DNA from: a virus
Virus record (IMG/VR): IMGVR_UViG_3300024261_000014
Span: 1 to 64,000 of that record
Direction: 5' to 3' (one strand)
DNA length: 64,000 bases
The notes under the pieces are model-generated. The model made no database searches, was not told the origin of the DNA, and saw only the letters and a program-made list of their open reading frames with translations. Within the stretch, counting starts at the first letter, position 1. Each line of letters starts with the position of its first letter. Below, piece by piece: positions 1 to 64,000 of the stretch. A program made the position numbers and the translations under genes.

Positions 1-180
1 TTCATTCTGTTTTTCAATAAAATAATTACATCCAATAGGAACATTAGAAATGATTACTGGTAATTCATTATCACTTTCCTTTTTATACTTTTGGTTTTCA
101 TAATTATTACATCTAATACCTTGTCCTATACCAACCATCCATACTACATATTTACAATTTCTACAAACTTCTGATTTCAT
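1..180 (-). CDS. Small Cys-rich protein, cut by the window edge
   Basis: The reading frame starts at ATG 180 and stays open for 60 codons to the window edge, so its 3' end is not seen. The visible part has a CRNC pair near residue 6 and further cysteines at RCNNYEN and GCNYF, which suggests a small metal-binding fold. A ribosome site (AGGAGA, about 207-212) lies upstream. Between it and this ATG a four-codon frame (MKNS) ends in TAATG, overlapping this start. I do not recognise a family. Confidence 0.55.
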   Translation of the reverse strand, partial: MKSEVCRNCKYVVWMVGIGQGIRCNNYENQKYKKESDNELPVIISNVPIGCNYFIEKQNE

Positions 181-210
181 TATGAGTTTTTCATCTGTTT
201 TTTATTTCTC

Positions 211-1410
211 CTATAACAAGTGTGGTTTAGCTTCTACCATACCTGCGTGTGTTACGTTTACTAATTCTACTAATGTGTGATAATCAGATATATTGTTAGC
301 ACCAACATAACTGAAAGAGCTACGAACTCCATCTGTAATATCGTGTAATATACGCTTTGTTTTTCCTTTGTATGGAATTACTTTATGATTACCTTCGACA
401 TTTTTATCACTACCTTTTGAATCTCTTGAGGCCGAACCTCTATACTTTTTAAATAACTTTTCATTAGGCCATTGACCTACTTTCTCAATTTCTCCAGGTG
501 ATTCTTTGGTACCTGATAACAAACTTCCCAACATAACCGAATCAGCCCCACAAGCCAATCCTTTACAAACATCACCAATATTACGAATACCACCATCGGC
601 AATAATAGGAACATCAAACTCATCTGCAGAATTAACGCAATCAAGTAGAGCAGAAACTTGGGGAACGCCAATACCTGTTCTAATCCTCGTTTCGCATAAT
701 GAACCATTTCCGATTCCGACTCTAATTCCATCTGCTTCTCTTTCACATAAGTACCTCGTGGCTTCGGACGTCGCAACGTTTCCTGCAATAACTTCAATTC
801 CTGATATGTCTTTTTTGATTTCTTCAATGGCTTCTCCTACATTTTTATGATGACCATGTGCTACATCTATAAGTAGAACATTACATCCATTCCATGCTAA
901 TTCTCTTGCTCGTTCTAAATAATCTCCATTAACTCCTACCGCGGCACATAATGGTAGTTTAGACCAACTCTTATCATCACGAATCATATCATCTGCAAAA
1001 TAAAATCTTTCTTTTAAATCATCCCAATCCGATTTTGTTGGTGGACTATTCCAATGTCTTACACTACTATCCCACCATTCTTGCCATTCGGTTTCTAATG
1101 TTCTTTCTGTACCATCTGTAATTCCTGGTATTGGTTTAAAATATTTAACCCACTCGCGATGTAATGATTTCATCATCTTAGATTGTTCTTCAATGGTATT
1201 AAATCTATGTATAACACCAACACCACCCCATTCCATCATCTCGACAGCCATATCATATTCTGTGACTGTATCCATAGGAGCAGCAATTAAGGGTATAGTT
1301 ATAGTAGTGTTTTTAGTAAATCGTGTAGTAAGTTCTACATCACCTCGATGTTCAACTTCTGAATATTTTGGTATGATATTTACATCATCGTAAGTATAAC
1401 ACTTTTTCAT
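211..1410 (-). CDS. guaB: IMP dehydrogenase (GuaB-type) without CBS domains
   Basis: IMP dehydrogenase oxidises IMP to XMP with NAD, the committed step to guanine nucleotides. The 399-residue protein carries the family active-site signature RVGIGNGSLCET, with the catalytic Cys near residue 239. It also has the phosphate-binding IADGGIRNIGD segment and a C-terminal flap and tail (YRGSASRDSKG, then VIPYKG and DGVRSSFSYVGA) closer to IMP dehydrogenase than to GMP reductase. The regulatory CBS pair is absent; residues about 85-150 are instead a Trp- and Glu-rich insert of unknown role. Its ATG overlaps the stop of the 47-residue frame upstream as TAATG. GMP reductase is the alternative reading. 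Confidence 0.9.
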   Translation of the reverse strand: MKKCYTYDDVNIIPKYSEVEHRGDVELTTRFTKNTTITIPLIAAPMDTVTEYDMAVEMMEWGGVGVIHRFNTIEEQSKMMKSLHREWVKYFKPIPGITDGTERTLETEWQEWWDSSVRHWNSPPTKSDWDDLKERFYFADDMIRDDKSWSKLPLCAAVGVNGDYLERARELAWNGCNVLLIDVAHGHHKNVGEAIEEIKKDISGIEVIAGNVATSEATRYLCEREADGIRVGIGNGSLCETRIRTGIGVPQVSALLDCVNSADEFDVPIIADGGIRNIGDVCKGLACGADSVMLGSLLSGTKESPGEIEKVGQWPNEKLFKKYRGSASRDSKGSDKNVEGNHKVIPYKGKTKRILHDITDGVRSSFSYVGANNISDYHTLVELVNVTHAGMVEAKPHLL

Positions 1411-1553
1411 TAATAACCTATTATTTGCGTATTCTTTTCAACAACCATATCCAATATAATATAGTTAATATTCCCATAATGAGTAATATCAGTTGGTCTG
1501 TTTCTGTCTGTTGATGGACCATAATCTTTCATATTAGTCATCATTCCACTCAT
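1410..1553 (-). CDS. 47-residue hypothetical protein coupled to guaB
   Basis: A short frame starting MSGMMTNMKDYGP and ending QIIGY. It fills the gap between the sugar dehydrogenase and guaB, and its TAA shares one base with the guaB ATG. That overlap type recurs across this genome and is the main evidence that it is translated. There is no clear Shine-Dalgarno site; the ATG directly follows the AT motif ATATTTATAT. No family is recognised. Confidence 0.5.
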   Translation of the reverse strand: MSGMMTNMKDYGPSTDRNRPTDITHYGNINYIILDMVVEKNTQIIGY

Positions 1554-1570
1554 ATATAAATATCTCATAA

Positions 1571-2377
1571 TTATATTTCTATCCTATTTTCTTGATTAGA
1601 TTCTCCAGCAGTAAACTTGATATTATCGTTTACTATAGTTCTAAATAAATCTATATCCAATCCTAACTCATCAACTAAGTTAGCTAATCCTTTAGTATCC
1701 TTTGGCAAACAAGTACCACCGAATCCACCAAACTCTTTATTCACTCGTAAATAATGTCCATCACCTATTCCATGAAATAAGAACGTATCCTTAACAACAT
1801 CATAGTTAGCACCAACCTCACCACATATCTTACTAAATGCATTAGCAAATGTTACTCTCATAGCTTTATAACTATTACTGAAATACTTCACCAGTTCAGC
1901 TTCAATTGGTTTCATCACGACAGTATGTGTGGGTAGTACTCCATGACATTCCTTAACACATAATTCTACTAGCGGATTATCAGTACCAATAACTAATACA
2001 TTATTGTTATATATAAAATCTGATACCGCACACTTCTCACGAAGAAACTCTGGAACAAAACTTAAATTAAGTATCTCTCCATATTGTTCTTTCCAATTGG
2101 TTAGTGAACCTGGTTTGACTGTACTCTTGATACAAACAAATCCACTATACTTCAAATGATATAACTCTCGTAATACACTTTCTACTATTGTAACATCACA
2201 ATCACCATTCTCAGTACTTGGTGTAGGTACTGATATATAAACAATTGGACAATCCAATACATCTTCTATATTTGTTTCTAATCGGATATCGTGAGCAATA
2301 ATATTATGTCCTTGAGTTTTAAATCCCTCGGATATAGCATTACCTACAAATCCCTTACCTATTATTCCTATGTTCAT
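1571..2377 (-). CDS. UDP-glucose/GDP-mannose dehydrogenase family protein, short form
   Basis: Enzymes of this family oxidise the C6 hydroxyl of a nucleotide sugar to a carboxylate in two NAD-dependent steps. The Rossmann start MNIGIIGKGFVGNA, the central KPIEAELVKYFSNSYKA segment and the catalytic-Cys loop GGTCLPKD (Cys near 223) are present. At 268 residues it lacks the usual C-terminal UDP-binding domain of a roughly 430-residue enzyme. I chose the ATG at 2377 because AAGGAAA lies just upstream; an in-frame ATG at 2419 falls inside the -35 box of the promoter. Activity with a complete substrate site is uncertain. Confidence 0.82.
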   Translation of the reverse strand: MNIGIIGKGFVGNAISEGFKTQGHNIIAHDIRLETNIEDVLDCPIVYISVPTPSTENGDCDVTIVESVLRELYHLKYSGFVCIKSTVKPGSLTNWKEQYGEILNLSFVPEFLREKCAVSDFIYNNNVLVIGTDNPLVELCVKECHGVLPTHTVVMKPIEAELVKYFSNSYKAMRVTFANAFSKICGEVGANYDVVKDTFLFHGIGDGHYLRVNKEFGGFGGTCLPKDTKGLANLVDELGLDIDLFRTIVNDNIKFTAGESNQENRIEI

Positions 2378-2389
2378 TTTAATTTCCTT

Positions 2390-2419
2390 AATATACGGCT
2401 TTTTTACTATTAAAGTCAA
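2390..2419 (-). promoter_or_regulatory. Sigma70-like promoter, family member 1
   Basis: On the minus strand TTGACT (2414-2419) is followed by exactly 18 bases and TATATT (2390-2395). The start codon at 2377 lies only about 13 bases below the -10 box, so the leader is very short. The hexamers and spacing match six other sites in the window. Confidence 0.75.
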
Positions 2420-2427
2420 GTATTATT

Positions 2428-3921
2428 TTAAAATACTTTTACGCCATATCGTTTAGTAAACTCCACACCATCTTGATAAGTGTTTACAATGGGTTGTCCT
2501 TTTATGTTTAGACTGGTATTGAGAACCATAGGACAACCCGTGTTTTTGTAAAATTTATTTATCAGATTGTAGAAGTTTGGATTATCATCTTTACTTACTG
2601 TCTGCACCCTTGATGTATTATCTATATGACATATAGCAGGATACTTCTCTGGATACTTACACTTCGCTACATACTGCATATACTGAGATTTCTTCACGGG
2701 CATTTCAAATATCTCGTGTGCGTGTTCCTCAAGTACTGCAGGAGCGAATGGTCGAAACTCTTGTCGTTTCTTAATTTTATTTACTTTATCTTTAATCTCG
2801 TTACCTCGTGGGTCTGCCATCAAAGTACGATTCCCCAAAGCACGAGGCCCGAACTCCGCTCTTCCGTTCGCGACTCCAACGATGTTCCCTTTAAGAAGCT
2901 CGGTTAGAAGTTGCTCGGTTGGATATTCTCCTAAGATTTCTTTTCCAAGAAAACAATTATGCCAGTTCACATGCTCACCCAATATATATGCGGCACTCCC
3001 TAACGATGAACCCCCATCACCTGGATTCGGGAGTATCCATAAACTTGGGTAAAGTTCGTGTGCTATCATAGAGTTTGCTACACAATTTAATGCAACTCCA
3101 CCACCATAACATATATCATTTGTTTCAGGTACTAATTGTTTTGCTTTCTGAAATACCTTATATATCTCATCCTCACATATACTCTGTACATTTGCTGCTA
3201 TAGTGAACTTCCATTCATCTGTACCATCATCTGGATAATACTCTGAATCCCAATCTAAACATCCTCTATGTAAATTCTTATTGAAGTGTAAAAGTTTTTT
3301 CTCACGAAAAAAGTATTCCTTAATCTCTCTCTTTAGTTTTGGAATAACCTTACCCCAACCTGCCATACCCATTAGTATGTACTCGTCCTCTTGTGGTTTT
3401 AATCCCAACCTTTGTGTCATAGCACTATACCACAATCCTAATGAATGTGGATATCTTTGAGACCATCTCTTCTCGAACTTACCATCTTTAGCATACCATA
3501 TAGTACAAGTTTCCCACTCACCGATTGCATCAATACAAACGATTGCTGATTCTTTATAAGGTGATGAATAATAGGCTGCACTGGCGTGAGATAAATGATG
3601 GTCAACATAATGATGAATCTTATCTATACCGAATTGTTTTAAATGTGCAGTTGGAAGATTTGTTTTAGCGAATGCTTCTGAATATTGTCCTGCATATATT
3701 TGTCGTAACTTCTTACTCCAAGGTCTTTCGAAATACACCACCTCATCCCAATCACCATATCGTTTTACATCGGCAAGGATTTCATTGTTAAGTAGTGAAT
3801 CATTCTTGATACCACTATATCGTTCACTATGTCCAGCGAACAAGATTTCGTTATCGTGTAACAAGGTAACACATGCATCGTGGTTCAAAGCATTAATACC
3901 TAATATTTTTCGTTTTTTCAT
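2428..3921 (-). CDS. Carbamoyltransferase, NodU/CmcH family
   Basis: This family transfers a carbamoyl group from carbamoyl phosphate to a hydroxyl through a carbamoyl-adenylate. The N-terminal kinase-like half opens ILGINALNHDACVTLL and holds the metal-binding DHHLSHA segment. The C-terminal YrdC-like half contains GRAEFGPRALGNRTLMADPR and ends with VLNTSLNIKGQPIV. Length (497 residues) is normal for the family. It overlaps the upstream gene by four bases (ATGA). The substrate is unknown: known relatives act on Nod factor sugars and cephalosporins, and I recall phage members being linked to 5-hydroxymethylcytosine modification. Confidence 0.9.
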   Translation of the reverse strand: MKKRKILGINALNHDACVTLLHDNEILFAGHSERYSGIKNDSLLNNEILADVKRYGDWDEVVYFERPWSKKLRQIYAGQYSEAFAKTNLPTAHLKQFGIDKIHHYVDHHLSHASAAYYSSPYKESAIVCIDAIGEWETCTIWYAKDGKFEKRWSQRYPHSLGLWYSAMTQRLGLKPQEDEYILMGMAGWGKVIPKLKREIKEYFFREKKLLHFNKNLHRGCLDWDSEYYPDDGTDEWKFTIAANVQSICEDEIYKVFQKAKQLVPETNDICYGGGVALNCVANSMIAHELYPSLWILPNPGDGGSSLGSAAYILGEHVNWHNCFLGKEILGEYPTEQLLTELLKGNIVGVANGRAEFGPRALGNRTLMADPRGNEIKDKVNKIKKRQEFRPFAPAVLEEHAHEIFEMPVKKSQYMQYVAKCKYPEKYPAICHIDNTSRVQTVSKDDNPNFYNLINKFYKNTGCPMVLNTSLNIKGQPIVNTYQDGVEFTKRYGVKVF

Positions 3922-4583
3922 TGTTCAATCCTCGTTTCTTTTAACTTACTTTCTAACACTAAAAAGTTATGGTATGAAAAACAAAACCCATGCATATAGT
4001 GTCCATTATTGGTAGGTTCATCCCAACTCCATTCTCTATCTTTCTGATGTGTTTCTTGTAAGAAAAGTAAATTGAATAAGTTAGCGTGTAAATTAGAACC
4101 CTCTTGGTTATAAATAAAAGTATTATCGTTAGGTAGTGTTACTCCATCAACATTAGGATGAACTCGAAGTGATGAAGTTAAAGATACAATTGGTCTATCA
4201 TATTTTTTATTAATAACATCTACATTTGATATTGCAGTATAAAGTTTTTCAAGGTCGTGTTTAAAATCTGTTCGTGTACATACAACTACATCATAAGCAA
4301 ATCCATTTTTCATTTCATACGATTCTTTTAATCTAATAACCTTATTGATTAGATAACAAGATTTTGCAGTTCTATCATTTCCTTTAAAATGCTTTACTTT
4401 AAATTCAGCCAAACATTCACTCTTAGTAAAGGGGAACTTGATATCATATGTATGAATCCAAGTACTCATAAAAAAATCAAAATCATACTCATCAGAACTC
4501 CACTCTGAAAAGTGATTTTTAAATAACTCATCACCTCTAATCTGTCCATAAATACAAACAGCGATTCTCTTTTTCATTCTCAA
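3918..4583 (-). CDS. Glycosyltransferase-like protein
   Basis: A 221-residue protein opening RIAVCIYGQIRGDE, the start pattern of a family of viral and bacterial GT-A-like proteins. It has a later acidic motif, VVCTRTDFKHD, in the expected metal-binding region. No signal peptide is seen. Two in-frame ATGs lie two codons apart and either could start translation. It is probably co-transcribed with the carbamoyltransferase, which suggests a shared sugar or nucleotide substrate. The glycosyltransferase call rests on overall pattern only. Confidence 0.55.
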   Translation of the reverse strand: MRMKKRIAVCIYGQIRGDELFKNHFSEWSSDEYDFDFFMSTWIHTYDIKFPFTKSECLAEFKVKHFKGNDRTAKSCYLINKVIRLKESYEMKNGFAYDVVVCTRTDFKHDLEKLYTAISNVDVINKKYDRPIVSLTSSLRVHPNVDGVTLPNDNTFIYNQEGSNLHANLFNLLFLQETHQKDREWSWDEPTNNGHYMHGFCFSYHNFLVLESKLKETRIEQ

Positions 4584-4620
4584 TAACCCATTGTTGTTAA
4601 AACCAGTCTGTATATAAATA

Positions 4621-5001
4621 TTAGATTAAATCCTTAAAATACAAAAAAACTTCGTGAGTGAAACGAGCGAACCCTATCCCCATAATATTATAATAGAAAT
4701 CCTCTTTACTAAATCCATCTGCGTTACTAAGTGATGTTCCTTGATACACCTCGAATAATAAACCTATAGAAGTACTTAATAACATCGCATCTAATTGTGG
4801 GTAAGGTAAGGTATCAGAGAGTATAGTAAGAGATGTGTAGAAGAAGTAATACAAACCAAACGAAGTAGTGAAGTGTGCTTTCTTATCTAATTGTAAATCC
4901 ATAGTATCATCACTAATTTTAAAATCACTATCTTGTGAGTATAAAATTCCTGTAAGGAATAACATAGTTAATATTAATAGGTATGTAGTGTTGAATATCA
5001 T
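4621..5001 (-). CDS. Secreted membrane-associated protein, DUF2279/YfiM-like
   Basis: The 126-residue protein has an N-terminal hydrophobic signal (residues 3-20) ending at ILYSQ. A conserved-looking core follows, DKKAHFTTSFGLYYFFY, then LLFEVYQG and a DGFSKEDFYYNIMGIGFAR segment. This order (DK..HF..S, then E, then D..N..G) resembles the DUF2279/YfiM group of envelope proteins of unknown function. There is no Shine-Dalgarno site; the ATG directly follows an ATTTATAT motif. It is the first gene below the repeat-rich leader at 5002-5639. A role at the host envelope is inference. Confidence 0.55.
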   Translation of the reverse strand: MIFNTTYLLILTMLFLTGILYSQDSDFKISDDTMDLQLDKKAHFTTSFGLYYFFYTSLTILSDTLPYPQLDAMLLSTSIGLLFEVYQGTSLSNADGFSKEDFYYNIMGIGFARFTHEVFLYFKDLI

Positions 5002-5160
5002 ATAAATAAATATAAGGTTATAGAAGGAAAGTGACGCAATAAATAATAATGTAGATACTATTGGATACTGCGGACGATAGGTTTACCTCTTAGGTAAGGG
5101 TGTTAACAACTCCCTATAGGTGAAAAAAGCCACGCCGATATGAGCACGAGTATGGCAGTC

Positions 5161-5319
5161 TGACATTTTGTCATACTTTTGCCGATTCACGATTAATAGC
5201 CCCACCCCCCCTTCATCATGACATAATGTCATATATTATCCGCATAAATCTTTTGTGCTAGCTTGTATTCAATTTAATGGTGTTACTTGCATGCAGTATA
5301 AATGTGTGACAATTTGTCG
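5161..5319. repeat. Three copies of the palindrome TGACA-N3-TGTCA
   Basis: Copies are at 5161-5173 (N3 TTT), 5219-5231 (N3 TAA) and 5307-5319 (N3 ATT, last base G). Two are perfect 5-base inverted repeats, and the three-base gap is constant. This is the pattern of a dimeric repressor operator. The adjacent helix-turn-helix gene (5680-6393) is one candidate binder, but no link is shown. Confidence 0.7.
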
Positions 5320-5414
5320 TAGTGGTGAGTATCACTACCCAGTACGCCATTATTGTACTCACGTGAGTAGTATTGTACTCAGTATAATTATCGCATTAAT
5401 CTTTAGTGCTAGCT
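5236..5414. repeat. Near-identical 27-28-base direct repeat
   Basis: Copy one spans 5236-5263 and copy two 5388-5414. Both run TTATC, GCAT(A/T)AATCTTT, GTGCTAGCT with a few differences, and end in the GCTAGC palindrome. They lie about 150 bases apart inside the gene-free leader. Confidence 0.65.
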
Positions 5415-5639
5415 ATTAATAGGTTGATATTCTGTGTATCAACCCTATAAGGTTGATAATCTATAGTGTGCTTGTATCTTTTTTAAGGTTAACGCAGTTC
5501 GAGTATTACTTTAAGCCATCGATAAAGTATTACTTTAAGCTTTTCCAGTACATATGTCGGGCGAATTATAGGGGATATTGGCGAGATTGGGGGAGTAATC
5601 CAAGTGAATTGCACGCATATTTAGCTATACAGCCACTCT

Positions 5640-5669
5640 AATATAAGGCTTTTTGCCAATACAAGTCAA
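5640..5669 (-). promoter_or_regulatory. Sigma70-like promoter, family member 2
   Basis: TTGACT (5664-5669), 18 bases, TATATT (5640-5645) on the minus strand, just past the stop of the helix-turn-helix gene. It would transcribe the repeat-rich region 5002-5639 before reaching the gene at 5001. Confidence 0.72.
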
Positions 5670-5679
5670 GTAAAATCGC

Positions 5680-6393
5680 TCAATTATCTAAAGTTTTTTG
5701 AAATTCTTCGAATGGAATATACTCTAATTCGGGCGATTCTATTAAAGTATTACTTGAAGCTGGTGCGGGCGGTACTAATATATCTGTCTCGCTAGTCGTG
5801 GAAATGGGCTCGATGTTCTCAAACTCGTCTATTGAAGTCTGAATCGTGATATCTTTCTGTAGTAATTCATCTATAGCTATTACTAATGGAACATCCCTAT
5901 GACGATACCACCCCTTCTGAGTACTGGCTAAAGTGTATATGCAATTCAAACATAACACTCTAAGGTTGTCTAATTTGGTATTATTATGGTCTTTATCTAA
6001 AAAATCTATCACTAAGGGGGGTGTTTTGTCCAAAATATTAGTACAATCATACCCGCATTCACTACATTTTTGTTCTAAATACGCTTCATTTAGGGCTTTT
6101 TTCAACAAAACAGTCTCACGAAATGGTGAAGGATTCTCCCCAGTAAGTATTTTTTTCAAATCATACGGCGAAACCTTAGTACTATTACGTTTTCTAACGC
6201 CCTTTGAACTGGGTAATGGGGTCCATAACTCGTATTGTTTAGCGTATTTCCTGAATGTTTGATACGATAAGTTAATATACTCCGCTGCCATTCTCATCGA
6301 TTGGGTAGATTTAATTGCATACTCAACGCGTTGTCGAGATGGTTGCTTAGATGGTCTACCACCTACGTTCTTATTATTAATACTAATGGCCAT
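5680..6393 (-). CDS. Helix-turn-helix protein with degenerate HNH domain
   Basis: Residues about 10-60 (GGRPSKQPSRQRVEYAIKST, then NLSYQTFRKYAKQYELW) match the N-terminal DNA-binding repeat found with phage HNH homing enzymes. Residues about 110-160 have the HNH zinc frame (CSECG, then LDNLRVLCLNC). However, the usual DH pair reads DF and the final NCH reads NCI, so two catalytic or metal residues look lost. The C-terminal 60 residues are acidic and Pro/Ser-rich. It may be a domesticated DNA-binding protein rather than a nuclease. AGGAA precedes the ATG, and an inverted repeat lies further upstream at 6486-6504. Confidence 0.7.
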   Translation of the reverse strand: MAISINNKNVGGRPSKQPSRQRVEYAIKSTQSMRMAAEYINLSYQTFRKYAKQYELWTPLPSSKGVRKRNSTKVSPYDLKKILTGENPSPFRETVLLKKALNEAYLEQKCSECGYDCTNILDKTPPLVIDFLDKDHNNTKLDNLRVLCLNCIYTLASTQKGWYRHRDVPLVIAIDELLQKDITIQTSIDEFENIEPISTTSETDILVPPAPASSNTLIESPELEYIPFEEFQKTLDN

Positions 6394-6485
6394 AACAAAT
6401 TCCTATATAAAATTAAACCTTGTAAATCAAGGCGTATGAGCAGTATATTTCTTAGTTTTATATACCTATACTAATAACACCTATG

Positions 6486-6504
6486 TATGATAATAACTAT
6501 CATA
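6486..6504. promoter_or_regulatory. Inverted repeat TATGATA-N5-TATCATA, operator-like
   Basis: A perfect 7-base inverted repeat with a five-base gap lies about 93 bases upstream of the helix-turn-helix gene start. A smaller CCTTG-N5-CAAGG repeat lies nearer, at 6418-6432. The position suits an operator, perhaps autoregulatory. No -35/-10 pair is obvious here. Confidence 0.4.
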
Positions 6505-6550
6505 TTCTGATAAAAAGTGTTATAAAGTGGGTAATGGTGGGTGAATATAC

Positions 6551-6742
6551 CTATTTGGTATATTTATCGACTATGTCGAGTATCTTCTTGGGTAGGTCGC
6601 GTTTAATACAAATTAATATAGTGAGTATTACTATTAAATGATTCGTATATGGATTAGGGGGAATGGAAACTTCGAGTGCAACGAGAACTGCTGCAATCAT
6701 TTGGAATGTATATAATAGCCGTTCACGAATGTGGTGTTTCAT
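6551..6742 (-). CDS. Small membrane protein
   Basis: A 63-residue frame with two likely membrane helices: residues 10-25 (LLYTFQMIAAVLVALEV) and 32-46 (TNHLIVILTILICI). A basic, polar tail follows. There is no strong ribosome site. A 14-base palindrome (AGAGATTAATCTCT, 6782-6795) lies upstream. Function is unknown; a holin-like or exclusion role cannot be tested from the sequence. Confidence 0.5.
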   Translation of the reverse strand: MKHHIRERLLYTFQMIAAVLVALEVSIPPNPYTNHLIVILTILICIKRDLPKKILDIVDKYTK

Positions 6743-6781
6743 ACGTAGTATATCTCTATCATATACATAAATATAGAGACA

Positions 6782-6795
6782 AGAGATTAATCTCT
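6782..6795. repeat. Perfect 14-base palindrome AGAGATTAATCTCT
   Basis: Lies in the roughly 125-base gap between the membrane-protein gene at 6551-6742 and the micro-ORF cascade. No T-run follows it on either strand, so a protein-binding site or RNA hairpin is likelier than a terminator. Confidence 0.45.
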
Positions 6796-6901
6796 TAAAG
6801 TGTTATAAATAAAATATTGCGGGACACCACCCCATTGGGTAAACCCCACTCAGAGTATAACCTTATAAATTATAGTAAAATTAAGGATATAACCTTATTA
6901 C

Positions 6902-6979
6902 TCATAGATATACTTTATAAATTATTAATACCACGCACCAAACTACAATACTCCACCACTTAGGTAATAAATCTTTCAT
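6902..6979 (-). CDS. 25-residue membrane micro-protein
   Basis: The frame reads MKDLLPKWW followed by a hydrophobic run (SIVVWCVVLIIYKVYL), one membrane helix. Its ATG overlaps the previous stop as ATGA (6976-6979). Its own TGA overlaps another ATG at 6905 that opens an 11-codon frame. The chained 4-base overlaps and a Trp-rich interface next to a helix argue for real translation. Function unknown. Confidence 0.45.
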   Translation of the reverse strand: MKDLLPKWWSIVVWCVVLIIYKVYL

Positions 6980-7062
6980 ATTAATTGATACGCTAATATA
7001 CTAAGTATTATAATTAATATAATTCCCAAAACTTTACAACTCATCTCTTCAAAGTTACTCAT
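6976..7062 (-). CDS. 28-residue membrane micro-protein
   Basis: The frame starts MSNFEEMSCKVLG and ends in a helix of Ile and Leu (IILIIILSILAYQLI). Two more in-frame ATGs sit directly upstream (7065 and 7068). TAGGGATG lies close before the first ATG and may serve as the ribosome site. It ends in an ATGA overlap with the next micro-ORF. Topology would be a short cytoplasmic N-terminus with a single helix. Confidence 0.45.
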   Translation of the reverse strand: MSNFEEMSCKVLGIILIIILSILAYQLI

Positions 7063-7156
7063 CATCATCCCTATCTAATTTATCAAATTTAATCTCACGC
7101 AATAACACCATCGGTGGTGCACCATCACTAATACCTAAGTATCCATCTACTACCAC
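7055..7156 (-). CDS. 33-residue frame overlapping the zinc-finger gene
   Basis: From a GTG at 7156 the frame reads VVVDGYLGISDGAPPMVL and ends in an acidic tail, DKLDRDDDE. It overlaps the zinc-finger frame by 29 bases in another frame and the next micro-ORF by 8. The composition looks protein-like, but the start is weak. It could instead be the downstream half of a frameshifted zinc-finger gene. Confidence 0.3.
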   Translation of the reverse strand: MVVDGYLGISDGAPPMVLLREIKFDKLDRDDDE

Positions 7157-7238
7157 ACTTATTACATTTAGTTAAGAAGCTGATAAATTCATACCACTTG
7201 GTTCTTTTCCAAGTTCTTTTACATTTTAAACATTTCAT
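7128..7238 (-). CDS. 36-residue zinc-finger micro-protein
   Basis: The frame begins MKCLKCKRTWKRTKW and has a second pair, CNKCGSRW, giving CxxC...CxxC, a minimal zinc ribbon. An excellent ribosome site (AAAAGGAGAAA) precedes the ATG. It is the first of a chain of overlapping tiny genes running to about 6870. Nucleic-acid binding is a reasonable guess. Confidence 0.62.
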   Translation of the reverse strand: MKCLKCKRTWKRTKWYEFISFLTKCNKCGSRWILRY

Positions 7239-7261
7239 AATTTTCTCCTTTTAAAAACAAA

Positions 7262-7630
7262 CTACTCACTATCATCATCATCATCATATATTCCATCATA
7301 TATCGGGTTCTTCTTTATATTCGTTGTATTGGTATCACCATTCCAATCTTTATCTATCTCATCCACTTGGTCGTAGACCGAAAAGTACTCCGCTCGTTCA
7401 ACACACTCTTCCAACTCAAACGGGTCATCTACATCATCAATAACTTTGGTATCTCTTGAATCAATCGCCGATTTTAATAAAACTCTTGACCAATCCTCTA
7501 TATACGATATACCAAGATTACCGATTGTGATGATTAACTTAAATATCTCTTTTAATAATGACCCTATTGTAGATTTGGAATGTGCATTGGTCGTAGACCG
7601 ATTTGGTTTTATATTATCTAATTTTGACAT
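7262..7630 (-). CDS. Hypothetical acidic protein
   Basis: The 122-residue protein starts MSKLDNIKPNRS. The ATG at 7630 is preceded by AGGAGGGATTG, far better than an in-frame ATG 33 bases upstream. A central hydrophobic stretch (IGSLLKEIFKLIITIGNLGI) may be a membrane or amphipathic helix. The C-terminus is very acidic (IYDDDDDSE). The gene contains two copies of the 15-base repeat TTGGTCGTAGACCGA in different frames. Its start overlaps the stop of the preceding small frame as TGATG. Confidence 0.6.
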   Translation of the reverse strand: MSKLDNIKPNRSTTNAHSKSTIGSLLKEIFKLIITIGNLGISYIEDWSRVLLKSAIDSRDTKVIDDVDDPFELEECVERAEYFSVYDQVDEIDKDWNGDTNTTNIKKNPIYDGIYDDDDDSE

Positions 7631-7888
7631 CAATCCCTCCTCGATTCGTAAGAATCCAACCAATGATTCAAAGGCAACTTCATCATATAATAATGTTTAT
7701 TTCCTATCTCTACATAATCGGGTATATCTTGATGTAATTCTTGATTTATAATTGTGATTCTCAACCTATCCTTAATCTCATCCCCTATATAATCCGGCCA
7801 TATTCACTCCAACAACCATATAATGGATTATCGGAGGGCACGATTCGATACGGGATAATCTCGGGAGTTATATTTGGTCGTAGACCGA
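7367..7888. repeat. Three exact copies of TTGGTCGTAGACCGA
   Basis: Copies are at 7367-7381, 7587-7601 and 7874-7888. The core GGTC-GTA-GACC is an inverted repeat. The copies lie inside two genes and are read in three different frames (as SVYDQ, RSTTN and GLRPN), so the conservation is at DNA level. A protein-binding or recombination site is plausible. Confidence 0.85.
7630..7764 (-). CDS. 44-residue hypothetical with non-ATG start
   Basis: An open frame ends in TGATG overlap with the next gene and reads LRITIINQELHQDIPDYVEI, then HYYMMKLPLNHWLDS. No ATG opens it. TTG at 7764 is the conservative start; an ATT at 7776, directly below a GGGGATGAG ribosome-like site, would add four codons. Composition and the coupling argue for coding. 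No family is recognised. Confidence 0.45.
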   Translation of the reverse strand: MRITIINQELHQDIPDYVEIGNKHYYMMKLPLNHWLDSYESRRD

Positions 7889-8024
7889 TATGATTGTCAA
7901 GTTTATATTCATTTGGTATTAATGGTAACGCCGAATTAGGATTATATCCCGTTTGGCCTTTTAATACACTAACCATTAATGTAATTAAAACTAATATTAT
8001 ATGTAATTTACTAATTCTTGTCAT
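7785..8024 (-). CDS. Small secreted protein
   Basis: A 79-residue protein with a clear signal peptide: basic start MTRISK, hydrophobic residues 8-20, then VLKGQTGYN. The mature part is Pro/Asn-rich with a single Cys (YGCWSEYG). AAAGGATATAA precedes the ATG. It carries the third copy of the 15-base repeat, at 7874-7888. Export to the host envelope is likely; function unknown. Confidence 0.6.
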   Translation of the reverse strand: MTRISKLHIILVLITLMVSVLKGQTGYNPNSALPLIPNEYKLDNHIGLRPNITPEIIPYRIVPSDNPLYGCWSEYGRII

Positions 8025-8052
8025 TTATATCCTTTCGAGATTGTGAGAATGA

Positions 8053-8083
8053 TTTGGGGGGATTCGTTAGAATCTTCCCCAAA
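8053..8083 (-). other. Hairpin below the GHKL-like/nuclease gene
   Basis: TTTGGGGGGATTC, four bases, GAATCTTCCCCAAA forms a 13-base stem with one bulge. No T-run follows on the minus strand, so it is a weak terminator or an RNA-processing site between genes 8179-9792 and 7785-8024. Confidence 0.45.
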
Positions 8084-8152
8084 CACTCTCGAGTCTCGTA
8101 CTTTGTGGTCTCTTTCCGTTCCTATATATATACATATATAGAATCTAAAAAA

Positions 8153-8206
8153 AAGTCGTTACTTTGTTTAGCAAGTCGTTACTTTGATTGTAACGCCCTT
8201 ACTTTG
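8153..8206. repeat. Tandem AAGTCGTTACTTTG repeat
   Basis: Exact copies at 8153-8166 and 8173-8186, and a partial copy (CCTTACTTTG) at 8197-8206, spaced about 20 bases. They span the 3' end of the gene at 8179. The 20-base period would place them on one helix face only approximately. Confidence 0.6.
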
Positions 8207-9792
8207 TCAAGGTAGTATCTATAGGTTGGTGGTGCATCAAATCCCAAGTCTGATATGTCAATCAACTCCTTGTAGATTTTTACACCTTTCAGTCTTTCAC
8301 TTGTCATAATAAATAATCTGTCTTGAGCGTATGAATCAAGTGCGCTCTGAGTTATATTATGTGATATACCTATTATATACTCAACTCTTCTATCCTTGAG
8401 AGCATATGCGTACAACTGATTCCTGTCGTTTCTTCCGAAGTCTTTCTTCTTCATCTCACACAACCACTTAGGAGTCTTTTTTCCTAACACCCCACCGGAT
8501 TTCCATATCATATACACCACGATATCATATCTACCATTATCCTTAGAGATTTCCTTTTTGGTTATGGCCCTTTTCTCATCTTCAGTCATATCATTCATCG
8601 GTCCCAAACCATGCTTGGTTCTCCACTCGTTACTCGTCCCAGTACCCATTTGATTCTTCACAATGATATCATATTGGAACAGCTGTCCACCCTTTTCAAC
8701 TTGAGATACATCTGGATATAGTTGCAATAGTAATGGTTGAATGGTTTCAAGTACATCAGTTTGGAATGATGCAGATAGACCCTCGTACTTATCTGTTTTC
8801 ACCATATAGGTAGCAACCTCTTTAGAATCTACCCACACATCGATGAACTTGTTGTTTAGAGATAACATCCCATTACCCGTTCTCAAAGGTAGTAGATTTG
8901 CCATCTGTCCATCTGAACCATTATACTTCAATCGAATCATAGGTTTATCACCTATCCATTTACTCAACTTATTCTCACCATCAATTTTACCAACACCATC
9001 AATGTTCAACACGATAGATGATTTCTCACCTGGTCCATCATCAGCACCAGGAGATTCAACAACTACTTGATTACTCATTCCACCACTACCATCAGGTAAT
9101 GAATTGAACTCTGATGAAGTTCTGAGTGTACCATTTTCATTTATCCAAGTGGGTGACCAAGGTTCTATTGGTTTACTCAACTCAGAATTATCAGCAGCCT
9201 GATTCATACCACTTACCAATATAGTATGAGTTCTTCCAACCAATATTGGTTCAGCATCATACTCAGCAATTTGAGTTCTGAGTTTATCAATCCAATTCTT
9301 GTATCCACCCATCCTTGAAGTACCTTTCACGAATCCCTTTACTTGGAATTTGTGATTTGGCATCGGTTCTCCGATTGTGATAAAATCCTCTTCTGCCTGA
9401 TGGTCATAATTATATGGATTACCATCTACATCTTCCCAAGACATATCCAAATCTCCACAATACTTACCGACAGTACCTAATCCACTACCGAATATAGAAG
9501 AACCATCTTTGTCCTTGAGATTTAACTTACCATCTTTGACAGTATCTTCGTTGATAGTATCCTCTTCCAACTCAGATATCGTTGGACCACATACATCTTG
9601 TTCGTATGTTACCCACGCACCACTTTTTACTACATCAATCTTCCATACTATGTTCATTGCCTCAGGTGGTATATTGGTTATCAACTCGAACCAAACCACC
9701 TCTGGCTTTGAACCTATTAAAGTATTCAATTCTTCAGTTTTTGCAAGTCTTTTAGTTTTACCTACAATACTGGTCTTTACTACTTTACTCAT
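8179..9792 (-). CDS. Possible GHKL-like ATPase fused to a PD-(D/E)XK nuclease
   Basis: The 537-residue protein has two readable parts. Residues about 30-130 resemble a GHKL ATP-binding fold: ELITNIPPEA in N-box position and GSSIFGSGLGTVGKYCGDLD as a glycine-rich lid. The usual acidic DxGxG box is degenerate. Residues about 415-490 look like a PD-(D/E)XK nuclease: RYDIVVYMIW, then CEMKKKDF (ExK) and NQLYAYAL (motif IV). GAGGAAAG precedes the ATG. The ATPase call is tentative; the nuclease call is firmer. MORC-like or anti-defence roles are possible but unsupported. Confidence 0.5.
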   Translation of the reverse strand: MSKVVKTSIVGKTKRLAKTEELNTLIGSKPEVVWFELITNIPPEAMNIVWKIDVVKSGAWVTYEQDVCGPTISELEEDTINEDTVKDGKLNLKDKDGSSIFGSGLGTVGKYCGDLDMSWEDVDGNPYNYDHQAEEDFITIGEPMPNHKFQVKGFVKGTSRMGGYKNWIDKLRTQIAEYDAEPILVGRTHTILVSGMNQAADNSELSKPIEPWSPTWINENGTLRTSSEFNSLPDGSGGMSNQVVVESPGADDGPGEKSSIVLNIDGVGKIDGENKLSKWIGDKPMIRLKYNGSDGQMANLLPLRTGNGMLSLNNKFIDVWVDSKEVATYMVKTDKYEGLSASFQTDVLETIQPLLLQLYPDVSQVEKGGQLFQYDIIVKNQMGTGTSNEWRTKHGLGPMNDMTEDEKRAITKKEISKDNGRYDIVVYMIWKSGGVLGKKTPKWLCEMKKKDFGRNDRNQLYAYALKDRRVEYIIGISHNITQSALDSYAQDRLFIMTSERLKGVKIYKELIDISDLGFDAPPTYRYYLDKVRALQSK

Positions 9793-9894
9793 TTTACTTT
9801 CCTCTTTTTATTATTCATTAGTTAATTATTTTACTCCATTATATTATATAGAGTGGAGAAAGAAGCGATTGCCATACTTTTATTTTCACTTTCT

Positions 9895-10404
9895 TTACAA
9901 ACTTTCTTTTATTGGTTGGTTGAACTCTTCCAAATCCCCAACACCCTGTGATAATAACTTCTTCTTAAATCTTTCGTGCATCTGATTCAGTGCTTGTCCT
10001 TGTTTCGTAGTTAAACCACCATACTTCTTCACACCTTGTGATACACTATGTAAAAATTCTTGTGAACGAATCATATAACTTGAAGAGTAATCACACTTAA
10101 ATAGTATATCGTGTACTATTTTAATTTTAGCTCGTATCCTCTCAATCTTTTGTGTCTTTTCCAACCGAGTTTCTGTATTATCTTTATTCCGCCAAGTGAT
10201 ATAATTCTTAACAATATTCAGTATGCCATTGTGCATCTTATCTGTAATCTTCCTACCACCACCTATCGCAGTTTGCATACTCGTAACAAATTCTTTGTAT
10301 GTATCATTCATATAGTAATCTGGGTCTTGTAGTATATGAGTTAATTGTTTGTATGTTTTATCGTACTTATCCATATTATCAATTATTCGTTTTGGTACAC
10401 TCAC
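9895..10404 (-). CDS. Hypothetical protein
   Basis: A 169-residue basic, mostly helical-looking protein. The end reads LTTKQGQALNQMHERFKKKLL, like a small helical repeat seen in some phage DNA-binding proteins. The middle (TRLEKTQKIERIRAKIKIVH) is a likely coiled coil. It overlaps the upstream gene by four bases (ATGA, 10401-10404), so the two are coupled. No family is recognised. Confidence 0.55.
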   Translation of the reverse strand: MSVPKRIIDNMDKYDKTYKQLTHILQDPDYYMNDTYKEFVTSMQTAIGGGRKITDKMHNGILNIVKNYITWRNKDNTETRLEKTQKIERIRAKIKIVHDILFKCDYSSSYMIRSQEFLHSVSQGVKKYGGLTTKQGQALNQMHERFKKKLLSQGVGDLEEFNQPIKESL

Positions 10405-10766
10405 GCGATAGTACTCTCCACATCAGCCCACATCAATATAGAACATAAAAGTTTTTCATCACTATCCGTCCACTTGTAATCTTCATCCTTTATTTTATTT
10501 TCCCAATAAACTTCACCAGACGAGTGGTCATATATGCAATCAATCTCAACATCATCACCATCATAATACCACACTATTGCTAAATCTGTAATACCACTTA
10601 CAATATGTGCTTTCATCCATTCACTAAAAACACCACACTCATCCATTAAAGCGAGTAGTGTGATATTTCTTAAAGAGTTGCCAAATTTAAGACCTGTTTT
10701 TGGAGTTCGTATTTCTTCAACCCCTATCATATAACTTGAACTATAAATTGTTTCGTTACGGTCCAT
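10401..10766 (-). CDS. Hypothetical acidic protein
   Basis: 121 residues, starting MDRNETIYSSSYMIGVEEIR, rich in Asp and Glu with several Trp residues. It lies in the operon read from the promoter at 11148-11177, three bases below the preceding gene and overlapping the next by ATGA. No motif is recognised. Confidence 0.55.
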   Translation of the reverse strand: MDRNETIYSSSYMIGVEEIRTPKTGLKFGNSLRNITLLALMDECGVFSEWMKAHIVSGITDLAIVWYYDGDDVEIDCIYDHSSGEVYWENKIKDEDYKWTDSDEKLLCSILMWADVESTIA

Positions 10767-10769
10767 AAC

Positions 10770-11093
10770 CTATATCTCCAGTTGTGATAACGTGTTCCAA
10801 GTTCCCTCGAACCCTACCATATCCGATTCATCATCCATAGTACCACACATTCTATTCGTCATATCATCTTCCAACTCAACCATCAACTCTTCTTGAGCTG
10901 ATTTACTCATCCAATTCATCCGATGAAAATATTTACCAGCTTCACCAAACTCATTCTCACCAACTCTCCACATCTCAACCACTTTGATTGAATTTGATTC
11001 AGAAGAAAATACATACTCAACTATGAGTTTGTTTCCTTCAAAGTTAGTGGAAGAATCGAACTTCCCCAATGTTTTTTCAAATACATATGTCAT
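10770..11093 (-). CDS. Hypothetical protein, first gene of its operon
   Basis: 107 residues (MTYVFEKTLGKFDSSTN...), acidic, probably beta-rich at the start. It is the first full gene below the promoter at 11148-11177. A 15-codon leader frame (MTKREKTMNLNKGNQ) lies between promoter and gene and ends two bases before this ATG; AAAGGAAATC within it can serve as the ribosome site. Confidence 0.58.
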   Translation of the reverse strand: MTYVFEKTLGKFDSSTNFEGNKLIVEYVFSSESNSIKVVEMWRVGENEFGEAGKYFHRMNWMSKSAQEELMVELEDDMTNRMCGTMDDESDMVGFEGTWNTLSQLEI

Positions 11094-11147
11094 ACTACTG
11101 ATTTCCTTTATTTAAGTTCATTGTTTTTTCCCTTTTTGTCATATATG

Positions 11148-11177
11148 AATATAACACTAAAAGCCTATACGAGTCAA
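11148..11177 (-). promoter_or_regulatory. Sigma70-like promoter, family member 3
   Basis: TTGACT (11172-11177), 18 bases starting CGTAT, TATATT (11148-11153), with AAGTAC directly ahead of the -35 box. The -35 box lies in the last codons of the upstream gene. Confidence 0.78.
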
Positions 11178-11374
11178 GTACTTTTTTCAACTATTTTTAA
11201 CTTTTCTACCTTTTCTTTCAATATATATAATGTATTACAAGCTCCATCTATGTAACCCCTACTGACTGTGTTTTCATTATAATCTGGTAGATAATTTACT
11301 GAATCATCTAACTCACATTCTATCTCATTAATTAGTTCTAATATTTCTTTCACGATGCTATTCCTATGTTCCAC
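11174..11374 (-). CDS. Hypothetical coiled-coil protein
   Basis: 66 residues from the ATG at 11374, or 59 from a GTG at 11353 that overlaps the preceding stop as GTGA with AGGAAT upstream. The start IVKEILELINEIECELDD and the end LYILKEKVEKLKIVEK are helical and charged. Function unknown. Its 3' end contains the -35 box of the next promoter. Confidence 0.5.
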   Translation of the reverse strand: MEHRNSIVKEILELINEIECELDDSVNYLPDYNENTVSRGYIDGACNTLYILKEKVEKLKIVEKST

Positions 11375-11535
11375 GACAGCATAATTGCTTCGTGTAATGT
11401 GAGATTAGGTTTTTCATCTACAACCCAATTCTCCATCTCTGTTATTAAAAAATCTATATCTTCCCAACTCATCCACTTATACATTATAATATTGAAGTAT
11501 GGGTCATTGTTTAATGTTGTATCTGTATTCGTCAT
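11350..11535 (-). CDS. Hypothetical small protein
   Basis: 61 residues (MTNTDTTLNNDPYFNIIMYK...), acidic with several Trp. It overlaps the preceding gene by four bases (ATGA, 11532-11535) and runs into the next. No family is recognised. Confidence 0.5.
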   Translation of the reverse strand: MTNTDTTLNNDPYFNIIMYKWMSWEDIDFLITEMENWVVDEKPNLTLHEAIMLSWNIGIAS

Positions 11536-11876
11536 CTATAGTTTGGACCAGTCCATTGGAAGTAATCTTGATTATCATCAAATATATTTCCACGAGTGTG
11601 TTTTGCTGGAGCACTCCATCCAGCTGCCATCATCACATCACCAACTTTTAGTGGTAATCCCTTATGAGAACCATCAACTTTAGATACAAACCCCCAAACT
11701 GATGAACCCCTTATAATCTTTACGAACTTCCTACCTGGTTTAATACTCATCGTATCTGTTGACATTTTCCTACCATTACACCATTTTATATAGTTCTCTT
11801 CTATACCAAGTACCAACTTATCAACTGCGGAATCGAAATCCCCTTTTGGTGGTAGTGGTTTAATACCATTTATCAT
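11532..11876 (-). CDS. Phage hypothetical protein
   Basis: 114 residues. The second half (GRKFVKIIRGSSVWGFVSK, then VGDVMMAAGWSAPAKHTRGN and YFQWTGPNYR) is a compact beta-rich pattern that I associate with hypothetical proteins of marine T4-like phages. It abuts the upstream gene with no gap. Role unknown. Confidence 0.62.
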   Translation of the reverse strand: MINGIKPLPPKGDFDSAVDKLVLGIEENYIKWCNGRKMSTDTMSIKPGRKFVKIIRGSSVWGFVSKVDGSHKGLPLKVGDVMMAAGWSAPAKHTRGNIFDDNQDYFQWTGPNYR

Positions 11877-12083
11877 TTAGAAATCCTCCAATTCATCTAT
11901 ACCATCATATAGGTCATCTTCAAAATTGAACCCTTTCACAAGAGTAGTGTTATTGAAACCCTCATTAAGAGTATCGAAGTTAGTAGTATCAACACCCATT
12001 TCATCAAGGGCGGTTTTCTTAGTACCAAACCCGATATCATTTACTGGTGTATGTTTCTTTAGTTTTTTCATTTCTTTCTTCAT
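11877..12083 (-). CDS. Small phage hypothetical protein
   Basis: 68 residues from the ATG at 12083, chosen because AAGGAAAA lies just upstream; an ATG at 12104 would add seven residues. Basic start MKKEMKKLKKHTP, acidic end DDLYDGIDELEDF. It is the first gene below the promoter at 12110-12139. Confidence 0.58.
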   Translation of the reverse strand: MKKEMKKLKKHTPVNDIGFGTKKTALDEMGVDTTNFDTLNEGFNNTTLVKGFNFEDDLYDGIDELEDF

Positions 12084-12109
12084 TGTTTTTTCCTTATTTA
12101 TCATACCTA

Positions 12110-12139
12110 AATATAGGGCAAAAAGCCAATACGAGTCAA
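12110..12139 (-). promoter_or_regulatory. Sigma70-like promoter, family member 4
   Basis: TTGACT (12134-12139), 18 bases starting CGTAT, TATATT (12110-12115). The -35 box sits in a perfect inverted repeat AGTCAAG-N6-CTTGACT (12134-12153), which might also be an operator. Confidence 0.76.
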
Positions 12140-12195
12140 GTGTTTTCTTGACTTATTTTGTGATTTTTGAGTATTTTGGGTATTTTGGGTGTCTT

Positions 12196-12483
12196 TTAGG
12201 ACTTTGAGAATATTTCCCATAGAGATTTTGCGAATAACGCACTAAAACCAGCTCCAATTGTAGTTCTCCACTTCTTTGTGGATTCTCTAAATTGAGAGTT
12301 TAACTTTGTTTCTGCCCATAATCCTTCGTGTGGATTGAACATATTTTCTTTAATAAATCTTAAATTATCATCCGTACTGGTATGAGCTTTATCCATATTA
12401 AGTTTTAACTTATCCATACTTTGTGTAAGATTATCAATTTTGTTATGTATTAAATCGAATTCTTTTCTATCGGTCTGGTTCAC
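12196..12483 (-). CDS. Coiled-coil protein with C-terminal membrane helix
   Basis: 95 residues from a GTG start with GGAGAA upstream. Residues 5-45 (FDLIHNKIDNLTQSMDKLKL...) form a likely coiled coil. Residues 73-90 (TTIGAGFSALFAKSLWEIF) look like one membrane helix. This resembles hemolysin XhlA-type small phage membrane proteins in plan only. It is the last of a run of membrane genes below the promoter at 15126-15155. Confidence 0.6.
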   Translation of the reverse strand: MNQTDRKEFDLIHNKIDNLTQSMDKLKLNMDKAHTSTDDNLRFIKENMFNPHEGLWAETKLNSQFRESTKKWRTTIGAGFSALFAKSLWEIFSKS

Positions 12484-12566
12484 CTGGGGTTCTCCGTTAG
12501 TTGGTTTTTTAGTTATTAATAAATAGTATATATATCAAAACTTCGTATAAAAACTCTGTATTTTTA

Positions 12567-12665
12567 TTATTTAATATATAGATTATATATTCCATTAATA
12601 AATACTATTGTAAATATAACCACCATAAGTATCTCATTCCAAGATAAACTTTTAAGCTTATTCAT
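12567..12665 (-). CDS. 32-residue membrane micro-protein
   Basis: The frame reads MNKLKSLSWNEILM followed by a helix (VVIFTIVFINGIYNLYI). Its ATG overlaps the end of the preceding gene by eight bases, so it is probably coupled. One membrane segment with a positive N-terminus. Function unknown. Confidence 0.5.
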   Translation of the reverse strand: MNKLKSLSWNEILMVVIFTIVFINGIYNLYIK

Positions 12666-12867
12666 CACTCACCCACATATTACATTGATATCGTTCTGAC
12701 CACTCTGAATGACCAGCACATTTCCTTGTCTTGAATTGTTGTATCCAAAATTCTAAAGTGTTCTCTACTGGTTCCTCTATATATAACCATTTTCCGACAA
12801 CACCTTTAACACGGCAACCTTTCAATTGTTTCTTTATGTATTTGGCTAATTCTTTAGTATCAAGCAT
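12658..12867 (-). CDS. Hypothetical small protein
   Basis: 69 residues (MLDTKELAKYIKKQLKG...). Three cysteines and clustered Trp residues (EFWIQQF, HSEWSERYQCNMW) suggest a compact fold. It is soluble, unlike its neighbours. No family is recognised. Confidence 0.5.
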   Translation of the reverse strand: MLDTKELAKYIKKQLKGCRVKGVVGKWLYIEEPVENTLEFWIQQFKTRKCAGHSEWSERYQCNMWVSDE

Positions 12868-12893
12868 ATCCCCAAACTTCTCATCGTAAAAAC

Positions 12894-13145
12894 CTATGAC
12901 TTTTTTAGATTATTTTTCTTTTGATTATAATATCGTTTCTTTCTTGGTTGTGGTTTACGCGGTTTATAATTCTTCTCCAACCTAAAGATTTCTTCTTTGA
13001 GTAGTTGTCTGGTTGTTCTTAACCTATCTATCTCATCGTTCTTTTCTTCAGCTCTGTGTAGTGTCCATAGTCCCATACTAAGTCCACCTAAAATTACTCC
13101 TATAATTGTTCCACATCCAAATGCTATCCATACTTGTTCAATCAT
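12894..13145 (-). CDS. Membrane-anchored coiled-coil protein with basic tail
   Basis: 83 residues: an N-terminal membrane helix (residues 4-27, VWIAFGCGTIIGVILGGLSMG), a coiled coil (EEKNDEIDRLRTTRQLLKEE) and a strongly basic tail (KPRKPQPRKKRYYNQKK). The plan recalls inner-membrane spanins, but no partner lipoprotein is embedded in it. It overlaps the upstream gene by eight bases. Confidence 0.6.
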   Translation of the reverse strand: MIEQVWIAFGCGTIIGVILGGLSMGLWTLHRAEEKNDEIDRLRTTRQLLKEEIFRLEKNYKPRKPQPRKKRYYNQKKNNLKKS

Positions 13146-13461
13146 TTGTCTGTCCTTTATCTAATTTCTTGTTAATATCAGATAACTCTTTTTCTAAATC
13201 TCGAATTACATCTTTAATGGTATCTGGTGTTGTTCTACCCTCATACCTATCTTCGTACTTCCATATCCTCTCTTGGATTAGATTTGCTCTATCCTTGAGT
13301 ATCTTATTGTCAAGTCTTGTTTCTACTTTCTTGACCTTTTCTTGTACTTGTTGTATATCATCTACCTTAGCATACCTACCATCTACTGAGAACGCAGTTC
13401 CCATTAGTGTGATACATCCTAACACAAGTGCAACAATTGTTTTTGTTTTATCTAACTCCAT
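13138..13461 (-). CDS. Secreted or membrane-anchored coiled-coil protein
   Basis: 107 residues: hydrophobic residues 8-24 (TIVALVLGCITLMGTAF), then long helical charged segments (VQEKVKKVETRLDNKI and IRDLEKELSDINKKLDK). This is a signal anchor with a coiled-coil ectodomain or cytoplasmic domain. With the gene below it forms a pair of membrane coiled-coil proteins. Confidence 0.6.
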   Translation of the reverse strand: MELDKTKTIVALVLGCITLMGTAFSVDGRYAKVDDIQQVQEKVKKVETRLDNKILKDRANLIQERIWKYEDRYEGRTTPDTIKDVIRDLEKELSDINKKLDKGQTND

Positions 13462-13479
13462 AGTATAACTCCTTTTTAC

Positions 13480-13824
13480 CTATTTCCAAGGCAACATTGT
13501 CATTCCTATTAAATTTAATAGAAATTCTATTATGATTACAAATATTAAACCACCAACTATTTGATAAGTCCACCATTTCCAACCTTTTAAACTATCAACC
13601 CATTTACGAGATTTTGAATTTAATGCTTTATCATATAAACCACTCTTATTACCTACTCTTTCGGCCCAATAGTTTGGGTCTACCCAATCTTTTAATTTTA
13701 TCAATGGATAAAATATAAAAGTTAATACTTTGTGTACTTTAGTATTTCTAATTAAAATACTTAACACTATTGCAAATAGTAATGTACCACCTGCAAGTAA
13801 ATTTATAATTAAACCTTCACTCAT
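13480..13824 (-). CDS. Two-helix membrane protein, holin-like in plan
   Basis: 114 residues. A first membrane helix at residues 5-25 (LIINLLAGGTLLFAIVLSIL), a polar Trp-rich middle and a second helix at 86-108 (YQIVGGLIFVIIIEFLLNL). Size and topology are compatible with a holin, but no endolysin lies in the window, so the lysis role is a guess. Confidence 0.58.
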   Translation of the reverse strand: MSEGLIINLLAGGTLLFAIVLSILIRNTKVHKVLTFIFYPLIKLKDWVDPNYWAERVGNKSGLYDKALNSKSRKWVDSLKGWKWWTYQIVGGLIFVIIIEFLLNLIGMTMLPWK

Positions 13825-13834
13825 TAGTTAATCA

Positions 13835-13882
13835 TCAAATGAAAACTATTACAAATGCTATGAATATTGTCATCTCTACCAT
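13835..13882 (-). CDS. 15-residue hydrophobic micro-ORF
   Basis: The frame MVEMTIFIAFVIVFI starts at an ATG sharing one base with the GroES stop (TAATG), directly below a GAGGAG run that can serve as ribosome site. The product would be a single short helix. Small size makes this uncertain; the coupling is the argument. Confidence 0.35.
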   Translation of the reverse strand: MVEMTIFIAFVIVFI

Positions 13883-14175
13883 TACTCCTCCTCTACTACT
13901 ACTGCCATTATATCCTTTTCCATCAGTATCAATACCTTTTTACCTTGATGTTCAATTTCTTGTGCAGCAAATCTAGCAAATAAAACTTTATCACCCACCT
14001 TTATTGACATTGGAATTAACTCTCCCGTAAAACTTCTTGAACCAGGTCCAATTGCTACCACAATTCCCGTATCTGGTGCTTCTTGTGCTGTATCAGGTAG
14101 TATTATACCACCCGATGTTTGTGATTCTCTCTCTGTTTTTTCAATTACTACTCTTGCATCTATTGGTTTTAACAT
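13882..14175 (-). CDS. groES: GroES/Cpn10-family co-chaperonin
   Basis: Cpn10 caps the GroEL cage; phages carry their own to fold capsid protein, the role filled by gp31 in T4. The 97-residue length is that of a cellular GroES. The order is as expected: LKPIDARVVIEK, a mobile loop with TSGGIILPDTAQ, the roof and base segment, GDKVLFARFAAQEI, and an acidic end. Unlike T4 gp31 it looks like a true GroES relative. It would use host GroEL, as no large subunit is seen here. Confidence 0.92.
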   Translation of the reverse strand: MLKPIDARVVIEKTERESQTSGGIILPDTAQEAPDTGIVVAIGPGSRSFTGELIPMSIKVGDKVLFARFAAQEIEHQGKKVLILMEKDIMAVVVEEE

Positions 14176-14197
14176 ACTCCATCTTACCTTTCATCGT

Positions 14198-14461
14198 CTA
14201 TTTATCTGTGTCAAGATAATCTTCATCATCTTCCCACCAGTCAAACTTTCCTTTTCCTAATTGTATATCTTGTAGGTTATTTTTAAAACTTGTATCCCAA
14301 TCTTTCATTGTCATTACTTTCCAAAGTTTATTAAACGCATCTCTATTTTCCATGTGTTTTATACCTTGAAAATAAGTAGTTGCCCCACTAACACCAATAT
14401 CACTACCAAGGTCTGCTGATGTTACAATCTCATCAAATTTATTTACTAATACATATTTCAA
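14198..14461 (-). CDS. Hypothetical protein
   Basis: 87 residues, starting MKYVLVNKFDEIVTSADLG and ending in an acidic Trp-containing tail (FDWWEDDEDYLDTDK). It lies between the lipoprotein and groES genes in the operon from promoter 15126-15155. No family is recognised. Confidence 0.55.
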   Translation of the reverse strand: MKYVLVNKFDEIVTSADLGSDIGVSGATTYFQGIKHMENRDAFNKLWKVMTMKDWDTSFKNNLQDIQLGKGKFDWWEDDEDYLDTDK

Positions 14462-14471
14462 TTCATTCTCC

Positions 14472-15002
14472 TTAATCTAATACAATTTTAAAACTCTTCC
14501 AACCATCATCATAATAAGAACTCAATGTTAATGTATCACCAATCATACTTCTTACTGGTGCAATCATATTATTAATCTCTCCATCACTATTACTATAACT
14601 TGCCATATTACTTGTTGGAACTTCCATACCACTATAACCTGTTACATAGACTGTGTCATATGACACATATTCTAAATCATCTGTTAAACCTCTTTTAACT
14701 ACATATCCTAATGTATCACCAAGATACCACATTAAATCTGATTCCCAATAAACTTTCTCATTCATAACTGCACCAAAATCATCTGATATTGAACCTGATA
14801 CTCTATGTATTGTTTGCCAACTACCTCTATTCATTTCCAAATGATAGTATCCATTATCATCTATTGGTAACCGCATATCATACTGAATGATAGGTGGCGA
14901 GTCTTGTATTGTATCCTCACACCCAACTAAAAATAAACTAATCCCTATTAGGATGTTTCTTATTAAAATGTTTATTCTCTTGTTGTTTCTTAACTTCGTC
15001 AT
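14472..15002 (-). CDS. Lipoprotein
   Basis: About 176 residues from the ATG at 15002. A basic N-region (TKLRNNKRINILIRN), a hydrophobic run and a lipobox LFLVGCEDT predict lipid attachment at the Cys. The mature part is probably beta-rich (YHLEMNRGSWQTIHRVSG, YDTVYVTGYSG). GGAAAAAGAAGAG precedes the chosen ATG; longer starts are in frame but lack this. It overlaps the preceding small gene by 65 bases in another frame. A host-envelope role such as exclusion is possible. Confidence 0.68.
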   Translation of the reverse strand: MTKLRNNKRINILIRNILIGISLFLVGCEDTIQDSPPIIQYDMRLPIDDNGYYHLEMNRGSWQTIHRVSGSISDDFGAVMNEKVYWESDLMWYLGDTLGYVVKRGLTDDLEYVSYDTVYVTGYSGMEVPTSNMASYSNSDGEINNMIAPVRSMIGDTLTLSSYYDDGWKSFKIVLD

Positions 15003-15111
15003 AACTCTTCTTTTTCCTTTTTGGTTTAACTTTGGGTTGTATAGTATCTTGGTACGCATCTTCTTCGTATTGTTCCCAATCATCACTACCTTTACCTTTA
15101 AATTTTGTCAT
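14938..15111 (-). CDS. 57-residue charged protein overlapping the lipoprotein gene
   Basis: The frame starts MTKFKGKGSDDWEQYEEDAY and continues through a Lys-rich middle (PKRKKKSYDEVKKQQ). AAGGAG lies at perfect distance before the ATG, only 15 bases below the promoter -10 box, so it is the first gene of the operon. Its end overlaps the start of the lipoprotein. No family is recognised. Confidence 0.6.
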   Translation of the reverse strand: MTKFKGKGSDDWEQYEEDAYQDTIQPKVKPKRKKKSYDEVKKQQENKHFNKKHPNRD

Positions 15112-15125
15112 TTTATTAACTCCTT

Positions 15126-15155
15126 AATATACTACATTTTAGTAATACAAGTCAA
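15126..15155 (-). promoter_or_regulatory. Sigma70-like promoter, family member 5
   Basis: TTGACT (15150-15155), 18 bases starting TGTAT, TATATT (15126-15131), with AAGTAC ahead of the -35 box. AAGGAG and an ATG (15111) follow at once. Confidence 0.78.
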
Positions 15156-15394
15156 GTACTTTTTATTTTTAATTTCATCACCAAAATGAGAAATTCTGTT
15201 ATAGAATAATTACCACCTCTTTCATCGAATATAATGTAATTTGGTAATGATTCTGGACTTATATTTATCATATTATTTAACGCCATCCAACCTTGTGCTG
15301 GATAGAAACTACCCAAACTCTCTTCACCTAATTGATTACTACTAAACATTAGGTTTTCCTTTTTTTCTTTCTTATGCATAATGAAGTATGTCAT
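15152..15394 (-). CDS. Hypothetical protein
   Basis: 80 residues from the ATG at 15394, which overlaps the preceding stop as ATGA with AAGGAG upstream; a later ATG at 15349 also has AAGGAA. The body (GSFYPAQGWMALNNMINISP, then YIIFDERGGNYSITEFLIL) is not recognised. It is the last gene of the glycan island. Confidence 0.52.
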   Translation of the reverse strand: MTYFIMHKKEKKENLMFSSNQLGEESLGSFYPAQGWMALNNMINISPESLPNYIIFDERGGNYSITEFLILVMKLKIKST

Positions 15395-16644
15395 AATCCC
15401 CAATCTCCTTGAATCAACTCTTGTTCAGATGTAGCAAGTGATTTAATTGTTATATTAAATATCTCTATCTGTGATATCCCCAACTCACCACTATCGTGAA
15501 GTATTTCTGGAAGGTTCTCTATAATCTTAAAATTATCTTGTGTTAACTTACTTGCATCAAACCTAACCACTACACCATCTGTTGGATTAAAGTGGTCTGA
15601 ATGTATTCTCTTCTTTAAATCGAATGATGTTTGTTCTTCTTCAATGTATCTATTAGCACCAAATCCTTTATGGCCTACGAAATCACTATAGATATTATCA
15701 CACCATGGCTCTAACATTTCTAACATCCGTGTGTTACAATTCTCAACTACGAACCCAACACTAAACTTTGGTGGTACTATTGGTTTCATGTGTTCATCAT
15801 GTTTAACGAAGTGTCCCCATTTTCGTATGAACTCTCGTGTACTTTTCTGATTCTGTTTCAACCACTCATCAGATTCTCTACCTATCATAAACACTTGTCC
15901 TGCAGGATTTCGTATTGCTCCATCCTTAAATCTACTACCCCTACAAGTCATATGATATACAAACCCTTGCCATACTTGTATAAATGTGTATCCAGCAAGA
16001 TGGAATCTATTAAATATATCTGAATCCTCTTTACTCTGTGGTGCAAATATAGGGTCGTGTCCACCTATAAAATCCCAATCCTCTTTCATAATAGCCCAAG
16101 GAGCAAAGATTCCCTCTGATGTATCTCGATTCAATGCAAGTGGGCCGTATTTAATGGAATCTGAGTTTTCACTCTGTATATCCTCTACAAACTTTAACAA
16201 CTCTTCTTTCTTGAACTCTTCAGGTTCTATACCAAAATCCATCAATATCTTTTCAGGTCCGTCTGGATGTAGTGGTGGTTCTATTCTTGTGAGTGAAACT
16301 ACCTTACCCCTTTCCAAATACTTATCAATCTCTTTATCTGAATTGGGCGTTAGAATCATATCTGCGTGAAATATCATAACCCTATCGTGTGTTGCATAAT
16401 CATTAATCAATGTATCATATAGAATAGTATGTCCCAATCTATCTGGGCCCTTGTTTATATGAAGTTTGATATTCTTATCTCTCTTCATCCAAACTAATAC
16501 TTGTTCTGCAGTTCCATCAGTACTTGCATCATCTGCAATACAAATCTCGTGGTCTGCGGATTGATGTTCCCGAATACTTTCGTACGCTTGTTTCAGGTAG
16601 CGTAGGTTATTCCTTGATGGAATAATAAAACTAATCGGCTTCAT
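15391..16644 (-). CDS. Family 2 glycosyltransferase
   Basis: 417 residues. The GT-A domain (residues 1-240) opens ISFIIPSRNNLRYLKQAYES and has the nucleotide-sugar elements IADDASTDGTAEQV and FHADMILTP (DxD-type metal site). A later EDSDIFNRFHLAGY segment suits the acceptor/base region. The remaining 170 residues are unassigned. It overlaps the epimerase gene by 14 bases. The donor and acceptor are unknown. Confidence 0.85.
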   Translation of the reverse strand: MKPISFIIPSRNNLRYLKQAYESIREHQSADHEICIADDASTDGTAEQVLVWMKRDKNIKLHINKGPDRLGHTILYDTLINDYATHDRVMIFHADMILTPNSDKEIDKYLERGKVVSLTRIEPPLHPDGPEKILMDFGIEPEEFKKEELLKFVEDIQSENSDSIKYGPLALNRDTSEGIFAPWAIMKEDWDFIGGHDPIFAPQSKEDSDIFNRFHLAGYTFIQVWQGFVYHMTCRGSRFKDGAIRNPAGQVFMIGRESDEWLKQNQKSTREFIRKWGHFVKHDEHMKPIVPPKFSVGFVVENCNTRMLEMLEPWCDNIYSDFVGHKGFGANRYIEEEQTSFDLKKRIHSDHFNPTDGVVVRFDASKLTQDNFKIIENLPEILHDSGELGISQIEIFNITIKSLATSEQELIQGDWGL

Positions 16645-17500
16645 TTACTTGTTCCTTTACCCACGTTAGTAGGTTTTCTTTTGGTGACCATCCGAGTAAC
16701 TCATTTGCCAATGTATCTGTACAAAGTGTTTCTCTCATTTCACCTGCTCGTTTTGGTACTTTTACACTTGGATGTCCACCAAATGCTTCTGCTAATTCAT
16801 TGATAGAATAGTTTACTCCACTACCCAACTCAAAGAAATTACCATTAACTTCTCCATCAACTAACTTCTCTGCTGATTTAACTAACCCATCTACAATATC
16901 ATAGACATGTGTAAAATCTCTTCGTTGTTCTCCATCCCAAGTTATGGTTATATCTCTACCATCTTCCCATTGTTTCATAAACACACCTACGACAGTACAA
17001 TATTCCCCATCTACTAATTGTTTAGGCCCATATACATTATAGAACCTACATACTATTGTTGGTACTTCATATATCTGATGGTATAATTTCACCAATTCTT
17101 CACCTTGCCATTTACTAAATGAATAAGGATTTGCGTGAACATCACCATGTACTGATGATGAACCTGCATAAACTACTGGTATATTTCCGTGTGTTCTTGA
17201 GTATTCTAACACTCGTTGAGTACCCAATGAGTTTGTATCAATCGTTGATGTTGGGTCATCAAATGATGGTTGTATTCTTGCCAATGCAGCTAAATGAAAT
17301 ATACAATCCACTCCATCTATCCCATCAAGTATTTCATCTTCTCTAATATCGCCGTGAATATAGTTACACTGCTCGTGTTCGTTATCTTTAGTACCTGTAT
17401 AGTAATTATCTATAGCAATTACATCGTGTCCATCTTTTAATAATCTTTTAATTAAATTAGTGCCAATGAACCCAGCACCACCCGTTACTAATATATTCAT
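16631..17500 (-). CDS. NAD-dependent sugar epimerase/dehydratase, extended SDR
   Basis: About 289 residues from the ATG at 17500, which overlaps the preceding stop as ATGA. The Rossmann glycine motif MNILVTGGAGFIGTN is at the N-terminus. The catalytic triad is visible: Ser in VYAGSSSVHG, and Tyr and Lys in NPYSFSKWQGE. A substrate-loop RRDFTHVYDIVDG matches nucleotide-sugar 4-epimerases such as GalE and WbpP. It probably supplies a donor sugar to neighbouring transferases. Confidence 0.88.
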   Translation of the reverse strand: MNILVTGGAGFIGTNLIKRLLKDGHDVIAIDNYYTGTKDNEHEQCNYIHGDIREDEILDGIDGVDCIFHLAALARIQPSFDDPTSTIDTNSLGTQRVLEYSRTHGNIPVVYAGSSSVHGDVHANPYSFSKWQGEELVKLYHQIYEVPTIVCRFYNVYGPKQLVDGEYCTVVGVFMKQWEDGRDITITWDGEQRRDFTHVYDIVDGLVKSAEKLVDGEVNGNFFELGSGVNYSINELAEAFGGHPSVKVPKRAGEMRETLCTDTLANELLGWSPKENLLTWVKEQVNEAD

Positions 17501-18408
17501 TTGTTTCTTAACTCCCAGTTTCGTTTCCATACTTCTTCAGTATAGTTTGATTCATATTTCTTTTTAATTGTATCACTACATAAATTATAAAACTTCTCAG
17601 ATTCTTTTAATTTCTTTGCAATATTCTTTGCTTTCTCTAAATCTCCTACATCGACTGTTGTTAGTGGATGTAATATTTCTTGTGTATCCAAACCCTTATA
17701 TCCAATACAAGGAATTCCATGAAAACCGCAATTTAATGCGAATGTTCCTGCTGCGTGTGTTCTCATCAAGTGAACACCTATATTATATTGTGATAAACAA
17801 TCAATCCAATCTCTCCAACTCATATAAGGTAGATAATTTATATCTTCTATAGAATCTTCTTGTTGTTGTTTTCTACCCATCGATGGAGCAGACATTGGAT
17901 TTCCAATCTCCCTCGCTATAATATAAGAATCGAATCCACCATACCAACTAACCATATTACCACCAATCATAGTGGTATCTCCCCACTCACTTCTTGGTAT
18001 TAAACCATCAGTAATCATTAGACTTCTCATCACCCTCACATCTTCACAACCCAATCCCCTATAGTAATCTACATCACTATTGTTGTGACAATATATCCAA
18101 TCTGCATCCATCAATGTGTTAAAATATTTAAATTGTTGTTCAATTGAATAATCTTGAAAAAACCAATGTGGGCCTTCTTGCATTACCGCAACTTTATCAC
18201 AACACTTTCTTATAAAATCCAAACTAACATTAGGATTATTCTTTGGTATAATAACTATACCCAAATCAAATTTTTCGTCTGGTAGTACATTTAAATTACA
18301 CATTGGTGCATCTAATGCTATTGCCCATGCACACTCCGTACGCGCATTTGGGAAATCTCGTGGGTATCTTTGATTATTTCCTGTCTCTGAAAAGAATGCT
18401 ATCTTCAT
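17497..18408 (-). CDS. GT-B-type glycosyltransferase-like protein
   Basis: 303 residues opening MKIAFFSETGNNQRYPRDF. The C-terminal half has the layout of a GT-B donor domain: YLPYMSWRDWIDCLSQYNIG, then NCGFHGIPCIGYKG in place of the usual E-x7-E region. No clear catalytic Glu pair can be assigned. Four-base overlaps on both sides show tight coupling. Confidence 0.68.
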   Translation of the reverse strand: MKIAFFSETGNNQRYPRDFPNARTECAWAIALDAPMCNLNVLPDEKFDLGIVIIPKNNPNVSLDFIRKCCDKVAVMQEGPHWFFQDYSIEQQFKYFNTLMDADWIYCHNNSDVDYYRGLGCEDVRVMRSLMITDGLIPRSEWGDTTMIGGNMVSWYGGFDSYIIAREIGNPMSAPSMGRKQQQEDSIEDINYLPYMSWRDWIDCLSQYNIGVHLMRTHAAGTFALNCGFHGIPCIGYKGLDTQEILHPLTTVDVGDLEKAKNIAKKLKESEKFYNLCSDTIKKKYESNYTEEVWKRNWELRNK

Positions 18409-19070
18409 TTTATCTCTGAAATTGTAACAAATTGTAATTCATATTGTGATAATAAGTATTCAATAACTTTTTCAAAATGTAAAAAATTTTCTTCTGACCA
18501 TACATTATCATTATGAGTCCCATTGATATGTGATTGAAACATAAATGTATTTCCATATAAACTTATGTTCTCTGATTCATGTATCCCATCACACCCCTCA
18601 AAGAATTTACAATCCCAAGTTATTCCTTTATTGATTTCACTATGTCCTGCAACCCACTCAAAATAGTTACTGATTGCATCTGCAGATGCTTGATTCACTC
18701 CCCAACCTGGTGCTCTAAATCCTTTTGGTTTATATCCACATGATTCCCATAACTTAATTGAATCTTGGATTCTTTGTACTGCAGGTCCATATTCCAATTC
18801 AAAAAATTCCATTTCACCAATTCCATCGGTATGACATGCGTGATAATGGCCGTGATTACTCATTTCAATCCAATCATATTGTTTCCAAAAATCTACGAAC
18901 TGGGTACTAATAGGGAAATGGCCGTGATAGTTACTCGGTATGAATAGATTAAACTTAACACCATATTTCTTATTAAGTTCTTTAAGATATTCTACTTGAA
19001 CATCTCCCTCTATCCCCCAACCCTTTTCTGGATGTACATCATCTATTGCTACTACTACGTTATTTTTCAT
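18405..19070 (-). CDS. Polysaccharide deacetylase-like (CE4/NodB)
   Basis: About 222 residues from the ATG at 19070, inside the last codons of the preceding gene. CE4 motifs can be placed: the Asp pair in VVVAIDDVHP, the metal His residues in SNHGHYHACH, and the RAPGW motif. Such enzymes remove N-acetyl groups from sugars, or act as related hydrolases. Context suggests modification of a glycan made by this island. Confidence 0.75.
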   Translation of the reverse strand: MKNNVVVAIDDVHPEKGWGIEGDVQVEYLKELNKKYGVKFNLFIPSNYHGHFPISTQFVDFWKQYDWIEMSNHGHYHACHTDGIGEMEFFELEYGPAVQRIQDSIKLWESCGYKPKGFRAPGWGVNQASADAISNYFEWVAGHSEINKGITWDCKFFEGCDGIHESENISLYGNTFMFQSHINGTHNDNVWSEENFLHFEKVIEYLLSQYELQFVTISEIK

Positions 19071-20100
19071 AATCTTTGAATACATCTTCCCAAGTATATG
19101 TGTATGTTTGTTTGTTTAAATTGAATGCGTTTTGTTGTGACATCTTATCTGCATTTTGAAACCAAAATTGTTTCTTTCTCATAATAGTCATATCATCTGT
19201 TTCAAAATCTTGTCCTTTGATATACATCCTCTTGTTAGGTAACTTCCTATTGTGTACTAATAAAACATTCTTTATAATATATTGTGTTAACCCACCTTGA
19301 AAGTGTATCAAACAATTGTTCATAAATGCTGTATCCTCGTGTACAAAGAATACACTTTTTGGTATGTTAACTCCACTCTTAATTACATCTGATGATATAA
19401 CTAACCCACACCCATTAAACTTTAACTTATTGGTTACTTTTATATCTAATTCATCAACCTTATCGTTAATCAAATCCATCTCTTGTTGTTTCATATTGTA
19501 TCGCAAACTCCACCAATTTGTTAAATCACCCTCTATAAATGGTTTATCTGTGAAATCTGGATGTTCTAATATTGTCCAAGTATCATCCCACATTTTACAA
19601 GTACTGAAAAACCCAACATACTTTGGTGTGGTTTCCTTTGCTGCTGTATGTAGGTTATCTAATATCTCAAAGGTTTGATTTGGTATCAATGAATCACTTT
19701 CACCCCACATAAGTACATCAACCTCTTCACAATACTTTTCATTGAACTCTCTACGATAATCTGCGATAGTATAAATCTCTTCTATTGTACCACCACCATT
19801 GTTATCATGTTCTACTAAGTTTATAGTGTAGTTTTGTGCATCAGCATAGTGATGGTCATAACCAAATACACTCTTTAGTATTTCTCTGAAGTTATCTCGT
19901 AGTTCACCAATAGTTATTTTCTTTTCATCAACTTGTTCTAATCCTTGATTCAAATTAAAACAAATATCAATAATCACATTCTCTTTGTTTTCAATCTTAG
20001 TTAATGCTTTTTGTACACTAAGTAGATAATCTTTTATTATATCAATTTCATAGAATTGTACTAAACAACCTATCGCAATCTTGTTGGTTAACTTATGCAT
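19060..20100 (-). CDS. Glycosyltransferase-like protein (GT-A)
   Basis: 346 residues. An acidic metal-site candidate, VLMWGESDSLIPNQ, and a downstream VFFVHEDTAFMNN match the two acidic elements of GT-A enzymes. The start IAIGCLVQFYEIDIIKDYL resembles family 2 openings. It overlaps both neighbours by a few codons. Confidence 0.68.
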   Translation of the reverse strand: MHKLTNKIAIGCLVQFYEIDIIKDYLLSVQKALTKIENKENVIIDICFNLNQGLEQVDEKKITIGELRDNFREILKSVFGYDHHYADAQNYTINLVEHDNNGGGTIEEIYTIADYRREFNEKYCEEVDVLMWGESDSLIPNQTFEILDNLHTAAKETTPKYVGFFSTCKMWDDTWTILEHPDFTDKPFIEGDLTNWWSLRYNMKQQEMDLINDKVDELDIKVTNKLKFNGCGLVISSDVIKSGVNIPKSVFFVHEDTAFMNNCLIHFQGGLTQYIIKNVLLVHNRKLPNKRMYIKGQDFETDDMTIMRKKQFWFQNADKMSQQNAFNLNKQTYTYTWEDVFKDYEK

Positions 20101-20857
20101 AATTGTGTTTTACTCTCTCCCACACATTCTTCATCAAAGCATTTCGTTCTTTCTTTTCGAACCCATTAAAATGCCACACCCAACCTACATTCCATAGTAA
20201 ATCACTCTGTAATATTCCCCTTAGATGTAATTGCTGTAGGTTAAATCTCTCATCTAAGAACTCTATCTCGTGTTCACTATTTCGTATCATATAATTGATA
20301 GGTGTTTGGTCTGAACCTTTCTTTACAGTCTCGTGTTGTCTCATTCGTATTTCATCTTCATTTTTGTAATAGAAATCCGTAACACTCTTACACCACTCTT
20401 TGTGTTTTTTATTCAATACAATAAAACCACAATTAAAATATGTTAACCAATCAAACTTCACATCAGGCCAGAAATCTTGGTAACCTTGAATACTATTGTG
20501 TGTCCACTCTATAAAAAATCTATCTTGTATTGCACCGAACTCACCCTTAGATGCTTCAAAGAAATCTGGACAATCCCAATGTACCATCGTATCAATATCA
20601 ACTAATGCCACATTATCATATTCTATACCATTTGCATCTAATACTTCCATTGCATGCCATCTCTGCCAAGTAGGTTTCATACCTGGAACTTTATGTGTTC
20701 CATCACCCTTTGGTCGTAACTCATCTTCTAATATAAATAACTCTACACCATTCTTATCACACCAATATTGCCACGATTTATAACACCATTCAGCATAATC
20801 TAATCTGTCTGGTGCATCTATCATTGCAGTCATAAATACTACATTCTTACTCTTCAT
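20093..20857 (-). CDS. GT8-like glycosyltransferase
   Basis: 254 residues opening NVVFMTAMIDAPDRLDYAEW. The DxD motif is in NVALVDIDTMVHWDCP, followed by LTYFNCGFIVLNKKH and a SDQTPINYMI segment. This order is typical of GT8 and related retaining transferases. It lies mid-island and overlaps the small gene upstream. Confidence 0.8.
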   Translation of the reverse strand: MKSKNVVFMTAMIDAPDRLDYAEWCYKSWQYWCDKNGVELFILEDELRPKGDGTHKVPGMKPTWQRWHAMEVLDANGIEYDNVALVDIDTMVHWDCPDFFEASKGEFGAIQDRFFIEWTHNSIQGYQDFWPDVKFDWLTYFNCGFIVLNKKHKEWCKSVTDFYYKNEDEIRMRQHETVKKGSDQTPINYMIRNSEHEIEFLDERFNLQQLHLRGILQSDLLWNVGWVWHFNGFEKKERNALMKNVWERVKHNYA

Positions 20858-21074
20858 TAAAAACCTCTATACATAATATGTTTTTATCATTAACCATTAT
20901 CCAAGTACCATCCATCTGTTTAAACTTAGTGAACTGCCCTTGTAACAATGATTTTGATAAGACATGATTAAATGTTCTTTTCTCACCACCAACAAAATGT
21001 ATGATTTGTGTTACCACTTCACCTACTGCATTTACTGATGACCTTAAATCTGTATATTCTTTACTACTATCCAT
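20847..21074 (-). CDS. Phage hypothetical protein
   Basis: 75 residues, with the core FVGGEKRTFNHVLSKSLLQG and FTKFKQMDGTWIMVNDKN, a small beta-rich pattern I associate with marine T4-like phages. AAGGAAAA lies directly before the ATG. Unlike its neighbours it shows no link to sugars. Confidence 0.55.
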   Translation of the reverse strand: MDSSKEYTDLRSSVNAVGEVVTQIIHFVGGEKRTFNHVLSKSLLQGQFTKFKQMDGTWIMVNDKNILCIEVFNEE

Positions 21075-21687
21075 TTTTCCTTAACCCTACTATCGTTTGT
21101 CCACCCTCTCCTACTTGTGTATCTTTTATACTAACAACTTCAGTATAATAATCAAACACTTTATGATATTCTGGTCTTGGCCAGAAATCGTGTATGAAAA
21201 CGATGGAATCTTCATCTATATAATTTAATACTTTGTATGCACAATCTGTTCTTGCTCTACCATCTATGAATACTATATCAAAATGGTCAACCCCCAAGTT
21301 ATCTACATAATCTATGTACTCACCCCAAACATATTTATCTCTTGGATATACACAATCATCTAACTTTGGTATATTATGATTATCTAAATGTTCTGAAGCA
21401 TATAGTATATTATCATCATACTTGTTCCAAAATTCTTCTCTATTGGTTGGTACACCCTTTGGTATATCACATAAGTGTATTTCTGCGTTATTAAGTTTAT
21501 CATCATATAATTCCTGTTGTACATTCCAATACCAATCTAAGTTATGTTCTATACTATAAAACTTCTTTACATACTTTGGGAATATTGTAGTACTACCACC
21601 ACAACCCCACTCTAACATTACCGAATCATCTTTGCAATAACTCTGTACTAATTCTATTTCTCGTGGATGTATATTAGGTGTTAACAT
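21067..21687 (-). CDS. Class I SAM-dependent methyltransferase
   Basis: 206 residues. SAM motif I is VMLEWGCGGSTTIFP near residue 25, a post-I acidic residue lies in YSIEHNLDWYW, and motif IV-like FDIVFIDGRAR follows. It likely methylates a small molecule or glycan, given its place among sugar genes. It overlaps the next methyltransferase by seven bases. Confidence 0.82.
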   Translation of the reverse strand: MLTPNIHPREIELVQSYCKDDSVMLEWGCGGSTTIFPKYVKKFYSIEHNLDWYWNVQQELYDDKLNNAEIHLCDIPKGVPTNREEFWNKYDDNILYASEHLDNHNIPKLDDCVYPRDKYVWGEYIDYVDNLGVDHFDIVFIDGRARTDCAYKVLNYIDEDSIVFIHDFWPRPEYHKVFDYYTEVVSIKDTQVGEGGQTIVGLRKNG

Positions 21688-22214
21688 AATCTTGAAAATG
21701 TATGTCTATCATTTTGGTTACCATAAACTAATTCGTAATCGCGTTCGATTGTTTTAAAACTCATACCATTTCGTGATTCAGCAATTCTATCCCTTGAATC
21801 AGAACCACCCTCAAATAGTATATGTTTACCTTTCTTAATCATATCTTGTATAAACTCATTATCTAATATTTTTTTGATTCTTTGACCTTCGTTATGAACA
21901 TCTATGTAGAGTAAATCAAATTCTATTGGATTATCAAAGTATGTATCATAACTTTCATTGTAGTAATATATATCATCTACGATGCCCCAAGTACCAAAGT
22001 TTTTTGATGCACCTTGATATTTTTCTTCATCTAATTCTCGTGAATGTAATTCACCACCATAAGTTTCTTGTGCTTTTCTCATATAGATTGTTGTAGAACC
22101 CCAACCACTGCCAAACTCTATAATAGTTTTAGGTTTATGTTCTATAACATAATCATACATCTTTTCCAAATAACCTTTAGGATAAGGTGTTGGAAGATTT
22201 ACATTTGGGTACAT
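21681..22214 (-). CDS. Class I SAM-dependent methyltransferase
   Basis: 177 residues. Motif I is TIIEFGSGWGSTTIYMRK, and FDLLYIDVHNEGQ follows as motif IV. The two adjacent methyltransferases are not close copies. Its ATG shares one base with the aminotransferase stop (TAATG). A sugar O-methyltransferase is a fair guess. Confidence 0.8.
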   Translation of the reverse strand: MYPNVNLPTPYPKGYLEKMYDYVIEHKPKTIIEFGSGWGSTTIYMRKAQETYGGELHSRELDEEKYQGASKNFGTWGIVDDIYYYNESYDTYFDNPIEFDLLYIDVHNEGQRIKKILDNEFIQDMIKKGKHILFEGGSDSRDRIAESRNGMSFKTIERDYELVYGNQNDRHTFSRLC

Positions 22215-23380
22215 TACCAGCCTTTTTTAATAGTCTGAACGATATACTCTCGTTCTTTTTTAGTAACCCACCACCCAACTGGTATTGCAATTAATCTTGG
22301 TGCAATCCTATCAAGTGTAGGTAGGTTTCTCTGAAATTCCTTTACACAACTATGAATATCATTTCTCTCGTGAACTTGTGATACCATAATATCGTGTTTC
22401 TTCATATGTTCCATAAAATCATCTTTTCTATCAACTAATAAACTATAAATCCAAAACGATGATTTGTGATTAGGTTTTCTTTCTAATAATTGTACATCTG
22501 TTACATCACTCAACTCTTCATCATAGTATTGTGCGTTATCTTGGTGTTTACCAACTATCTCATCTAAATGTTTAAAGTTCTCAATACCAAGTGTTGCAGC
22601 AATATCATTCATATGAAATTTGAATCCCCACTCTTTGATATCCTCTTCACATCTGAAATCTTTCTTATTAGATTCTCTATCTATACCATACCATCTTAAC
22701 AACTTAGACCTATCATATGATTCTCTATCTGGTGTGATTAATATCCCACCATCACCCGTTGTGATATGTTTAATTGCCTGGAAACTGAAAGTACTCCAAT
22801 TACCATATGAACCTACTGGTTTGTTATTATATGTAGAACCCATCGCGTGAGCACAATCTTCTATAATTGCTGGTTTAAAACCAAATCTTTTTTCTGTGTT
22901 CCTTGCAATCATATCTAATCTATCTAAATCGACTGGATAACCACCCCAATGTACAACAAATATAACTTTTGTTTTCTTTGTTATCTTTCTCTCTAAATCC
23001 ACTAAATCCATATTCAATGTGTTCTCATCTACATCAACCCATTTTATTTTTAGGTTGTTTGCAAGTATTGGCCAATTGGTTGCAGTACAAGTTAGTGGTG
23101 TAGTTAATACTTCATCACCATCTTTTAAACCAGGCCATACTTCTCTTGATGCACACCCATCAAATACTTCTTGTATTGGATTCTTCAATTGATGTAGTGC
23201 CAAATGTTCTGCAGATGTTGCAGCATTTACAGTCGATATATAATCAACTCCAAAGTATTCTTTTAGATTACTTTCAAATTCTTCTACCTTTGGCCCTTGT
23301 CCTATAAACCCACTCTCCAATACCTTTCGTACTGATTTGTGAGCATTCTTGTCCATAAATACTTTAAATAGTGGTATCAT
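22214..23380 (-). CDS. DegT/DnrJ/EryC1-family sugar aminotransferase
   Basis: 388 residues, full length for this PLP fold. The N-terminal GFIGQGPKVEEFE, the cofactor region VNAATSAEHLALH, the Asp-bearing AIIEDCAHAMGS and the Schiff-base lysine in SFQAIKHITTGDGG are all present. These enzymes aminate a keto nucleotide sugar. The epimerase/dehydratase at 16631-17500 could feed it. Confidence 0.92.
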   Translation of the reverse strand: MIPLFKVFMDKNAHKSVRKVLESGFIGQGPKVEEFESNLKEYFGVDYISTVNAATSAEHLALHQLKNPIQEVFDGCASREVWPGLKDGDEVLTTPLTCTATNWPILANNLKIKWVDVDENTLNMDLVDLERKITKKTKVIFVVHWGGYPVDLDRLDMIARNTEKRFGFKPAIIEDCAHAMGSTYNNKPVGSYGNWSTFSFQAIKHITTGDGGILITPDRESYDRSKLLRWYGIDRESNKKDFRCEEDIKEWGFKFHMNDIAATLGIENFKHLDEIVGKHQDNAQYYDEELSDVTDVQLLERKPNHKSSFWIYSLLVDRKDDFMEHMKKHDIMVSQVHERNDIHSCVKEFQRNLPTLDRIAPRLIAIPVGWWVTKKEREYIVQTIKKGW

Positions 23381-24101
23381 CTAAGTATCTCCTCGCTTCC
23401 TTGTTCCATAAATCTATGGTTTCTTGTGGTCTTGTTTCTCCTCTACCATAATGGAAGAAGAATGGTTTTTGATTGATTGAACATTGTTCTCCGTGTGGTA
23501 AATTTAAAATGTGTTTTGATTTATCACCAACATATTGTCCTTGCATTGTAAATGATGTATTCTCTAATATAATACAACTCTCTCTATTCTCTGCTGCTAC
23601 CTTAGTTATGTTACCACAACTATCAATGTGAGTTGCATCAGGATACAAATCATACTTCTCAAAATTCTCTCGTTTAAATATCATAAACATTTCTCTACAT
23701 ATACTTCTATCAAACCTATTACTCACCAAGAAAACATTTTCTATTAGTGGTAATATATCCTCTGTCCAAGTATCAAGGAATAATATATCTGAATCTAAAA
23801 AACAAACTATTGGATTGGAAGTATTTTTCATACCCATTGTTAATCCTGCAGAATGATTTATACTACCATCACCAGGTTTCTTCCAAACACCATTTTGTGG
23901 GCCTTTTAATATCTGATAGTTATCCTTATCCTTATAAAGTTCTTTGTATCGTTTTACATCATCACCATTATCAACTATAGTTACATCAAATGGATGGTCT
24001 ACGAACTTCTCCACACTTTCAAGTGCGAGTTTTACATACTCGGTATTCTTGAAACTTACTATTATAAAATCTATTTTATTTAATGTGTTGACCACTATCA
24101 T
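23364..24101 (-). CDS. Family 2 glycosyltransferase
   Basis: 245 residues. Typical opening (IDFIIVSFKNTEYVKLALES), VTIVDNGDD for nucleotide binding and VCFLDSDILFLDTW as DxD. The end HYGRGETRPQETIDLWNK may belong to the acceptor side. It overlaps both neighbours. Confidence 0.86.
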   Translation of the reverse strand: MIVVNTLNKIDFIIVSFKNTEYVKLALESVEKFVDHPFDVTIVDNGDDVKRYKELYKDKDNYQILKGPQNGVWKKPGDGSINHSAGLTMGMKNTSNPIVCFLDSDILFLDTWTEDILPLIENVFLVSNRFDRSICREMFMIFKRENFEKYDLYPDATHIDSCGNITKVAAENRESCIILENTSFTMQGQYVGDKSKHILNLPHGEQCSINQKPFFFHYGRGETRPQETIDLWNKEARRYLDDTTI

Positions 24102-24801
24102 CCCTTGAATTTGAATTGTAAGTATGTCCTTCTAACCCAAAATTAATAAATGGATTAAGTGATACTACATCACAATCATACACTAATTTTAATCTTTTCT
24201 TTACCGCAATTGTTTGTGGTTCAATACTACCAACCCATTTAGAAGCACTCGTGTAGTTATCTGCACTATGCCAATCTGATTCGGTATATGTTGGGTCATA
24301 TAACTCCCCATCAATACTACCACAATCATGTCCAACTAAAATAATATTCTGAGCACCCATATATGCTGCGAGATTTAATGCACTCGTAACAGTCGAGCGA
24401 GATACAACTAATTTATCTGTACCTATTACTGATAACACCTCGTCGCCCATCTCCGCACTTTTGTTATCTAAGTGTTCGAAATACCAACCACTTTTCTCTG
24501 GTGCAAGATTTGGTTTATTCTTACCATCTGATAAATGAGCAGTATGATATTCTGAAAAAATCAATTTAATATCAGTTTTTTTAATCTCTTCTACCATTCT
24601 GGTAAATCGTGGTCGTTCTCGTAAATCCTTTGCTATCACATAGTTACAAGGAAACTTCTTGAAAACATTATTAACCCCAATTACAATCTTATCAGTAAAG
24701 AATCTTGCTGGAAAATAATCCGAACTTGGACCAGCACAAATCACATAAATATCTTTACCTTTATGTGTATCCTTAAATTCCTTTATACTTCTATAATCCA
24801 T
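24076..24801 (-). CDS. DUF115/MptE-like protein
   Basis: About 241 residues from the ATG at 24801, which lies inside the end of the cytidylyltransferase gene. The core IYVICAGPSSDYFPARFF, KIVIGVNNVFKK and NIILVGHDCGS resembles the DUF115 family. Some members are linked to flagellin or glycan modification, others to pterin pyrophosphorylation. In this context a sugar-transfer role, possibly with a CMP-sugar, seems likely. Confidence 0.65.
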   Translation of the reverse strand: MDYRSIKEFKDTHKGKDIYVICAGPSSDYFPARFFTDKIVIGVNNVFKKFPCNYVIAKDLRERPRFTRMVEEIKKTDIKLIFSEYHTAHLSDGKNKPNLAPEKSGWYFEHLDNKSAEMGDEVLSVIGTDKLVVSRSTVTSALNLAAYMGAQNIILVGHDCGSIDGELYDPTYTESDWHSADNYTSASKWVGSIEPQTIAVKKRLKLVYDCDVVSLNPFINFGLEGHTYNSNSRDDSGQHIK

Positions 24802-25441
24802 AAACCCTCTTATAAACAAACTCTGCTGTCATAAAATCAAACTCTGTATCTATATCAATACTTTCTATTTCATCTGTGATATGAAATGTAGGTTCAACTA
24901 CAACATTCTTATGTTTGTATAAATCTTCTTTGGATAAAATACAACAACCATAATTTACCGAATAGATATCAGGTAAATCTTGCGAGTTTGGTGATTCACT
25001 TGGGTTATAATTCAATGGTCTACCATCTAACCACATATGATGTTTTTGTGGTGTGACAGTAACAATATTTTTTAAATCATTTTCCTTATACTTAGTAACT
25101 ATCTCTGTAATAGTTTCACTACTTAGTAATGGTGATGTACAAGGTGCATACATAATATCACCCTCATCAACTATCGTGGATAGGTTTTGCATAAAATCAC
25201 TATTGTTAACAATGTTACTTGCAAAGTGTTCATCTCTTTTGTGTGTACTAACATTGTGTTTTTCTGCAATAAATAACATTTCATCAGAATCACTCGATAC
25301 AATTATCTCATCGATACCTTGTACTTTCTTTAGTGTTTCTATTTTTATGTCTAATAGAGTAGAGTTAGCAAAAGGTTTTAGATTTTTATTCTTTACCCTT
25401 TGTGAACCTGCTCTTACTGGTATGATTGCTGTTAATTTCAT
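24791..25441 (-). CDS. CMP-sugar synthetase, acylneuraminate cytidylyltransferase-like
   Basis: 216 residues. The nucleotide-binding start is AIIPVRAGSQRVKNKNLKPF and the acidic C-terminal motif IDIDTEFDFMTAE binds metal, as in NeuA and related enzymes. These load a nonulosonic or similar acid sugar onto CMP. No sugar-acid synthase (NeuB-like) is seen in the window, so the substrate may come from the host. Confidence 0.88.
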   Translation of the reverse strand: MKLTAIIPVRAGSQRVKNKNLKPFANSTLLDIKIETLKKVQGIDEIIVSSDSDEMLFIAEKHNVSTHKRDEHFASNIVNNSDFMQNLSTIVDEGDIMYAPCTSPLLSSETITEIVTKYKENDLKNIVTVTPQKHHMWLDGRPLNYNPSESPNSQDLPDIYSVNYGCCILSKEDLYKHKNVVVEPTFHITDEIESIDIDTEFDFMTAEFVYKRVYGL

Positions 25442-25453
25442 AATAACCCTTTA

Positions 25454-25463
25454 ATATAAATAT
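25454..25463 (-). promoter_or_regulatory. Recurrent intergenic motif ATATTTATAT
   Basis: On the minus strand ATATTTATAT lies 12 bases above the CMP-sugar synthetase start. The same motif or close forms occur at 1554, 4612, 5002, 35926, 39257, 43283 and 45407, always in a junction ahead of a minus-strand gene. No -35 box is shared. It may be part of a phage-specific promoter. Confidence 0.4.
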
Positions 25464-26083
25464 TAATAAATTTTGTAAAGAGAACATTTTTTTGTCTCTG
25501 TTTCTGGTGTTCTCCAATATGTCCACGCGTTTCCGTTTTTATATATATTGTAAATATCTGTGTACATCTCAACATTTAATTCACACTCGAACAACTTATG
25601 TTTGTAGAAATCCATTTCTATTCGTCTTGGTATTTCGTGGTGTGATGGCCAATGCGTTTCATATTGTAATAAATCTGTAATCAATAATGGTTTATCAACC
25701 CTCGTGTACATTAACTCAAATAACATTTTGTGGTCTATCATCCCATACTCACCCATTGGATTATGTGTAAATACAAAATCACATTCCTTTGAGTTTACAC
25801 AATCCACAATAGTGTTTTGCATATCCTCTAATGTAGTTCCACGAGTTTCTAATTTATAAAATTCTGATGGATAATCAAAACAAGTTAATGGAATTTCATA
25901 CTTATCACATACTTCTTGTAATAGAAGTTTCCTATGAGCATATTCTTGTCTTACTGGATTATTAAAATCCGTACTACACATTATGATTTCTTTTTCATAA
26001 TCATCATCTTGGAATATTGGCCAACCAAATATTATCTCATCATCGGGATGTGCCAACACCATTACTACCTTTGTTTTAGCCAT
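25463..26083 (-). CDS. PIG-L/LmbE-family deacetylase
   Basis: About 206 residues from the ATG at 26083, preceded by GGAGAATC and overlapping the previous stop by eight bases. The zinc motif VLAHPDDE and the distal HNPMGEYGMIDH are intact. The family removes N-acetyl groups from GlcNAc-type sugars. This is the second deacetylase in the island, of a different fold from the CE4 protein. Confidence 0.88.
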   Translation of the reverse strand: MAKTKVVMVLAHPDDEIIFGWPIFQDDDYEKEIIMCSTDFNNPVRQEYAHRKLLLQEVCDKYEIPLTCFDYPSEFYKLETRGTTLEDMQNTIVDCVNSKECDFVFTHNPMGEYGMIDHKMLFELMYTRVDKPLLITDLLQYETHWPSHHEIPRRIEMDFYKHKLFECELNVEMYTDIYNIYKNGNAWTYWRTPETETKKCSLYKIY

Positions 26084-26846
26084 CTTGATTCTCCAAATAA
26101 TAATCTGCAACTTTTTTATGTCCAGTATGTAGTATGATTACATCATCAATACCCACACTCATATCACAAACACACCATTGAAATGGTAATATGTAAGGAT
26201 TAACCCCACTCTTCCATATTGCTCTCCACATTGATAAAGGGCCTCTTGCTGGATTTGTTTCCATCTCGTTACAATATTCTTCTAATAATTTTCTACCACT
26301 CTCACTTTTGGTATGTAGAGCAATTGGTGACATATTCGTAATCATACCATTACCTCGTGTTACATCTTCATTAATATTATAATTACCATCCATACCACGA
26401 ATACCATCAAACCTAACCTGTAGTCTTGGATTCTCAGGAATAGTAACTCCAAACTTTTCTGTTAGTGGTAGTAGTGTATTCACTTCACTATTAACTACAT
26501 ACATATCTGAATCCATACATATAGCATAATCCTTATCAGATTCCAACAAACCTTTTACTTTGTAATAATCATTACTTCTATTTCCATATCGCTCTTCACC
26601 TTTACTTGAAATGTGATTATCCTTGAAAATATTATCAGTAACATTAATTACTTTATAAGTGATATCAGTTTGTACACTAATCTCTGTATCTGTATATATT
26701 GTTAAACTTACATCGTGTTCATCACTTATATTATCTGTGAATGTAGTTAATGTTGGGTCTAATCGTTGTGAACCATCAAAAACATTTCCACCCATATTTT
26801 TTCGTTCTTCTCCGAACTCTGCCATTACTAATTCTATGCTAGCCAT
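26076..26846 (-). CDS. Glycosyltransferase-like protein
   Basis: 256 residues. YAICMDSDMYVVNSEV is a DxD-type metal site, and a downstream GNGMITNMSPIALH could hold acceptor contacts. AAGGATATT precedes the ATG. Family assignment is loose; a GT-A fold is likely. Confidence 0.68.
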   Translation of the reverse strand: MASIELVMAEFGEERKNMGGNVFDGSQRLDPTLTTFTDNISDEHDVSLTIYTDTEISVQTDITYKVINVTDNIFKDNHISSKGEERYGNRSNDYYKVKGLLESDKDYAICMDSDMYVVNSEVNTLLPLTEKFGVTIPENPRLQVRFDGIRGMDGNYNINEDVTRGNGMITNMSPIALHTKSESGRKLLEEYCNEMETNPARGPLSMWRAIWKSGVNPYILPFQWCVCDMSVGIDDVIILHTGHKKVADYYLENQDG

Positions 26847-26873
26847 CGTTTAATATCCTTGTTCTTAACTCGG

Positions 26874-27695
26874 TTAATATCGCCATGCTAATCTCCTACC
26901 ATCTTCATTATCTATCTTTACCTTTGGGTAATACTTTGGATGTAAATATCTGAACACTTCTTGGTCATCTGCCAATTTCATATGTTCAGGTGCTTCTGGT
27001 GGATGTTGTGTGAATTGTTTATCGTATTTTAATTTCAACGCTTCTTCAAGTAATTCAATTAAGAACTCCGTTTTTCCAATCACAACTCCACTATTCAAAT
27101 ATAATCCTTTTTGGTTATCCATATGTGATAATGCTTCTCTTCCCCACTCTCCGTGAAAACCACCTTTGTTTCCTTTACAAAATGTAGTACTCATAAATAA
27201 TGCATCACAATCATAACCATAGAATATATCTATAATTTTTTGTGGGTCATCTTGAAAAATAACATCTCCCGCATCACACCACATTGATAATTCTGTTTGT
27301 TCATTATTTTTTAAATATTCTAAAATCCATTCTTCTTTCATTAAGTGAGAATACATACCATACTTCTCAATCATCTTCTCGTCCACTATATGGTGGCCAC
27401 ACACGGGTTTCGATACAACTACGGGTGTTCCTATGCCTAAATGTTCTAAATTTCTTTCAAAAATAGTTACCTTTCTACCATCTTCCAATTCGTATAATTG
27501 ATTGTAACGATGTAGTTTAGATTCCGCAGTTCCTGTCTCATCATCAATATAATTGTGGGCAGTTATAAAAGTTATATTATCAGGTTTGGTATAAGAATCC
27601 TTTTGTACATCATTCTCTATCATCCAGTCCATAATCTCTCTTGCGTGTTCACCCGCGTGAACGATTGGTTGTTTTATCTCTGAATGTGGTCTCAT
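26874..27695 (-). CDS. PLOD/procollagen-type glycosyltransferase
   Basis: 273 residues. SMWCDAGDVIFQDDP carries the metal site, YLNSGVVIGKTEFL the acceptor strand, and ADDQEVFRYLHPKYYP the downstream acidic element. This order matches the glycosyltransferase domain of lysyl hydroxylases and viral relatives. 2OG oxygenases of the P4H/lysyl-hydroxylase superfamily are encoded elsewhere in this window, so hydroxylation followed by glycosylation is conceivable. Confidence 0.75.
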   Translation of the reverse strand: MRPHSEIKQPIVHAGEHAREIMDWMIENDVQKDSYTKPDNITFITAHNYIDDETGTAESKLHRYNQLYELEDGRKVTIFERNLEHLGIGTPVVVSKPVCGHHIVDEKMIEKYGMYSHLMKEEWILEYLKNNEQTELSMWCDAGDVIFQDDPQKIIDIFYGYDCDALFMSTTFCKGNKGGFHGEWGREALSHMDNQKGLYLNSGVVIGKTEFLIELLEEALKLKYDKQFTQHPPEAPEHMKLADDQEVFRYLHPKYYPKVKIDNEDGRRLAWRY

Positions 27696-28366
27696 AATCT
27701 ATCCATAATATATTCTGCAAATAGTTCGTGAGCTTTTTCATTAGGATGGTATTCTGGTTTTAATCCAGCATACTCTAATGCAAATTCTCTAAATGTTTCA
27801 CTTGGGTTAATCAAACTTGGAAACCTACCTGTATCAATATTTTGTATATACAACTTGTTCACTTTATCTAAATCAAACCCATCTATAATCTCTGCTCCAG
27901 TCTGATTCCACATTGTATGCTGTCCACCATCTATTTTGAAAAAGAAATAATTGATATTATGTTTTTTTAGGAATGATTCTACAACTGATACTTCCCACAT
28001 AAAATCTAACATATCCTTTTCTGTGGATTGGAACATACCATAGTAATAATATGGAGCATCGTGTCTGTTACCTACTGAATTAGGTGTTAACCCTTTCCAA
28101 CCACCATCGTAATACTCCCACCTTGAAACCAAACTCCACCCAACAACAACATCTAAATCTTTTGTATCTTTACCACTATCAACATACTCCATCAAGTAAT
28201 CCATAGTCTTTCTACAAATTTCTTCATTACCTGCACCACATCTTGCGTGGTTTATAACATTCATATTTCTTGTACTTGATATTATAGATGGAAACCTCTG
28301 AACTTCAGGATGTCCTAATTCATCCCCAAGAGTAAAACTACAACCATTTGCGTATAATGTTTTCAT
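27692..28366 (-). CDS. SGNH/GDSL-type hydrolase
   Basis: 224 residues. The nucleophile block is YANGCSFTLGDE, the Gly/Asn blocks lie around HARCGAGNEEI, and the catalytic His is in YHPNEKAHELFAEY. Such proteins often de-O-acetylate or O-acetylate glycans. Overlaps of four bases on both sides join it to the operon. Confidence 0.75.
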   Translation of the reverse strand: MKTLYANGCSFTLGDELGHPEVQRFPSIISSTRNMNVINHARCGAGNEEICRKTMDYLMEYVDSGKDTKDLDVVVGWSLVSRWEYYDGGWKGLTPNSVGNRHDAPYYYYGMFQSTEKDMLDFMWEVSVVESFLKKHNINYFFFKIDGGQHTMWNQTGAEIIDGFDLDKVNKLYIQNIDTGRFPSLINPSETFREFALEYAGLKPEYHPNEKAHELFAEYIMDRL

Positions 28367-28473
28367 TTATATATAAACGGGTCTTTTTTCTTTACATTCT
28401 GCAATTTCCTTTTAATCTTACGATTCATTCTAAAATCTTCTATCTTATTTAGTATCCAATACCACAATCTCAC
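28363..28473 (-). CDS. 36-residue basic micro-protein
   Basis: From a GTG that overlaps the preceding stop as GTGA, the frame reads VRLWYWILNKIEDFRMNRKI and on through KKKDPFIYK. Its TGA overlaps the next ATG as ATGA. Coupling at both ends is strong evidence of a real gene. Function unknown. Confidence 0.55.
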   Translation of the reverse strand: MRLWYWILNKIEDFRMNRKIKRKLQNVKKKDPFIYK

Positions 28474-29453
28474 AATACTTCCTCTAATATTTCATCCCAA
28501 TTATTATCATATGTAATACCTCTATCATCTATATAATATTCTGCTCTTGGTTTCTCCCAAGTGATTTCATCTACATATTGTAATACATCGTGTTTATCCA
28601 ACCACTCTTCTACTAATTCTATCCCAGTCTTTCCATTTACTAATGGTCTATCAGGTCTACCTTTAGCAGTAAAGATTATTATATTCCACTTCGTGTATAA
28701 TTTTCTTAATGCTTCTAAACTACCTGGTAGTGGTTCTCCATAACAAGTACCATCATACCAACCCTTATCCATATTGTGAATAACACCATCAAAATCAACT
28801 GCAATATTCTTTTGTTCGTTCTCAAATCCAGGTGGTACATTCAAATTAGATATTTCAGTATTTACTTCTGATTCTATTCCCAAATCTTCAAATCTTCTTT
28901 GGGTTGCTTTATCAGCAATAGTTGGACATTTAAAACCAGCACCATGAATTAATTCATATGTTAATGCAAGTGATAATATTTCTGATGTGTGATAATTTAT
29001 AACATCAAAACTTATAGGAAGAATCCTAACATCTAAATCTTCTTTTGGTTGAGCACTCCACAAACATCCATTCATACCAATATCAACAGCATAATTCAAC
29101 GCGTTTACTAATGAGTTTGATGATGCTCCTGTCGTTGAACAACTCATCCCAATTGCCAAACACTTAGAAGTATCCAATCCTCGTGTTCTTATCTCTAACC
29201 ACTTTGACAACCAAGTTTCAAATGATTCATCTGAAATAATTGATGTTGCAAGGATACCACTACCTGGAGCAATAATATTCTTATCTGTTAATCTTGAACC
29301 ATCAATTGCTGCGTGGTCAGCTATTCCAAGATTACCACCATGCCCAAACAAAAAGATATGTTCTGCTTTATTATATTTTTCTTGTAATTTTTTCCATTCA
29401 TCGGTTCTACCTATACTCTTAAACTTTCTATCAAAATTTTCTATATTAACCAT
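28470..29453 (-). CDS. SIS-domain sugar isomerase fused to a HAD phosphatase
   Basis: About 327 residues from the ATG at 29453, which has GAGGAAG upstream. Residues about 30-190 are a SIS sugar-phosphate domain (FLFGHGGNLGIADHAAIDG, MSCSTTGASSNSLVNAL), closest in pattern to GmhA. Residues about 220-325 are HAD-like: NIAVDFDGVIH (motif I), IIIFTAKGRP (motif II) and YYIDDRGITYD (motif IV). The fusion would isomerise and dephosphorylate a sugar phosphate, as GmhA and GmhB do in heptose synthesis. Confidence 0.82.
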   Translation of the reverse strand: MVNIENFDRKFKSIGRTDEWKKLQEKYNKAEHIFLFGHGGNLGIADHAAIDGSRLTDKNIIAPGSGILATSIISDESFETWLSKWLEIRTRGLDTSKCLAIGMSCSTTGASSNSLVNALNYAVDIGMNGCLWSAQPKEDLDVRILPISFDVINYHTSEILSLALTYELIHGAGFKCPTIADKATQRRFEDLGIESEVNTEISNLNVPPGFENEQKNIAVDFDGVIHNMDKGWYDGTCYGEPLPGSLEALRKLYTKWNIIIFTAKGRPDRPLVNGKTGIELVEEWLDKHDVLQYVDEITWEKPRAEYYIDDRGITYDNNWDEILEEVL

Positions 29454-30474
29454 CTGTTTCTTCCTCATTTATTTCTTTAAACATATTAACAACATGCTCT
29501 AAATAATTTTTCACATCATATACTTTTAAATATTGTTCTCTTGCATAAGTAGTTACTTTATCATTAAGGTTATTAAAATCTTCTACAATACCACCAACTA
29601 CCTCATTTAAATCTGACCAATCATATTGAACTCCGAAATATGTTTTACCCTCTACATACATATTTGGTGCAGTATCAACTAACCCCATTGTTGGTTTAAC
29701 CATTATTGTATTCGTTGCCCATATCTCAAAATCTCTAAAACATATCTCACCCATACCAAATGGTGATAAACAAACTTTAGAATTATATAAATAGTTAATA
29801 TAATCTTGATATGGTAACATATCTTTATTAGATATAAAATCAATACTCAACTCATTCCACGCACCCCTTCTATGTTTAGTATATGGAATATCATTTCTCA
29901 TTTCGTGTTCATAATTCTCTTTGTGTTCTGCTTGATATATTGCACAAACATCATATGGTTTAACATTTGCTGATGGCATTATTAAATCCTTATCAAATAA
30001 ATGTCCTTGTAAATATCCAAGATTCCATCCACTCAATGCTATTTTTTTCCACTCATCTTCAGTAATATCGTAACTTAGGTTATTTTCACCTTTACCCCAA
30101 AACCATCTACCAAAATCCGCGGGAGTATTATATAATTCTCGTTTTAATAACTGATTCTTTATATAACGCGTTGGGTTAGTATTTCTCATCACCTCAATAC
30201 CACCCATCAATGATGTAGAATCTGAACCATCAAACATCATAAATCTACCACCTTGTGTTAGTTTCTCTACATTTTCAGTTCCCCATTCAATACTATATTT
30301 CAATGGTATCTTTTTATTTATAAAATCATGCATACCAATAAACATTACATCAAAATCATCTGATTCAGTTATTTCTACACCATAATTTCTAAAATGGTCT
30401 TTACACGCCATAAATATTCTAAATGTTGGTTCGTTTCTATCAAGAGTCGGATTTATAACTTTTACTTTTATCAT
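29446..30474 (-). CDS. GT-B/exostosin-like glycosyltransferase
   Basis: 342 residues. The C-terminal half has the donor-site pattern NSKVCLSPFGMGEICFRDFE followed by WATNTIMVKPTMGLV, as in exostosin-type and group 1 transferases. The N-terminal half is unassigned. Its ATG overlaps the stop of the split-gene fragment upstream. Confidence 0.75.
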   Translation of the reverse strand: MIKVKVINPTLDRNEPTFRIFMACKDHFRNYGVEITESDDFDVMFIGMHDFINKKIPLKYSIEWGTENVEKLTQGGRFMMFDGSDSTSLMGGIEVMRNTNPTRYIKNQLLKRELYNTPADFGRWFWGKGENNLSYDITEDEWKKIALSGWNLGYLQGHLFDKDLIMPSANVKPYDVCAIYQAEHKENYEHEMRNDIPYTKHRRGAWNELSIDFISNKDMLPYQDYINYLYNSKVCLSPFGMGEICFRDFEIWATNTIMVKPTMGLVDTAPNMYVEGKTYFGVQYDWSDLNEVVGGIVEDFNNLNDKVTTYAREQYLKVYDVKNYLEHVVNMFKEINEEETDG

Positions 30475-30713
30475 AGATGGGTATCCATTATTATTGCACT
30501 ATAAAGTTGATTTTGGGTTTCTTGTTTATGTATGGTTTTTGGGTGATACAAACTCAATTCCTCTTGTGGTGGTATATGAGCAAAGGTTTTACAGCCCGTA
30601 ATCATTTCGTGTACTTTTCTTCTCCACCTAATATCTGGTGAATTTCTAAATACTCTTGATTGAAAATCGGGCGAATTAATTATCGGAACTTTATATTTTA
30701 CTTTGACTTTCAT
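30471..30713 (-). CDS. C-terminal fragment of a split family 2 glycosyltransferase
   Basis: 80 residues from the ATG at 30713, with AAAGG upstream. The sequence RWRRKVHEMITGCKTFAHIP and LYHPKTIHKQETQNQLY is the usual end of family 2 transferases of the type at 31408-31941, which lacks it. The HNH gene lies exactly between the two parts. The fragment could complement the N-terminal half as a separate chain, or be a dead remnant. Confidence 0.72.
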   Translation of the reverse strand: MKVKVKYKVPIINSPDFQSRVFRNSPDIRWRRKVHEMITGCKTFAHIPPQEELSLYHPKTIHKQETQNQLYSAIIMDTHL

Positions 30714-31371
30714 CTATAACCTTTACATCTAATATTAATTTATCACTCTTTTTAAGATTTGTTTCCCAATCTATAAATCTTAGATTACTTATATCACCAA
30801 TTCTTTCAGGCTCAATACCCCACTCAAATCCCAATCTCACAGGTATTATGTGGTCTAATTGATAAGCTCCACTTACACCACATTTATCACGAGGCTTATC
30901 ATAATTTTCTAATGTATGAATTGGTTGATTATTCGTAATACTTCTAACTTGTCGTTGATATTTTTTATACTCACTCAATTCACTTAAATATTCTTCGTAA
31001 CTTATATTTTTTTCTTTTAGTATGGATTGTATTCTAACTGAATCTTCTCCCGTTTTAGTAAAAACGCTATTTTTTCGCAACCAATCTTTTTGATGCTCTG
31101 AAACTCCACCATTTCCATTTCTTCTTCGACTATCCCATATTTTATCATTCCACACCAGTTTCCGCCCCTTAAGCGCCTTACCAATCTTTTCTTTATGTTC
31201 TTTTGTCAGCGTTTTTAATTTGCCACTACAACTTTTACAATTCAGTTTTTTATTCTCTGAATTATTTCTAGCATATTTACTTTTATATGTAATTGTAACA
31301 TTACACTTAGGACATTTCCTATTAAATAAATTCGGTATTTCTTTATTCCATCTCATATTAATAAGTATCAT
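30691..31371 (-). CDS. HNH homing endonuclease interrupting a glycosyltransferase gene
   Basis: 226 residues. An N-terminal zinc ribbon (CPKCNVTITYKS and CKSCSGKL), a basic middle, and an HNH core LDHIIPVRLGFEWGIEP with ISNLRFIDWETNLKKSDK. The catalytic DH pair and N are intact. Its last codons overlap the start of the downstream fragment. Only 36 non-coding bases precede it, too few for a group I intron core, so it looks like a free-standing insertion. Confidence 0.85.
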   Translation of the reverse strand: MILINMRWNKEIPNLFNRKCPKCNVTITYKSKYARNNSENKKLNCKSCSGKLKTLTKEHKEKIGKALKGRKLVWNDKIWDSRRRNGNGGVSEHQKDWLRKNSVFTKTGEDSVRIQSILKEKNISYEEYLSELSEYKKYQRQVRSITNNQPIHTLENYDKPRDKCGVSGAYQLDHIIPVRLGFEWGIEPERIGDISNLRFIDWETNLKKSDKLILDVKVIDESQSKI

Positions 31372-31407
31372 TTGATTGTATTTTTCACTAAGTAAAAGAT
31401 AAAATAA

Positions 31408-31941
31408 CTAAATTTTCTTTTCATCAACAATTAAGTCCATTTTTTTCAAAAGTTTATATTCTTCACTTTCAGTATCCATAACCTTTTCATTATAGATTTC
31501 ATATGGTGCATTAACTCTCCATCCCCATTTCTGAATATGATGTTCTGTTATACCATCGACTGTATTCACTCTTGGTACATATATTAAATCAACTCCATCA
31601 TTCATTTCTATTATTTGTTTAAGTTGTTGTAATAATGTTTCGTGTGGATATTCATCGGCATCTATATGCATGATGTAGTCTCCACTACAATTTTCTATAA
31701 CTGAATTTTTTTGTGAAGCAAAATCACCATCAAGTTTTCTATGATACACCTTGATAGTTTTCATATCTTCGTGTCCATATTGTTGAACCCAACTCGTTAT
31801 AACTTCTTGTACTTGTTCATCCTCACCATCAACGCAAATAACTATTTCATCTTCCACATCTGTTTTGTGGATAAGGATTTCTAATAAATTATTTAACTCT
31901 TCAGATTCATTGTGGACAGTAATACCATAACTAATTTTCAA
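31408..31941 (-). CDS. N-terminal part of a split family 2 glycosyltransferase
   Basis: About 178 residues from a TTG at 31941 with GAGG upstream; an ATG at 31995 would overlap the preceding gene by 65 bases. The protein opens ISYGITVHNESEELNNLLE, has EIVICVDGEDE and the metal motif YIMHIDADEYPHETL. It stops shortly after LLKKMDLIVDE, where the C-terminal segment found at 30471-30713 should follow. The GT-A nucleotide site is complete. Confidence 0.8.
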   Translation of the reverse strand: MKISYGITVHNESEELNNLLEILIHKTDVEDEIVICVDGEDEQVQEVITSWVQQYGHEDMKTIKVYHRKLDGDFASQKNSVIENCSGDYIMHIDADEYPHETLLQQLKQIIEMNDGVDLIYVPRVNTVDGITEHHIQKWGWRVNAPYEIYNEKVMDTESEEYKLLKKMDLIVDEKKI

Positions 31942-32437
31942 ATCCAGCCTCAATTTGTTTTGTGAACTTTCGTTCCATTTCTTTACTAAATTCAACTAAT
32001 GTATCTTTTGGTATTTTATTGTAATCCACTTCGAGATACACTCTTCGTTTTAAACATTCTCTTCTATCAAATGTTCTGTAATTTTTATAATTCTTAACTA
32101 ATGCTTTTAATCTTCTGTACATTACTCGTGTTTGAGCTTTTGAAACTCTATCAGGTAAATCTGCTGCAATTGCTTCTTCTTCAAACTCTAACCCACCAAG
32201 TTTACCAAACAACTTCTCAACTTTACTTTCTGTTAATGGTCTTGTAATTGCAGTATCTAATACTAATCCCGCAACAAATCTTTTAATTCGTTTAGTAGTT
32301 TTTTTTCTAAATCGTAAATCTGGATTTAGTAATAATATGGTTCTCTTGTATCCACGAGTCTCACCCTTTGATTTATACATAAAGGTTACTATCTGACCTG
32401 GTTCAACTTTCGTCCATGCGGTATTCCGTACCGACAT
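31931..32437 (-). CDS. Phage hypothetical protein
   Basis: 168 basic residues. A beta-rich start (EPGQIVTFMYKSKGETRGYK, RTILLLNPDLRF) is followed by long Arg/Lys-rich helices. It sits with the zinc-ribbon gene next, a pairing that suggests phage housekeeping rather than glycan chemistry. No family is recognised. Confidence 0.6.
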   Translation of the reverse strand: MSVRNTAWTKVEPGQIVTFMYKSKGETRGYKRTILLLNPDLRFRKKTTKRIKRFVAGLVLDTAITRPLTESKVEKLFGKLGGLEFEEEAIAADLPDRVSKAQTRVMYRRLKALVKNYKNYRTFDRRECLKRRVYLEVDYNKIPKDTLVEFSKEMERKFTKQIEAGFEN

Positions 32438-32439
32438 TA

Positions 32440-32901
32440 TTAATCAAGGTCCTTGATTATACCCATCTCTTTACAAGCATCTAAGAACTCGTGTTGACCA
32501 TAGGTTTTAGCATTATCTACATCTAATATACTATCATGTCCTTTATACTTATCATCCTTTAGTTCTAAATCTGTTAACTTACGAACTTCTGCTAATTTAT
32601 AATTCCAACTACTCTGAACTCCATCTGGATAAACAACTCCTAATTTCCCCATATTCAATACTGATGGAAACCACATGAGTTCTCGTTCTTCATCATAGAA
32701 TGAAATATCATTCATTAATTGTGATGAACCTATTTGTGCTTTTTTCAAATCAGGAGAATCCCAAGTGTATGTTGAATTACTTGTGAACCCACAATTAAAA
32801 CACATAAATGAAGAAAACTTTTTCTCTTCAAGTACTTGTTCATCCTCAAAACATCGTTTATCATTAAAACAATTTGGACAAGTTATTACTTTTTCAGCCA
32901 T
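32440..32901 (-). CDS. Zinc-ribbon phage hypothetical protein
   Basis: 153 residues. An N-terminal ribbon with CPNC and MCFNCGFTSNS, then a body containing ELMWFPSVLNMGKLGVVYPDG. Similar proteins occur in marine T4-like phages without assigned function. Nucleic-acid or structural zinc binding is plausible. Confidence 0.68.
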   Translation of the reverse strand: MAEKVITCPNCFNDKRCFEDEQVLEEKKFSSFMCFNCGFTSNSTYTWDSPDLKKAQIGSSQLMNDISFYDEERELMWFPSVLNMGKLGVVYPDGVQSSWNYKLAEVRKLTDLELKDDKYKGHDSILDVDNAKTYGQHEFLDACKEMGIIKDLD

Positions 32902-32902
32902 T

Positions 32903-34231
32903 TTATACCTTCTTCAATTTGGGTAATTTTAACCCTTTGTTATCTTCTACTTTACTTAACTTCGGCAGTTTCAATTCTACTTGCTGGGGAACTGATGCTA
33001 TAATTGGGTCAAGGATAGCTTCAAGTTTATTCTTCATTGCTTCATAAGAAAATTGTAACTTAGTGTATGCTTGTAATTGTTTACCCTTTACCACGTACTT
33101 ACTATAATTATTGTGAATCTCAGTAAAAATACTCGATGCAACATTATAATTGACAGTAATCCACTTATTTTCTGGTGAATCAAACGCCATATCCTTTGGA
33201 AACGCATCCATAGGAACTTTTGTTAATGAACCAGGTAATAACTGAGCATAATTCTTATGTAAAAAATCTACATGACCACTCCATCCTGGAGCAACAATTG
33301 GTTTACCACTCTGTGCAGCTTCTAATAATGGTCTACCGAAACCCTCTCCGTGAGTAAATGTAACGTGGGCCTTTACTTTTGGATGATTATATAATTCATT
33401 CATCTCACTATCCGTAAAATCTCCATGTATCAAATATATATTCGGAAGTTTACTACCAACCACCCCTTCTTTAATATAAGTAATTTTATTTAAAATATCT
33501 TCCCTATCTAATATAGAAAAATCTGCACCACTGGTTTTCAATAATAATGCTGGCTGATTTCTTGTATTTTTGAAAGTTTCCAAGAATACTTTAATTAACA
33601 TACCAACATCTTTTCTATCTTTCCCGATACTTCCACCTAACCAATGACCCGTAAACAAATAACAAAAATCCTCTTTAATTGGTTTGAATGCACGTTTAGT
33701 AGTTTTACCAAATGTTTTTGTTTCTTTATAAACATTAGTATCTACACCCTCAAATAAAACACTCATTGGTTTATTCACTTTTAATTCTTGATTCTTGTTT
33801 GGGTTTTGTTTATCTTCAATATTAAATGCTGCTTGTTCAAAAACTGCTTTTGAAAACTCTGATGTAAATATAGTTTCATCCATACGATTTACACCCTCTA
33901 CCCATCGTGGTATAGGTATTGTAGATTCAATTCCAGCAGTCATACCAACATTCTTCCTACCGATTGGGTTGAACTCTCCAGGAATAACTATATGTAAATG
34001 TACATCGGGTTGTTTTTGTAAGTCGGGCCCGGTCATTAAATGTGATTTAATTTTATCGTGTTGTGAGTTATTTTCTTCCAATGCGGTCATTGGTGTATTA
34101 CCCCACCGAACTGAATTTATTTTCACATCGTATTTATCTAATTCAATCAATGCACTACAAATATCCCTTGAGTGATTTCCGTATCCACTACGAGTTTTGA
34201 CTGGTGCCGTTACTAATATCATTGGTTTCAT
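32903..34231 (-). CDS. GT-B glycosyltransferase (GT4-like)
   Basis: 442 residues. The donor domain shows FTHGEGFGRPLLEAAQSGKP with the E-x7-E type motif, then IVAPGWSGHVDFL. The N-terminal acceptor domain begins ILVTAPVKTRSGYGNHSRD. The C-terminus repeats LKLPKL motifs, also seen at the start of the next protein, which may be an interaction tag. It lies four bases below that gene. Confidence 0.88.
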   Translation of the reverse strand: MKPMILVTAPVKTRSGYGNHSRDICSALIELDKYDVKINSVRWGNTPMTALEENNSQHDKIKSHLMTGPDLQKQPDVHLHIVIPGEFNPIGRKNVGMTAGIESTIPIPRWVEGVNRMDETIFTSEFSKAVFEQAAFNIEDKQNPNKNQELKVNKPMSVLFEGVDTNVYKETKTFGKTTKRAFKPIKEDFCYLFTGHWLGGSIGKDRKDVGMLIKVFLETFKNTRNQPALLLKTSGADFSILDREDILNKITYIKEGVVGSKLPNIYLIHGDFTDSEMNELYNHPKVKAHVTFTHGEGFGRPLLEAAQSGKPIVAPGWSGHVDFLHKNYAQLLPGSLTKVPMDAFPKDMAFDSPENKWITVNYNVASSIFTEIHNNYSKYVVKGKQLQAYTKLQFSYEAMKNKLEAILDPIIASVPQQVELKLPKLSKVEDNKGLKLPKLKKV

Positions 34232-34234
34232 ATT

Positions 34235-35671
34235 CTACGCCTTATATGTGTTAACTTTATGTCTTGGTGTCCATTTCTCAAATGCAGTTTCCATATGGTC
34301 TATGAAATTCTTACACATCCATCGTGCACTCATCATAGATTCATCACTACACACCCATTCGTGTCCAATAAACCCACACTCTTCTCTTGCTTCCTTACCC
34401 ATTTCATACCATTCTTTTATGGCATTTCCAGCATCCTCCCAATCACATCTATCATCAAAGATATATGGTGTTGGTACTGAACCCATTAGTGAACGAGTCT
34501 TAGGCCAGACTGGTTTACACCACTCACCCCAAGTTAATTCTGAGTTATGTTCCCACTTCTTCCAATCGTGTAATGATAGTAATTCCTTATAATCATCTGA
34601 AGTTAAGAACTTATCATTAATTTTAAATCCTACTTGGTCTTGTAATCCACCCGTAACATTAACAATAATTGGTGTTCCACTCATTAATGATTCACAAGTT
34701 CCCAATCCGAATCCTTCATTGGATGCAATATTCATTGTTACATCGGCAATATTATATAGGAAATTCATTTGTTTATTATCAAGTTTCTTATCACTAAACA
34801 CTACATTTATTTCTGGTGCAATTGCATTAATTAATGCTGGTAAATCAGTTCCATTCCCATCAACTGGTTGAGTATGCATTACATAGGTAACTTTATCTCT
34901 CTCTTCGGGTGGGATTGAATTAACAAAATGTTGAAATGCAAGAATACAATCACCCATCATTTTCCTACGAATATTTCTATTCACATATAACAATGTGAAG
35001 TTATGGGGCCTATTACCCAATAACTCATTCTTAAATTTCCTCATTTCCAATAACTCAGCATCATCTTTAATTGGATAGAATTGTGTTTCGTTAATTCCGT
35101 GTGGTAAGTATGTAGAATCCCAATCTGTTCTTGGTTTTGTTTTTGCAACTTCATTAACTAATCCAACAGTCTGTTTGGAAATATTCATAATCAAATCACA
35201 ACTCTCATAAAAGAACTCATTATAATGTGGTGCAGGTAAATCATCCCAAATATTATAATAAAATATAGGAATGTTCTGTCTTAATTCGTGTTCCATGTGG
35301 TATAACCACCCCCAAAATCTTGGGTCTGTGTAGTGTAGAATAGCATCAGGTTTCTCAAGTTCCATAATCTCTTTTAAAATATCTGGATTACCATAACCAT
35401 CAATTGGATAAACTTTTAAATATCCATCTTTCACACCAGTCTCTTCCAACACGGCATCGTGCATATCAACCACTTTACCTTTATCTGGATGTTCTATTGC
35501 TCCACCAATCTGAACCCAATCGTATTTATCGATTGTACCCAATACAAATTCTCTTGACATCGTACCAACCCCACTTGACATACGAAGGTCATCTGATAAA
35601 AGTAGTATCTTTTTCTTCTTACGAGCTTGTACTTCTTTTACTGACTTTAATTTTGGTAATTTAATATCCAT
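34235..35671 (-). CDS. GT-B glycosyltransferase (GT4-like)
   Basis: 478 residues. It starts MDIKLPKLKSVKEVQ, sharing the LPKLK tag with the neighbouring transferase. The acceptor half has LLSDDLRMSSGVGTMSRE, and the donor half has MNIASNEGFGLGTCESLMSG with the expected Glu pair. The two adjacent enzymes may act together on one glycan. Confidence 0.88.
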   Translation of the reverse strand: MDIKLPKLKSVKEVQARKKKKILLLSDDLRMSSGVGTMSREFVLGTIDKYDWVQIGGAIEHPDKGKVVDMHDAVLEETGVKDGYLKVYPIDGYGNPDILKEIMELEKPDAILHYTDPRFWGWLYHMEHELRQNIPIFYYNIWDDLPAPHYNEFFYESCDLIMNISKQTVGLVNEVAKTKPRTDWDSTYLPHGINETQFYPIKDDAELLEMRKFKNELLGNRPHNFTLLYVNRNIRRKMMGDCILAFQHFVNSIPPEERDKVTYVMHTQPVDGNGTDLPALINAIAPEINVVFSDKKLDNKQMNFLYNIADVTMNIASNEGFGLGTCESLMSGTPIIVNVTGGLQDQVGFKINDKFLTSDDYKELLSLHDWKKWEHNSELTWGEWCKPVWPKTRSLMGSVPTPYIFDDRCDWEDAGNAIKEWYEMGKEAREECGFIGHEWVCSDESMMSARWMCKNFIDHMETAFEKWTPRHKVNTYKA

Positions 35672-35692
35672 TTATAACCCTTATTATTTAAA

Positions 35693-35887
35693 TTAAAATT
35701 TACTTCCACTTTGAAATAATTTGTCATGCTCGAGAATTTCCTTCCGGAACTCATCATCATAAACGAATTTATTAAGTGTACGATTTACCAACTTCTGTAG
35801 TGAAAACTCTGATTCTATTGTCTCACTTTTAAATTTACTATACAACTCCGATATTACTTTCACCGAAGTTAATTTTATCTCTTTCAT
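35693..35887 (-). CDS. Ribbon-helix-helix DNA-binding protein
   Basis: 64 residues. A short strand (KEIKLTSVKV) followed by two helices (ISELYSKFKSETIE and SLQKLVNRTLNKFVYD) is the ribbon-helix-helix layout, and it matches small regulators common in marine phages. An AT-rich junction with ATATTTATAT lies upstream. It may repress its own or nearby promoters. Confidence 0.7.
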   Translation of the reverse strand: MKEIKLTSVKVISELYSKFKSETIESEFSLQKLVNRTLNKFVYDDEFRKEILEHDKLFQSGSKF

Positions 35888-35937
35888 ATTATATCCTCTA
35901 TTATATACGTATATATTGTATATATATAAATATACAA

Positions 35938-36342
35938 CTAATCAATAATAATGTACTTTTTTTCTATTTTATGTGCATATTTTAAGGCAGATGCAGTACC
36001 ATTTGATATCTCACCATTTAGACAAAACGCAACAACTTTATCACTATACTCTACCAAATCTTTATTTCGTCTATGGTAGTGTCCAACATTATATTGTTTA
36101 TTATATCTAAAACTCTCTTTAACACAATGTATATTATGTGGTTCGTGGTATGCTGGGAACTCGGAATAATTTACATCAAAATCTAAAGCAAATCGTTTTG
36201 CATATTTATCTGCTCCATCTTTTGCTCCACCACTAACTATAACCAATCTATCAGAGAACTTTTGTTTTAGTTCCCAAACAAATTGTTTTATCTTTCGTTT
36301 ATTTGTGTAACTACGCGACCCGATGATTGCTATCTTTACCAT
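35938..36342 (-). CDS. DUF2493/SLOG-family protein
   Basis: About 134 residues from the ATG at 36342. The Rossmann-like start KIAIIGSRSYTNK and the glycine patch VIVSGGAKDGADKYAKRFA are typical of the YspA/cpYpsA-related SLOG group. SLOG domains bind nucleotide-derived ligands. The end holds GTASALKYAHKIEKKYIIID. A ligand-sensing or nucleotide-processing role is likely. Confidence 0.8.
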   Translation of the reverse strand: MVKIAIIGSRSYTNKRKIKQFVWELKQKFSDRLVIVSGGAKDGADKYAKRFALDFDVNYSEFPAYHEPHNIHCVKESFRYNKQYNVGHYHRRNKDLVEYSDKVVAFCLNGEISNGTASALKYAHKIEKKYIIID

Positions 36343-36784
36343 CGTTTCTTTTTTGTTGTTTTTTATTTGGTTTTTCATCTATAACGAACTTATAAATATT
36401 AATAAATTCTTGTAATCCTTCTAATATATCATTAGGGTTAACATATCTCCACGAAAATCTCGTGTACATATTTGTAATCCCATGGGCATTTGGTGTTAGT
36501 GATTCTCTCATCTTATAAGACATTAAGTCGTACCATATAAAATCATTTTGTGTATCAAAATAATAGGGTCTAATTATTGTCTTAAAATTTGTATGTCCTT
36601 TACTTTCCCAAGTATTAACGAAATCTTTTAATTCTTTTGGTTTTAAATCAGGTTCGTGATACCAAAAATATAATTTTGCACTACGAACTTTATTGGATAT
36701 TTCAGTTAACATATCTAAAATTTCTTCTGTATTATCACTATGGATAACATCAGGTAAGTACAATCTTATATTTGGATTACTCAT
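36311..36784 (-). CDS. Hypothetical protein
   Basis: 157 residues (MSNPNIRLYLPDVIHSDNTE...), rich in aromatic residues (AKLYFWYHEP, FIWYDLMSY). The tail is Lys/Gln-rich and overlaps the SLOG gene by 32 bases. It is coupled by ATGA to the nuclease gene upstream. No family is recognised. Confidence 0.55.
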   Translation of the reverse strand: MSNPNIRLYLPDVIHSDNTEEILDMLTEISNKVRSAKLYFWYHEPDLKPKELKDFVNTWESKGHTNFKTIIRPYYFDTQNDFIWYDLMSYKMRESLTPNAHGITNMYTRFSWRYVNPNDILEGLQEFINIYKFVIDEKPNKKQQKRNDGKDSNHRVA

Positions 36785-37644
36785 ATCATTTTCCTATCAC
36801 ATATATCTGGTTTGTTTTTAAACTCACACCATTTACAATTCTTTGCTGAAGCTATCTTAGTATATTCTTTCTGAATATGTTTACCTTCTTCATCAAACCC
36901 ATCTTCAATAAATTCTGATAACCTCTTCATAACTCTATTGATACTTGGCGTTCCACTTGCAGGTGAAAATTGCTGTATTCTCTTTTGTGGATATTGTAAG
37001 TTCTCGTACAATTTTCTCTTCAATATTAAATATTCAACATCTATTTTATCGATAGAAATATCTCGTTGTTTAGCAAAAAATTGTTTATACAATAGTAACT
37101 GATTTGTTTTATTCTTATCTGCTTTTTGCCATTTGTTCCAACCCATTGTAGAAGTTTTAATATCAATAATTCGTACCCTACCCCTTTTCTTGTCGTGAAT
37201 AACCACATCCATATAACCAATAAACTTCATCTTATTTGGTAAATCAAAATCTAAATTTAATTCTATACCAAGTAGTTCGTGGTCTTTTTTAGGAAAATAT
37301 CTACTTTTTAATTTAAGAAATTCGTTAACTATTTTTAACCCATCCTCATAAAACTCTTTCATCTCTTCAAGTGTTATAACTAAAACTTTAGATTCTTTGG
37401 CATACTTTTTATAGTTCTCTTCCATCCTATATAATAAGATTTCTTTCATTGGAAGTGCATCAGCTTTTTTTATGGTCTTATCATAATAACAAACTAAATA
37501 TGCTTGAATTGTTTCGTGAACTGCAGTTCCAAAGACCGTATAGATATTACCTTCAAATGTGCCAAGTTTATCTACATAATTAAGTTTCCACATATTAGGG
37601 CATTTATCCCATTGTGAAAGTTGACTATAACTAATCCTCCCCAT
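36781..37644 (-). CDS. Cas4/RecB-like PD-(D/E)XK nuclease with Fe-S cysteines
   Basis: About 287 residues. Motifs in order: ISYSQLSQWDKCPNMW, the GxxxH of FGTAVHETIQ, GYMDVVI and RIIDIKTSTMGW (D and DxK), and NQLLLYKQF (Q motif). The C-terminal CKWCEFKNKPDIC plus the N-terminal Cys could hold a 4Fe-4S cluster as in Cas4 and AddB. I prefer the ATG at 37644, in TAATG overlap with the micro-gene, to a GTG four codons upstream. DNA end processing in recombination is the likely role. Confidence 0.86.
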   Translation of the reverse strand: MGRISYSQLSQWDKCPNMWKLNYVDKLGTFEGNIYTVFGTAVHETIQAYLVCYYDKTIKKADALPMKEILLYRMEENYKKYAKESKVLVITLEEMKEFYEDGLKIVNEFLKLKSRYFPKKDHELLGIELNLDFDLPNKMKFIGYMDVVIHDKKRGRVRIIDIKTSTMGWNKWQKADKNKTNQLLLYKQFFAKQRDISIDKIDVEYLILKRKLYENLQYPQKRIQQFSPASGTPSINRVMKRLSEFIEDGFDEEGKHIQKEYTKIASAKNCKWCEFKNKPDICDRKMI

Positions 37645-37775
37645 TAATCCATCCACCTACCATGTTTATATAAATGCCATAACCTATGTTTAAATATTTC
37701 CCACGTTAATCCAATAAATGTATTAGCTGTGTATTCACCTTCTGGCACTTTATAAAAAAATGCTTTCTTTTTCAT
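37644..37775 (-). CDS. 43-residue basic protein coupled at both ends
   Basis: The frame starts MKKKAFFYKVPEGEYTANTF and ends KHRLWHLYKHGRWMD. Both its ATG and its TAA sit in TAATG overlaps with neighbouring genes, and its own length fills the gap exactly. This strongly indicates a translated gene. Function unknown. Confidence 0.6.
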   Translation of the reverse strand: MKKKAFFYKVPEGEYTANTFIGLTWEIFKHRLWHLYKHGRWMD

Positions 37776-38182
37776 TATTTTCCCCACTTACCATTCTTAA
37801 CTATTGTTGCCATTATACCATAGTTGGACATATCCAAAAAGGCATCTTCTAATGGTTCACCCTCTACGGCATTAACTCTTCCACCAATCAACAAGGTCTT
37901 TACTCTTTGGATTTTGTCATTAATTCTGAAGAACAATCCTGTAAGAGATAGTTTTATATCTTCTTCTGTTTGTAATTGTGTTCCGACACTTATGTTGCCT
38001 GGGCCGTAATCGTGTTGCTTGTGACAGAACAATATGTATTGTTCTCTTTGTAATCTTTTAAATTCTTCAGTCATCTGTGGCCATTCTTGTTCCATTAGTG
38101 TTACAATGTCGCCGTGGTTGCCTGTTAAATAAGAATTTACTTCTTTTTTTGTACTTGATTCTTTTATGTATGTTTCACTCAT
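37775..38182 (-). CDS. Nucleotide modification associated domain 1 (DUF1599) protein
   Basis: 135 residues. The family pattern is clear: HKQHDYGPGN, EDIKLSLTGLFFRINDKIQR and EPLEDAFLDMSNYGI, ending VKNGKW. DUF1599 proteins are all-alpha, related to MazG-type pyrophosphatases, and are tied by context to phage base modification. It is the first gene below the promoter at 38206-38235, with GGAG before the ATG. Confidence 0.85.
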   Translation of the reverse strand: MSETYIKESSTKKEVNSYLTGNHGDIVTLMEQEWPQMTEEFKRLQREQYILFCHKQHDYGPGNISVGTQLQTEEDIKLSLTGLFFRINDKIQRVKTLLIGGRVNAVEGEPLEDAFLDMSNYGIMATIVKNGKWGK

Positions 38183-38205
38183 ATTTTACTCCGATTTCAT
38201 ACTTG

Positions 38206-38235
38206 AATATACGACATTTTTGCCATACAAGTCAA
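38206..38235 (-). promoter_or_regulatory. Sigma70-like promoter, family member 6
   Basis: TTGACT (38230-38235), 18 bases starting TGTAT, TATATT (38206-38211), with AAGTAC ahead of the -35 box. It lies between the ClpP-like gene and the DUF1599 gene it would transcribe. Confidence 0.78.
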
Positions 38236-38243
38236 GTACTTTT

Positions 38244-38810
38244 TTAAATAATTTTATCGATGATACCATACTCTAAACATTGTTTGGCATCTAAGTATGT
38301 ATCGTTTCTATTCATTCTCTTCCAAAACTTTACATCCTTGTTAGTTACTTCCGCGAGTAACTGATTAATATCTTTTGCTAATACTTTTAAATGGTCAACA
38401 CCTCTCATAACATCAGTAGATTTACCAACCTCTACTGCAGAACCCTCATGTACCATCACAGTCGAGTGGTTTGTCATTGTTCGAGTTCCTGTACCACAAG
38501 CTAATAATACTGCTGCAGCACTCATACAAGTTCCAACACAATGTGTATTAACCTTAACATCCATGTTTTGAATATAATCAACCAACCCCAACATAGCATA
38601 AACATCTCCACCATAAGAAGCGATATTAAGATTTATCGCATCTAAGTGTGGATTTACCCTCTGTAGGTAATCCAATTTAACTATTGTACTATATAAACTA
38701 TCAATGTCAAATTCAAAATTCATGTATGTAGTGTTCGTATATGAATTTACACCCCACTCCATCTCTGACATTGCGAATTGTTCTTCTTTTTTATAACCTT
38801 GTTCTGCCAT
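38244..38810 (-). CDS. ClpP-like serine protease
   Basis: 188 residues from the ATG at 38810 (TAATG overlap). The ClpP fold is readable: NLNIASYGGDVYAMLGLVDY (oxyanion strand), the serine in VGTCMSAAAVLLACG, the histidine in STVMVHEGS, and a C-terminal NDTYLDAKQCLEYGIID. The catalytic acid is probably an Asp in the NRNDTY region. Phages use such proteases for capsid maturation or host takeover; no ATPase partner is seen here. Confidence 0.85.
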   Translation of the reverse strand: MAEQGYKKEEQFAMSEMEWGVNSYTNTTYMNFEFDIDSLYSTIVKLDYLQRVNPHLDAINLNIASYGGDVYAMLGLVDYIQNMDVKVNTHCVGTCMSAAAVLLACGTGTRTMTNHSTVMVHEGSAVEVGKSTDVMRGVDHLKVLAKDINQLLAEVTNKDVKFWKRMNRNDTYLDAKQCLEYGIIDKII

Positions 38811-39244
38811 TACTTGCTCCATATGTTTTTAAGTTCTTTGTCTGATACACCATATTTCATTATGATTGATGTAACCTGTTCTTTTGTTAATATTTCCAAA
38901 TGTTGTTCAACCTCTCGTGTACTACATTCAAAGTAATCCACTAAATGTTCCATAGCCCATTTTTCAACTTTTGATTTCTTCTTTGATTTTGTATATCTAA
39001 GAAATGTTCTACCTCTTGGTATTATGTCAACATAAAACTGATACAAATTCTTTGGTTTTAATTCCCAATACTTTTGTATTTCATTTACAACCTCTAACCA
39101 TTCAGATTTCATACTAAGAAATCTATGTACCATATAGTTACTCCAAGTTTTTTTATCAGCATCTGATAAGGAGTCCCAATACATAGTATTTTGAACATTA
39201 GTAATTTGTTTTATGTGGTCGAATAACGATTTTGTTTTTGCCAT
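38810..39244 (-). CDS. 62: Clamp-loader small subunit, gp62-like
   Basis: 144 residues. The C-terminal half (FLRYTKSKKKSKVEKWAMEH, then STREVEQHLEILTKEQVTSI) follows the pattern of T4-type gp62, which joins four gp44 subunits to load the clamp. It is shorter than T4 gp62 (187 residues). It lies 7 kb from gp44, whereas the two are adjacent in T4. AAAGG precedes the ATG. Confidence 0.75.
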   Translation of the reverse strand: MAKTKSLFDHIKQITNVQNTMYWDSLSDADKKTWSNYMVHRFLSMKSEWLEVVNEIQKYWELKPKNLYQFYVDIIPRGRTFLRYTKSKKKSKVEKWAMEHLVDYFECSTREVEQHLEILTKEQVTSIIMKYGVSDKELKNIWSK

Positions 39245-39294
39245 AATAACCTTTTGATATATATAAATAGAGAATATAATCTCTAAAATTTAAT

Positions 39295-39891
39295 TTATTT
39301 AAAAGTGTTTCCTGCAACCCAACAAACACTTGTGTACCTTACACCTTTAGTGACTGGTGTAACTTGGTGTCCTGCAAATGATGGAAATATAATCAATCTA
39401 CCTGGTTCTGGTTCAATTATAGTATCATCAAATAATATAAAATCTCCACCCTCATATTCATTATTTAAAAATAATACTGCAGTCATTTTAACTATACTAA
39501 AATCATCTGATGGATGAAAATCTGCGTGTGGTGTGTACCAATCTCCAACTTCATATTTATGACCAGTATATTCATTTCTATGAATCCCACCGATATCAAA
39601 TTTATAATAAAGTTGATTTGCTAGTTTAAATGCGTTCCAATATTTTGTTAATATTTCCTCATCCGTATAGAGTGCAACATTTAAGTTACAAACTGCAGGG
39701 TCTTTTTTATACTTAGGATTAGAATCTGCACCATAGTAAACATCCTTTTGTTTCTTCACACAATCTTTATCAATTCGCGTTATAAACTCATCACACTCTT
39801 CTTGAGTAATAAAGTTTTTTCTATCCACCCACCATCTAAAATTTGGATTAGGTGTAAAGTTCTGTTCTATTGGTTTATACAAAGGTATCAC
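39295..39891 (-). CDS. 2OG-Fe(II) oxygenase, paralogue A
   Basis: 198 residues from a GTG that overlaps the preceding gene by 17 bases. The iron triad is His122, Asp124 (PHADFHPS) and His175 (FAGHQVTPVTKG), and Arg185 should bind 2-oxoglutarate. The middle EYEGGDFILFDD is typical of prolyl-4-hydroxylase-like enzymes. It is the last of four tandem paralogues. The substrate is unknown and may be protein or glycan. Confidence 0.88.
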   Translation of the reverse strand: MIPLYKPIEQNFTPNPNFRWWVDRKNFITQEECDEFITRIDKDCVKKQKDVYYGADSNPKYKKDPAVCNLNVALYTDEEILTKYWNAFKLANQLYYKFDIGGIHRNEYTGHKYEVGDWYTPHADFHPSDDFSIVKMTAVLFLNNEYEGGDFILFDDTIIEPEPGRLIIFPSFAGHQVTPVTKGVRYTSVCWVAGNTFK

Positions 39892-40483
39892 CTATTATAA
39901 ATTCTTGAATACAATGTCGTATTCCCTTTGTAACTGGAGTTACTCTATGAAAAAATATTGGTGAGAATACAATTAAAGTTCCCTTTTCTTGTGGAATTGT
40001 ATAATACTCCATAGAATGTGGGTCTTGTATAGCAAATTGTGTTTTACCACCCTCATATTCACTTGGGTCTGTTAATTGTACAATACACGCTAACTTTCTT
40101 AGAGAACTTTGGCCTGCATTAAAATCTGAATGCCAAGTATAAAAATCTTCAGTCTCTCCATTATACTGAATCATTTTTATATTGTTTTCTACTTCTTGAA
40201 TATTAAAGTTCCAAGATAACTGATTCATTACTTTTGCAGATAAAAATAATTTCTGTTGTATGTCTGAATAATCACCCTTTGCATAATCTCTCATATCTTT
40301 ATGTAAATACCATTCTTTAACACTTCTAAATTCTAAATTATGGTCTGAACCCATATGTGGTTCTATACAACCTGTTTCACCCTTTTCCGTACTTTTAACC
40401 CTTTCAATAAACTCATCACATTCTTCTGGTGTAAAGAAGTTTGGTTTTGTCATATACCATTGAAAGTTTTCATTCTTTTTCAT
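39875..40483 (-). CDS. 2OG-Fe(II) oxygenase, paralogue B
   Basis: 202 residues. Triad His118, Asp120 (TWHSDFNAG) and His179, with Arg189 (FFHRVTPVTKGIRH). The opening NFQWYMTKPNFFTPEECDEF is shared with the other copies. The ATG overlaps the preceding stop as ATGA, with GGAGAA upstream. Confidence 0.88.
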   Translation of the reverse strand: MKKNENFQWYMTKPNFFTPEECDEFIERVKSTEKGETGCIEPHMGSDHNLEFRSVKEWYLHKDMRDYAKGDYSDIQQKLFLSAKVMNQLSWNFNIQEVENNIKMIQYNGETEDFYTWHSDFNAGQSSLRKLACIVQLTDPSEYEGGKTQFAIQDPHSMEYYTIPQEKGTLIVFSPIFFHRVTPVTKGIRHCIQEFIIGDTFV

Positions 40484-41088
40484 CTTAGTGGTTCTCCTAT
40501 GTAGGTTTCTCTCATTATAAATCTTTCTCCACTTTTAAGTGGTGTAACCATATGGTTCGTAAACGATGGGAACATAAATAAATATCCTTGTTTATATGGA
40601 CATTTAAAAAAATCTTCTTTTTCATTACTAAATGCAAAATGTAAATCACCACCATCAAAATCTTTTGGGTCGGATATTTGAATCAAGCAAGCTATTTTGT
40701 TTAATGATAGTATTCCAGCATCTGTACCCGAATGCCAATTGAAATGGTCTCCCTTTTGATATTCAATAGTTCTAAAATCCCCTTGATTTCGTTCAATATC
40801 GAATTTCCAAACCCTATCATTTGTAATCTTTACTATAGTATTTAGTTTATCTACCAACCAACTATAATCATTCTTTATATTACTATTTAATTCTGGTAAT
40901 AAATATATTTCATTACAATCACGATGGTGAGATAGATTAACTTTTGTAGGCTCTTCTTCTTGTGGATTATATGTTCCACCTTGAACCCAACTATCTTCAC
41001 CCTTAACTTTTTTTACTAAATCATTACATTGTTCTACACTAAGAAATGATAAATGTATAAACCATTTAAAATCATTGTTTTCTTTCAC
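40480..41088 (-). CDS. 2OG-Fe(II) oxygenase, paralogue C, altered iron site
   Basis: 202 residues from a GTG in GTGA overlap with the preceding gene. His119, His179 and Arg189 are kept, but the HxD motif reads HSGTD: residue 121 is Gly and the nearest Asp is 123. A simple copy would have lost the iron-binding carboxylate. It may be inactive, use a shifted ligand, or act like halogenases that have Gly or Ala there. Confidence 0.85.
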   Translation of the reverse strand: MKENNDFKWFIHLSFLSVEQCNDLVKKVKGEDSWVQGGTYNPQEEEPTKVNLSHHRDCNEIYLLPELNSNIKNDYSWLVDKLNTIVKITNDRVWKFDIERNQGDFRTIEYQKGDHFNWHSGTDAGILSLNKIACLIQISDPKDFDGGDLHFAFSNEKEDFFKCPYKQGYLFMFPSFTNHMVTPLKSGERFIMRETYIGEPLR

Positions 41089-41675
41089 CTAAAAGTATCT
41101 CCGTGTAACCAACCAACGATGGAATATCTTGAGCCAGAAAGTAATGGTGTAATTCTATGTATTACTAATGGATTAAAAATAATTACACTCCCCTTTTTTC
41201 TTGTACCCTTAACAAAACTATCACTATCTTTGGTTGTTAATGCAAACTCTAAATCTCCACCATCATAATCATCACCATCTGATAATTGAACTATAACACT
41301 TAATTTTCTCGTTGATTCATCACCTTTACCAAAATCTGGATGCCATCCATACCCATCACCCTTTACATATTTTAATAGTTTAAAATTCTCGTAAGAATCC
41401 CAATCAATATCGTAATTGAAATGTAGTTTATTAGCAACCTTAGTGAGATTTAATATTTTATCAGTAATTTTACTACTTTCTATTTGGAACTCTGTTGCTT
41501 TTCTGTAATCTCTAACCTCACTACCACTCAAACCAACAAGTTCAGCTCTACTACCATTGGTATTGATTGTGTGTTGAGATTCACCAAAACTTTTATTTTT
41601 AATAAAATCTATTTCTGAATCACTTAGAAAGTTTTCCTTTTCAATATAATACTTAAAACCATTATTTTTTTTCAT
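41085..41675 (-). CDS. 2OG-Fe(II) oxygenase, paralogue D
   Basis: 196 residues. Triad His112, Asp114 (GWHPDFGKG) and His173, with Arg183 (VIHRITPLLSGSRY). DDYDGGDLEFAL is the shared core strand. It is the first of the tandem set and follows a Hint-domain protein gene closely. Confidence 0.88.
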   Translation of the reverse strand: MKKNNGFKYYIEKENFLSDSEIDFIKNKSFGESQHTINTNGSRAELVGLSGSEVRDYRKATEFQIESSKITDKILNLTKVANKLHFNYDIDWDSYENFKLLKYVKGDGYGWHPDFGKGDESTRKLSVIVQLSDGDDYDGGDLEFALTTKDSDSFVKGTRKKGSVIIFNPLVIHRITPLLSGSRYSIVGWLHGDTFR

Positions 41676-41691
41676 ACTTACTCTTTAAGGT

Positions 41692-41742
41692 CCTTTTGGT
41701 GGTAAGTTATGCACCACCACCACCTTTTGGTGGTAAGTTATG
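41692..41742. repeat. Tandem duplication with 31-base period at a gene end
   Basis: The 20-base unit CCTTTTGGTGGTAAGTTATG occurs at 41692-41711 and 41723-41742. One copy encodes the last residues HNLPPKG of the Hint protein; the other lies just past its stop. This looks like slippage that duplicated the end of the gene. Confidence 0.8.
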
Positions 41743-43254
41743 AACTAATATATCACTTGAAAAATAAGTATCAATATCCTCTACATCTAATGAATAGAAA
41801 GTTTCATCGGTAGTTACTTCGACTGTTGATGTTACTTCAATAAGGTTACCATCCTTATCCATTAGTTCATCACCAACTTCAATTTCAAATGCTCTAAGGA
41901 ATTTATACTCATTTGCTCGTTTTACAAATATCATCCCCATCCAACCAAACTTATAAGTATCATTTATTATATAATGTTCTGGTTGTACATTAGAAGATAC
42001 CTCAAGTACAACTGAACCACTCGAAACACTATTGGTTAAATCTGTTGATGAATATGCTGCAAAATCGTGGTCACTTAAACTCATTCCAACTGGTTGATAT
42101 GATTTAACCACATCACCAACTTCTACATCTTGTATTTGTTTAGTACTACCATCATACATACGAATTAAACTTCCACTCGGTGTTGTAGTACCTCTATTTG
42201 CAACCAGTTTCCACTTATACCAATCATTATCTATAGATGAACTTACACCTGTAGGTGGATTTATTTGTATGTATTGTGGACTATAATAAGAACACAATAC
42301 TTCTGTATGTTGTGGTGTGAATAATATATATGCTCTACCAGTCCCTAAGTATTTATTTCCATTACCATCTAAACTACCAGAAGATGGAATAAATTTTTCT
42401 GGATAAGTAGATATACCAGTACTCGTCTCGATATCATACCAATATGTCATACTGGTGTGAACGCGCTCTTTATAATCCGAATTTGATTCCCAAGTTTGTT
42501 CAACTCCATCCGCATCTGTATAGGTAGATGAGTATATATTTCTTTGTTCTGCATTAGTTATATATGAGTTAAAACTTATATTGAATGGACTAACTAATAA
42601 TGAACCATCTTCAGTTTTAGATTTTAAAACAAAATCTGGCCAAGTTCCTACTCCACGATTAGCTGCAATTGATGATGAAGTAAAACCATCTATAAATGTC
42701 TCACCAACATTTGCACTCTGAAGTATAGTTCTAAATTTAGTTTTATCCATAGAACCAGTAGCCATTGTATATAATGTATCATCTGCTCCGTAACCATTTG
42801 GTGTATCAACGAAAAGATGAAATTTACTTGAAGATGCCTCTACCCGAGAATTAACATATGGTGCTGAACTATCATAAACAAAAGAAGAACTTATGTTATG
42901 ATTAGCGAAACTTGCGGATATACTTGAAAGTTTAGTTTGTCTTGGATTTTGCATATCTGCCCAAGTAGAACCATAAATATTTACACTACTATAACTTTGT
43001 GTAACAGCATATTGTGCAATTCTATCAAAGAAATCCGAACCTTGTACTGATAAAGGTATCTGTACACTTGGATTTGTATTAAACTCAAATATTTTTGTAT
43101 CATTACTACCACTCTCAATAGTAAAATCATATGCACCAATAAATGCTGAATAACTATGATTTGGCCAATCTCCTGCACTACCTGTTATGTAATCACTAAT
43201 TTCTTTTACTTTAGCGTTTACATCTGATTTTTGTGTATAATTTACTATACTCAT
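41707..43254 (-). CDS. Large phage protein with C-terminal Hint (intein-like) domain, paralogue 1
   Basis: 515 residues. Residues about 360-505 form a Hint fold: GSLIRMYDGSTKQIQDVEVG at the start, FEIEVGDELMDKDGNLIEV in the middle and ETFYSLDVEDIDTYFSSDIL then VHN at the end. This suits a bacterial intein-like domain. The expected N-terminal Cys is not present (the site reads TPSG), so self-processing is doubtful. Residues 1-350 are Ser-rich, with KIFEFNTNPS recalling ATP-grasp enzymes only faintly. AGGAGA precedes the ATG. A structural role is possible. Confidence 0.72.
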   Translation of the reverse strand: MSIVNYTQKSDVNAKVKEISDYITGSAGDWPNHSYSAFIGAYDFTIESGSNDTKIFEFNTNPSVQIPLSVQGSDFFDRIAQYAVTQSYSSVNIYGSTWADMQNPRQTKLSSISASFANHNISSSFVYDSSAPYVNSRVEASSSKFHLFVDTPNGYGADDTLYTMATGSMDKTKFRTILQSANVGETFIDGFTSSSIAANRGVGTWPDFVLKSKTEDGSLLVSPFNISFNSYITNAEQRNIYSSTYTDADGVEQTWESNSDYKERVHTSMTYWYDIETSTGISTYPEKFIPSSGSLDGNGNKYLGTGRAYILFTPQHTEVLCSYYSPQYIQINPPTGVSSSIDNDWYKWKLVANRGTTTPSGSLIRMYDGSTKQIQDVEVGDVVKSYQPVGMSLSDHDFAAYSSTDLTNSVSSGSVVLEVSSNVQPEHYIINDTYKFGWMGMIFVKRANEYKFLRAFEIEVGDELMDKDGNLIEVTSTVEVTTDETFYSLDVEDIDTYFSSDILVHNLPPKGGGGA

Positions 43255-43292
43255 TAACTTCTCCTAATGATACTTTTATTCATATATAAATA

Positions 43293-43712
43293 TCATATTT
43301 TTACATTATAGTTACTATTTAGGAACATCTTCTGTGCTGATTTATTCCAACTATCTGATTGTGCCCACCAAGAATCCCAATCTTGGCAATATCTATGTAG
43401 TGAATTAACAATCTCACCACCTATACCTTTATTTCTATATTTAGGATTTACATAGATGTTACATATTTCCTTTGTTTCTGTATTTAACCAACCCCAACCT
43501 TGTATCATTTGTTGTGGATTAAATACTACAAACTTCCAACCATTGTCTAATCTGATTTTTGCTTTAGGTAAATCCCACATATCATCCCACTTAATTATTG
43601 AATTAAAGTAGTCTATCTCATATTGTAAATTATATAAGGTACACTCATCATAATCAAATGATGGACATAAATCAGATACTTCCGCATCTTCCCTATTGAT
43701 GTTAAATAACAT
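43293..43712 (-). CDS. GNAT-family N-acetyltransferase
   Basis: About 139 residues from the ATG at 43712, with AAAGG upstream; an ATG at 43730 is also in frame. Acetyl-CoA motif A is IYVNPKYRNKGIGGEIVNSL, followed by a conserved-looking SDSWNKSAQKMFLNSNY. It sits between the two Hint-protein genes and overlaps the truncated oxygenase remnant. The target of acetylation is unknown. Confidence 0.78.
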   Translation of the reverse strand: MLFNINREDAEVSDLCPSFDYDECTLYNLQYEIDYFNSIIKWDDMWDLPKAKIRLDNGWKFVVFNPQQMIQGWGWLNTETKEICNIYVNPKYRNKGIGGEIVNSLHRYCQDWDSWWAQSDSWNKSAQKMFLNSNYNVKI

Positions 43713-43854
43713 CTTCAACACCTTTACCATCAGTTACACAACCATCTCTAACAACTTCGGTATCTTTTATTGTCTGTACTATCTCATCACATTTTTCGTG
43801 TGATAGGAATGTTGGTATTTGAATTGAGAATTTAAATGCTTTATTTTCCCCCAT
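43702..43854 (-). pseudogene. N-terminal remnant of a fifth tandem oxygenase
   Basis: A 50-codon frame reading KAFKFSIQIPTFLSHEKCDE then IVQTIKDTEVV matches the opening of paralogues A-D (aromatic start, FLS.E.CDE, helix). It stops before any catalytic residue. It overlaps the end of the Hint gene upstream by 14 bases and the GNAT start downstream by 11. It is probably the leftover of a 2OG oxygenase replaced by the GNAT gene, though it may still be translated. Confidence 0.6.
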
Positions 43855-45388
43855 GTCCTGGCGCATTATGAACTAATATATCTGATGAAAAGTATGTATC
43901 AATATCTTCTACATTGAGTGAATAAAAAGTTTCAGTAAGATACTTCTCTTCCACTGCAGTGACATCAATCCAATTACCATCTTTATCAAATAATTTATCA
44001 TCCACTTCTACCTCATAACCTTTTCTAAACTGAAAGTATCCCAAACCACCCCTATCCATATAGACTCCTGCTAATTGTGGAATCTTATAAGTATCATTTA
44101 TCAAATAGTATAAATTTACTTCTTCTGAATGTACATCCACAACAACTGAACCACTTGCAAAACTATCACTTACATCTGTAGAACTCCAACTTAAATAATT
44201 CATATCACTATCTGGCATTCCCAATGAACCAGAACCACCTGGTTGATACGATTTAACTACATCACCAACCTCTACATTTTGTACCAATTTAGTACTATTA
44301 TCATACATACGAATTGTTGCACCATGTGGTGTAGATGGGCCTTGGTAGGGTTTTAATGTCCACTCGTACCAATCATTATTCAGAGATGAACTTACACCTG
44401 TTGGGGCGTTTAATAATGAAAACTTACTATTATAGTAAGTACCAAGTGTAATTACTTTTTCGGGTGTTAATAATTGTACACTTCTACCATTACCTATGAA
44501 TTTTCTTGCACCATCATCACTACCTGATGAAATAATATAATCCTCTACATAATTACCCGTTCCATCTTCCACATCTATACCATAAAAGTGTTGCATACTC
44601 TCTGTGAATGGTGTACCCACACTCCAATTTACTTCATTTCCATCAGCATCTGTAAAAACACTTCCGGTTAGCTCTCTTACTTCTGCACTACTGATGTATG
44701 AATTAAATGAAATCGAACCATCAGCTGTAACCATAAATGATGCATGTTTAGCTAAATCTTTTAAAACATAATCTGGATAATCACTAACCCCTTTATTTGC
44801 TGCTATTGAAGCTGAATTAAATGCCCCAATTAAAGAATCACCACCAATTGGTGATGCCCCAAGTATAGTTCTAAAACTTGTTTTAGTAAATGAACCACTT
44901 GATATCTGATACAAAGTATCATCCGTGTTACTTGGTGAAGCTACGAATACATGGAAACTCCCCGAATTTGAAGCAGTTCCTCTTTTTGCTAAGTATTGTG
45001 CTTGGTCTGTATAATTAAATGATGAACTAATATTATATTGAGCAAAACTTGCAGATATTGTAGGTTGTGTTGCAGTAGGTGGATTATATGTTCCAAATTG
45101 AAAACTACCATATACTTGTACATCTGAATAACTTTGTGTTGAGGCATATTGTGCAATATCATCATATATGTTTCCATATAGACTACTCATCTGAGTACTA
45201 TTGATTGCAGTATTCATCTCAAATACCTTTACATCATCACTACCACTTTCAATTGTAAAATCATAACACGCAAGTATTCCTGCGTAAGATGAATCAGGCC
45301 AACCACCAGCACTACCTGTAATGTAATTAGATAGTGATTCTAACTTCGTTTCTACATCTGATTTCTGACTAAATATTGTTATTGACAT
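43841..45388 (-). CDS. Large phage protein with C-terminal Hint domain, paralogue 2
   Basis: 515 residues, the same length as the copy at 41707-43254 and similar throughout. The Hint part starts GATIRMYDNSTKLVQNVEVG and ends ETFYSLNVEDIDTYFSSDIL, then VHNAPGHGGK. As in paralogue 1, the splice-site Cys is missing (TPHG). GGAGAAC precedes the ATG. Both copies share ITGSAG.W and YDFTIESGS near the N-terminus. The pair probably arose by duplication around the GNAT/oxygenase segment. Confidence 0.72.
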   Translation of the reverse strand: MSITIFSQKSDVETKLESLSNYITGSAGGWPDSSYAGILACYDFTIESGSDDVKVFEMNTAINSTQMSSLYGNIYDDIAQYASTQSYSDVQVYGSFQFGTYNPPTATQPTISASFAQYNISSSFNYTDQAQYLAKRGTASNSGSFHVFVASPSNTDDTLYQISSGSFTKTSFRTILGASPIGGDSLIGAFNSASIAANKGVSDYPDYVLKDLAKHASFMVTADGSISFNSYISSAEVRELTGSVFTDADGNEVNWSVGTPFTESMQHFYGIDVEDGTGNYVEDYIISSGSDDGARKFIGNGRSVQLLTPEKVITLGTYYNSKFSLLNAPTGVSSSLNNDWYEWTLKPYQGPSTPHGATIRMYDNSTKLVQNVEVGDVVKSYQPGGSGSLGMPDSDMNYLSWSSTDVSDSFASGSVVVDVHSEEVNLYYLINDTYKIPQLAGVYMDRGGLGYFQFRKGYEVEVDDKLFDKDGNWIDVTAVEEKYLTETFYSLNVEDIDTYFSSDILVHNAPGHGGK

Positions 45389-45406
45389 AAGGTTCTCCTA
45401 TATATA

Positions 45407-46111
45407 TTATAAATATCTCTCATATAAATTTTTGGTAAATAATTCGTTAGATAAAACTCCAGCGTGGTTGCCACCAACTGCCTCATCTTCCCAACACCCA
45501 AGATATTCATCTATAACATTTGTTAGTAATCTAATTCCTTTATTTTCCAAATAATTCTCAATCAGTAATTGATTTCTGTATAGATTGTCATTATCATATT
45601 CATCGTTCTGTAAATTTACAAGTGAATCGTGAGCTAACAACCCATCATCAGTTTTCCAATAATCCCATTTACCATCAGGCTTAAAAGAGCATTTCCTACC
45701 ATCTAATGTGGTGTACTCTCTCCTATGTGGATACGTATATAAAACAACAATTAAATCTGGTTTTAAAATTTCGGTATATGATAGAACTGCTCTACTAATT
45801 GTATCATTAGATATTCCTTGAATACCACAATTAATATGTGAGTGTTGAATTTCGTTTGCTAATAAATGTGGCCATGTTTCCTCATTTCCTACACCTACAC
45901 CCAATGTATGACTGCATCCAAAAGTAAGTAACTTAGATTTTGATGAAAAATAAGTTTCTAAATCATCTCCCCTAAATCCAAGTTCATTAAATGTATATCC
46001 ACCAACTACTCTACCAGATTTATCTCCACCGACAGTTTTATGTGTTTGATTCTTTCTTGATTTTAAATCATCAAATATATCAAACTCTTTATGAGTCCAG
46101 TGCGGGTTCAA
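45407..46111 (-). CDS. SGNH/GDSL-like hydrolase
   Basis: 234 residues from a TTG start inside the zinc-ribbon gene. The nucleophile block is LLTFGCSHTLGVGVG, then INCGIQGISNDTI, and a possible catalytic His in GGNHAGVLSNELF. It resembles the SGNH protein at 27692-28366 in plan. Possible roles are deacylation of a virion or host glycan. Confidence 0.7.
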   Translation of the reverse strand: MNPHWTHKEFDIFDDLKSRKNQTHKTVGGDKSGRVVGGYTFNELGFRGDDLETYFSSKSKLLTFGCSHTLGVGVGNEETWPHLLANEIQHSHINCGIQGISNDTISRAVLSYTEILKPDLIVVLYTYPHRREYTTLDGRKCSFKPDGKWDYWKTDDGLLAHDSLVNLQNDEYDNDNLYRNQLLIENYLENKGIRLLTNVIDEYLGCWEDEAVGGNHAGVLSNELFTKNLYERYL

Positions 46112-46346
46112 GACCTGTTCCCTTTAACATCTCGGTTGGTACTTGTCCACAATTACCACAACTAAATACTTCAATTGGAACTAATCCTTCTTGACCATTC
46201 GGTGACATTATTGCAGATATCCTTTTTATAATCGTTGATGTTATAAACAAATAATTACCACACGCCTGACAATTTAGTGTATCTGCTTTACTTAAATCTA
46301 ATTTTTGTTGTGGTTTATTTATCGGTTTTTGTGCTTTCATATTCAT
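46089..46346 (-). CDS. Zinc-ribbon phage hypothetical protein
   Basis: 85 residues. CQACGNYLF and CGNCGQVPTEML frame a small ribbon, preceded by KLDLSKADTL. I associate this pattern with short proteins near the clamp loader in marine T4-like phages. It overlaps gp44 by four bases (ATGA). Confidence 0.7.
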   Translation of the reverse strand: MNMKAQKPINKPQQKLDLSKADTLNCQACGNYLFITSTIIKRISAIMSPNGQEGLVPIEVFSCGNCGQVPTEMLKGTGLEPALDS

Positions 46347-47266
46347 TTTACTTTTCCTATTATCTCAACAAACATTGCCATAGCATTTATTTCTTTATCC
46401 ACTACTACTGCATCACTTTGTTGATATTGACTTAATACTAAAATACATTCTGCGACATGTCCTCTACCCCAATCATCGACTGTATCAAACAACAACCTAA
46501 ACATATCACTAAAGTCTGTAACTTTGGAATCTGCTAATAATTGTCGAATGTTCTTGAATGCATTCTTCTTATCTTGAGTTTTCAAGATTTCTAAAACTTC
46601 TAACTTGTAATCGTTTTGTGTACTCATCGCTTCATCTATAACGAGTTTCTCTTTTACTACCTGTCTCTGAGCAGCATTGATTACTCTTCTGATATCGGGA
46701 TAACCACCATTCACTATCGTTACGATATCATCTACTTTTGCATCTACCGATTCTTTCTGTAAGATTTTCGACATATGCATCGCGACTTGTTTTCTATCGG
46801 GTGGTATAATCTGAAAGGATTGACATCTTGATTGGATTGGGTCAATTATTCTTTCAACATAATTACAAGTTAGGATAAACCTACAATGTTTTGAAAATGT
46901 TTCCATTAGATTTCTTAATGCTGCTTGTGCATTTGGTGTAATGTAATCACACTCATCTAATATTATAATCTTCATCTCTGAAAATCCAAGTGTTGATGCA
47001 AAATTCTTTACTTTATCACGAACTACATCTACACTATTCTCATCAGATGCATTAATATATAAATAATCACAATCTATATTATTAACGAGTAATTTAGCGA
47101 GAGTGGTTTTACCTGTACCTGCACGTCCATAAAGCAAAAGGTGTGGTAAATCGCCACTCTCCAAATACACTTTGACTTTACTTTTGAGATGTTCATTCCC
47201 AATGTAAGTGTCAAGTGATTGCGGCCGATACTTTTCTACCCATAAGGTATTTTTAATTTCTTCCAT
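46343..47266 (-). CDS. 44: Clamp-loader large subunit, gp44-like AAA+ ATPase
   Basis: 307 residues, near T4 gp44 (319). Walker A is LLYGRAGTGKTTLAK, Walker B is MKIIILDECDYIT, and the arginine finger is in DPIQSRCQSFQI. The N-terminal LWVEKYRPQSLDTYIGNEH is the usual AAA+ clamp-loader opening. It loads the gp45 clamp with gp62. Its partner gp62 is separated from it by the oxygenase/Hint block. Confidence 0.95.
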   Translation of the reverse strand: MEEIKNTLWVEKYRPQSLDTYIGNEHLKSKVKVYLESGDLPHLLLYGRAGTGKTTLAKLLVNNIDCDYLYINASDENSVDVVRDKVKNFASTLGFSEMKIIILDECDYITPNAQAALRNLMETFSKHCRFILTCNYVERIIDPIQSRCQSFQIIPPDRKQVAMHMSKILQKESVDAKVDDIVTIVNGGYPDIRRVINAAQRQVVKEKLVIDEAMSTQNDYKLEVLEILKTQDKKNAFKNIRQLLADSKVTDFSDMFRLLFDTVDDWGRGHVAECILVLSQYQQSDAVVVDKEINAMAMFVEIIGKVK

Positions 47267-47267
47267 A

Positions 47268-47822
47268 CTATTCCTTTATTGCATCTTCTTCTAAAAATAT
47301 CTGAACACTCCATCGAATACCAGATGTAATTTCATTTACCCAATGTAAATGTTTATCTGCTATCCAAACATACCCAGCATCTTGTTTCATTGTTCTAACA
47401 CCATCGTTAGTTTCAAATTGTAATTCTCCACCCTCATATTCACCATACTCTTTATCAGATAATTGAATACCAATCGTAAAACATCTCTTCCTTAGAATTT
47501 CACCATCAGTACCTGTCATAACATCATCTATATGTGGTTTAAAATAACAACCTTTACTATAGTGACATATTATCATTGAGTAACCAAGATTATCAATGTT
47601 TAAATCTAAAGTATTTGTCCAATCTTTAATCCTATCATAAACCCAAGATATATCATAAGGTGAATTACCCCAAGGCAAAGCATCTGATAACATTTTACTA
47701 CCAACTTTTTCATATTCGTTGTGGTAGACATCAACTACTCTAACTTTTAATCTAGCATATGATTTTATTTTTTCACATTCTTCTTTACTAAATAATCTTT
47801 TTTCTATTAAAGTTTTTTCCAT
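47268..47822 (-). CDS. 2OG-Fe(II) oxygenase, separate copy
   Basis: About 184 residues. KPHIDDVMTG supplies His and Asp, and KHLHWVNEITSGIRWS the distal His and the Arg. EYEGGELQFETN is the shared strand. It is more distant from paralogues A-D than they are from each other. It overlaps the end of the DNA methyltransferase gene by 16 bases, so it may act in the same pathway. Confidence 0.86.
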   Translation of the reverse strand: MEKTLIEKRLFSKEECEKIKSYARLKVRVVDVYHNEYEKVGSKMLSDALPWGNSPYDISWVYDRIKDWTNTLDLNIDNLGYSMIICHYSKGCYFKPHIDDVMTGTDGEILRKRCFTIGIQLSDKEYGEYEGGELQFETNDGVRTMKQDAGYVWIADKHLHWVNEITSGIRWSVQIFLEEDAIKE

Positions 47823-49054
47823 ATCCAAATCGGTTCACAAAAAGTTTTATCTTTTGTCTTTTCCGCCAGTTCCCTTGTCTCATCTTTGAATCTATCTTCT
47901 GCTGCAGTTCCTGCACCACCACTATTTGGTCTTTTTGCCATTTCCATTCCAATACAACCTTGATACTCTGAATCAGTAAATGTTGATACAAAATCATTCA
48001 TAGGATTACAAATCTCTAACCATTTCTTACCATGAGAATTTAATCTCTTTTGTTTTGCTCCACTACTCGCATAAACATCACTTATATTCACTAATAAATA
48101 TCCACCACTTTTGATAGAACCCCATAATTTTTTAATAGTTGTCTGTAAAAATTTATCATTCCACTCATCAATAGTTTTGTATCTTACCCAACTTTGAGTA
48201 TCATCATAACTATATCTCTCAACTCCAAAATATGGTGGTGATGTAAAGACAGTATCAAACATATCTTTATATTGTTCAAAATCTACATCTTCTGCTGGTG
48301 ATTCTAAAAACTCTGAATCTTTATCAACCTCGAAGAACATATTTCTGTGTTTTTCGTAGAACTCTTTTTGTTCTCTATAGAGTGGATGGTTTTCTTTTCG
48401 TGGGTCTATCCCAAGATAATATTTACCACTCTCACTACCATAGAATCCTGCTAATCTATCTCCCCAACCTGCAGAGAAATCTAATATGTTCTCACTACCC
48501 AACTTATCATAGAGTACTTTTGCAACATTAGGTTTAAATTGAGAACAAATATACTTTCTCAAACTTAACATAATCCTAAGATTACCCGCAGTAATTTTTG
48601 GTAACTTCAAAGTATATGCAGCACCCATAAGTGATGTCATATATTTTTCTGTTTCCCAAGTTCTCTTTGGACCTGGTGCAATTGTTCCATCCACACTCCA
48701 ACGATTTACTTGTTGGAAGAAATTACTGGCAGCATTACCTATGTTAACTCTTCTAAAGTATTGTTGTTTACCCTCAAATTCTAAACCATATCTGTATGCA
48801 GTTCCCTCACGAGCAAACCACTCTCCCTCTACCAAAATTTCATTATGTCTCATACCCTTTAACTTCATTAAAGCTTTGTAGGCATCATCCTCTGAAATAG
48901 TGGCATAGGGAATCTCATAAGTCATTGCTACTTTAGCAAGACTTTCTTTGACATCATCCTTTTCGAATGTTTCTTTGATATACTCCCATTCTTTCTCATC
49001 TATTTCAAGATAAGGAGTCATACCTTTAAATTTATCAAAATATTCTAAATACAT
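47807..49054 (-). CDS. DNA modification methyltransferase (SPPY type)
   Basis: 415 residues. SAM motif I is ENILDFSAGWGDRLAGFYGS and the catalytic motif is VFTSPPYFGVERY, typical of N4-cytosine and some N6-adenine methylases. A long N-terminal extension (residues 1-190) is unassigned. The ATG overlaps the preceding stop as TAATG. With the nuclease-like protein upstream it forms a restriction-modification-like pair. Confidence 0.85.
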   Translation of the reverse strand: MYLEYFDKFKGMTPYLEIDEKEWEYIKETFEKDDVKESLAKVAMTYEIPYATISEDDAYKALMKLKGMRHNEILVEGEWFAREGTAYRYGLEFEGKQQYFRRVNIGNAASNFFQQVNRWSVDGTIAPGPKRTWETEKYMTSLMGAAYTLKLPKITAGNLRIMLSLRKYICSQFKPNVAKVLYDKLGSENILDFSAGWGDRLAGFYGSESGKYYLGIDPRKENHPLYREQKEFYEKHRNMFFEVDKDSEFLESPAEDVDFEQYKDMFDTVFTSPPYFGVERYSYDDTQSWVRYKTIDEWNDKFLQTTIKKLWGSIKSGGYLLVNISDVYASSGAKQKRLNSHGKKWLEICNPMNDFVSTFTDSEYQGCIGMEMAKRPNSGGAGTAAEDRFKDETRELAEKTKDKTFCEPIWIWKKL

Positions 49055-49557
49055 TATGATTTCTCGAAATTAAAAAACTTCCTCACTGCTGCAGAATCTG
49101 GTGTAACCCAATTACTACCATTGGTTGCAGTCTGTTTAGGTGTTGGGATATAATTATCACTCAACAACTCTTCAAACTCAAACCAATCCAACATATGTAC
49201 TTCACAATCGTGTAATCGTTCCATACTATGAATAGATTCCCTAACTTCCTTACTTAAACCACTATATGGATGTAAGATATGGATAGAACCACCAGCAAGT
49301 TCATACTTTCGTACATACTTATCTACTTTGGTTGCTATCTTCTCATCTATACTTCCAGCAGTTCCAGTACTTACACAATCCAAATACACCCTACCAAATT
49401 TAGTACTGATTCGGAAATCTATACCCCTATTTGGTGTATAAGTGTAGTGTATCTTTTTATTATTAAGGTATTCTTCTACTTTATCTTCAAGTTTCTTACC
49501 GCGTTTATTTGCAGTATGAATCCCTAATTGGGCTTTATCAAGTATATTATTTGCCAC
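49054..49557 (-). CDS. Degenerate PD-(D/E)XK-like protein
   Basis: 167 residues from a GTG with AAGGAG upstream. KRGKKLEDKVEEYLNNKKI, RGIDFRIST and GRVYLDCVSTGTAGSIDEKI follow the order of PD-(D/E)XK nucleases related to restriction enzymes. The Lys of the catalytic ExK is replaced (LDCV). Coupling to the methyltransferase suggests a former or altered restriction partner, or a DNA-binding helper. Confidence 0.55.
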   Translation of the reverse strand: MANNILDKAQLGIHTANKRGKKLEDKVEEYLNNKKIHYTYTPNRGIDFRISTKFGRVYLDCVSTGTAGSIDEKIATKVDKYVRKYELAGGSIHILHPYSGLSKEVRESIHSMERLHDCEVHMLDWFEFEELLSDNYIPTPKQTATNGSNWVTPDSAAVRKFFNFEKS

Positions 49558-49567
49558 TTTTGACTCC

Positions 49568-50299
49568 TTATGTCACTTGTTGGGTTGCAACCAAGAAATA
49601 TTGTGATTTATAATCATCAATATTAAAACTGATTGTAGCTAATCCATCTGAACTAACCTTTAATACAGCTTTCTCACATTCTTTATTTGCAGTTAAAATA
49701 TTTGCAAACATATTTGCGTTAAATGAAATAGGTTCAGTATCACTAAACTCTTCACACTCAACTGGTATTGTTACCCTATTAGTTGCAACATTACTGAATC
49801 CGATAACTACTTTTGCACTATTATCTTTTGCAATAATAGTAAATGTATCGGTATCAGGTAACGCACCTTTACCACTAATAAATGTATCAATGAAATACCT
49901 ATCAATCTTCAATTCTAATTCGAATGTTGATGGTAAGTTTTTAAGTTCTGGTGGTGTTGGTATAACTGACAAATCACTTAACATATACTTTGTATGTGTA
50001 CCATGTTGCGAGTCTTTCATATTAACACTCACAAACTTATCGCCCATTTTTTGTAAACTAAAATCTACATCTTCTTCTAAGATGGATAGTAGTGATACTA
50101 ATTGCGAAGTGTTGTAAACTCCAATATCTGATGCTTCTATATCATCGAAGTTGTCCAATACTACCGACCCCACTAATGATTTATCACCACTAATGAACCT
50201 TGTAGCCAATTGTTTTCCATTGGATGACCATTTTACTGATTTAATTTCACCACCAAGTGAATACTTGTCGATAAAACGAATTAGTTTTGTTTTATTCAT
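49568..50299 (-). CDS. 45: Sliding clamp, gp45-like
   Basis: 243 residues, close to T4 gp45 (228). N-terminal SVKWSSNGKQLATRFISGDK, the central DLSVIPTPPELKNLP and the C-terminal ATISFNIDDYKSQYFLVA follow the DNA clamp pattern of T4-type phages. It would trim as a ring around DNA and tether gp43. It lies next to the polymerase gene, with AAGG before the ATG. Confidence 0.85.
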   Translation of the reverse strand: MNKTKLIRFIDKYSLGGEIKSVKWSSNGKQLATRFISGDKSLVGSVVLDNFDDIEASDIGVYNTSQLVSLLSILEEDVDFSLQKMGDKFVSVNMKDSQHGTHTKYMLSDLSVIPTPPELKNLPSTFELELKIDRYFIDTFISGKGALPDTDTFTIIAKDNSAKVVIGFSNVATNRVTIPVECEEFSDTEPISFNANMFANILTANKECEKAVLKVSSDGLATISFNIDDYKSQYFLVATQQVT

Positions 50300-50375
50300 A
50301 ACCTTATTGTCCTTTTGTTAATAGTTATTACTTATTGTTTCCTATGTATATACATATATACCAGAAATCTCAAAA

Positions 50376-52880
50376 TCAAAAAAATCTTTCAATACTTTGC
50401 TGTTTATCTACGACGGCTTCCCACCCCAAACTTTCGTAGAACATTCCTATCTTTTTACTCATTGCTTGTTCAAACATCTTAGTATGGTCAATGTTCGTTT
50501 TAATAAAATCTAATATTTGAGGCGGGTCCTCATATCCTTTATAACCAATTACATCAAATCCAAATTCATTATTCTTTAGGTAAACCCACCTAATCTTATT
50601 ACCATTAGTAATCTTCTCATACTTTCTACCTTCAAACCAATGATGTAATATAGAATTATAATTTATTGCTGCTTTAACATGGACTGGTGCACCCTTTTTA
50701 TATTTACTGAATGATGACTCTTCATCTTTAGAAATATATTTACCTATACCTTTTACTCCGATAGGATTTGCCAATACACTATAATGTAGCATATGTAGAT
50801 TCCTCTTAAACTTACTGATTCTTTCATCAATCTTTTCCTTTGGAACATCTGCCAATATATCATCTAATACATTTTGTAATAAATCTTTCATCGCAGGAGC
50901 AAAATTACTTCTGACTGTATCCAAACCTTTTACTTGTGTTTTGTTTACCTTTCTACCAGCATCATTGATGATTCGTAAACCATATCGTTTCTTCGTTACG
51001 AACAAACCTGTCTTTGCGATTACCTCTTGTTTGATATCAAACACGTGTTCATCTATATTCAAAAATTTCTTGGCGAAATAATCGTAACTTAAATTTAGAT
51101 AATCTTGTACCTCTCCACATATCTCCATAATTCTTTGTGTCATCATAGTTTCAGATAATTTCTGATTTGGAAACCTTTTCTCAACTAATGGTACTGCGGA
51201 TGCGAAAATAGAATCTGTATCAATATAGATAACATAATCCTTATCAGTACCTAACTCTTTATTATAAAAGTGGTTGGTAATTTTCTTACTGAACTTAATC
51301 AATGATTGACCTGTGGTTGTGGTTGCTTCTGCATTATCTAAATCATAAAATCTAAATACTGGTAATCCCAATACACCATATAATGAATTTAGAAGAATCT
51401 TCTGAAGATATTGTCTCCTATCAAAATATTGAGATTTCTTTTTATCACCTTGGTCGTGAAACTTCTTCACAAGTTTTCTCATCTCTACTCGTTCATTAAA
51501 CCACTTTGTGAGTAGAGCAGGAATCAATCCTTGTTTATCAGTACGATACATAACCCCATTACTTGATATACTTAATCCAGTCTCATCTAAATAACTCTCC
51601 AGTTCTGTATTGGTTATTTGTTGTATTTCCTTACCCTTTGTGTTAATCATAGAATAAGTTTTCGTATGTCCTGTCTTTAGATACTGGTCTACATCCCATT
51701 CCAAAACCTGCCCAACCTTAGTTTCAGGTGAGATATTCAATGAACGAATAACACTTGGATACATACTTGTGATATCTAAATCATAAACCCAATCGTGTTT
51801 ACCTTTTTGTGGGTCTTGTACATATGCACCAGAGAACTTTTCATCATCCCCTCTTCGTTTAGGATTTCTTGGTTTGTTTGGTGCAACAATACCCATCTTT
51901 TTTAAATAAACTAATATCGCACCCTCTAAATATCTTGAACTCATAAACACATCTTCATATGGGACATGTCCTAAATGTGCTATACCACAAGCAACTCCGA
52001 TATAATCCAACTTATCATTTAACTCCACAAGAATACGAACATCTCGAATGTTATAATCTATAAACTTCTGTAAATCATTTTCAAATAAATCATTGAGTGT
52101 TCCATCATACTCAATTTTCTTCATACCAACTTCAACTTCACCAATGTAATCTAAACGATAACTTGATTGTTGAATTGGCGAGAACTTTTTATATAATGCA
52201 AGATAATCTAACACACTAACACCTGCAATAACAAACTTCTTTTTGTATTCATTGTAATAACAATGTCTGATAGGTGATAGCATCTTTGCAACTTCTGAAC
52301 CTAAAACTCTGACTGTTCTATTATATAGATACGGAATATCAAAATAATCAATGTTCCACCCACTTAATATTGTAGGATTTATTTCTGCGTATTTCTGATA
52401 AAATCTTGTCAATAATTCGTTTTCAGTTTTAAATAACTCTACTGATGTATCACCATTTTCATAATTTTGTATAGTATTTTTAGAATCTAAAGTATAACAT
52501 ATATACTTTTTCATTATCTCATCATATATTGCAATAGATGTAATTGCAGTTTCTGCTTTTTCTACATCTGGAAAACCATCAACCACTTCCACCTCGATAT
52601 CAAAATAGAAAGTTCTATTTCCCTCTGCAACATCATCCGAATCCGTGTATTGGTCAACTAAAAATCTTGTAGTGATTGGTACATCACTCTCATATAAACC
52701 TGGGTCATCATCATCCCAAGTGTACACCTTTTTAACTTTACTACCATCAAGTGTATGATGTAAACCACTTGAATGTTTTACATATGCGTATTTTTTATAA
52801 GGTACAATAAGATGGCCTCTTCTGTCATCCCAAACATGCACTTTGTTTTTTCTCTTATCATAAAAAACATTTTGATACAT
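50376..52880 (-). CDS. 43: Family B DNA polymerase, gp43-like
   Basis: 834 residues (T4: 898). Exonuclease motifs: FYFDIEVEV, SGWNIDYFDIPYLYNR and YNIRDVRIL. Polymerase motifs: DLDITSMYPSVIRSLN (A), LQKILLNSLYGVLG (B) and VIYIDTDSIF (C). The C-terminal end KQQSIERFF resembles a clamp-binding tail. All catalytic carboxylates are intact. The gene has its own strong promoter at 52913-52942. Confidence 0.97.
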   Translation of the reverse strand: MYQNVFYDKRKNKVHVWDDRRGHLIVPYKKYAYVKHSSGLHHTLDGSKVKKVYTWDDDDPGLYESDVPITTRFLVDQYTDSDDVAEGNRTFYFDIEVEVVDGFPDVEKAETAITSIAIYDEIMKKYICYTLDSKNTIQNYENGDTSVELFKTENELLTRFYQKYAEINPTILSGWNIDYFDIPYLYNRTVRVLGSEVAKMLSPIRHCYYNEYKKKFVIAGVSVLDYLALYKKFSPIQQSSYRLDYIGEVEVGMKKIEYDGTLNDLFENDLQKFIDYNIRDVRILVELNDKLDYIGVACGIAHLGHVPYEDVFMSSRYLEGAILVYLKKMGIVAPNKPRNPKRRGDDEKFSGAYVQDPQKGKHDWVYDLDITSMYPSVIRSLNISPETKVGQVLEWDVDQYLKTGHTKTYSMINTKGKEIQQITNTELESYLDETGLSISSNGVMYRTDKQGLIPALLTKWFNERVEMRKLVKKFHDQGDKKKSQYFDRRQYLQKILLNSLYGVLGLPVFRFYDLDNAEATTTTGQSLIKFSKKITNHFYNKELGTDKDYVIYIDTDSIFASAVPLVEKRFPNQKLSETMMTQRIMEICGEVQDYLNLSYDYFAKKFLNIDEHVFDIKQEVIAKTGLFVTKKRYGLRIINDAGRKVNKTQVKGLDTVRSNFAPAMKDLLQNVLDDILADVPKEKIDERISKFKRNLHMLHYSVLANPIGVKGIGKYISKDEESSFSKYKKGAPVHVKAAINYNSILHHWFEGRKYEKITNGNKIRWVYLKNNEFGFDVIGYKGYEDPPQILDFIKTNIDHTKMFEQAMSKKIGMFYESLGWEAVVDKQQSIERFF

Positions 52881-52912
52881 TTATGTTGTAATCTCCGAAT
52901 TTATCATATCTG

Positions 52913-52942
52913 AATATAACACTAAAACCATATACTTGTCAA
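52913..52942 (-). promoter_or_regulatory. Sigma70-like promoter, family member 7
   Basis: TTGACA (52937-52942), 18 bases, TATATT (52913-52918), with AAGTAC ahead. This is the only one of the seven with the perfect -35 hexamer. It directs transcription into gp43 from just below the TonB-receptor terminator. Confidence 0.8.
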
Positions 52943-52959
52943 GTACTTTTTTGATAAAT

Positions 52960-52982
52960 GGGGGATATTTTTTCAATCCCCC
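52960..52982 (-). terminator. Hairpin below the TonB-receptor gene
   Basis: GGGGGAT and ATCCCCC pair around a nine-base loop, 11 bases past the receptor stop. The following T-run is poor (ATTTATC), so termination strength is uncertain, but it separates the receptor from the polymerase promoter. Confidence 0.6.
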
Positions 52983-52993
52983 AAATCACCATT

Positions 52994-55732
52994 TTAAAAA
53001 TCAATAGTTAATCCTATGTTTGCATATCTTGGTGTTCCAAGAAATACTTCAGAATTATGAGCTAAGTGAAGTTTATCACCATACCCATTGTATTGACTAT
53101 TATCAACTGCATCTTGTACATAAACTTCATCAAGTGCGTTAAAGATGTGACCTGTAATAGTCAAATCTAAACCAGCAATACTTGGAAGTTTGTAAGATGC
53201 GTGTAAATCAAGTTTTGAGTAACCAGGAGCTTCCCAAACTTGTGTTCTATCTGCAACTCCATCAGAATCCACTTCTCTTGAACCAGGACTCCAATCTGCA
53301 TAGTTCTTATCATATACATTGTAAAGTGCTTGTACTCTCAATCCCTTAATAGGTTTAAGTGTTACACCCAATATATAAGATGATTGTGGTTGGTCACCAA
53401 CAAATAACCCATCAAGTGCATATGCATATTCAGTAGTTTGATAACCAATTACTTGGTTGTCATCGTTATATTGAGATTCTTGGTAAGTACCATTGGCATC
53501 ACCATCGAACTTCCAACCACCGAAAGAAGCAATCAAATCAAGTTCTACCATTTCGTGTGGTAATACTTTTACTTCAACTTCTGTACCTCTATGTTTCTGA
53601 TTAACACCTCTTAAAAAGATTACATCAGTATCACCTGAATCTCCTTGACCCGTGTCAACATTACGAGTAAGGTTTCTATCTTTCCAATCTGTGTTATAAG
53701 CAGATACTTTCACGGCAACTTTATCGTTTGCATATCCAACACCAACTTCTGTTGATAAGAATTTCTCATTGTCTGGGTCGGATGCGACCGTACCAGAATA
53801 ATCAATTACATTATCAAGAATTGGTGCTTTTTCCACATATCCTGAATTTATAAAAGTAGTAACACCATCTAACCATTCATAGTGTACTCCACCTTTAACT
53901 TGATATGATGAAATAGCATCAGCAGTAATTTTCTCGTTTTCTACTGAAAAATGGTCTTGATATGAATATTTAATAGATGATATTCCACCCATTCCATATA
54001 CATTTAGATTATCTTTCGTGTAGTTACCTTGAACAAATCCACCTAACCAATCGACAGTAGTAGTGTTATGATAAGCAATAATATCACCTAACCCAACAAC
54101 TTTTCCATCTGGTGCATTGTCATCAGCAAAATCAACATAGTAATCACCACCTAATAAATCACGAACTTCACGAGCGTGTTCTATTTCAGCAGTTCTCCAA
54201 TCGATACCAGTTTGAAATTCTAAATCTTCATTAACTTTATAATTTAATTTAGAAATTAATCCATATGTATCTTGTCTGTTGATTGAGTTTCTAAGAATAC
54301 CTGTAGAACGATGGTCTGTTTCAGAATAATCAGCATCGATATTAGTACGATTCTGTTCAATCTCTCCATTCCAATCCCACATCCAAGGCGAACTTGAATA
54401 CCAAGCATTATCTGCTACGGCTGGTGTTCTCATTACACTACCATAAGTTCCTGTTCCACCACCTGAACCACCACTCCAATAAAGAACTGATGATAATTTA
54501 GTTTTATCATTTATCTCTAAAAAGTGATTTAGATTCACTAATGGTTTATGGAAGAAATTCTCCCTTTCATTAAGAAAGTTTGAATTTTTTCTTTTGGTTG
54601 TGTTTGCTCCATACATATACCAATATTGTTCTCCAGTATAGTCGGAACTAACTGGTGCCCAATTTTGACTAAAGAATCTACCAGCTTCAGTTTCGAATTT
54701 GTTACCCTCTGCAAAAGCATCAGTATCATATCCGTCAATATCACTTGCTAACTCTTGTGAGTAAGTAGCAATATTCTGTTTGTATAGATTTTGTCCGTGT
54801 CTTTGTGGTGCACCGATTGCGTACAACTCGAATCGTTGTTTATCGGATACTGCATAAGAACTTCCAAAATAATAAGCCCAAGCATCTGTCCAGTTTCCAT
54901 CAATGATACCATCACCAGTCTTACGAACAATTGTTCCAGCCAGTGCAAGTTTATCACCAATCAAACCTGAATTGTAGTTAATAGTAGTTTTAATAAAACC
55001 ACCATCTCCTGCTTCTTGTTTGAACTTACCACCCTTTTCGTATTTAGCAGGGTCTGTAATGATATTCATAGTTCCACCAATAGAAGGTGTGGCAAGATTT
55101 ACAGCTGATAGTCCTCTTTGTAACTGAATTGATTGAGCAGCATCTGCAACCCCATCCCAATTACTCCAATAAACCCATCCGTTCTCCATATCATTTTGGG
55201 GAACACCATTAATCATCACCGCAACATTTCTTTGGTTAAACCCTCGTACATTAATACGAGCATCACCAGCACCACCACCTTGTTGAGTTGCATATACACT
55301 TGGTGTAGTATTCAAAGCCATTGGAACATCTTGACTACCAAGTCTAAGTTCCATTTCTTCTTTACTAACCATTGAATAAGCAACAGGTGTTGTTGCAACA
55401 GCTCTTGAAGCCAAAACTTCAACATCTGTTAGAGTAAGAGCATCAATTGCCAAAGCAATATTCACTTTTACTTCACTATCACCCACAACAACCTCTTTAG
55501 ATTGAGATGAGTATCCTATGAATGAAGCAGTAATAGTATAAGTTCCAGCTTCTACTGAAATTGTAGTAAGACCTGTCTCGTTAGTAACACCACCGAGTTC
55601 AGTTCCCTCTACCACTACATTTGCTCCAACCAAAGGGTTATATTCAACATCTTTAACATCAACAACAATGGATTGAGCGAACAATCCTGTCATCAATACG
55701 AAAGATGCTATTAGTTTACGATATATATTCAT
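52994..55732 (-). CDS. TonB-dependent outer-membrane receptor
   Basis: 912 residues. A signal peptide (residues 1-20, ending GLFAQ), a carboxypeptidase-regulatory-like domain (about 22-105, YNPLVGANVVVEGTELGG), a plug domain (about 115-225, with INVRGFNQRNVAVMINGVPQ) and a long beta-barrel ending YANIGLTIDF with a terminal Phe. These receptors import siderophores, B12 or glycans using host TonB. The plan is typical of FCB-group bacteria. GAGGAG precedes the ATG. It lies between gp43 and the RNR gene, so this is a phage-carried host-like gene. Contig chimerism is unlikely but should be excluded. Confidence 0.93.
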   Translation of the reverse strand: MNIYRKLIASFVLMTGLFAQSIVVDVKDVEYNPLVGANVVVEGTELGGVTNETGLTTISVEAGTYTITASFIGYSSQSKEVVVGDSEVKVNIALAIDALTLTDVEVLASRAVATTPVAYSMVSKEEMELRLGSQDVPMALNTTPSVYATQQGGGAGDARINVRGFNQRNVAVMINGVPQNDMENGWVYWSNWDGVADAAQSIQLQRGLSAVNLATPSIGGTMNIITDPAKYEKGGKFKQEAGDGGFIKTTINYNSGLIGDKLALAGTIVRKTGDGIIDGNWTDAWAYYFGSSYAVSDKQRFELYAIGAPQRHGQNLYKQNIATYSQELASDIDGYDTDAFAEGNKFETEAGRFFSQNWAPVSSDYTGEQYWYMYGANTTKRKNSNFLNERENFFHKPLVNLNHFLEINDKTKLSSVLYWSGGSGGGTGTYGSVMRTPAVADNAWYSSSPWMWDWNGEIEQNRTNIDADYSETDHRSTGILRNSINRQDTYGLISKLNYKVNEDLEFQTGIDWRTAEIEHAREVRDLLGGDYYVDFADDNAPDGKVVGLGDIIAYHNTTTVDWLGGFVQGNYTKDNLNVYGMGGISSIKYSYQDHFSVENEKITADAISSYQVKGGVHYEWLDGVTTFINSGYVEKAPILDNVIDYSGTVASDPDNEKFLSTEVGVGYANDKVAVKVSAYNTDWKDRNLTRNVDTGQGDSGDTDVIFLRGVNQKHRGTEVEVKVLPHEMVELDLIASFGGWKFDGDANGTYQESQYNDDNQVIGYQTTEYAYALDGLFVGDQPQSSYILGVTLKPIKGLRVQALYNVYDKNYADWSPGSREVDSDGVADRTQVWEAPGYSKLDLHASYKLPSIAGLDLTITGHIFNALDEVYVQDAVDNSQYNGYGDKLHLAHNSEVFLGTPRYANIGLTIDF

Positions 55733-55756
55733 AAATCGTCTCCTCTGTTTGTTTTG

Positions 55757-55786
55757 TTAAGACACATTTTTTACCAGGTGTGTCAA
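55757..55786 (-). promoter_or_regulatory. Promoter-like site for the TonB receptor
   Basis: TTGACA (55781-55786), 18 bases, TCTTAA (55757-55762). The -35 hexamer is perfect and the spacing equals that of the main family, but the -10 is weak. It lies 25 bases above the receptor ATG. Confidence 0.5.
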
Positions 55787-55791
55787 CTGCC

Positions 55792-55813
55792 TGTGTATGT
55801 GAAATCATACACA
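55792..55813 (-). other. Perfect 8-base-stem hairpin below the RNR gene
   Basis: TGTGTATG and CATACACA pair around six bases, four bases past the RNR stop. No T-run follows. It may protect the 3' end or weaken read-through into the receptor gene. Confidence 0.5.
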
Positions 55814-55816
55814 TAT

Positions 55817-57838
55817 TTAGTTTGCGTAATCTTGGTCATCATTATCACCAGTCGTAGGTGTGATTTCTATATCACAAAAATCACCATCACAAAACTTCTC
55901 TACATTAGCTTCTTCTGCTTTGATTACACCAAAGTTTAGTTTACCTAATTTCTTAACATCTTTATTATATTGGTTTTCATCAATTGCTTCATATGGCATT
56001 TGTTTGTATGCTCCATAATCATGTCTTGGTAGTAATGAAATACCCTTCAAATGATATTGGTAATAGTTTAATACTTGTGGTATCATTTCTCCCTCTGTTT
56101 CAGGATTAAATGTGACCGTACAACTTACTTGATTATCAGCCCAATGTCTTTGCATAAATGCTGCTAATGAGAATTGTTCCCATATGGATAACTCTCCGAC
56201 TGTTCTAATTCCCTCTCCTACATCGACAGGAACTTCAACAACCATAGTGGTATCCTCTGAACCAAACGCAGGTTCTACTTTATATCCTGCCTTTTTCAAA
56301 GGTTCTAACAAATCTGAATGTTTCGATACTCTAATTCTTCTTGTATAGAATCTTGATTCTGGATAATGTAATCCAGGTGTTGAACCTGCTAATAGTGATA
56401 CTGTCCCACTTGGTTTAACACTTGTAGTCTTAATTGATTTTGGTACTGCAAACCAATCTGAATACATTTTATCCCACTCTTGTATGGTATCATATCCATC
56501 TTCCAACCAAGTCTTTAACTCGTGTAATCCACGATTAGTTATGAACTGAGCAATTCCACTCACACTACATCCAATTCTTCTGTTTCTCAACATAACTCTA
56601 TTTGTATCACTCCAATGAGTTCTACCAAGTGTTACAGTTTTTGCATACAAATATGCATATTTTAAAGTTCTTTTATAATCCTCTAATGAGTCGTGATTGT
56701 TTGGGAATGTTTCCACTAAACAACATAATTCATAACTTTCTAATGATTGTTCTAAACAAGGATTACCACCCGCAACTCTATGGTCTTTATCATCTCCACC
56801 ATTCTTCATACGAGAGTATTTTCTCATGTTGTCTAACCACGCAAATCCAGGCTCACCATTATCATTAATTCTTTTTGATGCCTCTGTATAATCCATACCG
56901 AGTTCTGCAAATATTGAATTATTAGACGTCCAACCATATTGTTCTCTGTGTGGATTTACTTTATAATTCTTTAAATCTAAGTATTCTTCTGAATTAGGGT
57001 CTCCAAATACAATCTCAGCAGTTCTTCTAACATTTCCTGCCACTACACACTTACCGATTAAATTCATAATATCTACGATTGTTGTGATTGTTATTGGTTT
57101 TCCACTATTAGCTTCTAATGTTTCTCTAACAGTCTCGTGTACTTCCATTAGTGGTTCAGGACCTGAACTTACTCCACCAAAACCTTTGATTGGTTCACCT
57201 GCTAATCTGACTAAACTATAATCAAATACAACTTCTCCCTGTCCGTGAAAATAACTTTCTAATAAAAGTTGTAATGATTCTACCCAACCCTCACGAGTAT
57301 CTGGTATTTGAAAGTTTTGTTCATCTCGTTTGATATCAATACCTTTAATATCTATCTCTCCAGCACCTTTAGTATCAAATCCTACTCCAACACCTAACAT
57401 TGAAGCATCCATAAGGAAACAAAATGGTTTTGCGTAATCTTCTTTGATTGTTTTAGTGGATACGAATGCACAATTGTTTAGTGCTGCATACAAACCCTTT
57501 TCTTCTGTGATTGCTGTTCCCATCGCCCATAAACCACGACCTGGTGGTAAGAACTTCATTGTAAAGATTCTTTCGTACATATCTTGTGCTGATTTTTGTG
57601 CTTGCCATGGATTCCAACCTAATTGGTGAGATTCAATCCAATTCATTTGCATTGTATAAGTTCCCTCTACAACTCTTTTGACGGTTTCCCACCATCTCTC
57701 GTTTTTCCCATCTTCTTTAATACGTGAATACGTTCTCATATAAACTAATTCACCCAACCCATTGAAACCAAAAGGCGGTTTCTTTCTTTTATACTTATTA
57801 ATAAAATTTTCTGATAATTTAAACTTATGCGTACCCAT
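55817..57838 (-). CDS. nrdJ: Class II (B12-dependent) ribonucleoside-triphosphate reductase, monomeric
   Basis: About 673 residues from the ATG at 57838, chosen for GGAGAG upstream. The NNCAFVSTK and GNPCLEQSLESYELC segments hold the active-site and redox cysteines, and the C-terminal CDGDFCDIE is the reducing pair. The radical loop region VGFDTKGAGEI and SVKPSGTVSLLAGSTPG fit Lactobacillus-type NrdJ. It makes dNTPs without oxygen but needs adenosylcobalamin from the host. Confidence 0.93.
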   Translation of the reverse strand: MGTHKFKLSENFINKYKRKKPPFGFNGLGELVYMRTYSRIKEDGKNERWWETVKRVVEGTYTMQMNWIESHQLGWNPWQAQKSAQDMYERIFTMKFLPPGRGLWAMGTAITEEKGLYAALNNCAFVSTKTIKEDYAKPFCFLMDASMLGVGVGFDTKGAGEIDIKGIDIKRDEQNFQIPDTREGWVESLQLLLESYFHGQGEVVFDYSLVRLAGEPIKGFGGVSSGPEPLMEVHETVRETLEANSGKPITITTIVDIMNLIGKCVVAGNVRRTAEIVFGDPNSEEYLDLKNYKVNPHREQYGWTSNNSIFAELGMDYTEASKRINDNGEPGFAWLDNMRKYSRMKNGGDDKDHRVAGGNPCLEQSLESYELCCLVETFPNNHDSLEDYKRTLKYAYLYAKTVTLGRTHWSDTNRVMLRNRRIGCSVSGIAQFITNRGLHELKTWLEDGYDTIQEWDKMYSDWFAVPKSIKTTSVKPSGTVSLLAGSTPGLHYPESRFYTRRIRVSKHSDLLEPLKKAGYKVEPAFGSEDTTMVVEVPVDVGEGIRTVGELSIWEQFSLAAFMQRHWADNQVSCTVTFNPETEGEMIPQVLNYYQYHLKGISLLPRHDYGAYKQMPYEAIDENQYNKDVKKLGKLNFGVIKAEEANVEKFCDGDFCDIEITPTTGDNDDQDYAN

Positions 57839-57839
57839 T

Positions 57840-57920
57840 TTAAAACTCTCCATTTTTTGTCTTTTCTTTTATTTTCTTATACCCATAATACATATAGTAT
57901 ATACTACTTAAATACACCAT
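57840..57920 (-). CDS. 26-residue micro-ORF upstream of nrdJ
   Basis: The frame MVYLSSIYYMYYGYKKIKEK ends one base before the nrdJ ATG. The nrdJ ribosome site lies within it. It is Tyr- and Lys-rich. It might be a leader peptide or a chance frame. Confidence 0.3.
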   Translation of the reverse strand: MVYLSSIYYMYYGYKKIKEKTKNGEF

Positions 57921-57965
57921 TATTTTTGAATTATTTAATTTTTTCTTTGAATTTTTTTGGAAGTT

Positions 57966-59327
57966 TTATTCAAACCCTTCACCATCAAAATCTTTTTTCT
58001 TTTGTGCCAAGGTTTTACGTAGATACTCATCTGCATTATTCATTTTACCTTGGGCCTCTTTTCCACCTTGTGAGCTGGTTTCGTAGATTTGTATGAAACC
58101 TGTATTGGTATTGATGGTTGCTGGAAATGTAATTCCATCAGGCCCAAATCTATTTTTAATAACGTGGAATCTACCTGTATTTGCTATCTTATCTTCTACT
58201 TTTCTACTCATACTCATTACAAAATCTGATGTCATCACCTTGCTATAGTCCTCACTAACTTTTGATGCATCAATAACATCTTCTTCTAACGCAGAACGAT
58301 TTGCTTGCGATGCAGTCCATACTGGAATATCAAACTCTCCTGCCATACCTCTTAGTTCTTCATAAACGTGTCCAATTTGATGTCTTTTTTCTGTGAAGTT
58401 AGATGTTGATTTCATAATATCTGCATAATCCACAATAACCATATCTGGTTTTATACCTTGCAATTCACATTGTTGTAAATGTGCTACGATTGAATTTACA
58501 CTTGCAGTTCTCGTTGGCCAATACTTGATAATTAAGTTACCTTTTAATTTATCAATTGCTTTCTGCACTTCTTCTTTATAATATTGTAAGTTACCCGTTG
58601 GTTGTCCACTAACAATTGTATCATATCGTAACCCAACATACTGAGCATTTAACTCTAATGTATAGTGAATTACGGTCTTACCTTGTTTAACTGCATGAGC
58701 ACCAATTGCCTGTAGTGTCCAAGATTTACCGATACCAGCAGGGGCAACAATCACTCCAAGCTCTCCACCTGCTAAACCACCATCCATCAAATCATTAACA
58801 CTATCCCATGCGGTTGGCATAACTATTCTCGCTTGTTGACTCATTCTCTCTTCAAAACCAGTAATGTATTCGTGTCCGATATCCCTTTCCATACCAGCAG
58901 TCATTGCTTTGTCAATTATACCTTTGATTTCATCATATCGATGAGATTCTAATAATTCAACTGATTGCATAATCGCACCCTTAACAACTTGATTCTTACA
59001 AAACTCTAATGTTTGTTCTTGAACAAATGGTAAATCTGTTGCTTCTCTATAATTCCAAGCATTTCGTAATGAATCAACAATTGTGGTTTTTAATGTAGGA
59101 TTATCTACCTCTTCCAGTATAACCTTAACTGCTTCCATTGTTGGTGGTGTTTTGTATTTAACAAAATATTCTTTGATAGATTTTATCAGATATTTATTAG
59201 AATCCGTATCAAAATAACTTACTTCTAATATTTCTATAATTTGTTTTGTAAATTTACTATCAAGTAATAAACTTGTAATTATTTTTGACTGGAACGATGT
59301 TCCATATTGTATTAAATTTTCGCTCAT
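57966..59327 (-). CDS. 41: Replicative DNA helicase, gp41/DnaB-type
   Basis: 453 residues (T4 gp41: 475). The RecA-like core has VIVAPAGIGKSWTLQAIG (Walker A), DMVIVDYADIMKS (Walker B) and FDIPVWTASQANRSA (sensor/arginine region). An N-terminal helical domain occupies residues 1-150. It unwinds DNA 5'-3' at the fork. AGGTTATA precedes the ATG. Confidence 0.93.
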   Translation of the reverse strand: MSENLIQYGTSFQSKIITSLLLDSKFTKQIIEILEVSYFDTDSNKYLIKSIKEYFVKYKTPPTMEAVKVILEEVDNPTLKTTIVDSLRNAWNYREATDLPFVQEQTLEFCKNQVVKGAIMQSVELLESHRYDEIKGIIDKAMTAGMERDIGHEYITGFEERMSQQARIVMPTAWDSVNDLMDGGLAGGELGVIVAPAGIGKSWTLQAIGAHAVKQGKTVIHYTLELNAQYVGLRYDTIVSGQPTGNLQYYKEEVQKAIDKLKGNLIIKYWPTRTASVNSIVAHLQQCELQGIKPDMVIVDYADIMKSTSNFTEKRHQIGHVYEELRGMAGEFDIPVWTASQANRSALEEDVIDASKVSEDYSKVMTSDFVMSMSRKVEDKIANTGRFHVIKNRFGPDGITFPATINTNTGFIQIYETSSQGGKEAQGKMNNADEYLRKTLAQKKKDFDGEGFE

Positions 59328-59338
59328 TATAACCTATA

Positions 59339-59527
59339 TTAAGTATCCAGATTCGTGTACAAATCTTGGACTTTTTTATCATAAAATTCTTTTCTTTTCT
59401 TATCACGATACCTTTGTCGTGCTTTTGCTTTTAAATCTTCAGCATTACGCATATAATGTTCCATCTGCCACTTTCGTTGAGCATCCTGACGTTCTTTATC
59501 GGTATGGTATTTACGTTTTCGTCCCAT
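59339..59527 (-). CDS. Small basic helical protein
   Basis: 62 residues (MGRKRKYHTDKERQDAQRKW...), almost entirely charged and helical. It overlaps the exonuclease gene end by 17 bases and lies just above the helicase gene. It may bind nucleic acid or be a helicase accessory, but no family is recognised. Confidence 0.6.
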   Translation of the reverse strand: MGRKRKYHTDKERQDAQRKWQMEHYMRNAEDLKAKARQRYRDKKRKEFYDKKVQDLYTNLDT

Positions 59528-60575
59528 GTGTTTTCTCTGCCATAAAATTTAATCTATTAAATGTTGTGTGTAACCAACTATCTAAATTAGGTAACGCCGT
59601 GTACAATTTATCTTCCAAAAATTTCTTTTGAAATATATGTTTCACTAAACGCTGTATAGGATTCCCACATATCTCTTGTATTTTTAACTTACTACTTCCA
59701 GATATGTTTATCTCATCTAAATCCATCAGTTTCTTATTCAAGAGTAATTGGTCTGAAGAATTAGTAATTACTTCACATAATTTAAATTGTTTCTTTTTAG
59801 ATTCTGCACTTTTCAGAACATCTTCTATTGTAAACTTATGGGGGGATTCAAGCCAAGGAAATAACTTTAAAAGGGTTTTTATTCCAGCACCCTTAATACC
59901 AGGTATCCCATCCGATTTATCACCATCCATTGTTCTAAATAATAAAAAGTTTGTGGAACTTATGCCATATTCTTCCAATATTTTTTCTTGGTCATACATC
60001 TTCTTCTTAGTAGGTGACCAAACTGAAATTCTATCATCCACCAATTGTAAGAAATCTTTATCGGTTGACATTATAGTAACCTTATCCTTAAAGACATGTT
60101 TTGCTGAATAACCAATCACATCATCTGCTTCTATGTTTTCAGCAGTAGTAATAGTTAAAGGTAATAGTTCTAAATACTCGATTACTCTATTTAATTGAGC
60201 AATCATCATTTTATGTTCATCTGCACGAGTTAAAGATATTCCATCTGTTCTATTCAACCGAAGAGACATCTTTCTTCCTGCCTTATACTCTGGAAATATT
60301 TTTCTACGGCGGTTAGACCCACCTTTACCATCAAATACTATGATAGTTCTTGTGGGTCTTACCATATTAATAGCGAATCCAATTGACCTTAAAAAACCTA
60401 CTATTCCACCAATGTGAACCCCATCCTCATTAGTAGTAGGTACTGCGGTAAACACTCTAATAAAAGTGTTTAAACCATCAATCAATAAAACCGAGTCATT
60501 TGGTTCTCCACCATCAACCTTTCCGCCAGATTTTTTTATTTCTTCGAGTATAGATAAGTGTTTTTGATTAATCAC
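59511..60575 (-). CDS. rnh: 5'-3' exonuclease, FEN1/T4 RNase H-type
   Basis: 354 residues from a GTG that overlaps the uvsX stop by eight bases. Acidic metal residues appear in SVLLIDGLNTFIR, TIIVFDGKGGSNRRRK, ENIEADDVIGY, IMSTDKDFLQLVDD and DGDKSDGIPGIKGAG (helix-hairpin-helix). It removes RNA primers and flaps on the lagging strand. Confidence 0.9.
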   Translation of the reverse strand: MINQKHLSILEEIKKSGGKVDGGEPNDSVLLIDGLNTFIRVFTAVPTTNEDGVHIGGIVGFLRSIGFAINMVRPTRTIIVFDGKGGSNRRRKIFPEYKAGRKMSLRLNRTDGISLTRADEHKMMIAQLNRVIEYLELLPLTITTAENIEADDVIGYSAKHVFKDKVTIMSTDKDFLQLVDDRISVWSPTKKKMYDQEKILEEYGISSTNFLLFRTMDGDKSDGIPGIKGAGIKTLLKLFPWLESPHKFTIEDVLKSAESKKKQFKLCEVITNSSDQLLLNKKLMDLDEINISGSSKLKIQEICGNPIQRLVKHIFQKKFLEDKLYTALPNLDSWLHTTFNRLNFMAEKTHGTKT

Positions 60576-61668
60576 CTAAGACCTCATCTGTGAACTCTAC
60601 ATCATCAATACCAAGTTTTTCTTTGTATTTTAATATAACCTTATCACAAATGATACCATAGACATAGTCTTTCAACTCATCATCTTTGGTAATTAACTCT
60701 TCCCAATCCTTAGATAAAAACTTATGGTCTTTACCATTTTGGTCTGTAAGAGTGTACCACGCACCAGCTGATTTAATCAACTTATGTTCTTTTAGAACAG
60801 TCAACCAAGCTCCGTAGTTATCAATACCCCTATCAAAGTACATATGATAATCTGTATGTCTTAAAGGTGGCCCAAGTCTGTTTTTCACAATCTGTGCTCT
60901 ACACTTCATACCTAATACATTTTTTGCTGTATCTTTAATTTGTCCCATGTTCTTCAACCTAATTCTTGTTGAAGCGTGGAATGGTAATGCTTTCCCACCA
61001 CTTGTTGTCCAAGGGTCTCCGAACATTACTCCGAGTTTTTGTCTTAATTGATTAGTAAACACAAGTGCCACTCGTTGTCTACCAACCATTTGAGTAATCT
61101 TTCTCAATGCTTTTGATATAATGATTGCTTTTGCAGTTGCCCAACCATCTTTATCAAAATCTGCTTCCAACTCTACTTTCGTAGTAGCTGCAGCGAGTGA
61201 ATCAACCATAATAGTTACTAATCTATCTTTATCTGATTCCCTAACTTTAGTTATAATTTCTACAATCGCTTCAAATATATCTTCTACTGTCTCTAAGTGT
61301 AGATATAACATCTTACCCATATCAATTCCAATCACTTCCATAAACTCTTGAGAAACTGAAGTTTCAGTATCTATATAAACTGCAACCCCACCTTTCTTTT
61401 GAGTTTCTGCTAAGATGTGTGCACCAAGTAGAGATTTTCCACTTGATTCTAATCCATTGATTTCTGTAATTCTTCCAACTGCAATTCCACCATTTGGTCT
61501 ATTTGATATAGCCAAATCTAACATAGAACTACCTGTTGAGATAAAATCTGTGATATCCGTAGGTGTATTATCTGTACCATCCAGAAAGTATGCTACTTTA
61601 TTATCTTTAAATTTCTTATTTAAACTGTCGGCCAAAGTATCGGCCAATACATCGTGTACTGATGACAT
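60568..61668 (-). CDS. uvsX: Recombinase UvsX (RecA family)
   Basis: 366 residues (T4 UvsX: 391). Walker A is EINGLESSGKSLLGAH, Walker B is VTIMVDSLAAATTK, and VALVFTNQLRQKLGVMFGDP with TTSGGKALPFHA forms the DNA-binding loops. The acidic tail is DVEFTDEVLGD. It drives strand invasion and recombination-dependent replication. AAGGAG lies just before the ATG. Confidence 0.95.
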   Translation of the reverse strand: MSSVHDVLADTLADSLNKKFKDNKVAYFLDGTDNTPTDITDFISTGSSMLDLAISNRPNGGIAVGRITEINGLESSGKSLLGAHILAETQKKGGVAVYIDTETSVSQEFMEVIGIDMGKMLYLHLETVEDIFEAIVEIITKVRESDKDRLVTIMVDSLAAATTKVELEADFDKDGWATAKAIIISKALRKITQMVGRQRVALVFTNQLRQKLGVMFGDPWTTSGGKALPFHASTRIRLKNMGQIKDTAKNVLGMKCRAQIVKNRLGPPLRHTDYHMYFDRGIDNYGAWLTVLKEHKLIKSAGAWYTLTDQNGKDHKFLSKDWEELITKDDELKDYVYGIICDKVILKYKEKLGIDDVEFTDEVLGD

Positions 61669-61688
61669 TCATTTCTCCTTATCAAATT

Positions 61689-61756
61689 GTTAATGTGTAG
61701 TTAGGGAATACAATAACACCCATCTCTACTTTTGTTGTATGTTGCCACACATTAAC
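61689..61756 (-). other. Perfect 10-base inverted repeat between gp32 and uvsX
   Basis: GTTAATGTGT (61689-61698) and ACACATTAAC (61747-61756) are exact complements 48 bases apart. The pair lies in the only gap between the gp32 and uvsX genes and would close a large RNA loop just upstream of the uvsX ribosome site. It may control uvsX translation or terminate gp32 transcripts. Confidence 0.6.
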
Positions 61757-61768
61757 GGGGGTTTTTAT

Positions 61769-62542
61769 TTACGAGTTAAATAACTCATCAAAAGCATCAC
61801 CAGTATTACTTACCTTAGATTTGTCAAGTTCAGCTACATTTCCTCCAACGGCTTTTGCTGTTGTTGATACTTCTGAATCTTCTTCAGTTGCATCACCATC
61901 AGGGTTTAACCATGTATTTAGTATATCTGTCATATCATCGTATGATAACTCTTGATAGATTTCTGTAATGTCCTGTTGTTTCTTTACTTTTTCAAGTATA
62001 TCAGGCTCATCAGAAATCGGTGATTGATTAGGTTTGACGCGAATGTTAGTTTTTGGATAACTTGCTCCACTCTCCTCAGCTGAGATAAACTCTACCGAAA
62101 TATCACGACCATTAATTGGGTCTGTAATATCACCATAATCAGGGTCTGCGATTACTGAAAGAAGTTCTTGATAAACTGTCTTTCCAAATCCCCAAAACTT
62201 CACACCTTGCGATTCTTCACCACGAACTATAACTGGAGCAAAAGTTCTCATCTTTGCTTCAAGTTTACGTGATAACTGATAATCTTCCTTATTGCCACTT
62301 GCTTTTAGTTTTTGAGCAAACTCTTCAATAGGGTCTGGTCTACCAAAAGAAATTGGTGATAAATAAGAGCGATTGCTCAGATTGTAGTGAAAAAACAATT
62401 CAATAAAAGGATTATCTTTATTGAATGAGTAAGGTACGATACGAATTTGAGTTTTACCTGGTTGTGGTTTCCAAAGACTGGAAGTCCGATTGTTAGTTGT
62501 TTGTAACTGCCCGAGGCGTTTTTTTATTGCGTTTAAATCCAT
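61769..62542 (-). CDS. 32: Single-stranded DNA-binding protein, gp32-like, without zinc site
   Basis: 257 residues (T4 gp32: 301). The OB-fold start SSLWKPQPGKTQIRIVPYSF, VKFWGFGKTVYQELL and an acidic C-terminal tail (DAFDELFNS) match T4-type gp32. The segment that holds the zinc ligands in T4 reads FFHYNLSNRSYLSPISFGRP, and the whole protein has no Cys. It coats ssDNA and coordinates the replisome. GGAG precedes the ATG. Confidence 0.9.
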   Translation of the reverse strand: MDLNAIKKRLGQLQTTNNRTSSLWKPQPGKTQIRIVPYSFNKDNPFIELFFHYNLSNRSYLSPISFGRPDPIEEFAQKLKASGNKEDYQLSRKLEAKMRTFAPVIVRGEESQGVKFWGFGKTVYQELLSVIADPDYGDITDPINGRDISVEFISAEESGASYPKTNIRVKPNQSPISDEPDILEKVKKQQDITEIYQELSYDDMTDILNTWLNPDGDATEEDSEVSTTAKAVGGNVAELDKSKVSNTGDAFDELFNS

Positions 62543-62657
62543 TTCATATTCTCCATTTGTTTATGTTTATTTTTCATTTGTCAATCAAGTGTAACCTTGA
62601 TACAATAATATATATCAACTAAATTTGCTAAAATGTAATATAGTTTAAGTTTTTTAT

Positions 62658-63112
62658 AAAAAAAAAAGGTTCATTTCGTTTTTAAGTCTATCATAAGTGG
62701 AAACTAAAAATCGGTGAGAACCTTTTTTTATAAGTTGGAAATTTTAGGGAATGTAGGATTTGCATACCTACAACTTTCTGCTCAGATTTTATTGCCCTTG
62801 TACCTAACACCCATCAGTTACGATGATTCTCCTCAAGATGGTTAATCTCATTGGAGTGAGTACAATCTCTGTGTCAGTGCCTTATCTCTCTGAGTTTAGA
62901 TTGATTCAGCCACAAGTTGGGATTTCAGTTTTACCCTTACCCAAAACAAGGTCTAAAGAATTGCTTCTTTATGTTTTCAGAAAGTACATTAGATGATTGA
63001 TGTCTCAACTACTTAACCATTCGGCTTTGTAGATTCACCACGAACTCATCTTGGATTACCTTATGGGCTTCTAAAGTCTACCCATTATTCGGTCAATTCC
63101 ATACGAAGTTAA
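62658..63112 (-). ncRNA. Candidate structured non-coding RNA
   Basis: About 455 bases upstream of gp32 with no convincing ORF on either strand and visibly higher GC than flanking junctions. Minus-strand helices include ATGGG/CCCAT (63063-63085) and TGTAGG/CCTACA (62752-62772). It runs from a promoter-like site (63119-63148) to a terminator (62668-62722). It does not show tmRNA, RNase P or tRNA signatures that I can recognise. The rest of the gap, 62543-62657 and 63175-63351, is AT-rich with nothing clear. Confidence 0.5.
62668..62722 (-). terminator. Intrinsic terminator, T-run on both strands
   Basis: GGTTC and GAACC close a hairpin with an inner stem (TTTTTAAGT with ACTAAAAA, one bulge). 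On the minus strand it is followed by ten T (62658-62667), on the plus strand by seven T (62723-62729). It would end the candidate RNA above gp32. Confidence 0.7.
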
Positions 63113-63118
63113 TTACTC

Positions 63119-63148
63119 CTCGTACTTTTCAAAAATCCAATTTGTCAA
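63119..63148 (-). promoter_or_regulatory. Promoter-like site for the candidate RNA
   Basis: TTGACA (63143-63148), 18 bases, TACGAG (63119-63124). The -35 and spacing match the promoter family; the -10 keeps only TA. Confidence 0.4.
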
Positions 63149-63154
63149 AAAACT

Positions 63155-63174
63155 ATGTATCTCATTTGATACAT
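63155..63174. repeat. Inverted repeat ATGTATC-N6-GATACAT
   Basis: A perfect 7-base inverted repeat directly upstream of the promoter-like site of the candidate RNA. It could be an operator or a hairpin ending transcripts from the genes at 63352-63982. Confidence 0.5.
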
Positions 63175-63351
63175 TAATATATATGTATATAAATTCCCAA
63201 AATACATTTTATTTTAAAAAAAAACGTAAATAACTGAAAAAAACTTGATATTTATATATAGTTAACCGATTATGAGTTAATTCAAACGCGTTGTTTTGGA
63301 GTGTATTGTTTTAATACACCCGTACTATATCATAATGATACACTTGTGTAA

Positions 63352-63759
63352 CTATTTGTTCCAATCCTTCACATTTACTACCTGGTGTATTTTAGTAGGT
63401 ATTATATTCAAACCTGTTTCGTTGGTTAGTAGTAAAGTATTTTGATATTCACTCCAATCAACATTAAAGCTCTTATCTAAGATTCCTTTATTCTTTGCTC
63501 TGATAACTTCATTCAAAGCGTTAATAGTATATAGAGTATTACTCTGTTTCTTTCTATGTAGTGAAATAGTGTTCTCTATGTTCTCCTCGTAATTATCAAT
63601 AAACTCGACATTATAGGTACAAATTAATTGGGTTTCTTCCTTCATATTCTGAAAAATGTATATTTTATCATAAAGTATATCGTTACACTCTATAATAACA
63701 TCAAGTGTTTCTGGCAATCGAGATAAGCGGGTAAATGTACATAATAATTGAGTTCTCAT
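63352..63759 (-). CDS. Phage hypothetical protein
   Basis: 135 residues. NTLYTINALNEVIRAKNKGI, WSEYQNTLLLTNETGL and a start MRTQLLCTFTRLSRLPE form a pattern I associate with marine T4-like phages. The function is not known to me. AGGAAATA precedes the ATG, and it lies two bases below the next gene. Confidence 0.68.
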   Translation of the reverse strand: MRTQLLCTFTRLSRLPETLDVIIECNDILYDKIYIFQNMKEETQLICTYNVEFIDNYEENIENTISLHRKKQSNTLYTINALNEVIRAKNKGILDKSFNVDWSEYQNTLLLTNETGLNIIPTKIHQVVNVKDWNK

Positions 63760-63760
63760 A

Positions 63761-63982
63761 TTATTTCCTAAATGCTCCTAATAAACCAGACCAATCGTTT
63801 GAAACTAATTTATAATCTGATTTAACTCCGGGTACTCCATCCATTTGTCCATCCGCAAATCGAATCGTTATGATAACAGTCCCAATACCACCAACGTCTT
63901 GTGTACCAACATCTAATAAAAATTGATATCCAGATTTTGATTCTTTTAATTCATAATCAGCAATAAATTCTTCAGGTCCCAT
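63761..63982 (-). CDS. Phage hypothetical protein
   Basis: 73 residues (MGPEEFIADYELKESKSGYQ...), beta-rich with VIITIRFADGQMDGVPGVKS. A TATAAT-like sequence lies just above the ATG near the window edge. No family is recognised. Confidence 0.58.
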   Translation of the reverse strand: MGPEEFIADYELKESKSGYQFLLDVGTQDVGGIGTVIITIRFADGQMDGVPGVKSDYKLVSNDWSGLLGAFRK

Positions 63983-64000
63983 TTTTTTATTATAAAGTTT

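Follow-up and report, generated by a model that had tools for sequence, protein, structure and literature searches.

Gene content of the locus

Judged by its gene set, which includes a family B DNA polymerase, UvsX, gp32, a DnaB-like helicase and a tail sheath protein, the virus behind IMG/VR record IMGVR_UViG_3300024261_000014 is a T4-like myovirus, its closest named phage by polymerase being Microcystis phage Mel-JY01 (43%). The record has 83,879 bases against 120 kb in one relative and may thus be incomplete. The window, that is, the whole stretch of DNA analysed, comprises 64,000 nt and corresponds to positions 1-64,000 of the record.

The locus of interest contains two small genes, designated A and B (Table 1). 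Homologues of both are present in three related sequences (G010, G009 and L178) and, in part, in G005 and G021, the gene B homologue of G005 being partial. The predicted product of gene A is a small protein of the secreted type. Its reading frame is broken in the window by a deletion of 10 nt relative to the intact homologues of G005 and G021, to be explained by either a genuine mutation or an error of assembly; the C-terminal half is still closely similar to its homologues despite the frameshift. Gene A is preceded by a conserved leader whose hairpin has a fold z-score of -4.7 and, in an alignment of seven sequences, double compensatory changes at 7 of the 10 consensus pairs. Homologous leaders were located at L108:499-626, L109:438-572, L124:11823-11972, L144:4303-4455, L180:3765-3913 and L178:3790-3940, and no Rfam family matched the leader in the window.

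Upstream of A-B in the sense of transcription lies a slot (8179-9792) that varies between viruses, being occupied by unrelated genes in most relatives (G005, G007, G010 and G009). In the window it holds a 537-aa protein found in this virus only, with no family or PDB match and a predicted fold of too low confidence to be interpreted (pLDDT 31). In G005 the slot encodes a 542-aa protein giving a weak HATPase-like match, in G007 a protein of 575 aa, and in G010 one that combines GmrSD_N and HNH domains.

Table 1. Position of the genes, leader and repeated sites of the A-B locus in the window.
Feature	Position	Strand	Description
Gene B	7262..7630	-	122 aa, one hydrophobic stretch (single membrane span), acidic tail
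Site 1, TTGGTCGTAGACCGA	7367..7381	+	Exact match, within gene B; - strand reading SVYDQ (ORF translation)
Site 2, TTGGTCGTAGACCGA	7587..7601	+	Gene B, 29 nt from ATG 7630; reading RSTTN
Gene A, C-terminal remainder	7630..7764	-	Out of frame
Gene A, N-terminal part	7785..8024	-	Signal-peptide-like start, variable linker, conserved core EIIPYRIVPSDNPLYGCWSE
Site 3, TTGGTCGTAGACCGA	7874..7888	+	Gene A linker, between signal peptide and conserved core; reading GLRPN
Conserved gene A leader	8030..8145	-	TATATATGTATATATA box followed by a strong hairpin
537-aa protein	8179..9792	-	Lineage-specific, upstream of A-B in transcription sense

A short inverted repeat in three reading frames

A reading of the letters alone (hereafter the sequence-only reading) had called attention to a 15-mer present twice in one gene and once in the next. 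Exact matching confirmed the three copies, all of them in the same orientation on the + strand, inside genes of the - strand. No further match with up to three mismatches was found in the window and no further exact copy in the whole 83,879-base record, leaving the total at three; sites of the form GGTCNNNGACC are likewise limited, genome-wide, to these positions. The search of the complete record thus ruled out a genome-wide motif, and the random spread of further copies that the sequence-only reading had named as refuting its proposal is not seen.

The peptides read from sites 1 and 2 belong to the ORF at 7262-7663 (-) and that of site 3 to the ORF at 7785-8024 (-), the three being translated in different frames, as had been stated. 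A repeat at the protein level is therefore ruled out. Three sites placed at random would nevertheless fall in three different frames in 2/9 of cases, so that the frames exclude a protein repeat and yet provide no evidence of selection. The earlier argument that protein selection cannot explain the repeat stands in so far as it places the repeat at the level of DNA.

The repeated block, TTGGTC-GTA-GACCGA, has four perfect inner arm pairs, a broken fifth pair and a paired sixth, and conforms to the consensus TYGGTC-NNN-GACCRA, with a half-site TYGGTC and a spacer of 3. The sequence shared between pairs of copies (15, 15 and 16 nt) is centred exactly on the dyad, which upholds the inverted-repeat core proposed before, and outside it the copies have unrelated flanks. 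Centred dyads with at least 5/6 pairs and the inner four intact account for about 0.28% of the genome's 15-mers, and 7% of the genome's 15-mers are as GC-rich as the site, in a genome of 33% GC. The copies are identical even at their asymmetric letters, namely the GTA spacer and the T at position 2 against the G at position 14.

On the + strand the block can be drawn as a hairpin with a 4-bp GGTC/GACC stem and a GTA loop closed by a C:G pair, and the sites could accordingly be conceived as hairpin elements acting as nucleic acid, either as a DNA signal or in RNA. We regard this as unlikely. Sense-strand RNA folds around the sites have z-scores between -1.1 and +0.5 when compared with shuffles, and at site 1 the hairpin stem is absent from the best fold; the mRNA hairpin was rejected because local folding is no better than that of shuffled sequence, and recognition as DNA is favoured for the same reason. 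As regards DNA hairpins, the promoters of phage N4 require a loop-closing C:G pair together with the 5' G and 3' A of the loop (PMC4496689). The C(GTA)G core lies here on the template strand and shares with the N4 hairpins the C-GNA-G rule, the 3-nt loop and the placement on the template strand relative to genes (PMC4496689). It departs from them in its perfect 4-bp stem, in having no common sequence downstream, where a start of the N4 type would fall, and in the lack of a recognizable giant or T7-type RNA polymerase: PF00940 gave no match in the record and six relatives, in a search where no control genome matched either. The longest protein found in the record has 912 aa, whereas the N4 virion RNA polymerase has about 3,500 aa. 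With neither a common start region nor a candidate polymerase found, a promoter is disfavoured.

Comparison with related viruses

The nearest relative holding the region, and the only close comparator, is G005, whose DNA polymerase is 94% identical to that of the window virus and which is 77% identical over the region. Its contig ends before site 1, so the comparison concerns sites 2 and 3. DNA alignment showed that gene B of G005 is devoid of a 42-nt in-frame segment that carries site 2 in the window, and that at site 3 G005 has a different and slightly shorter sequence, the linker of the window virus being a few codons longer. A stretch ACCGATA at site 3 is common to G005, and part of this copy may therefore have descended from ancestral sequence. 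Searches through gene A, gene B, the neighbouring protein and the leader DNA returned no contig closer than G005; G001 and G004 nearly coincide in sequence with the window virus at 37.9-79 kb and beyond, but leave the region of the sites uncovered. The other homologues have a gene B with a shorter N-terminus and a gene A whose linker is reduced in length or missing, from which it follows that all copies occupy lineage-specific or fast-changing linkers.

When the comparison was extended to 40 related IMG/VR records, no exact copy of the 15-mer was found. Outside G005, a single near-match was recorded at two mismatches or fewer (TTGGTCATAGACCAA, in G036 at 56994); it was discarded, being located elsewhere in that genome and carrying two mismatches, when about one chance match is expected across the searched records by our estimate. 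The site had been described as conserved, for which "repeated" is the better word, given that G005 is without sites 2 and 3 and that the 40 records are without an exact copy. A lack of conservation in close relatives had been named beforehand as refuting, and such a lack is what was found, as far as G005 and these records permit the comparison. Two of the roles suggested earlier find no support. A packaging or origin site should be retained in relatives that have the same replication or packaging machinery, and this one is absent from two places in G005 and, apart from the near-match in G036, from the other records at up to two mismatches; nor was a phage recombinase of the tyrosine integrase family found, PF00589 being absent from the record and from six relatives.

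Palindromic sequences inside protein genes recall the Rickettsia palindromic elements, which measure roughly 100-150 bp and have a shared body. Three insertions of a miniature element of this kind would account for a palindrome that is confined to one lineage and that genes accept in more than one frame, and for the position of site 2 within an in-frame 42-nt indel. The likeness stops at the size of the shared unit, here just 15-16 nt and not part of any longer common body; the record has no further copy of it, and neither a target duplication nor a transposase tied to the 15-mer was found, all of which makes such an origin highly improbable.

Chance, assembly and local copying

The repeat is real and improbable. 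Under an order-5 Markov model about 2e-5 copies of TTGGTCGTAGACCGA are expected per genome, and none of 40 simulated genomes contained an exact 15-mer triple within 1 kb, against the one observed, a result that rules out a chance origin of the cluster. Misassembly of the metagenome could be invoked because a single record carries the cluster, gene A has lost its continuous reading frame there and no sibling contig spans the region. Against this, the flanks are unrelated, the ORFs have real homologues and the adjoining leader aligns closely with that of G005. Artefact and chance taken together are the least probable of the explanations considered.

The genome as a whole contains 11 local exact repeats of at least 15 nt where 0.75 are expected, an excess which indicates that local copying takes place in it anyway. 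The cluster could then have arisen when a short word able to form a hairpin was copied, through template switching or illegitimate recombination, into permissive linkers of A and B, two fast-evolving genes, with no function and with too little time elapsed for the copies to decay. Such an origin explains at least as well as binding sites do why the asymmetric positions are identical, why all copies point the same way and why they are not conserved; it also agrees with the lineage-specific distribution, with the location of site 2 in a segment absent from G005 and of site 3 in a linker longer than that of G005, and with a possible relaxation of constraint on gene A, whose frame is already shifted. 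Two points stand against it. The flanks are unrelated while the shared block of every pair ends at the edges of the dyad, and arbitrary copying would be expected to yield differing block ends; in addition, promoters, paralogues and repetitive genes account for many of the genome's other local repeats. We consider local copying a possible origin and the main alternative to binding sites, though somewhat less probable than these.

Sequences outside the record offer little that resembles the cluster. Clustered 14-mer triples of other sequence in 16 related genomes correspond to a promoter-type motif of the AAAAAAGTACTTGACT family or, by their place and sequence, to repetitive genes, and no comparable short repeated dyad was detected there, the remaining candidates being promoters, repetitive or paralogous genes and weak near-matches. 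IMG/VR holds 22 scattered loci, many of these GC-rich, at each of which the exact 15-mer occurs once, and bacterial genomes gave scattered single matches to the 14-mer, with no cluster seen. A host-derived or widespread motif was ruled out on account of this single and scattered distribution.

Possible binding of a dimeric protein

The explanation that we favour, with a probability of about 0.42 and hence tentatively, is that the three dyads are a lineage-specific cluster of sites for a dimeric protein of the phage or the host, acting on transcription of A-B. An exact dyad with neither RNA structure nor a protein-level explanation speaks for a dimer that recognizes the sites as double-stranded DNA. 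The block shared by all copies is identical, centred on the dyad and GC-rich for a genome of 33% GC, and the sites fall where relatives vary or carry indels. On the other side, no copy was found in G005, the nearest relative holding the region, or in the 40 related records, no candidate regulator was found in the record, and the identical asymmetric letters and common orientation go beyond what a symmetric dimer requires. The excess of local repeats counts against binding sites as well. The proposal of a DNA-binding protein thus retains the DNA-level inverted repeat and the lack of stray copies in its favour, and has lost the conservation. As to a repressor, no HTH_3 match was obtained in the record, which is possibly incomplete, and a Pfam scan of a set of its ORFs, most of them lineage-specific, revealed no regulator. 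Binding sites are in sum a plausible interpretation, which the comparison with relatives fails to support.

From these features we infer the following mode of action. A dimeric, sequence-specific protein would bind the three dyads as double-stranded DNA; it would be encoded in an unsequenced or unrecognized part of the virus, or be supplied by the host. Located inside transcribed genes, at 0.25-0.76 kb downstream of what is probably the A-B promoter and leader, the sites would be more likely to act on elongation or silencing than on initiation. Once bound, they would affect transcription of A-B by roadblock, silencing or looping. The linkers that contain them are segments in which the proteins tolerate any sequence.

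Two known systems invite comparison. In the case of stoperators, binding of the repressor blocks elongation. The stoperators of cluster A mycobacteriophages such as L5 and Bxb1 are short, identical or near-identical sites with one orientation relative to transcription, mostly located away from promoters, and their specificity differs between relatives (PMC6550527). The three sites share with them a single orientation relative to transcription. They are otherwise unlike, since L5-type phages have 20-30 sites genome-wide and an immunity repressor gene, whereas here three sites fall within 0.5 kb, in coding linkers of a T4-like virus where no HTH_3 repressor or integrase was found. The operators of controller proteins of restriction-modification systems (C-boxes) are short dyads with 4-bp arms and a 3-bp spacer, arranged as adjacent pairs upstream of the C gene. 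The resemblance, a lead only, extends to the arms, the spacer and the vicinity of a variable, possibly nuclease-type gene; the sites described here differ in being downstream and far apart, with no C protein found.

A broader version of the binding-site interpretation would be a rapidly switching operator system, in which each T4-like virus of this marine group carries its own in-gene dyad set, hidden in protein linkers beside the variable nuclease-type slot, and a co-inherited or host regulator acts through it to control A-B; we consider it decidedly unlikely. Should the sites be bound, the virus would keep regulatory DNA in coding linkers and exchange it within a short evolutionary time, with implications for the way in which the specificity of phage immunity or silencing changes. 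Should they not be bound, they would represent a clean case of a repeated palindrome created by local copying in tolerant linkers, and a caution for the calling of sites from a single genome.

Other features of the genomes

Some additional observations concern other parts of the genomes. The promoter-like repeat AAAAAAGTACTTGACT(TGTAT) is common to relatives; it occurs in the window at 11172, 15150, 38230 and 52938 (-) and in G007 at 55054, 55621 and 56464. Another mini-hairpin of the C-GNA-G type, CCAC-GAA-GTGG, lies downstream of the A-B locus in two relatives (G007:50470 and G010:3072). Two tandem genes for 515-aa proteins (41707-43254 and 43841-45388), probably paralogues, cross-align at 64% in DNA, each with the near-identical copy of the other in G004, and one of them matches a virion structural protein family. 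Adjoining the DNA polymerase gene, the 912-aa protein (52994-55732) combines TonB-dependent receptor plug and carboxypeptidase-regulatory domains, and the DNA of this part aligns in most relatives, which is unusual for a phage genome; its plug domain hints at an association of the virus with Bacteroidota.
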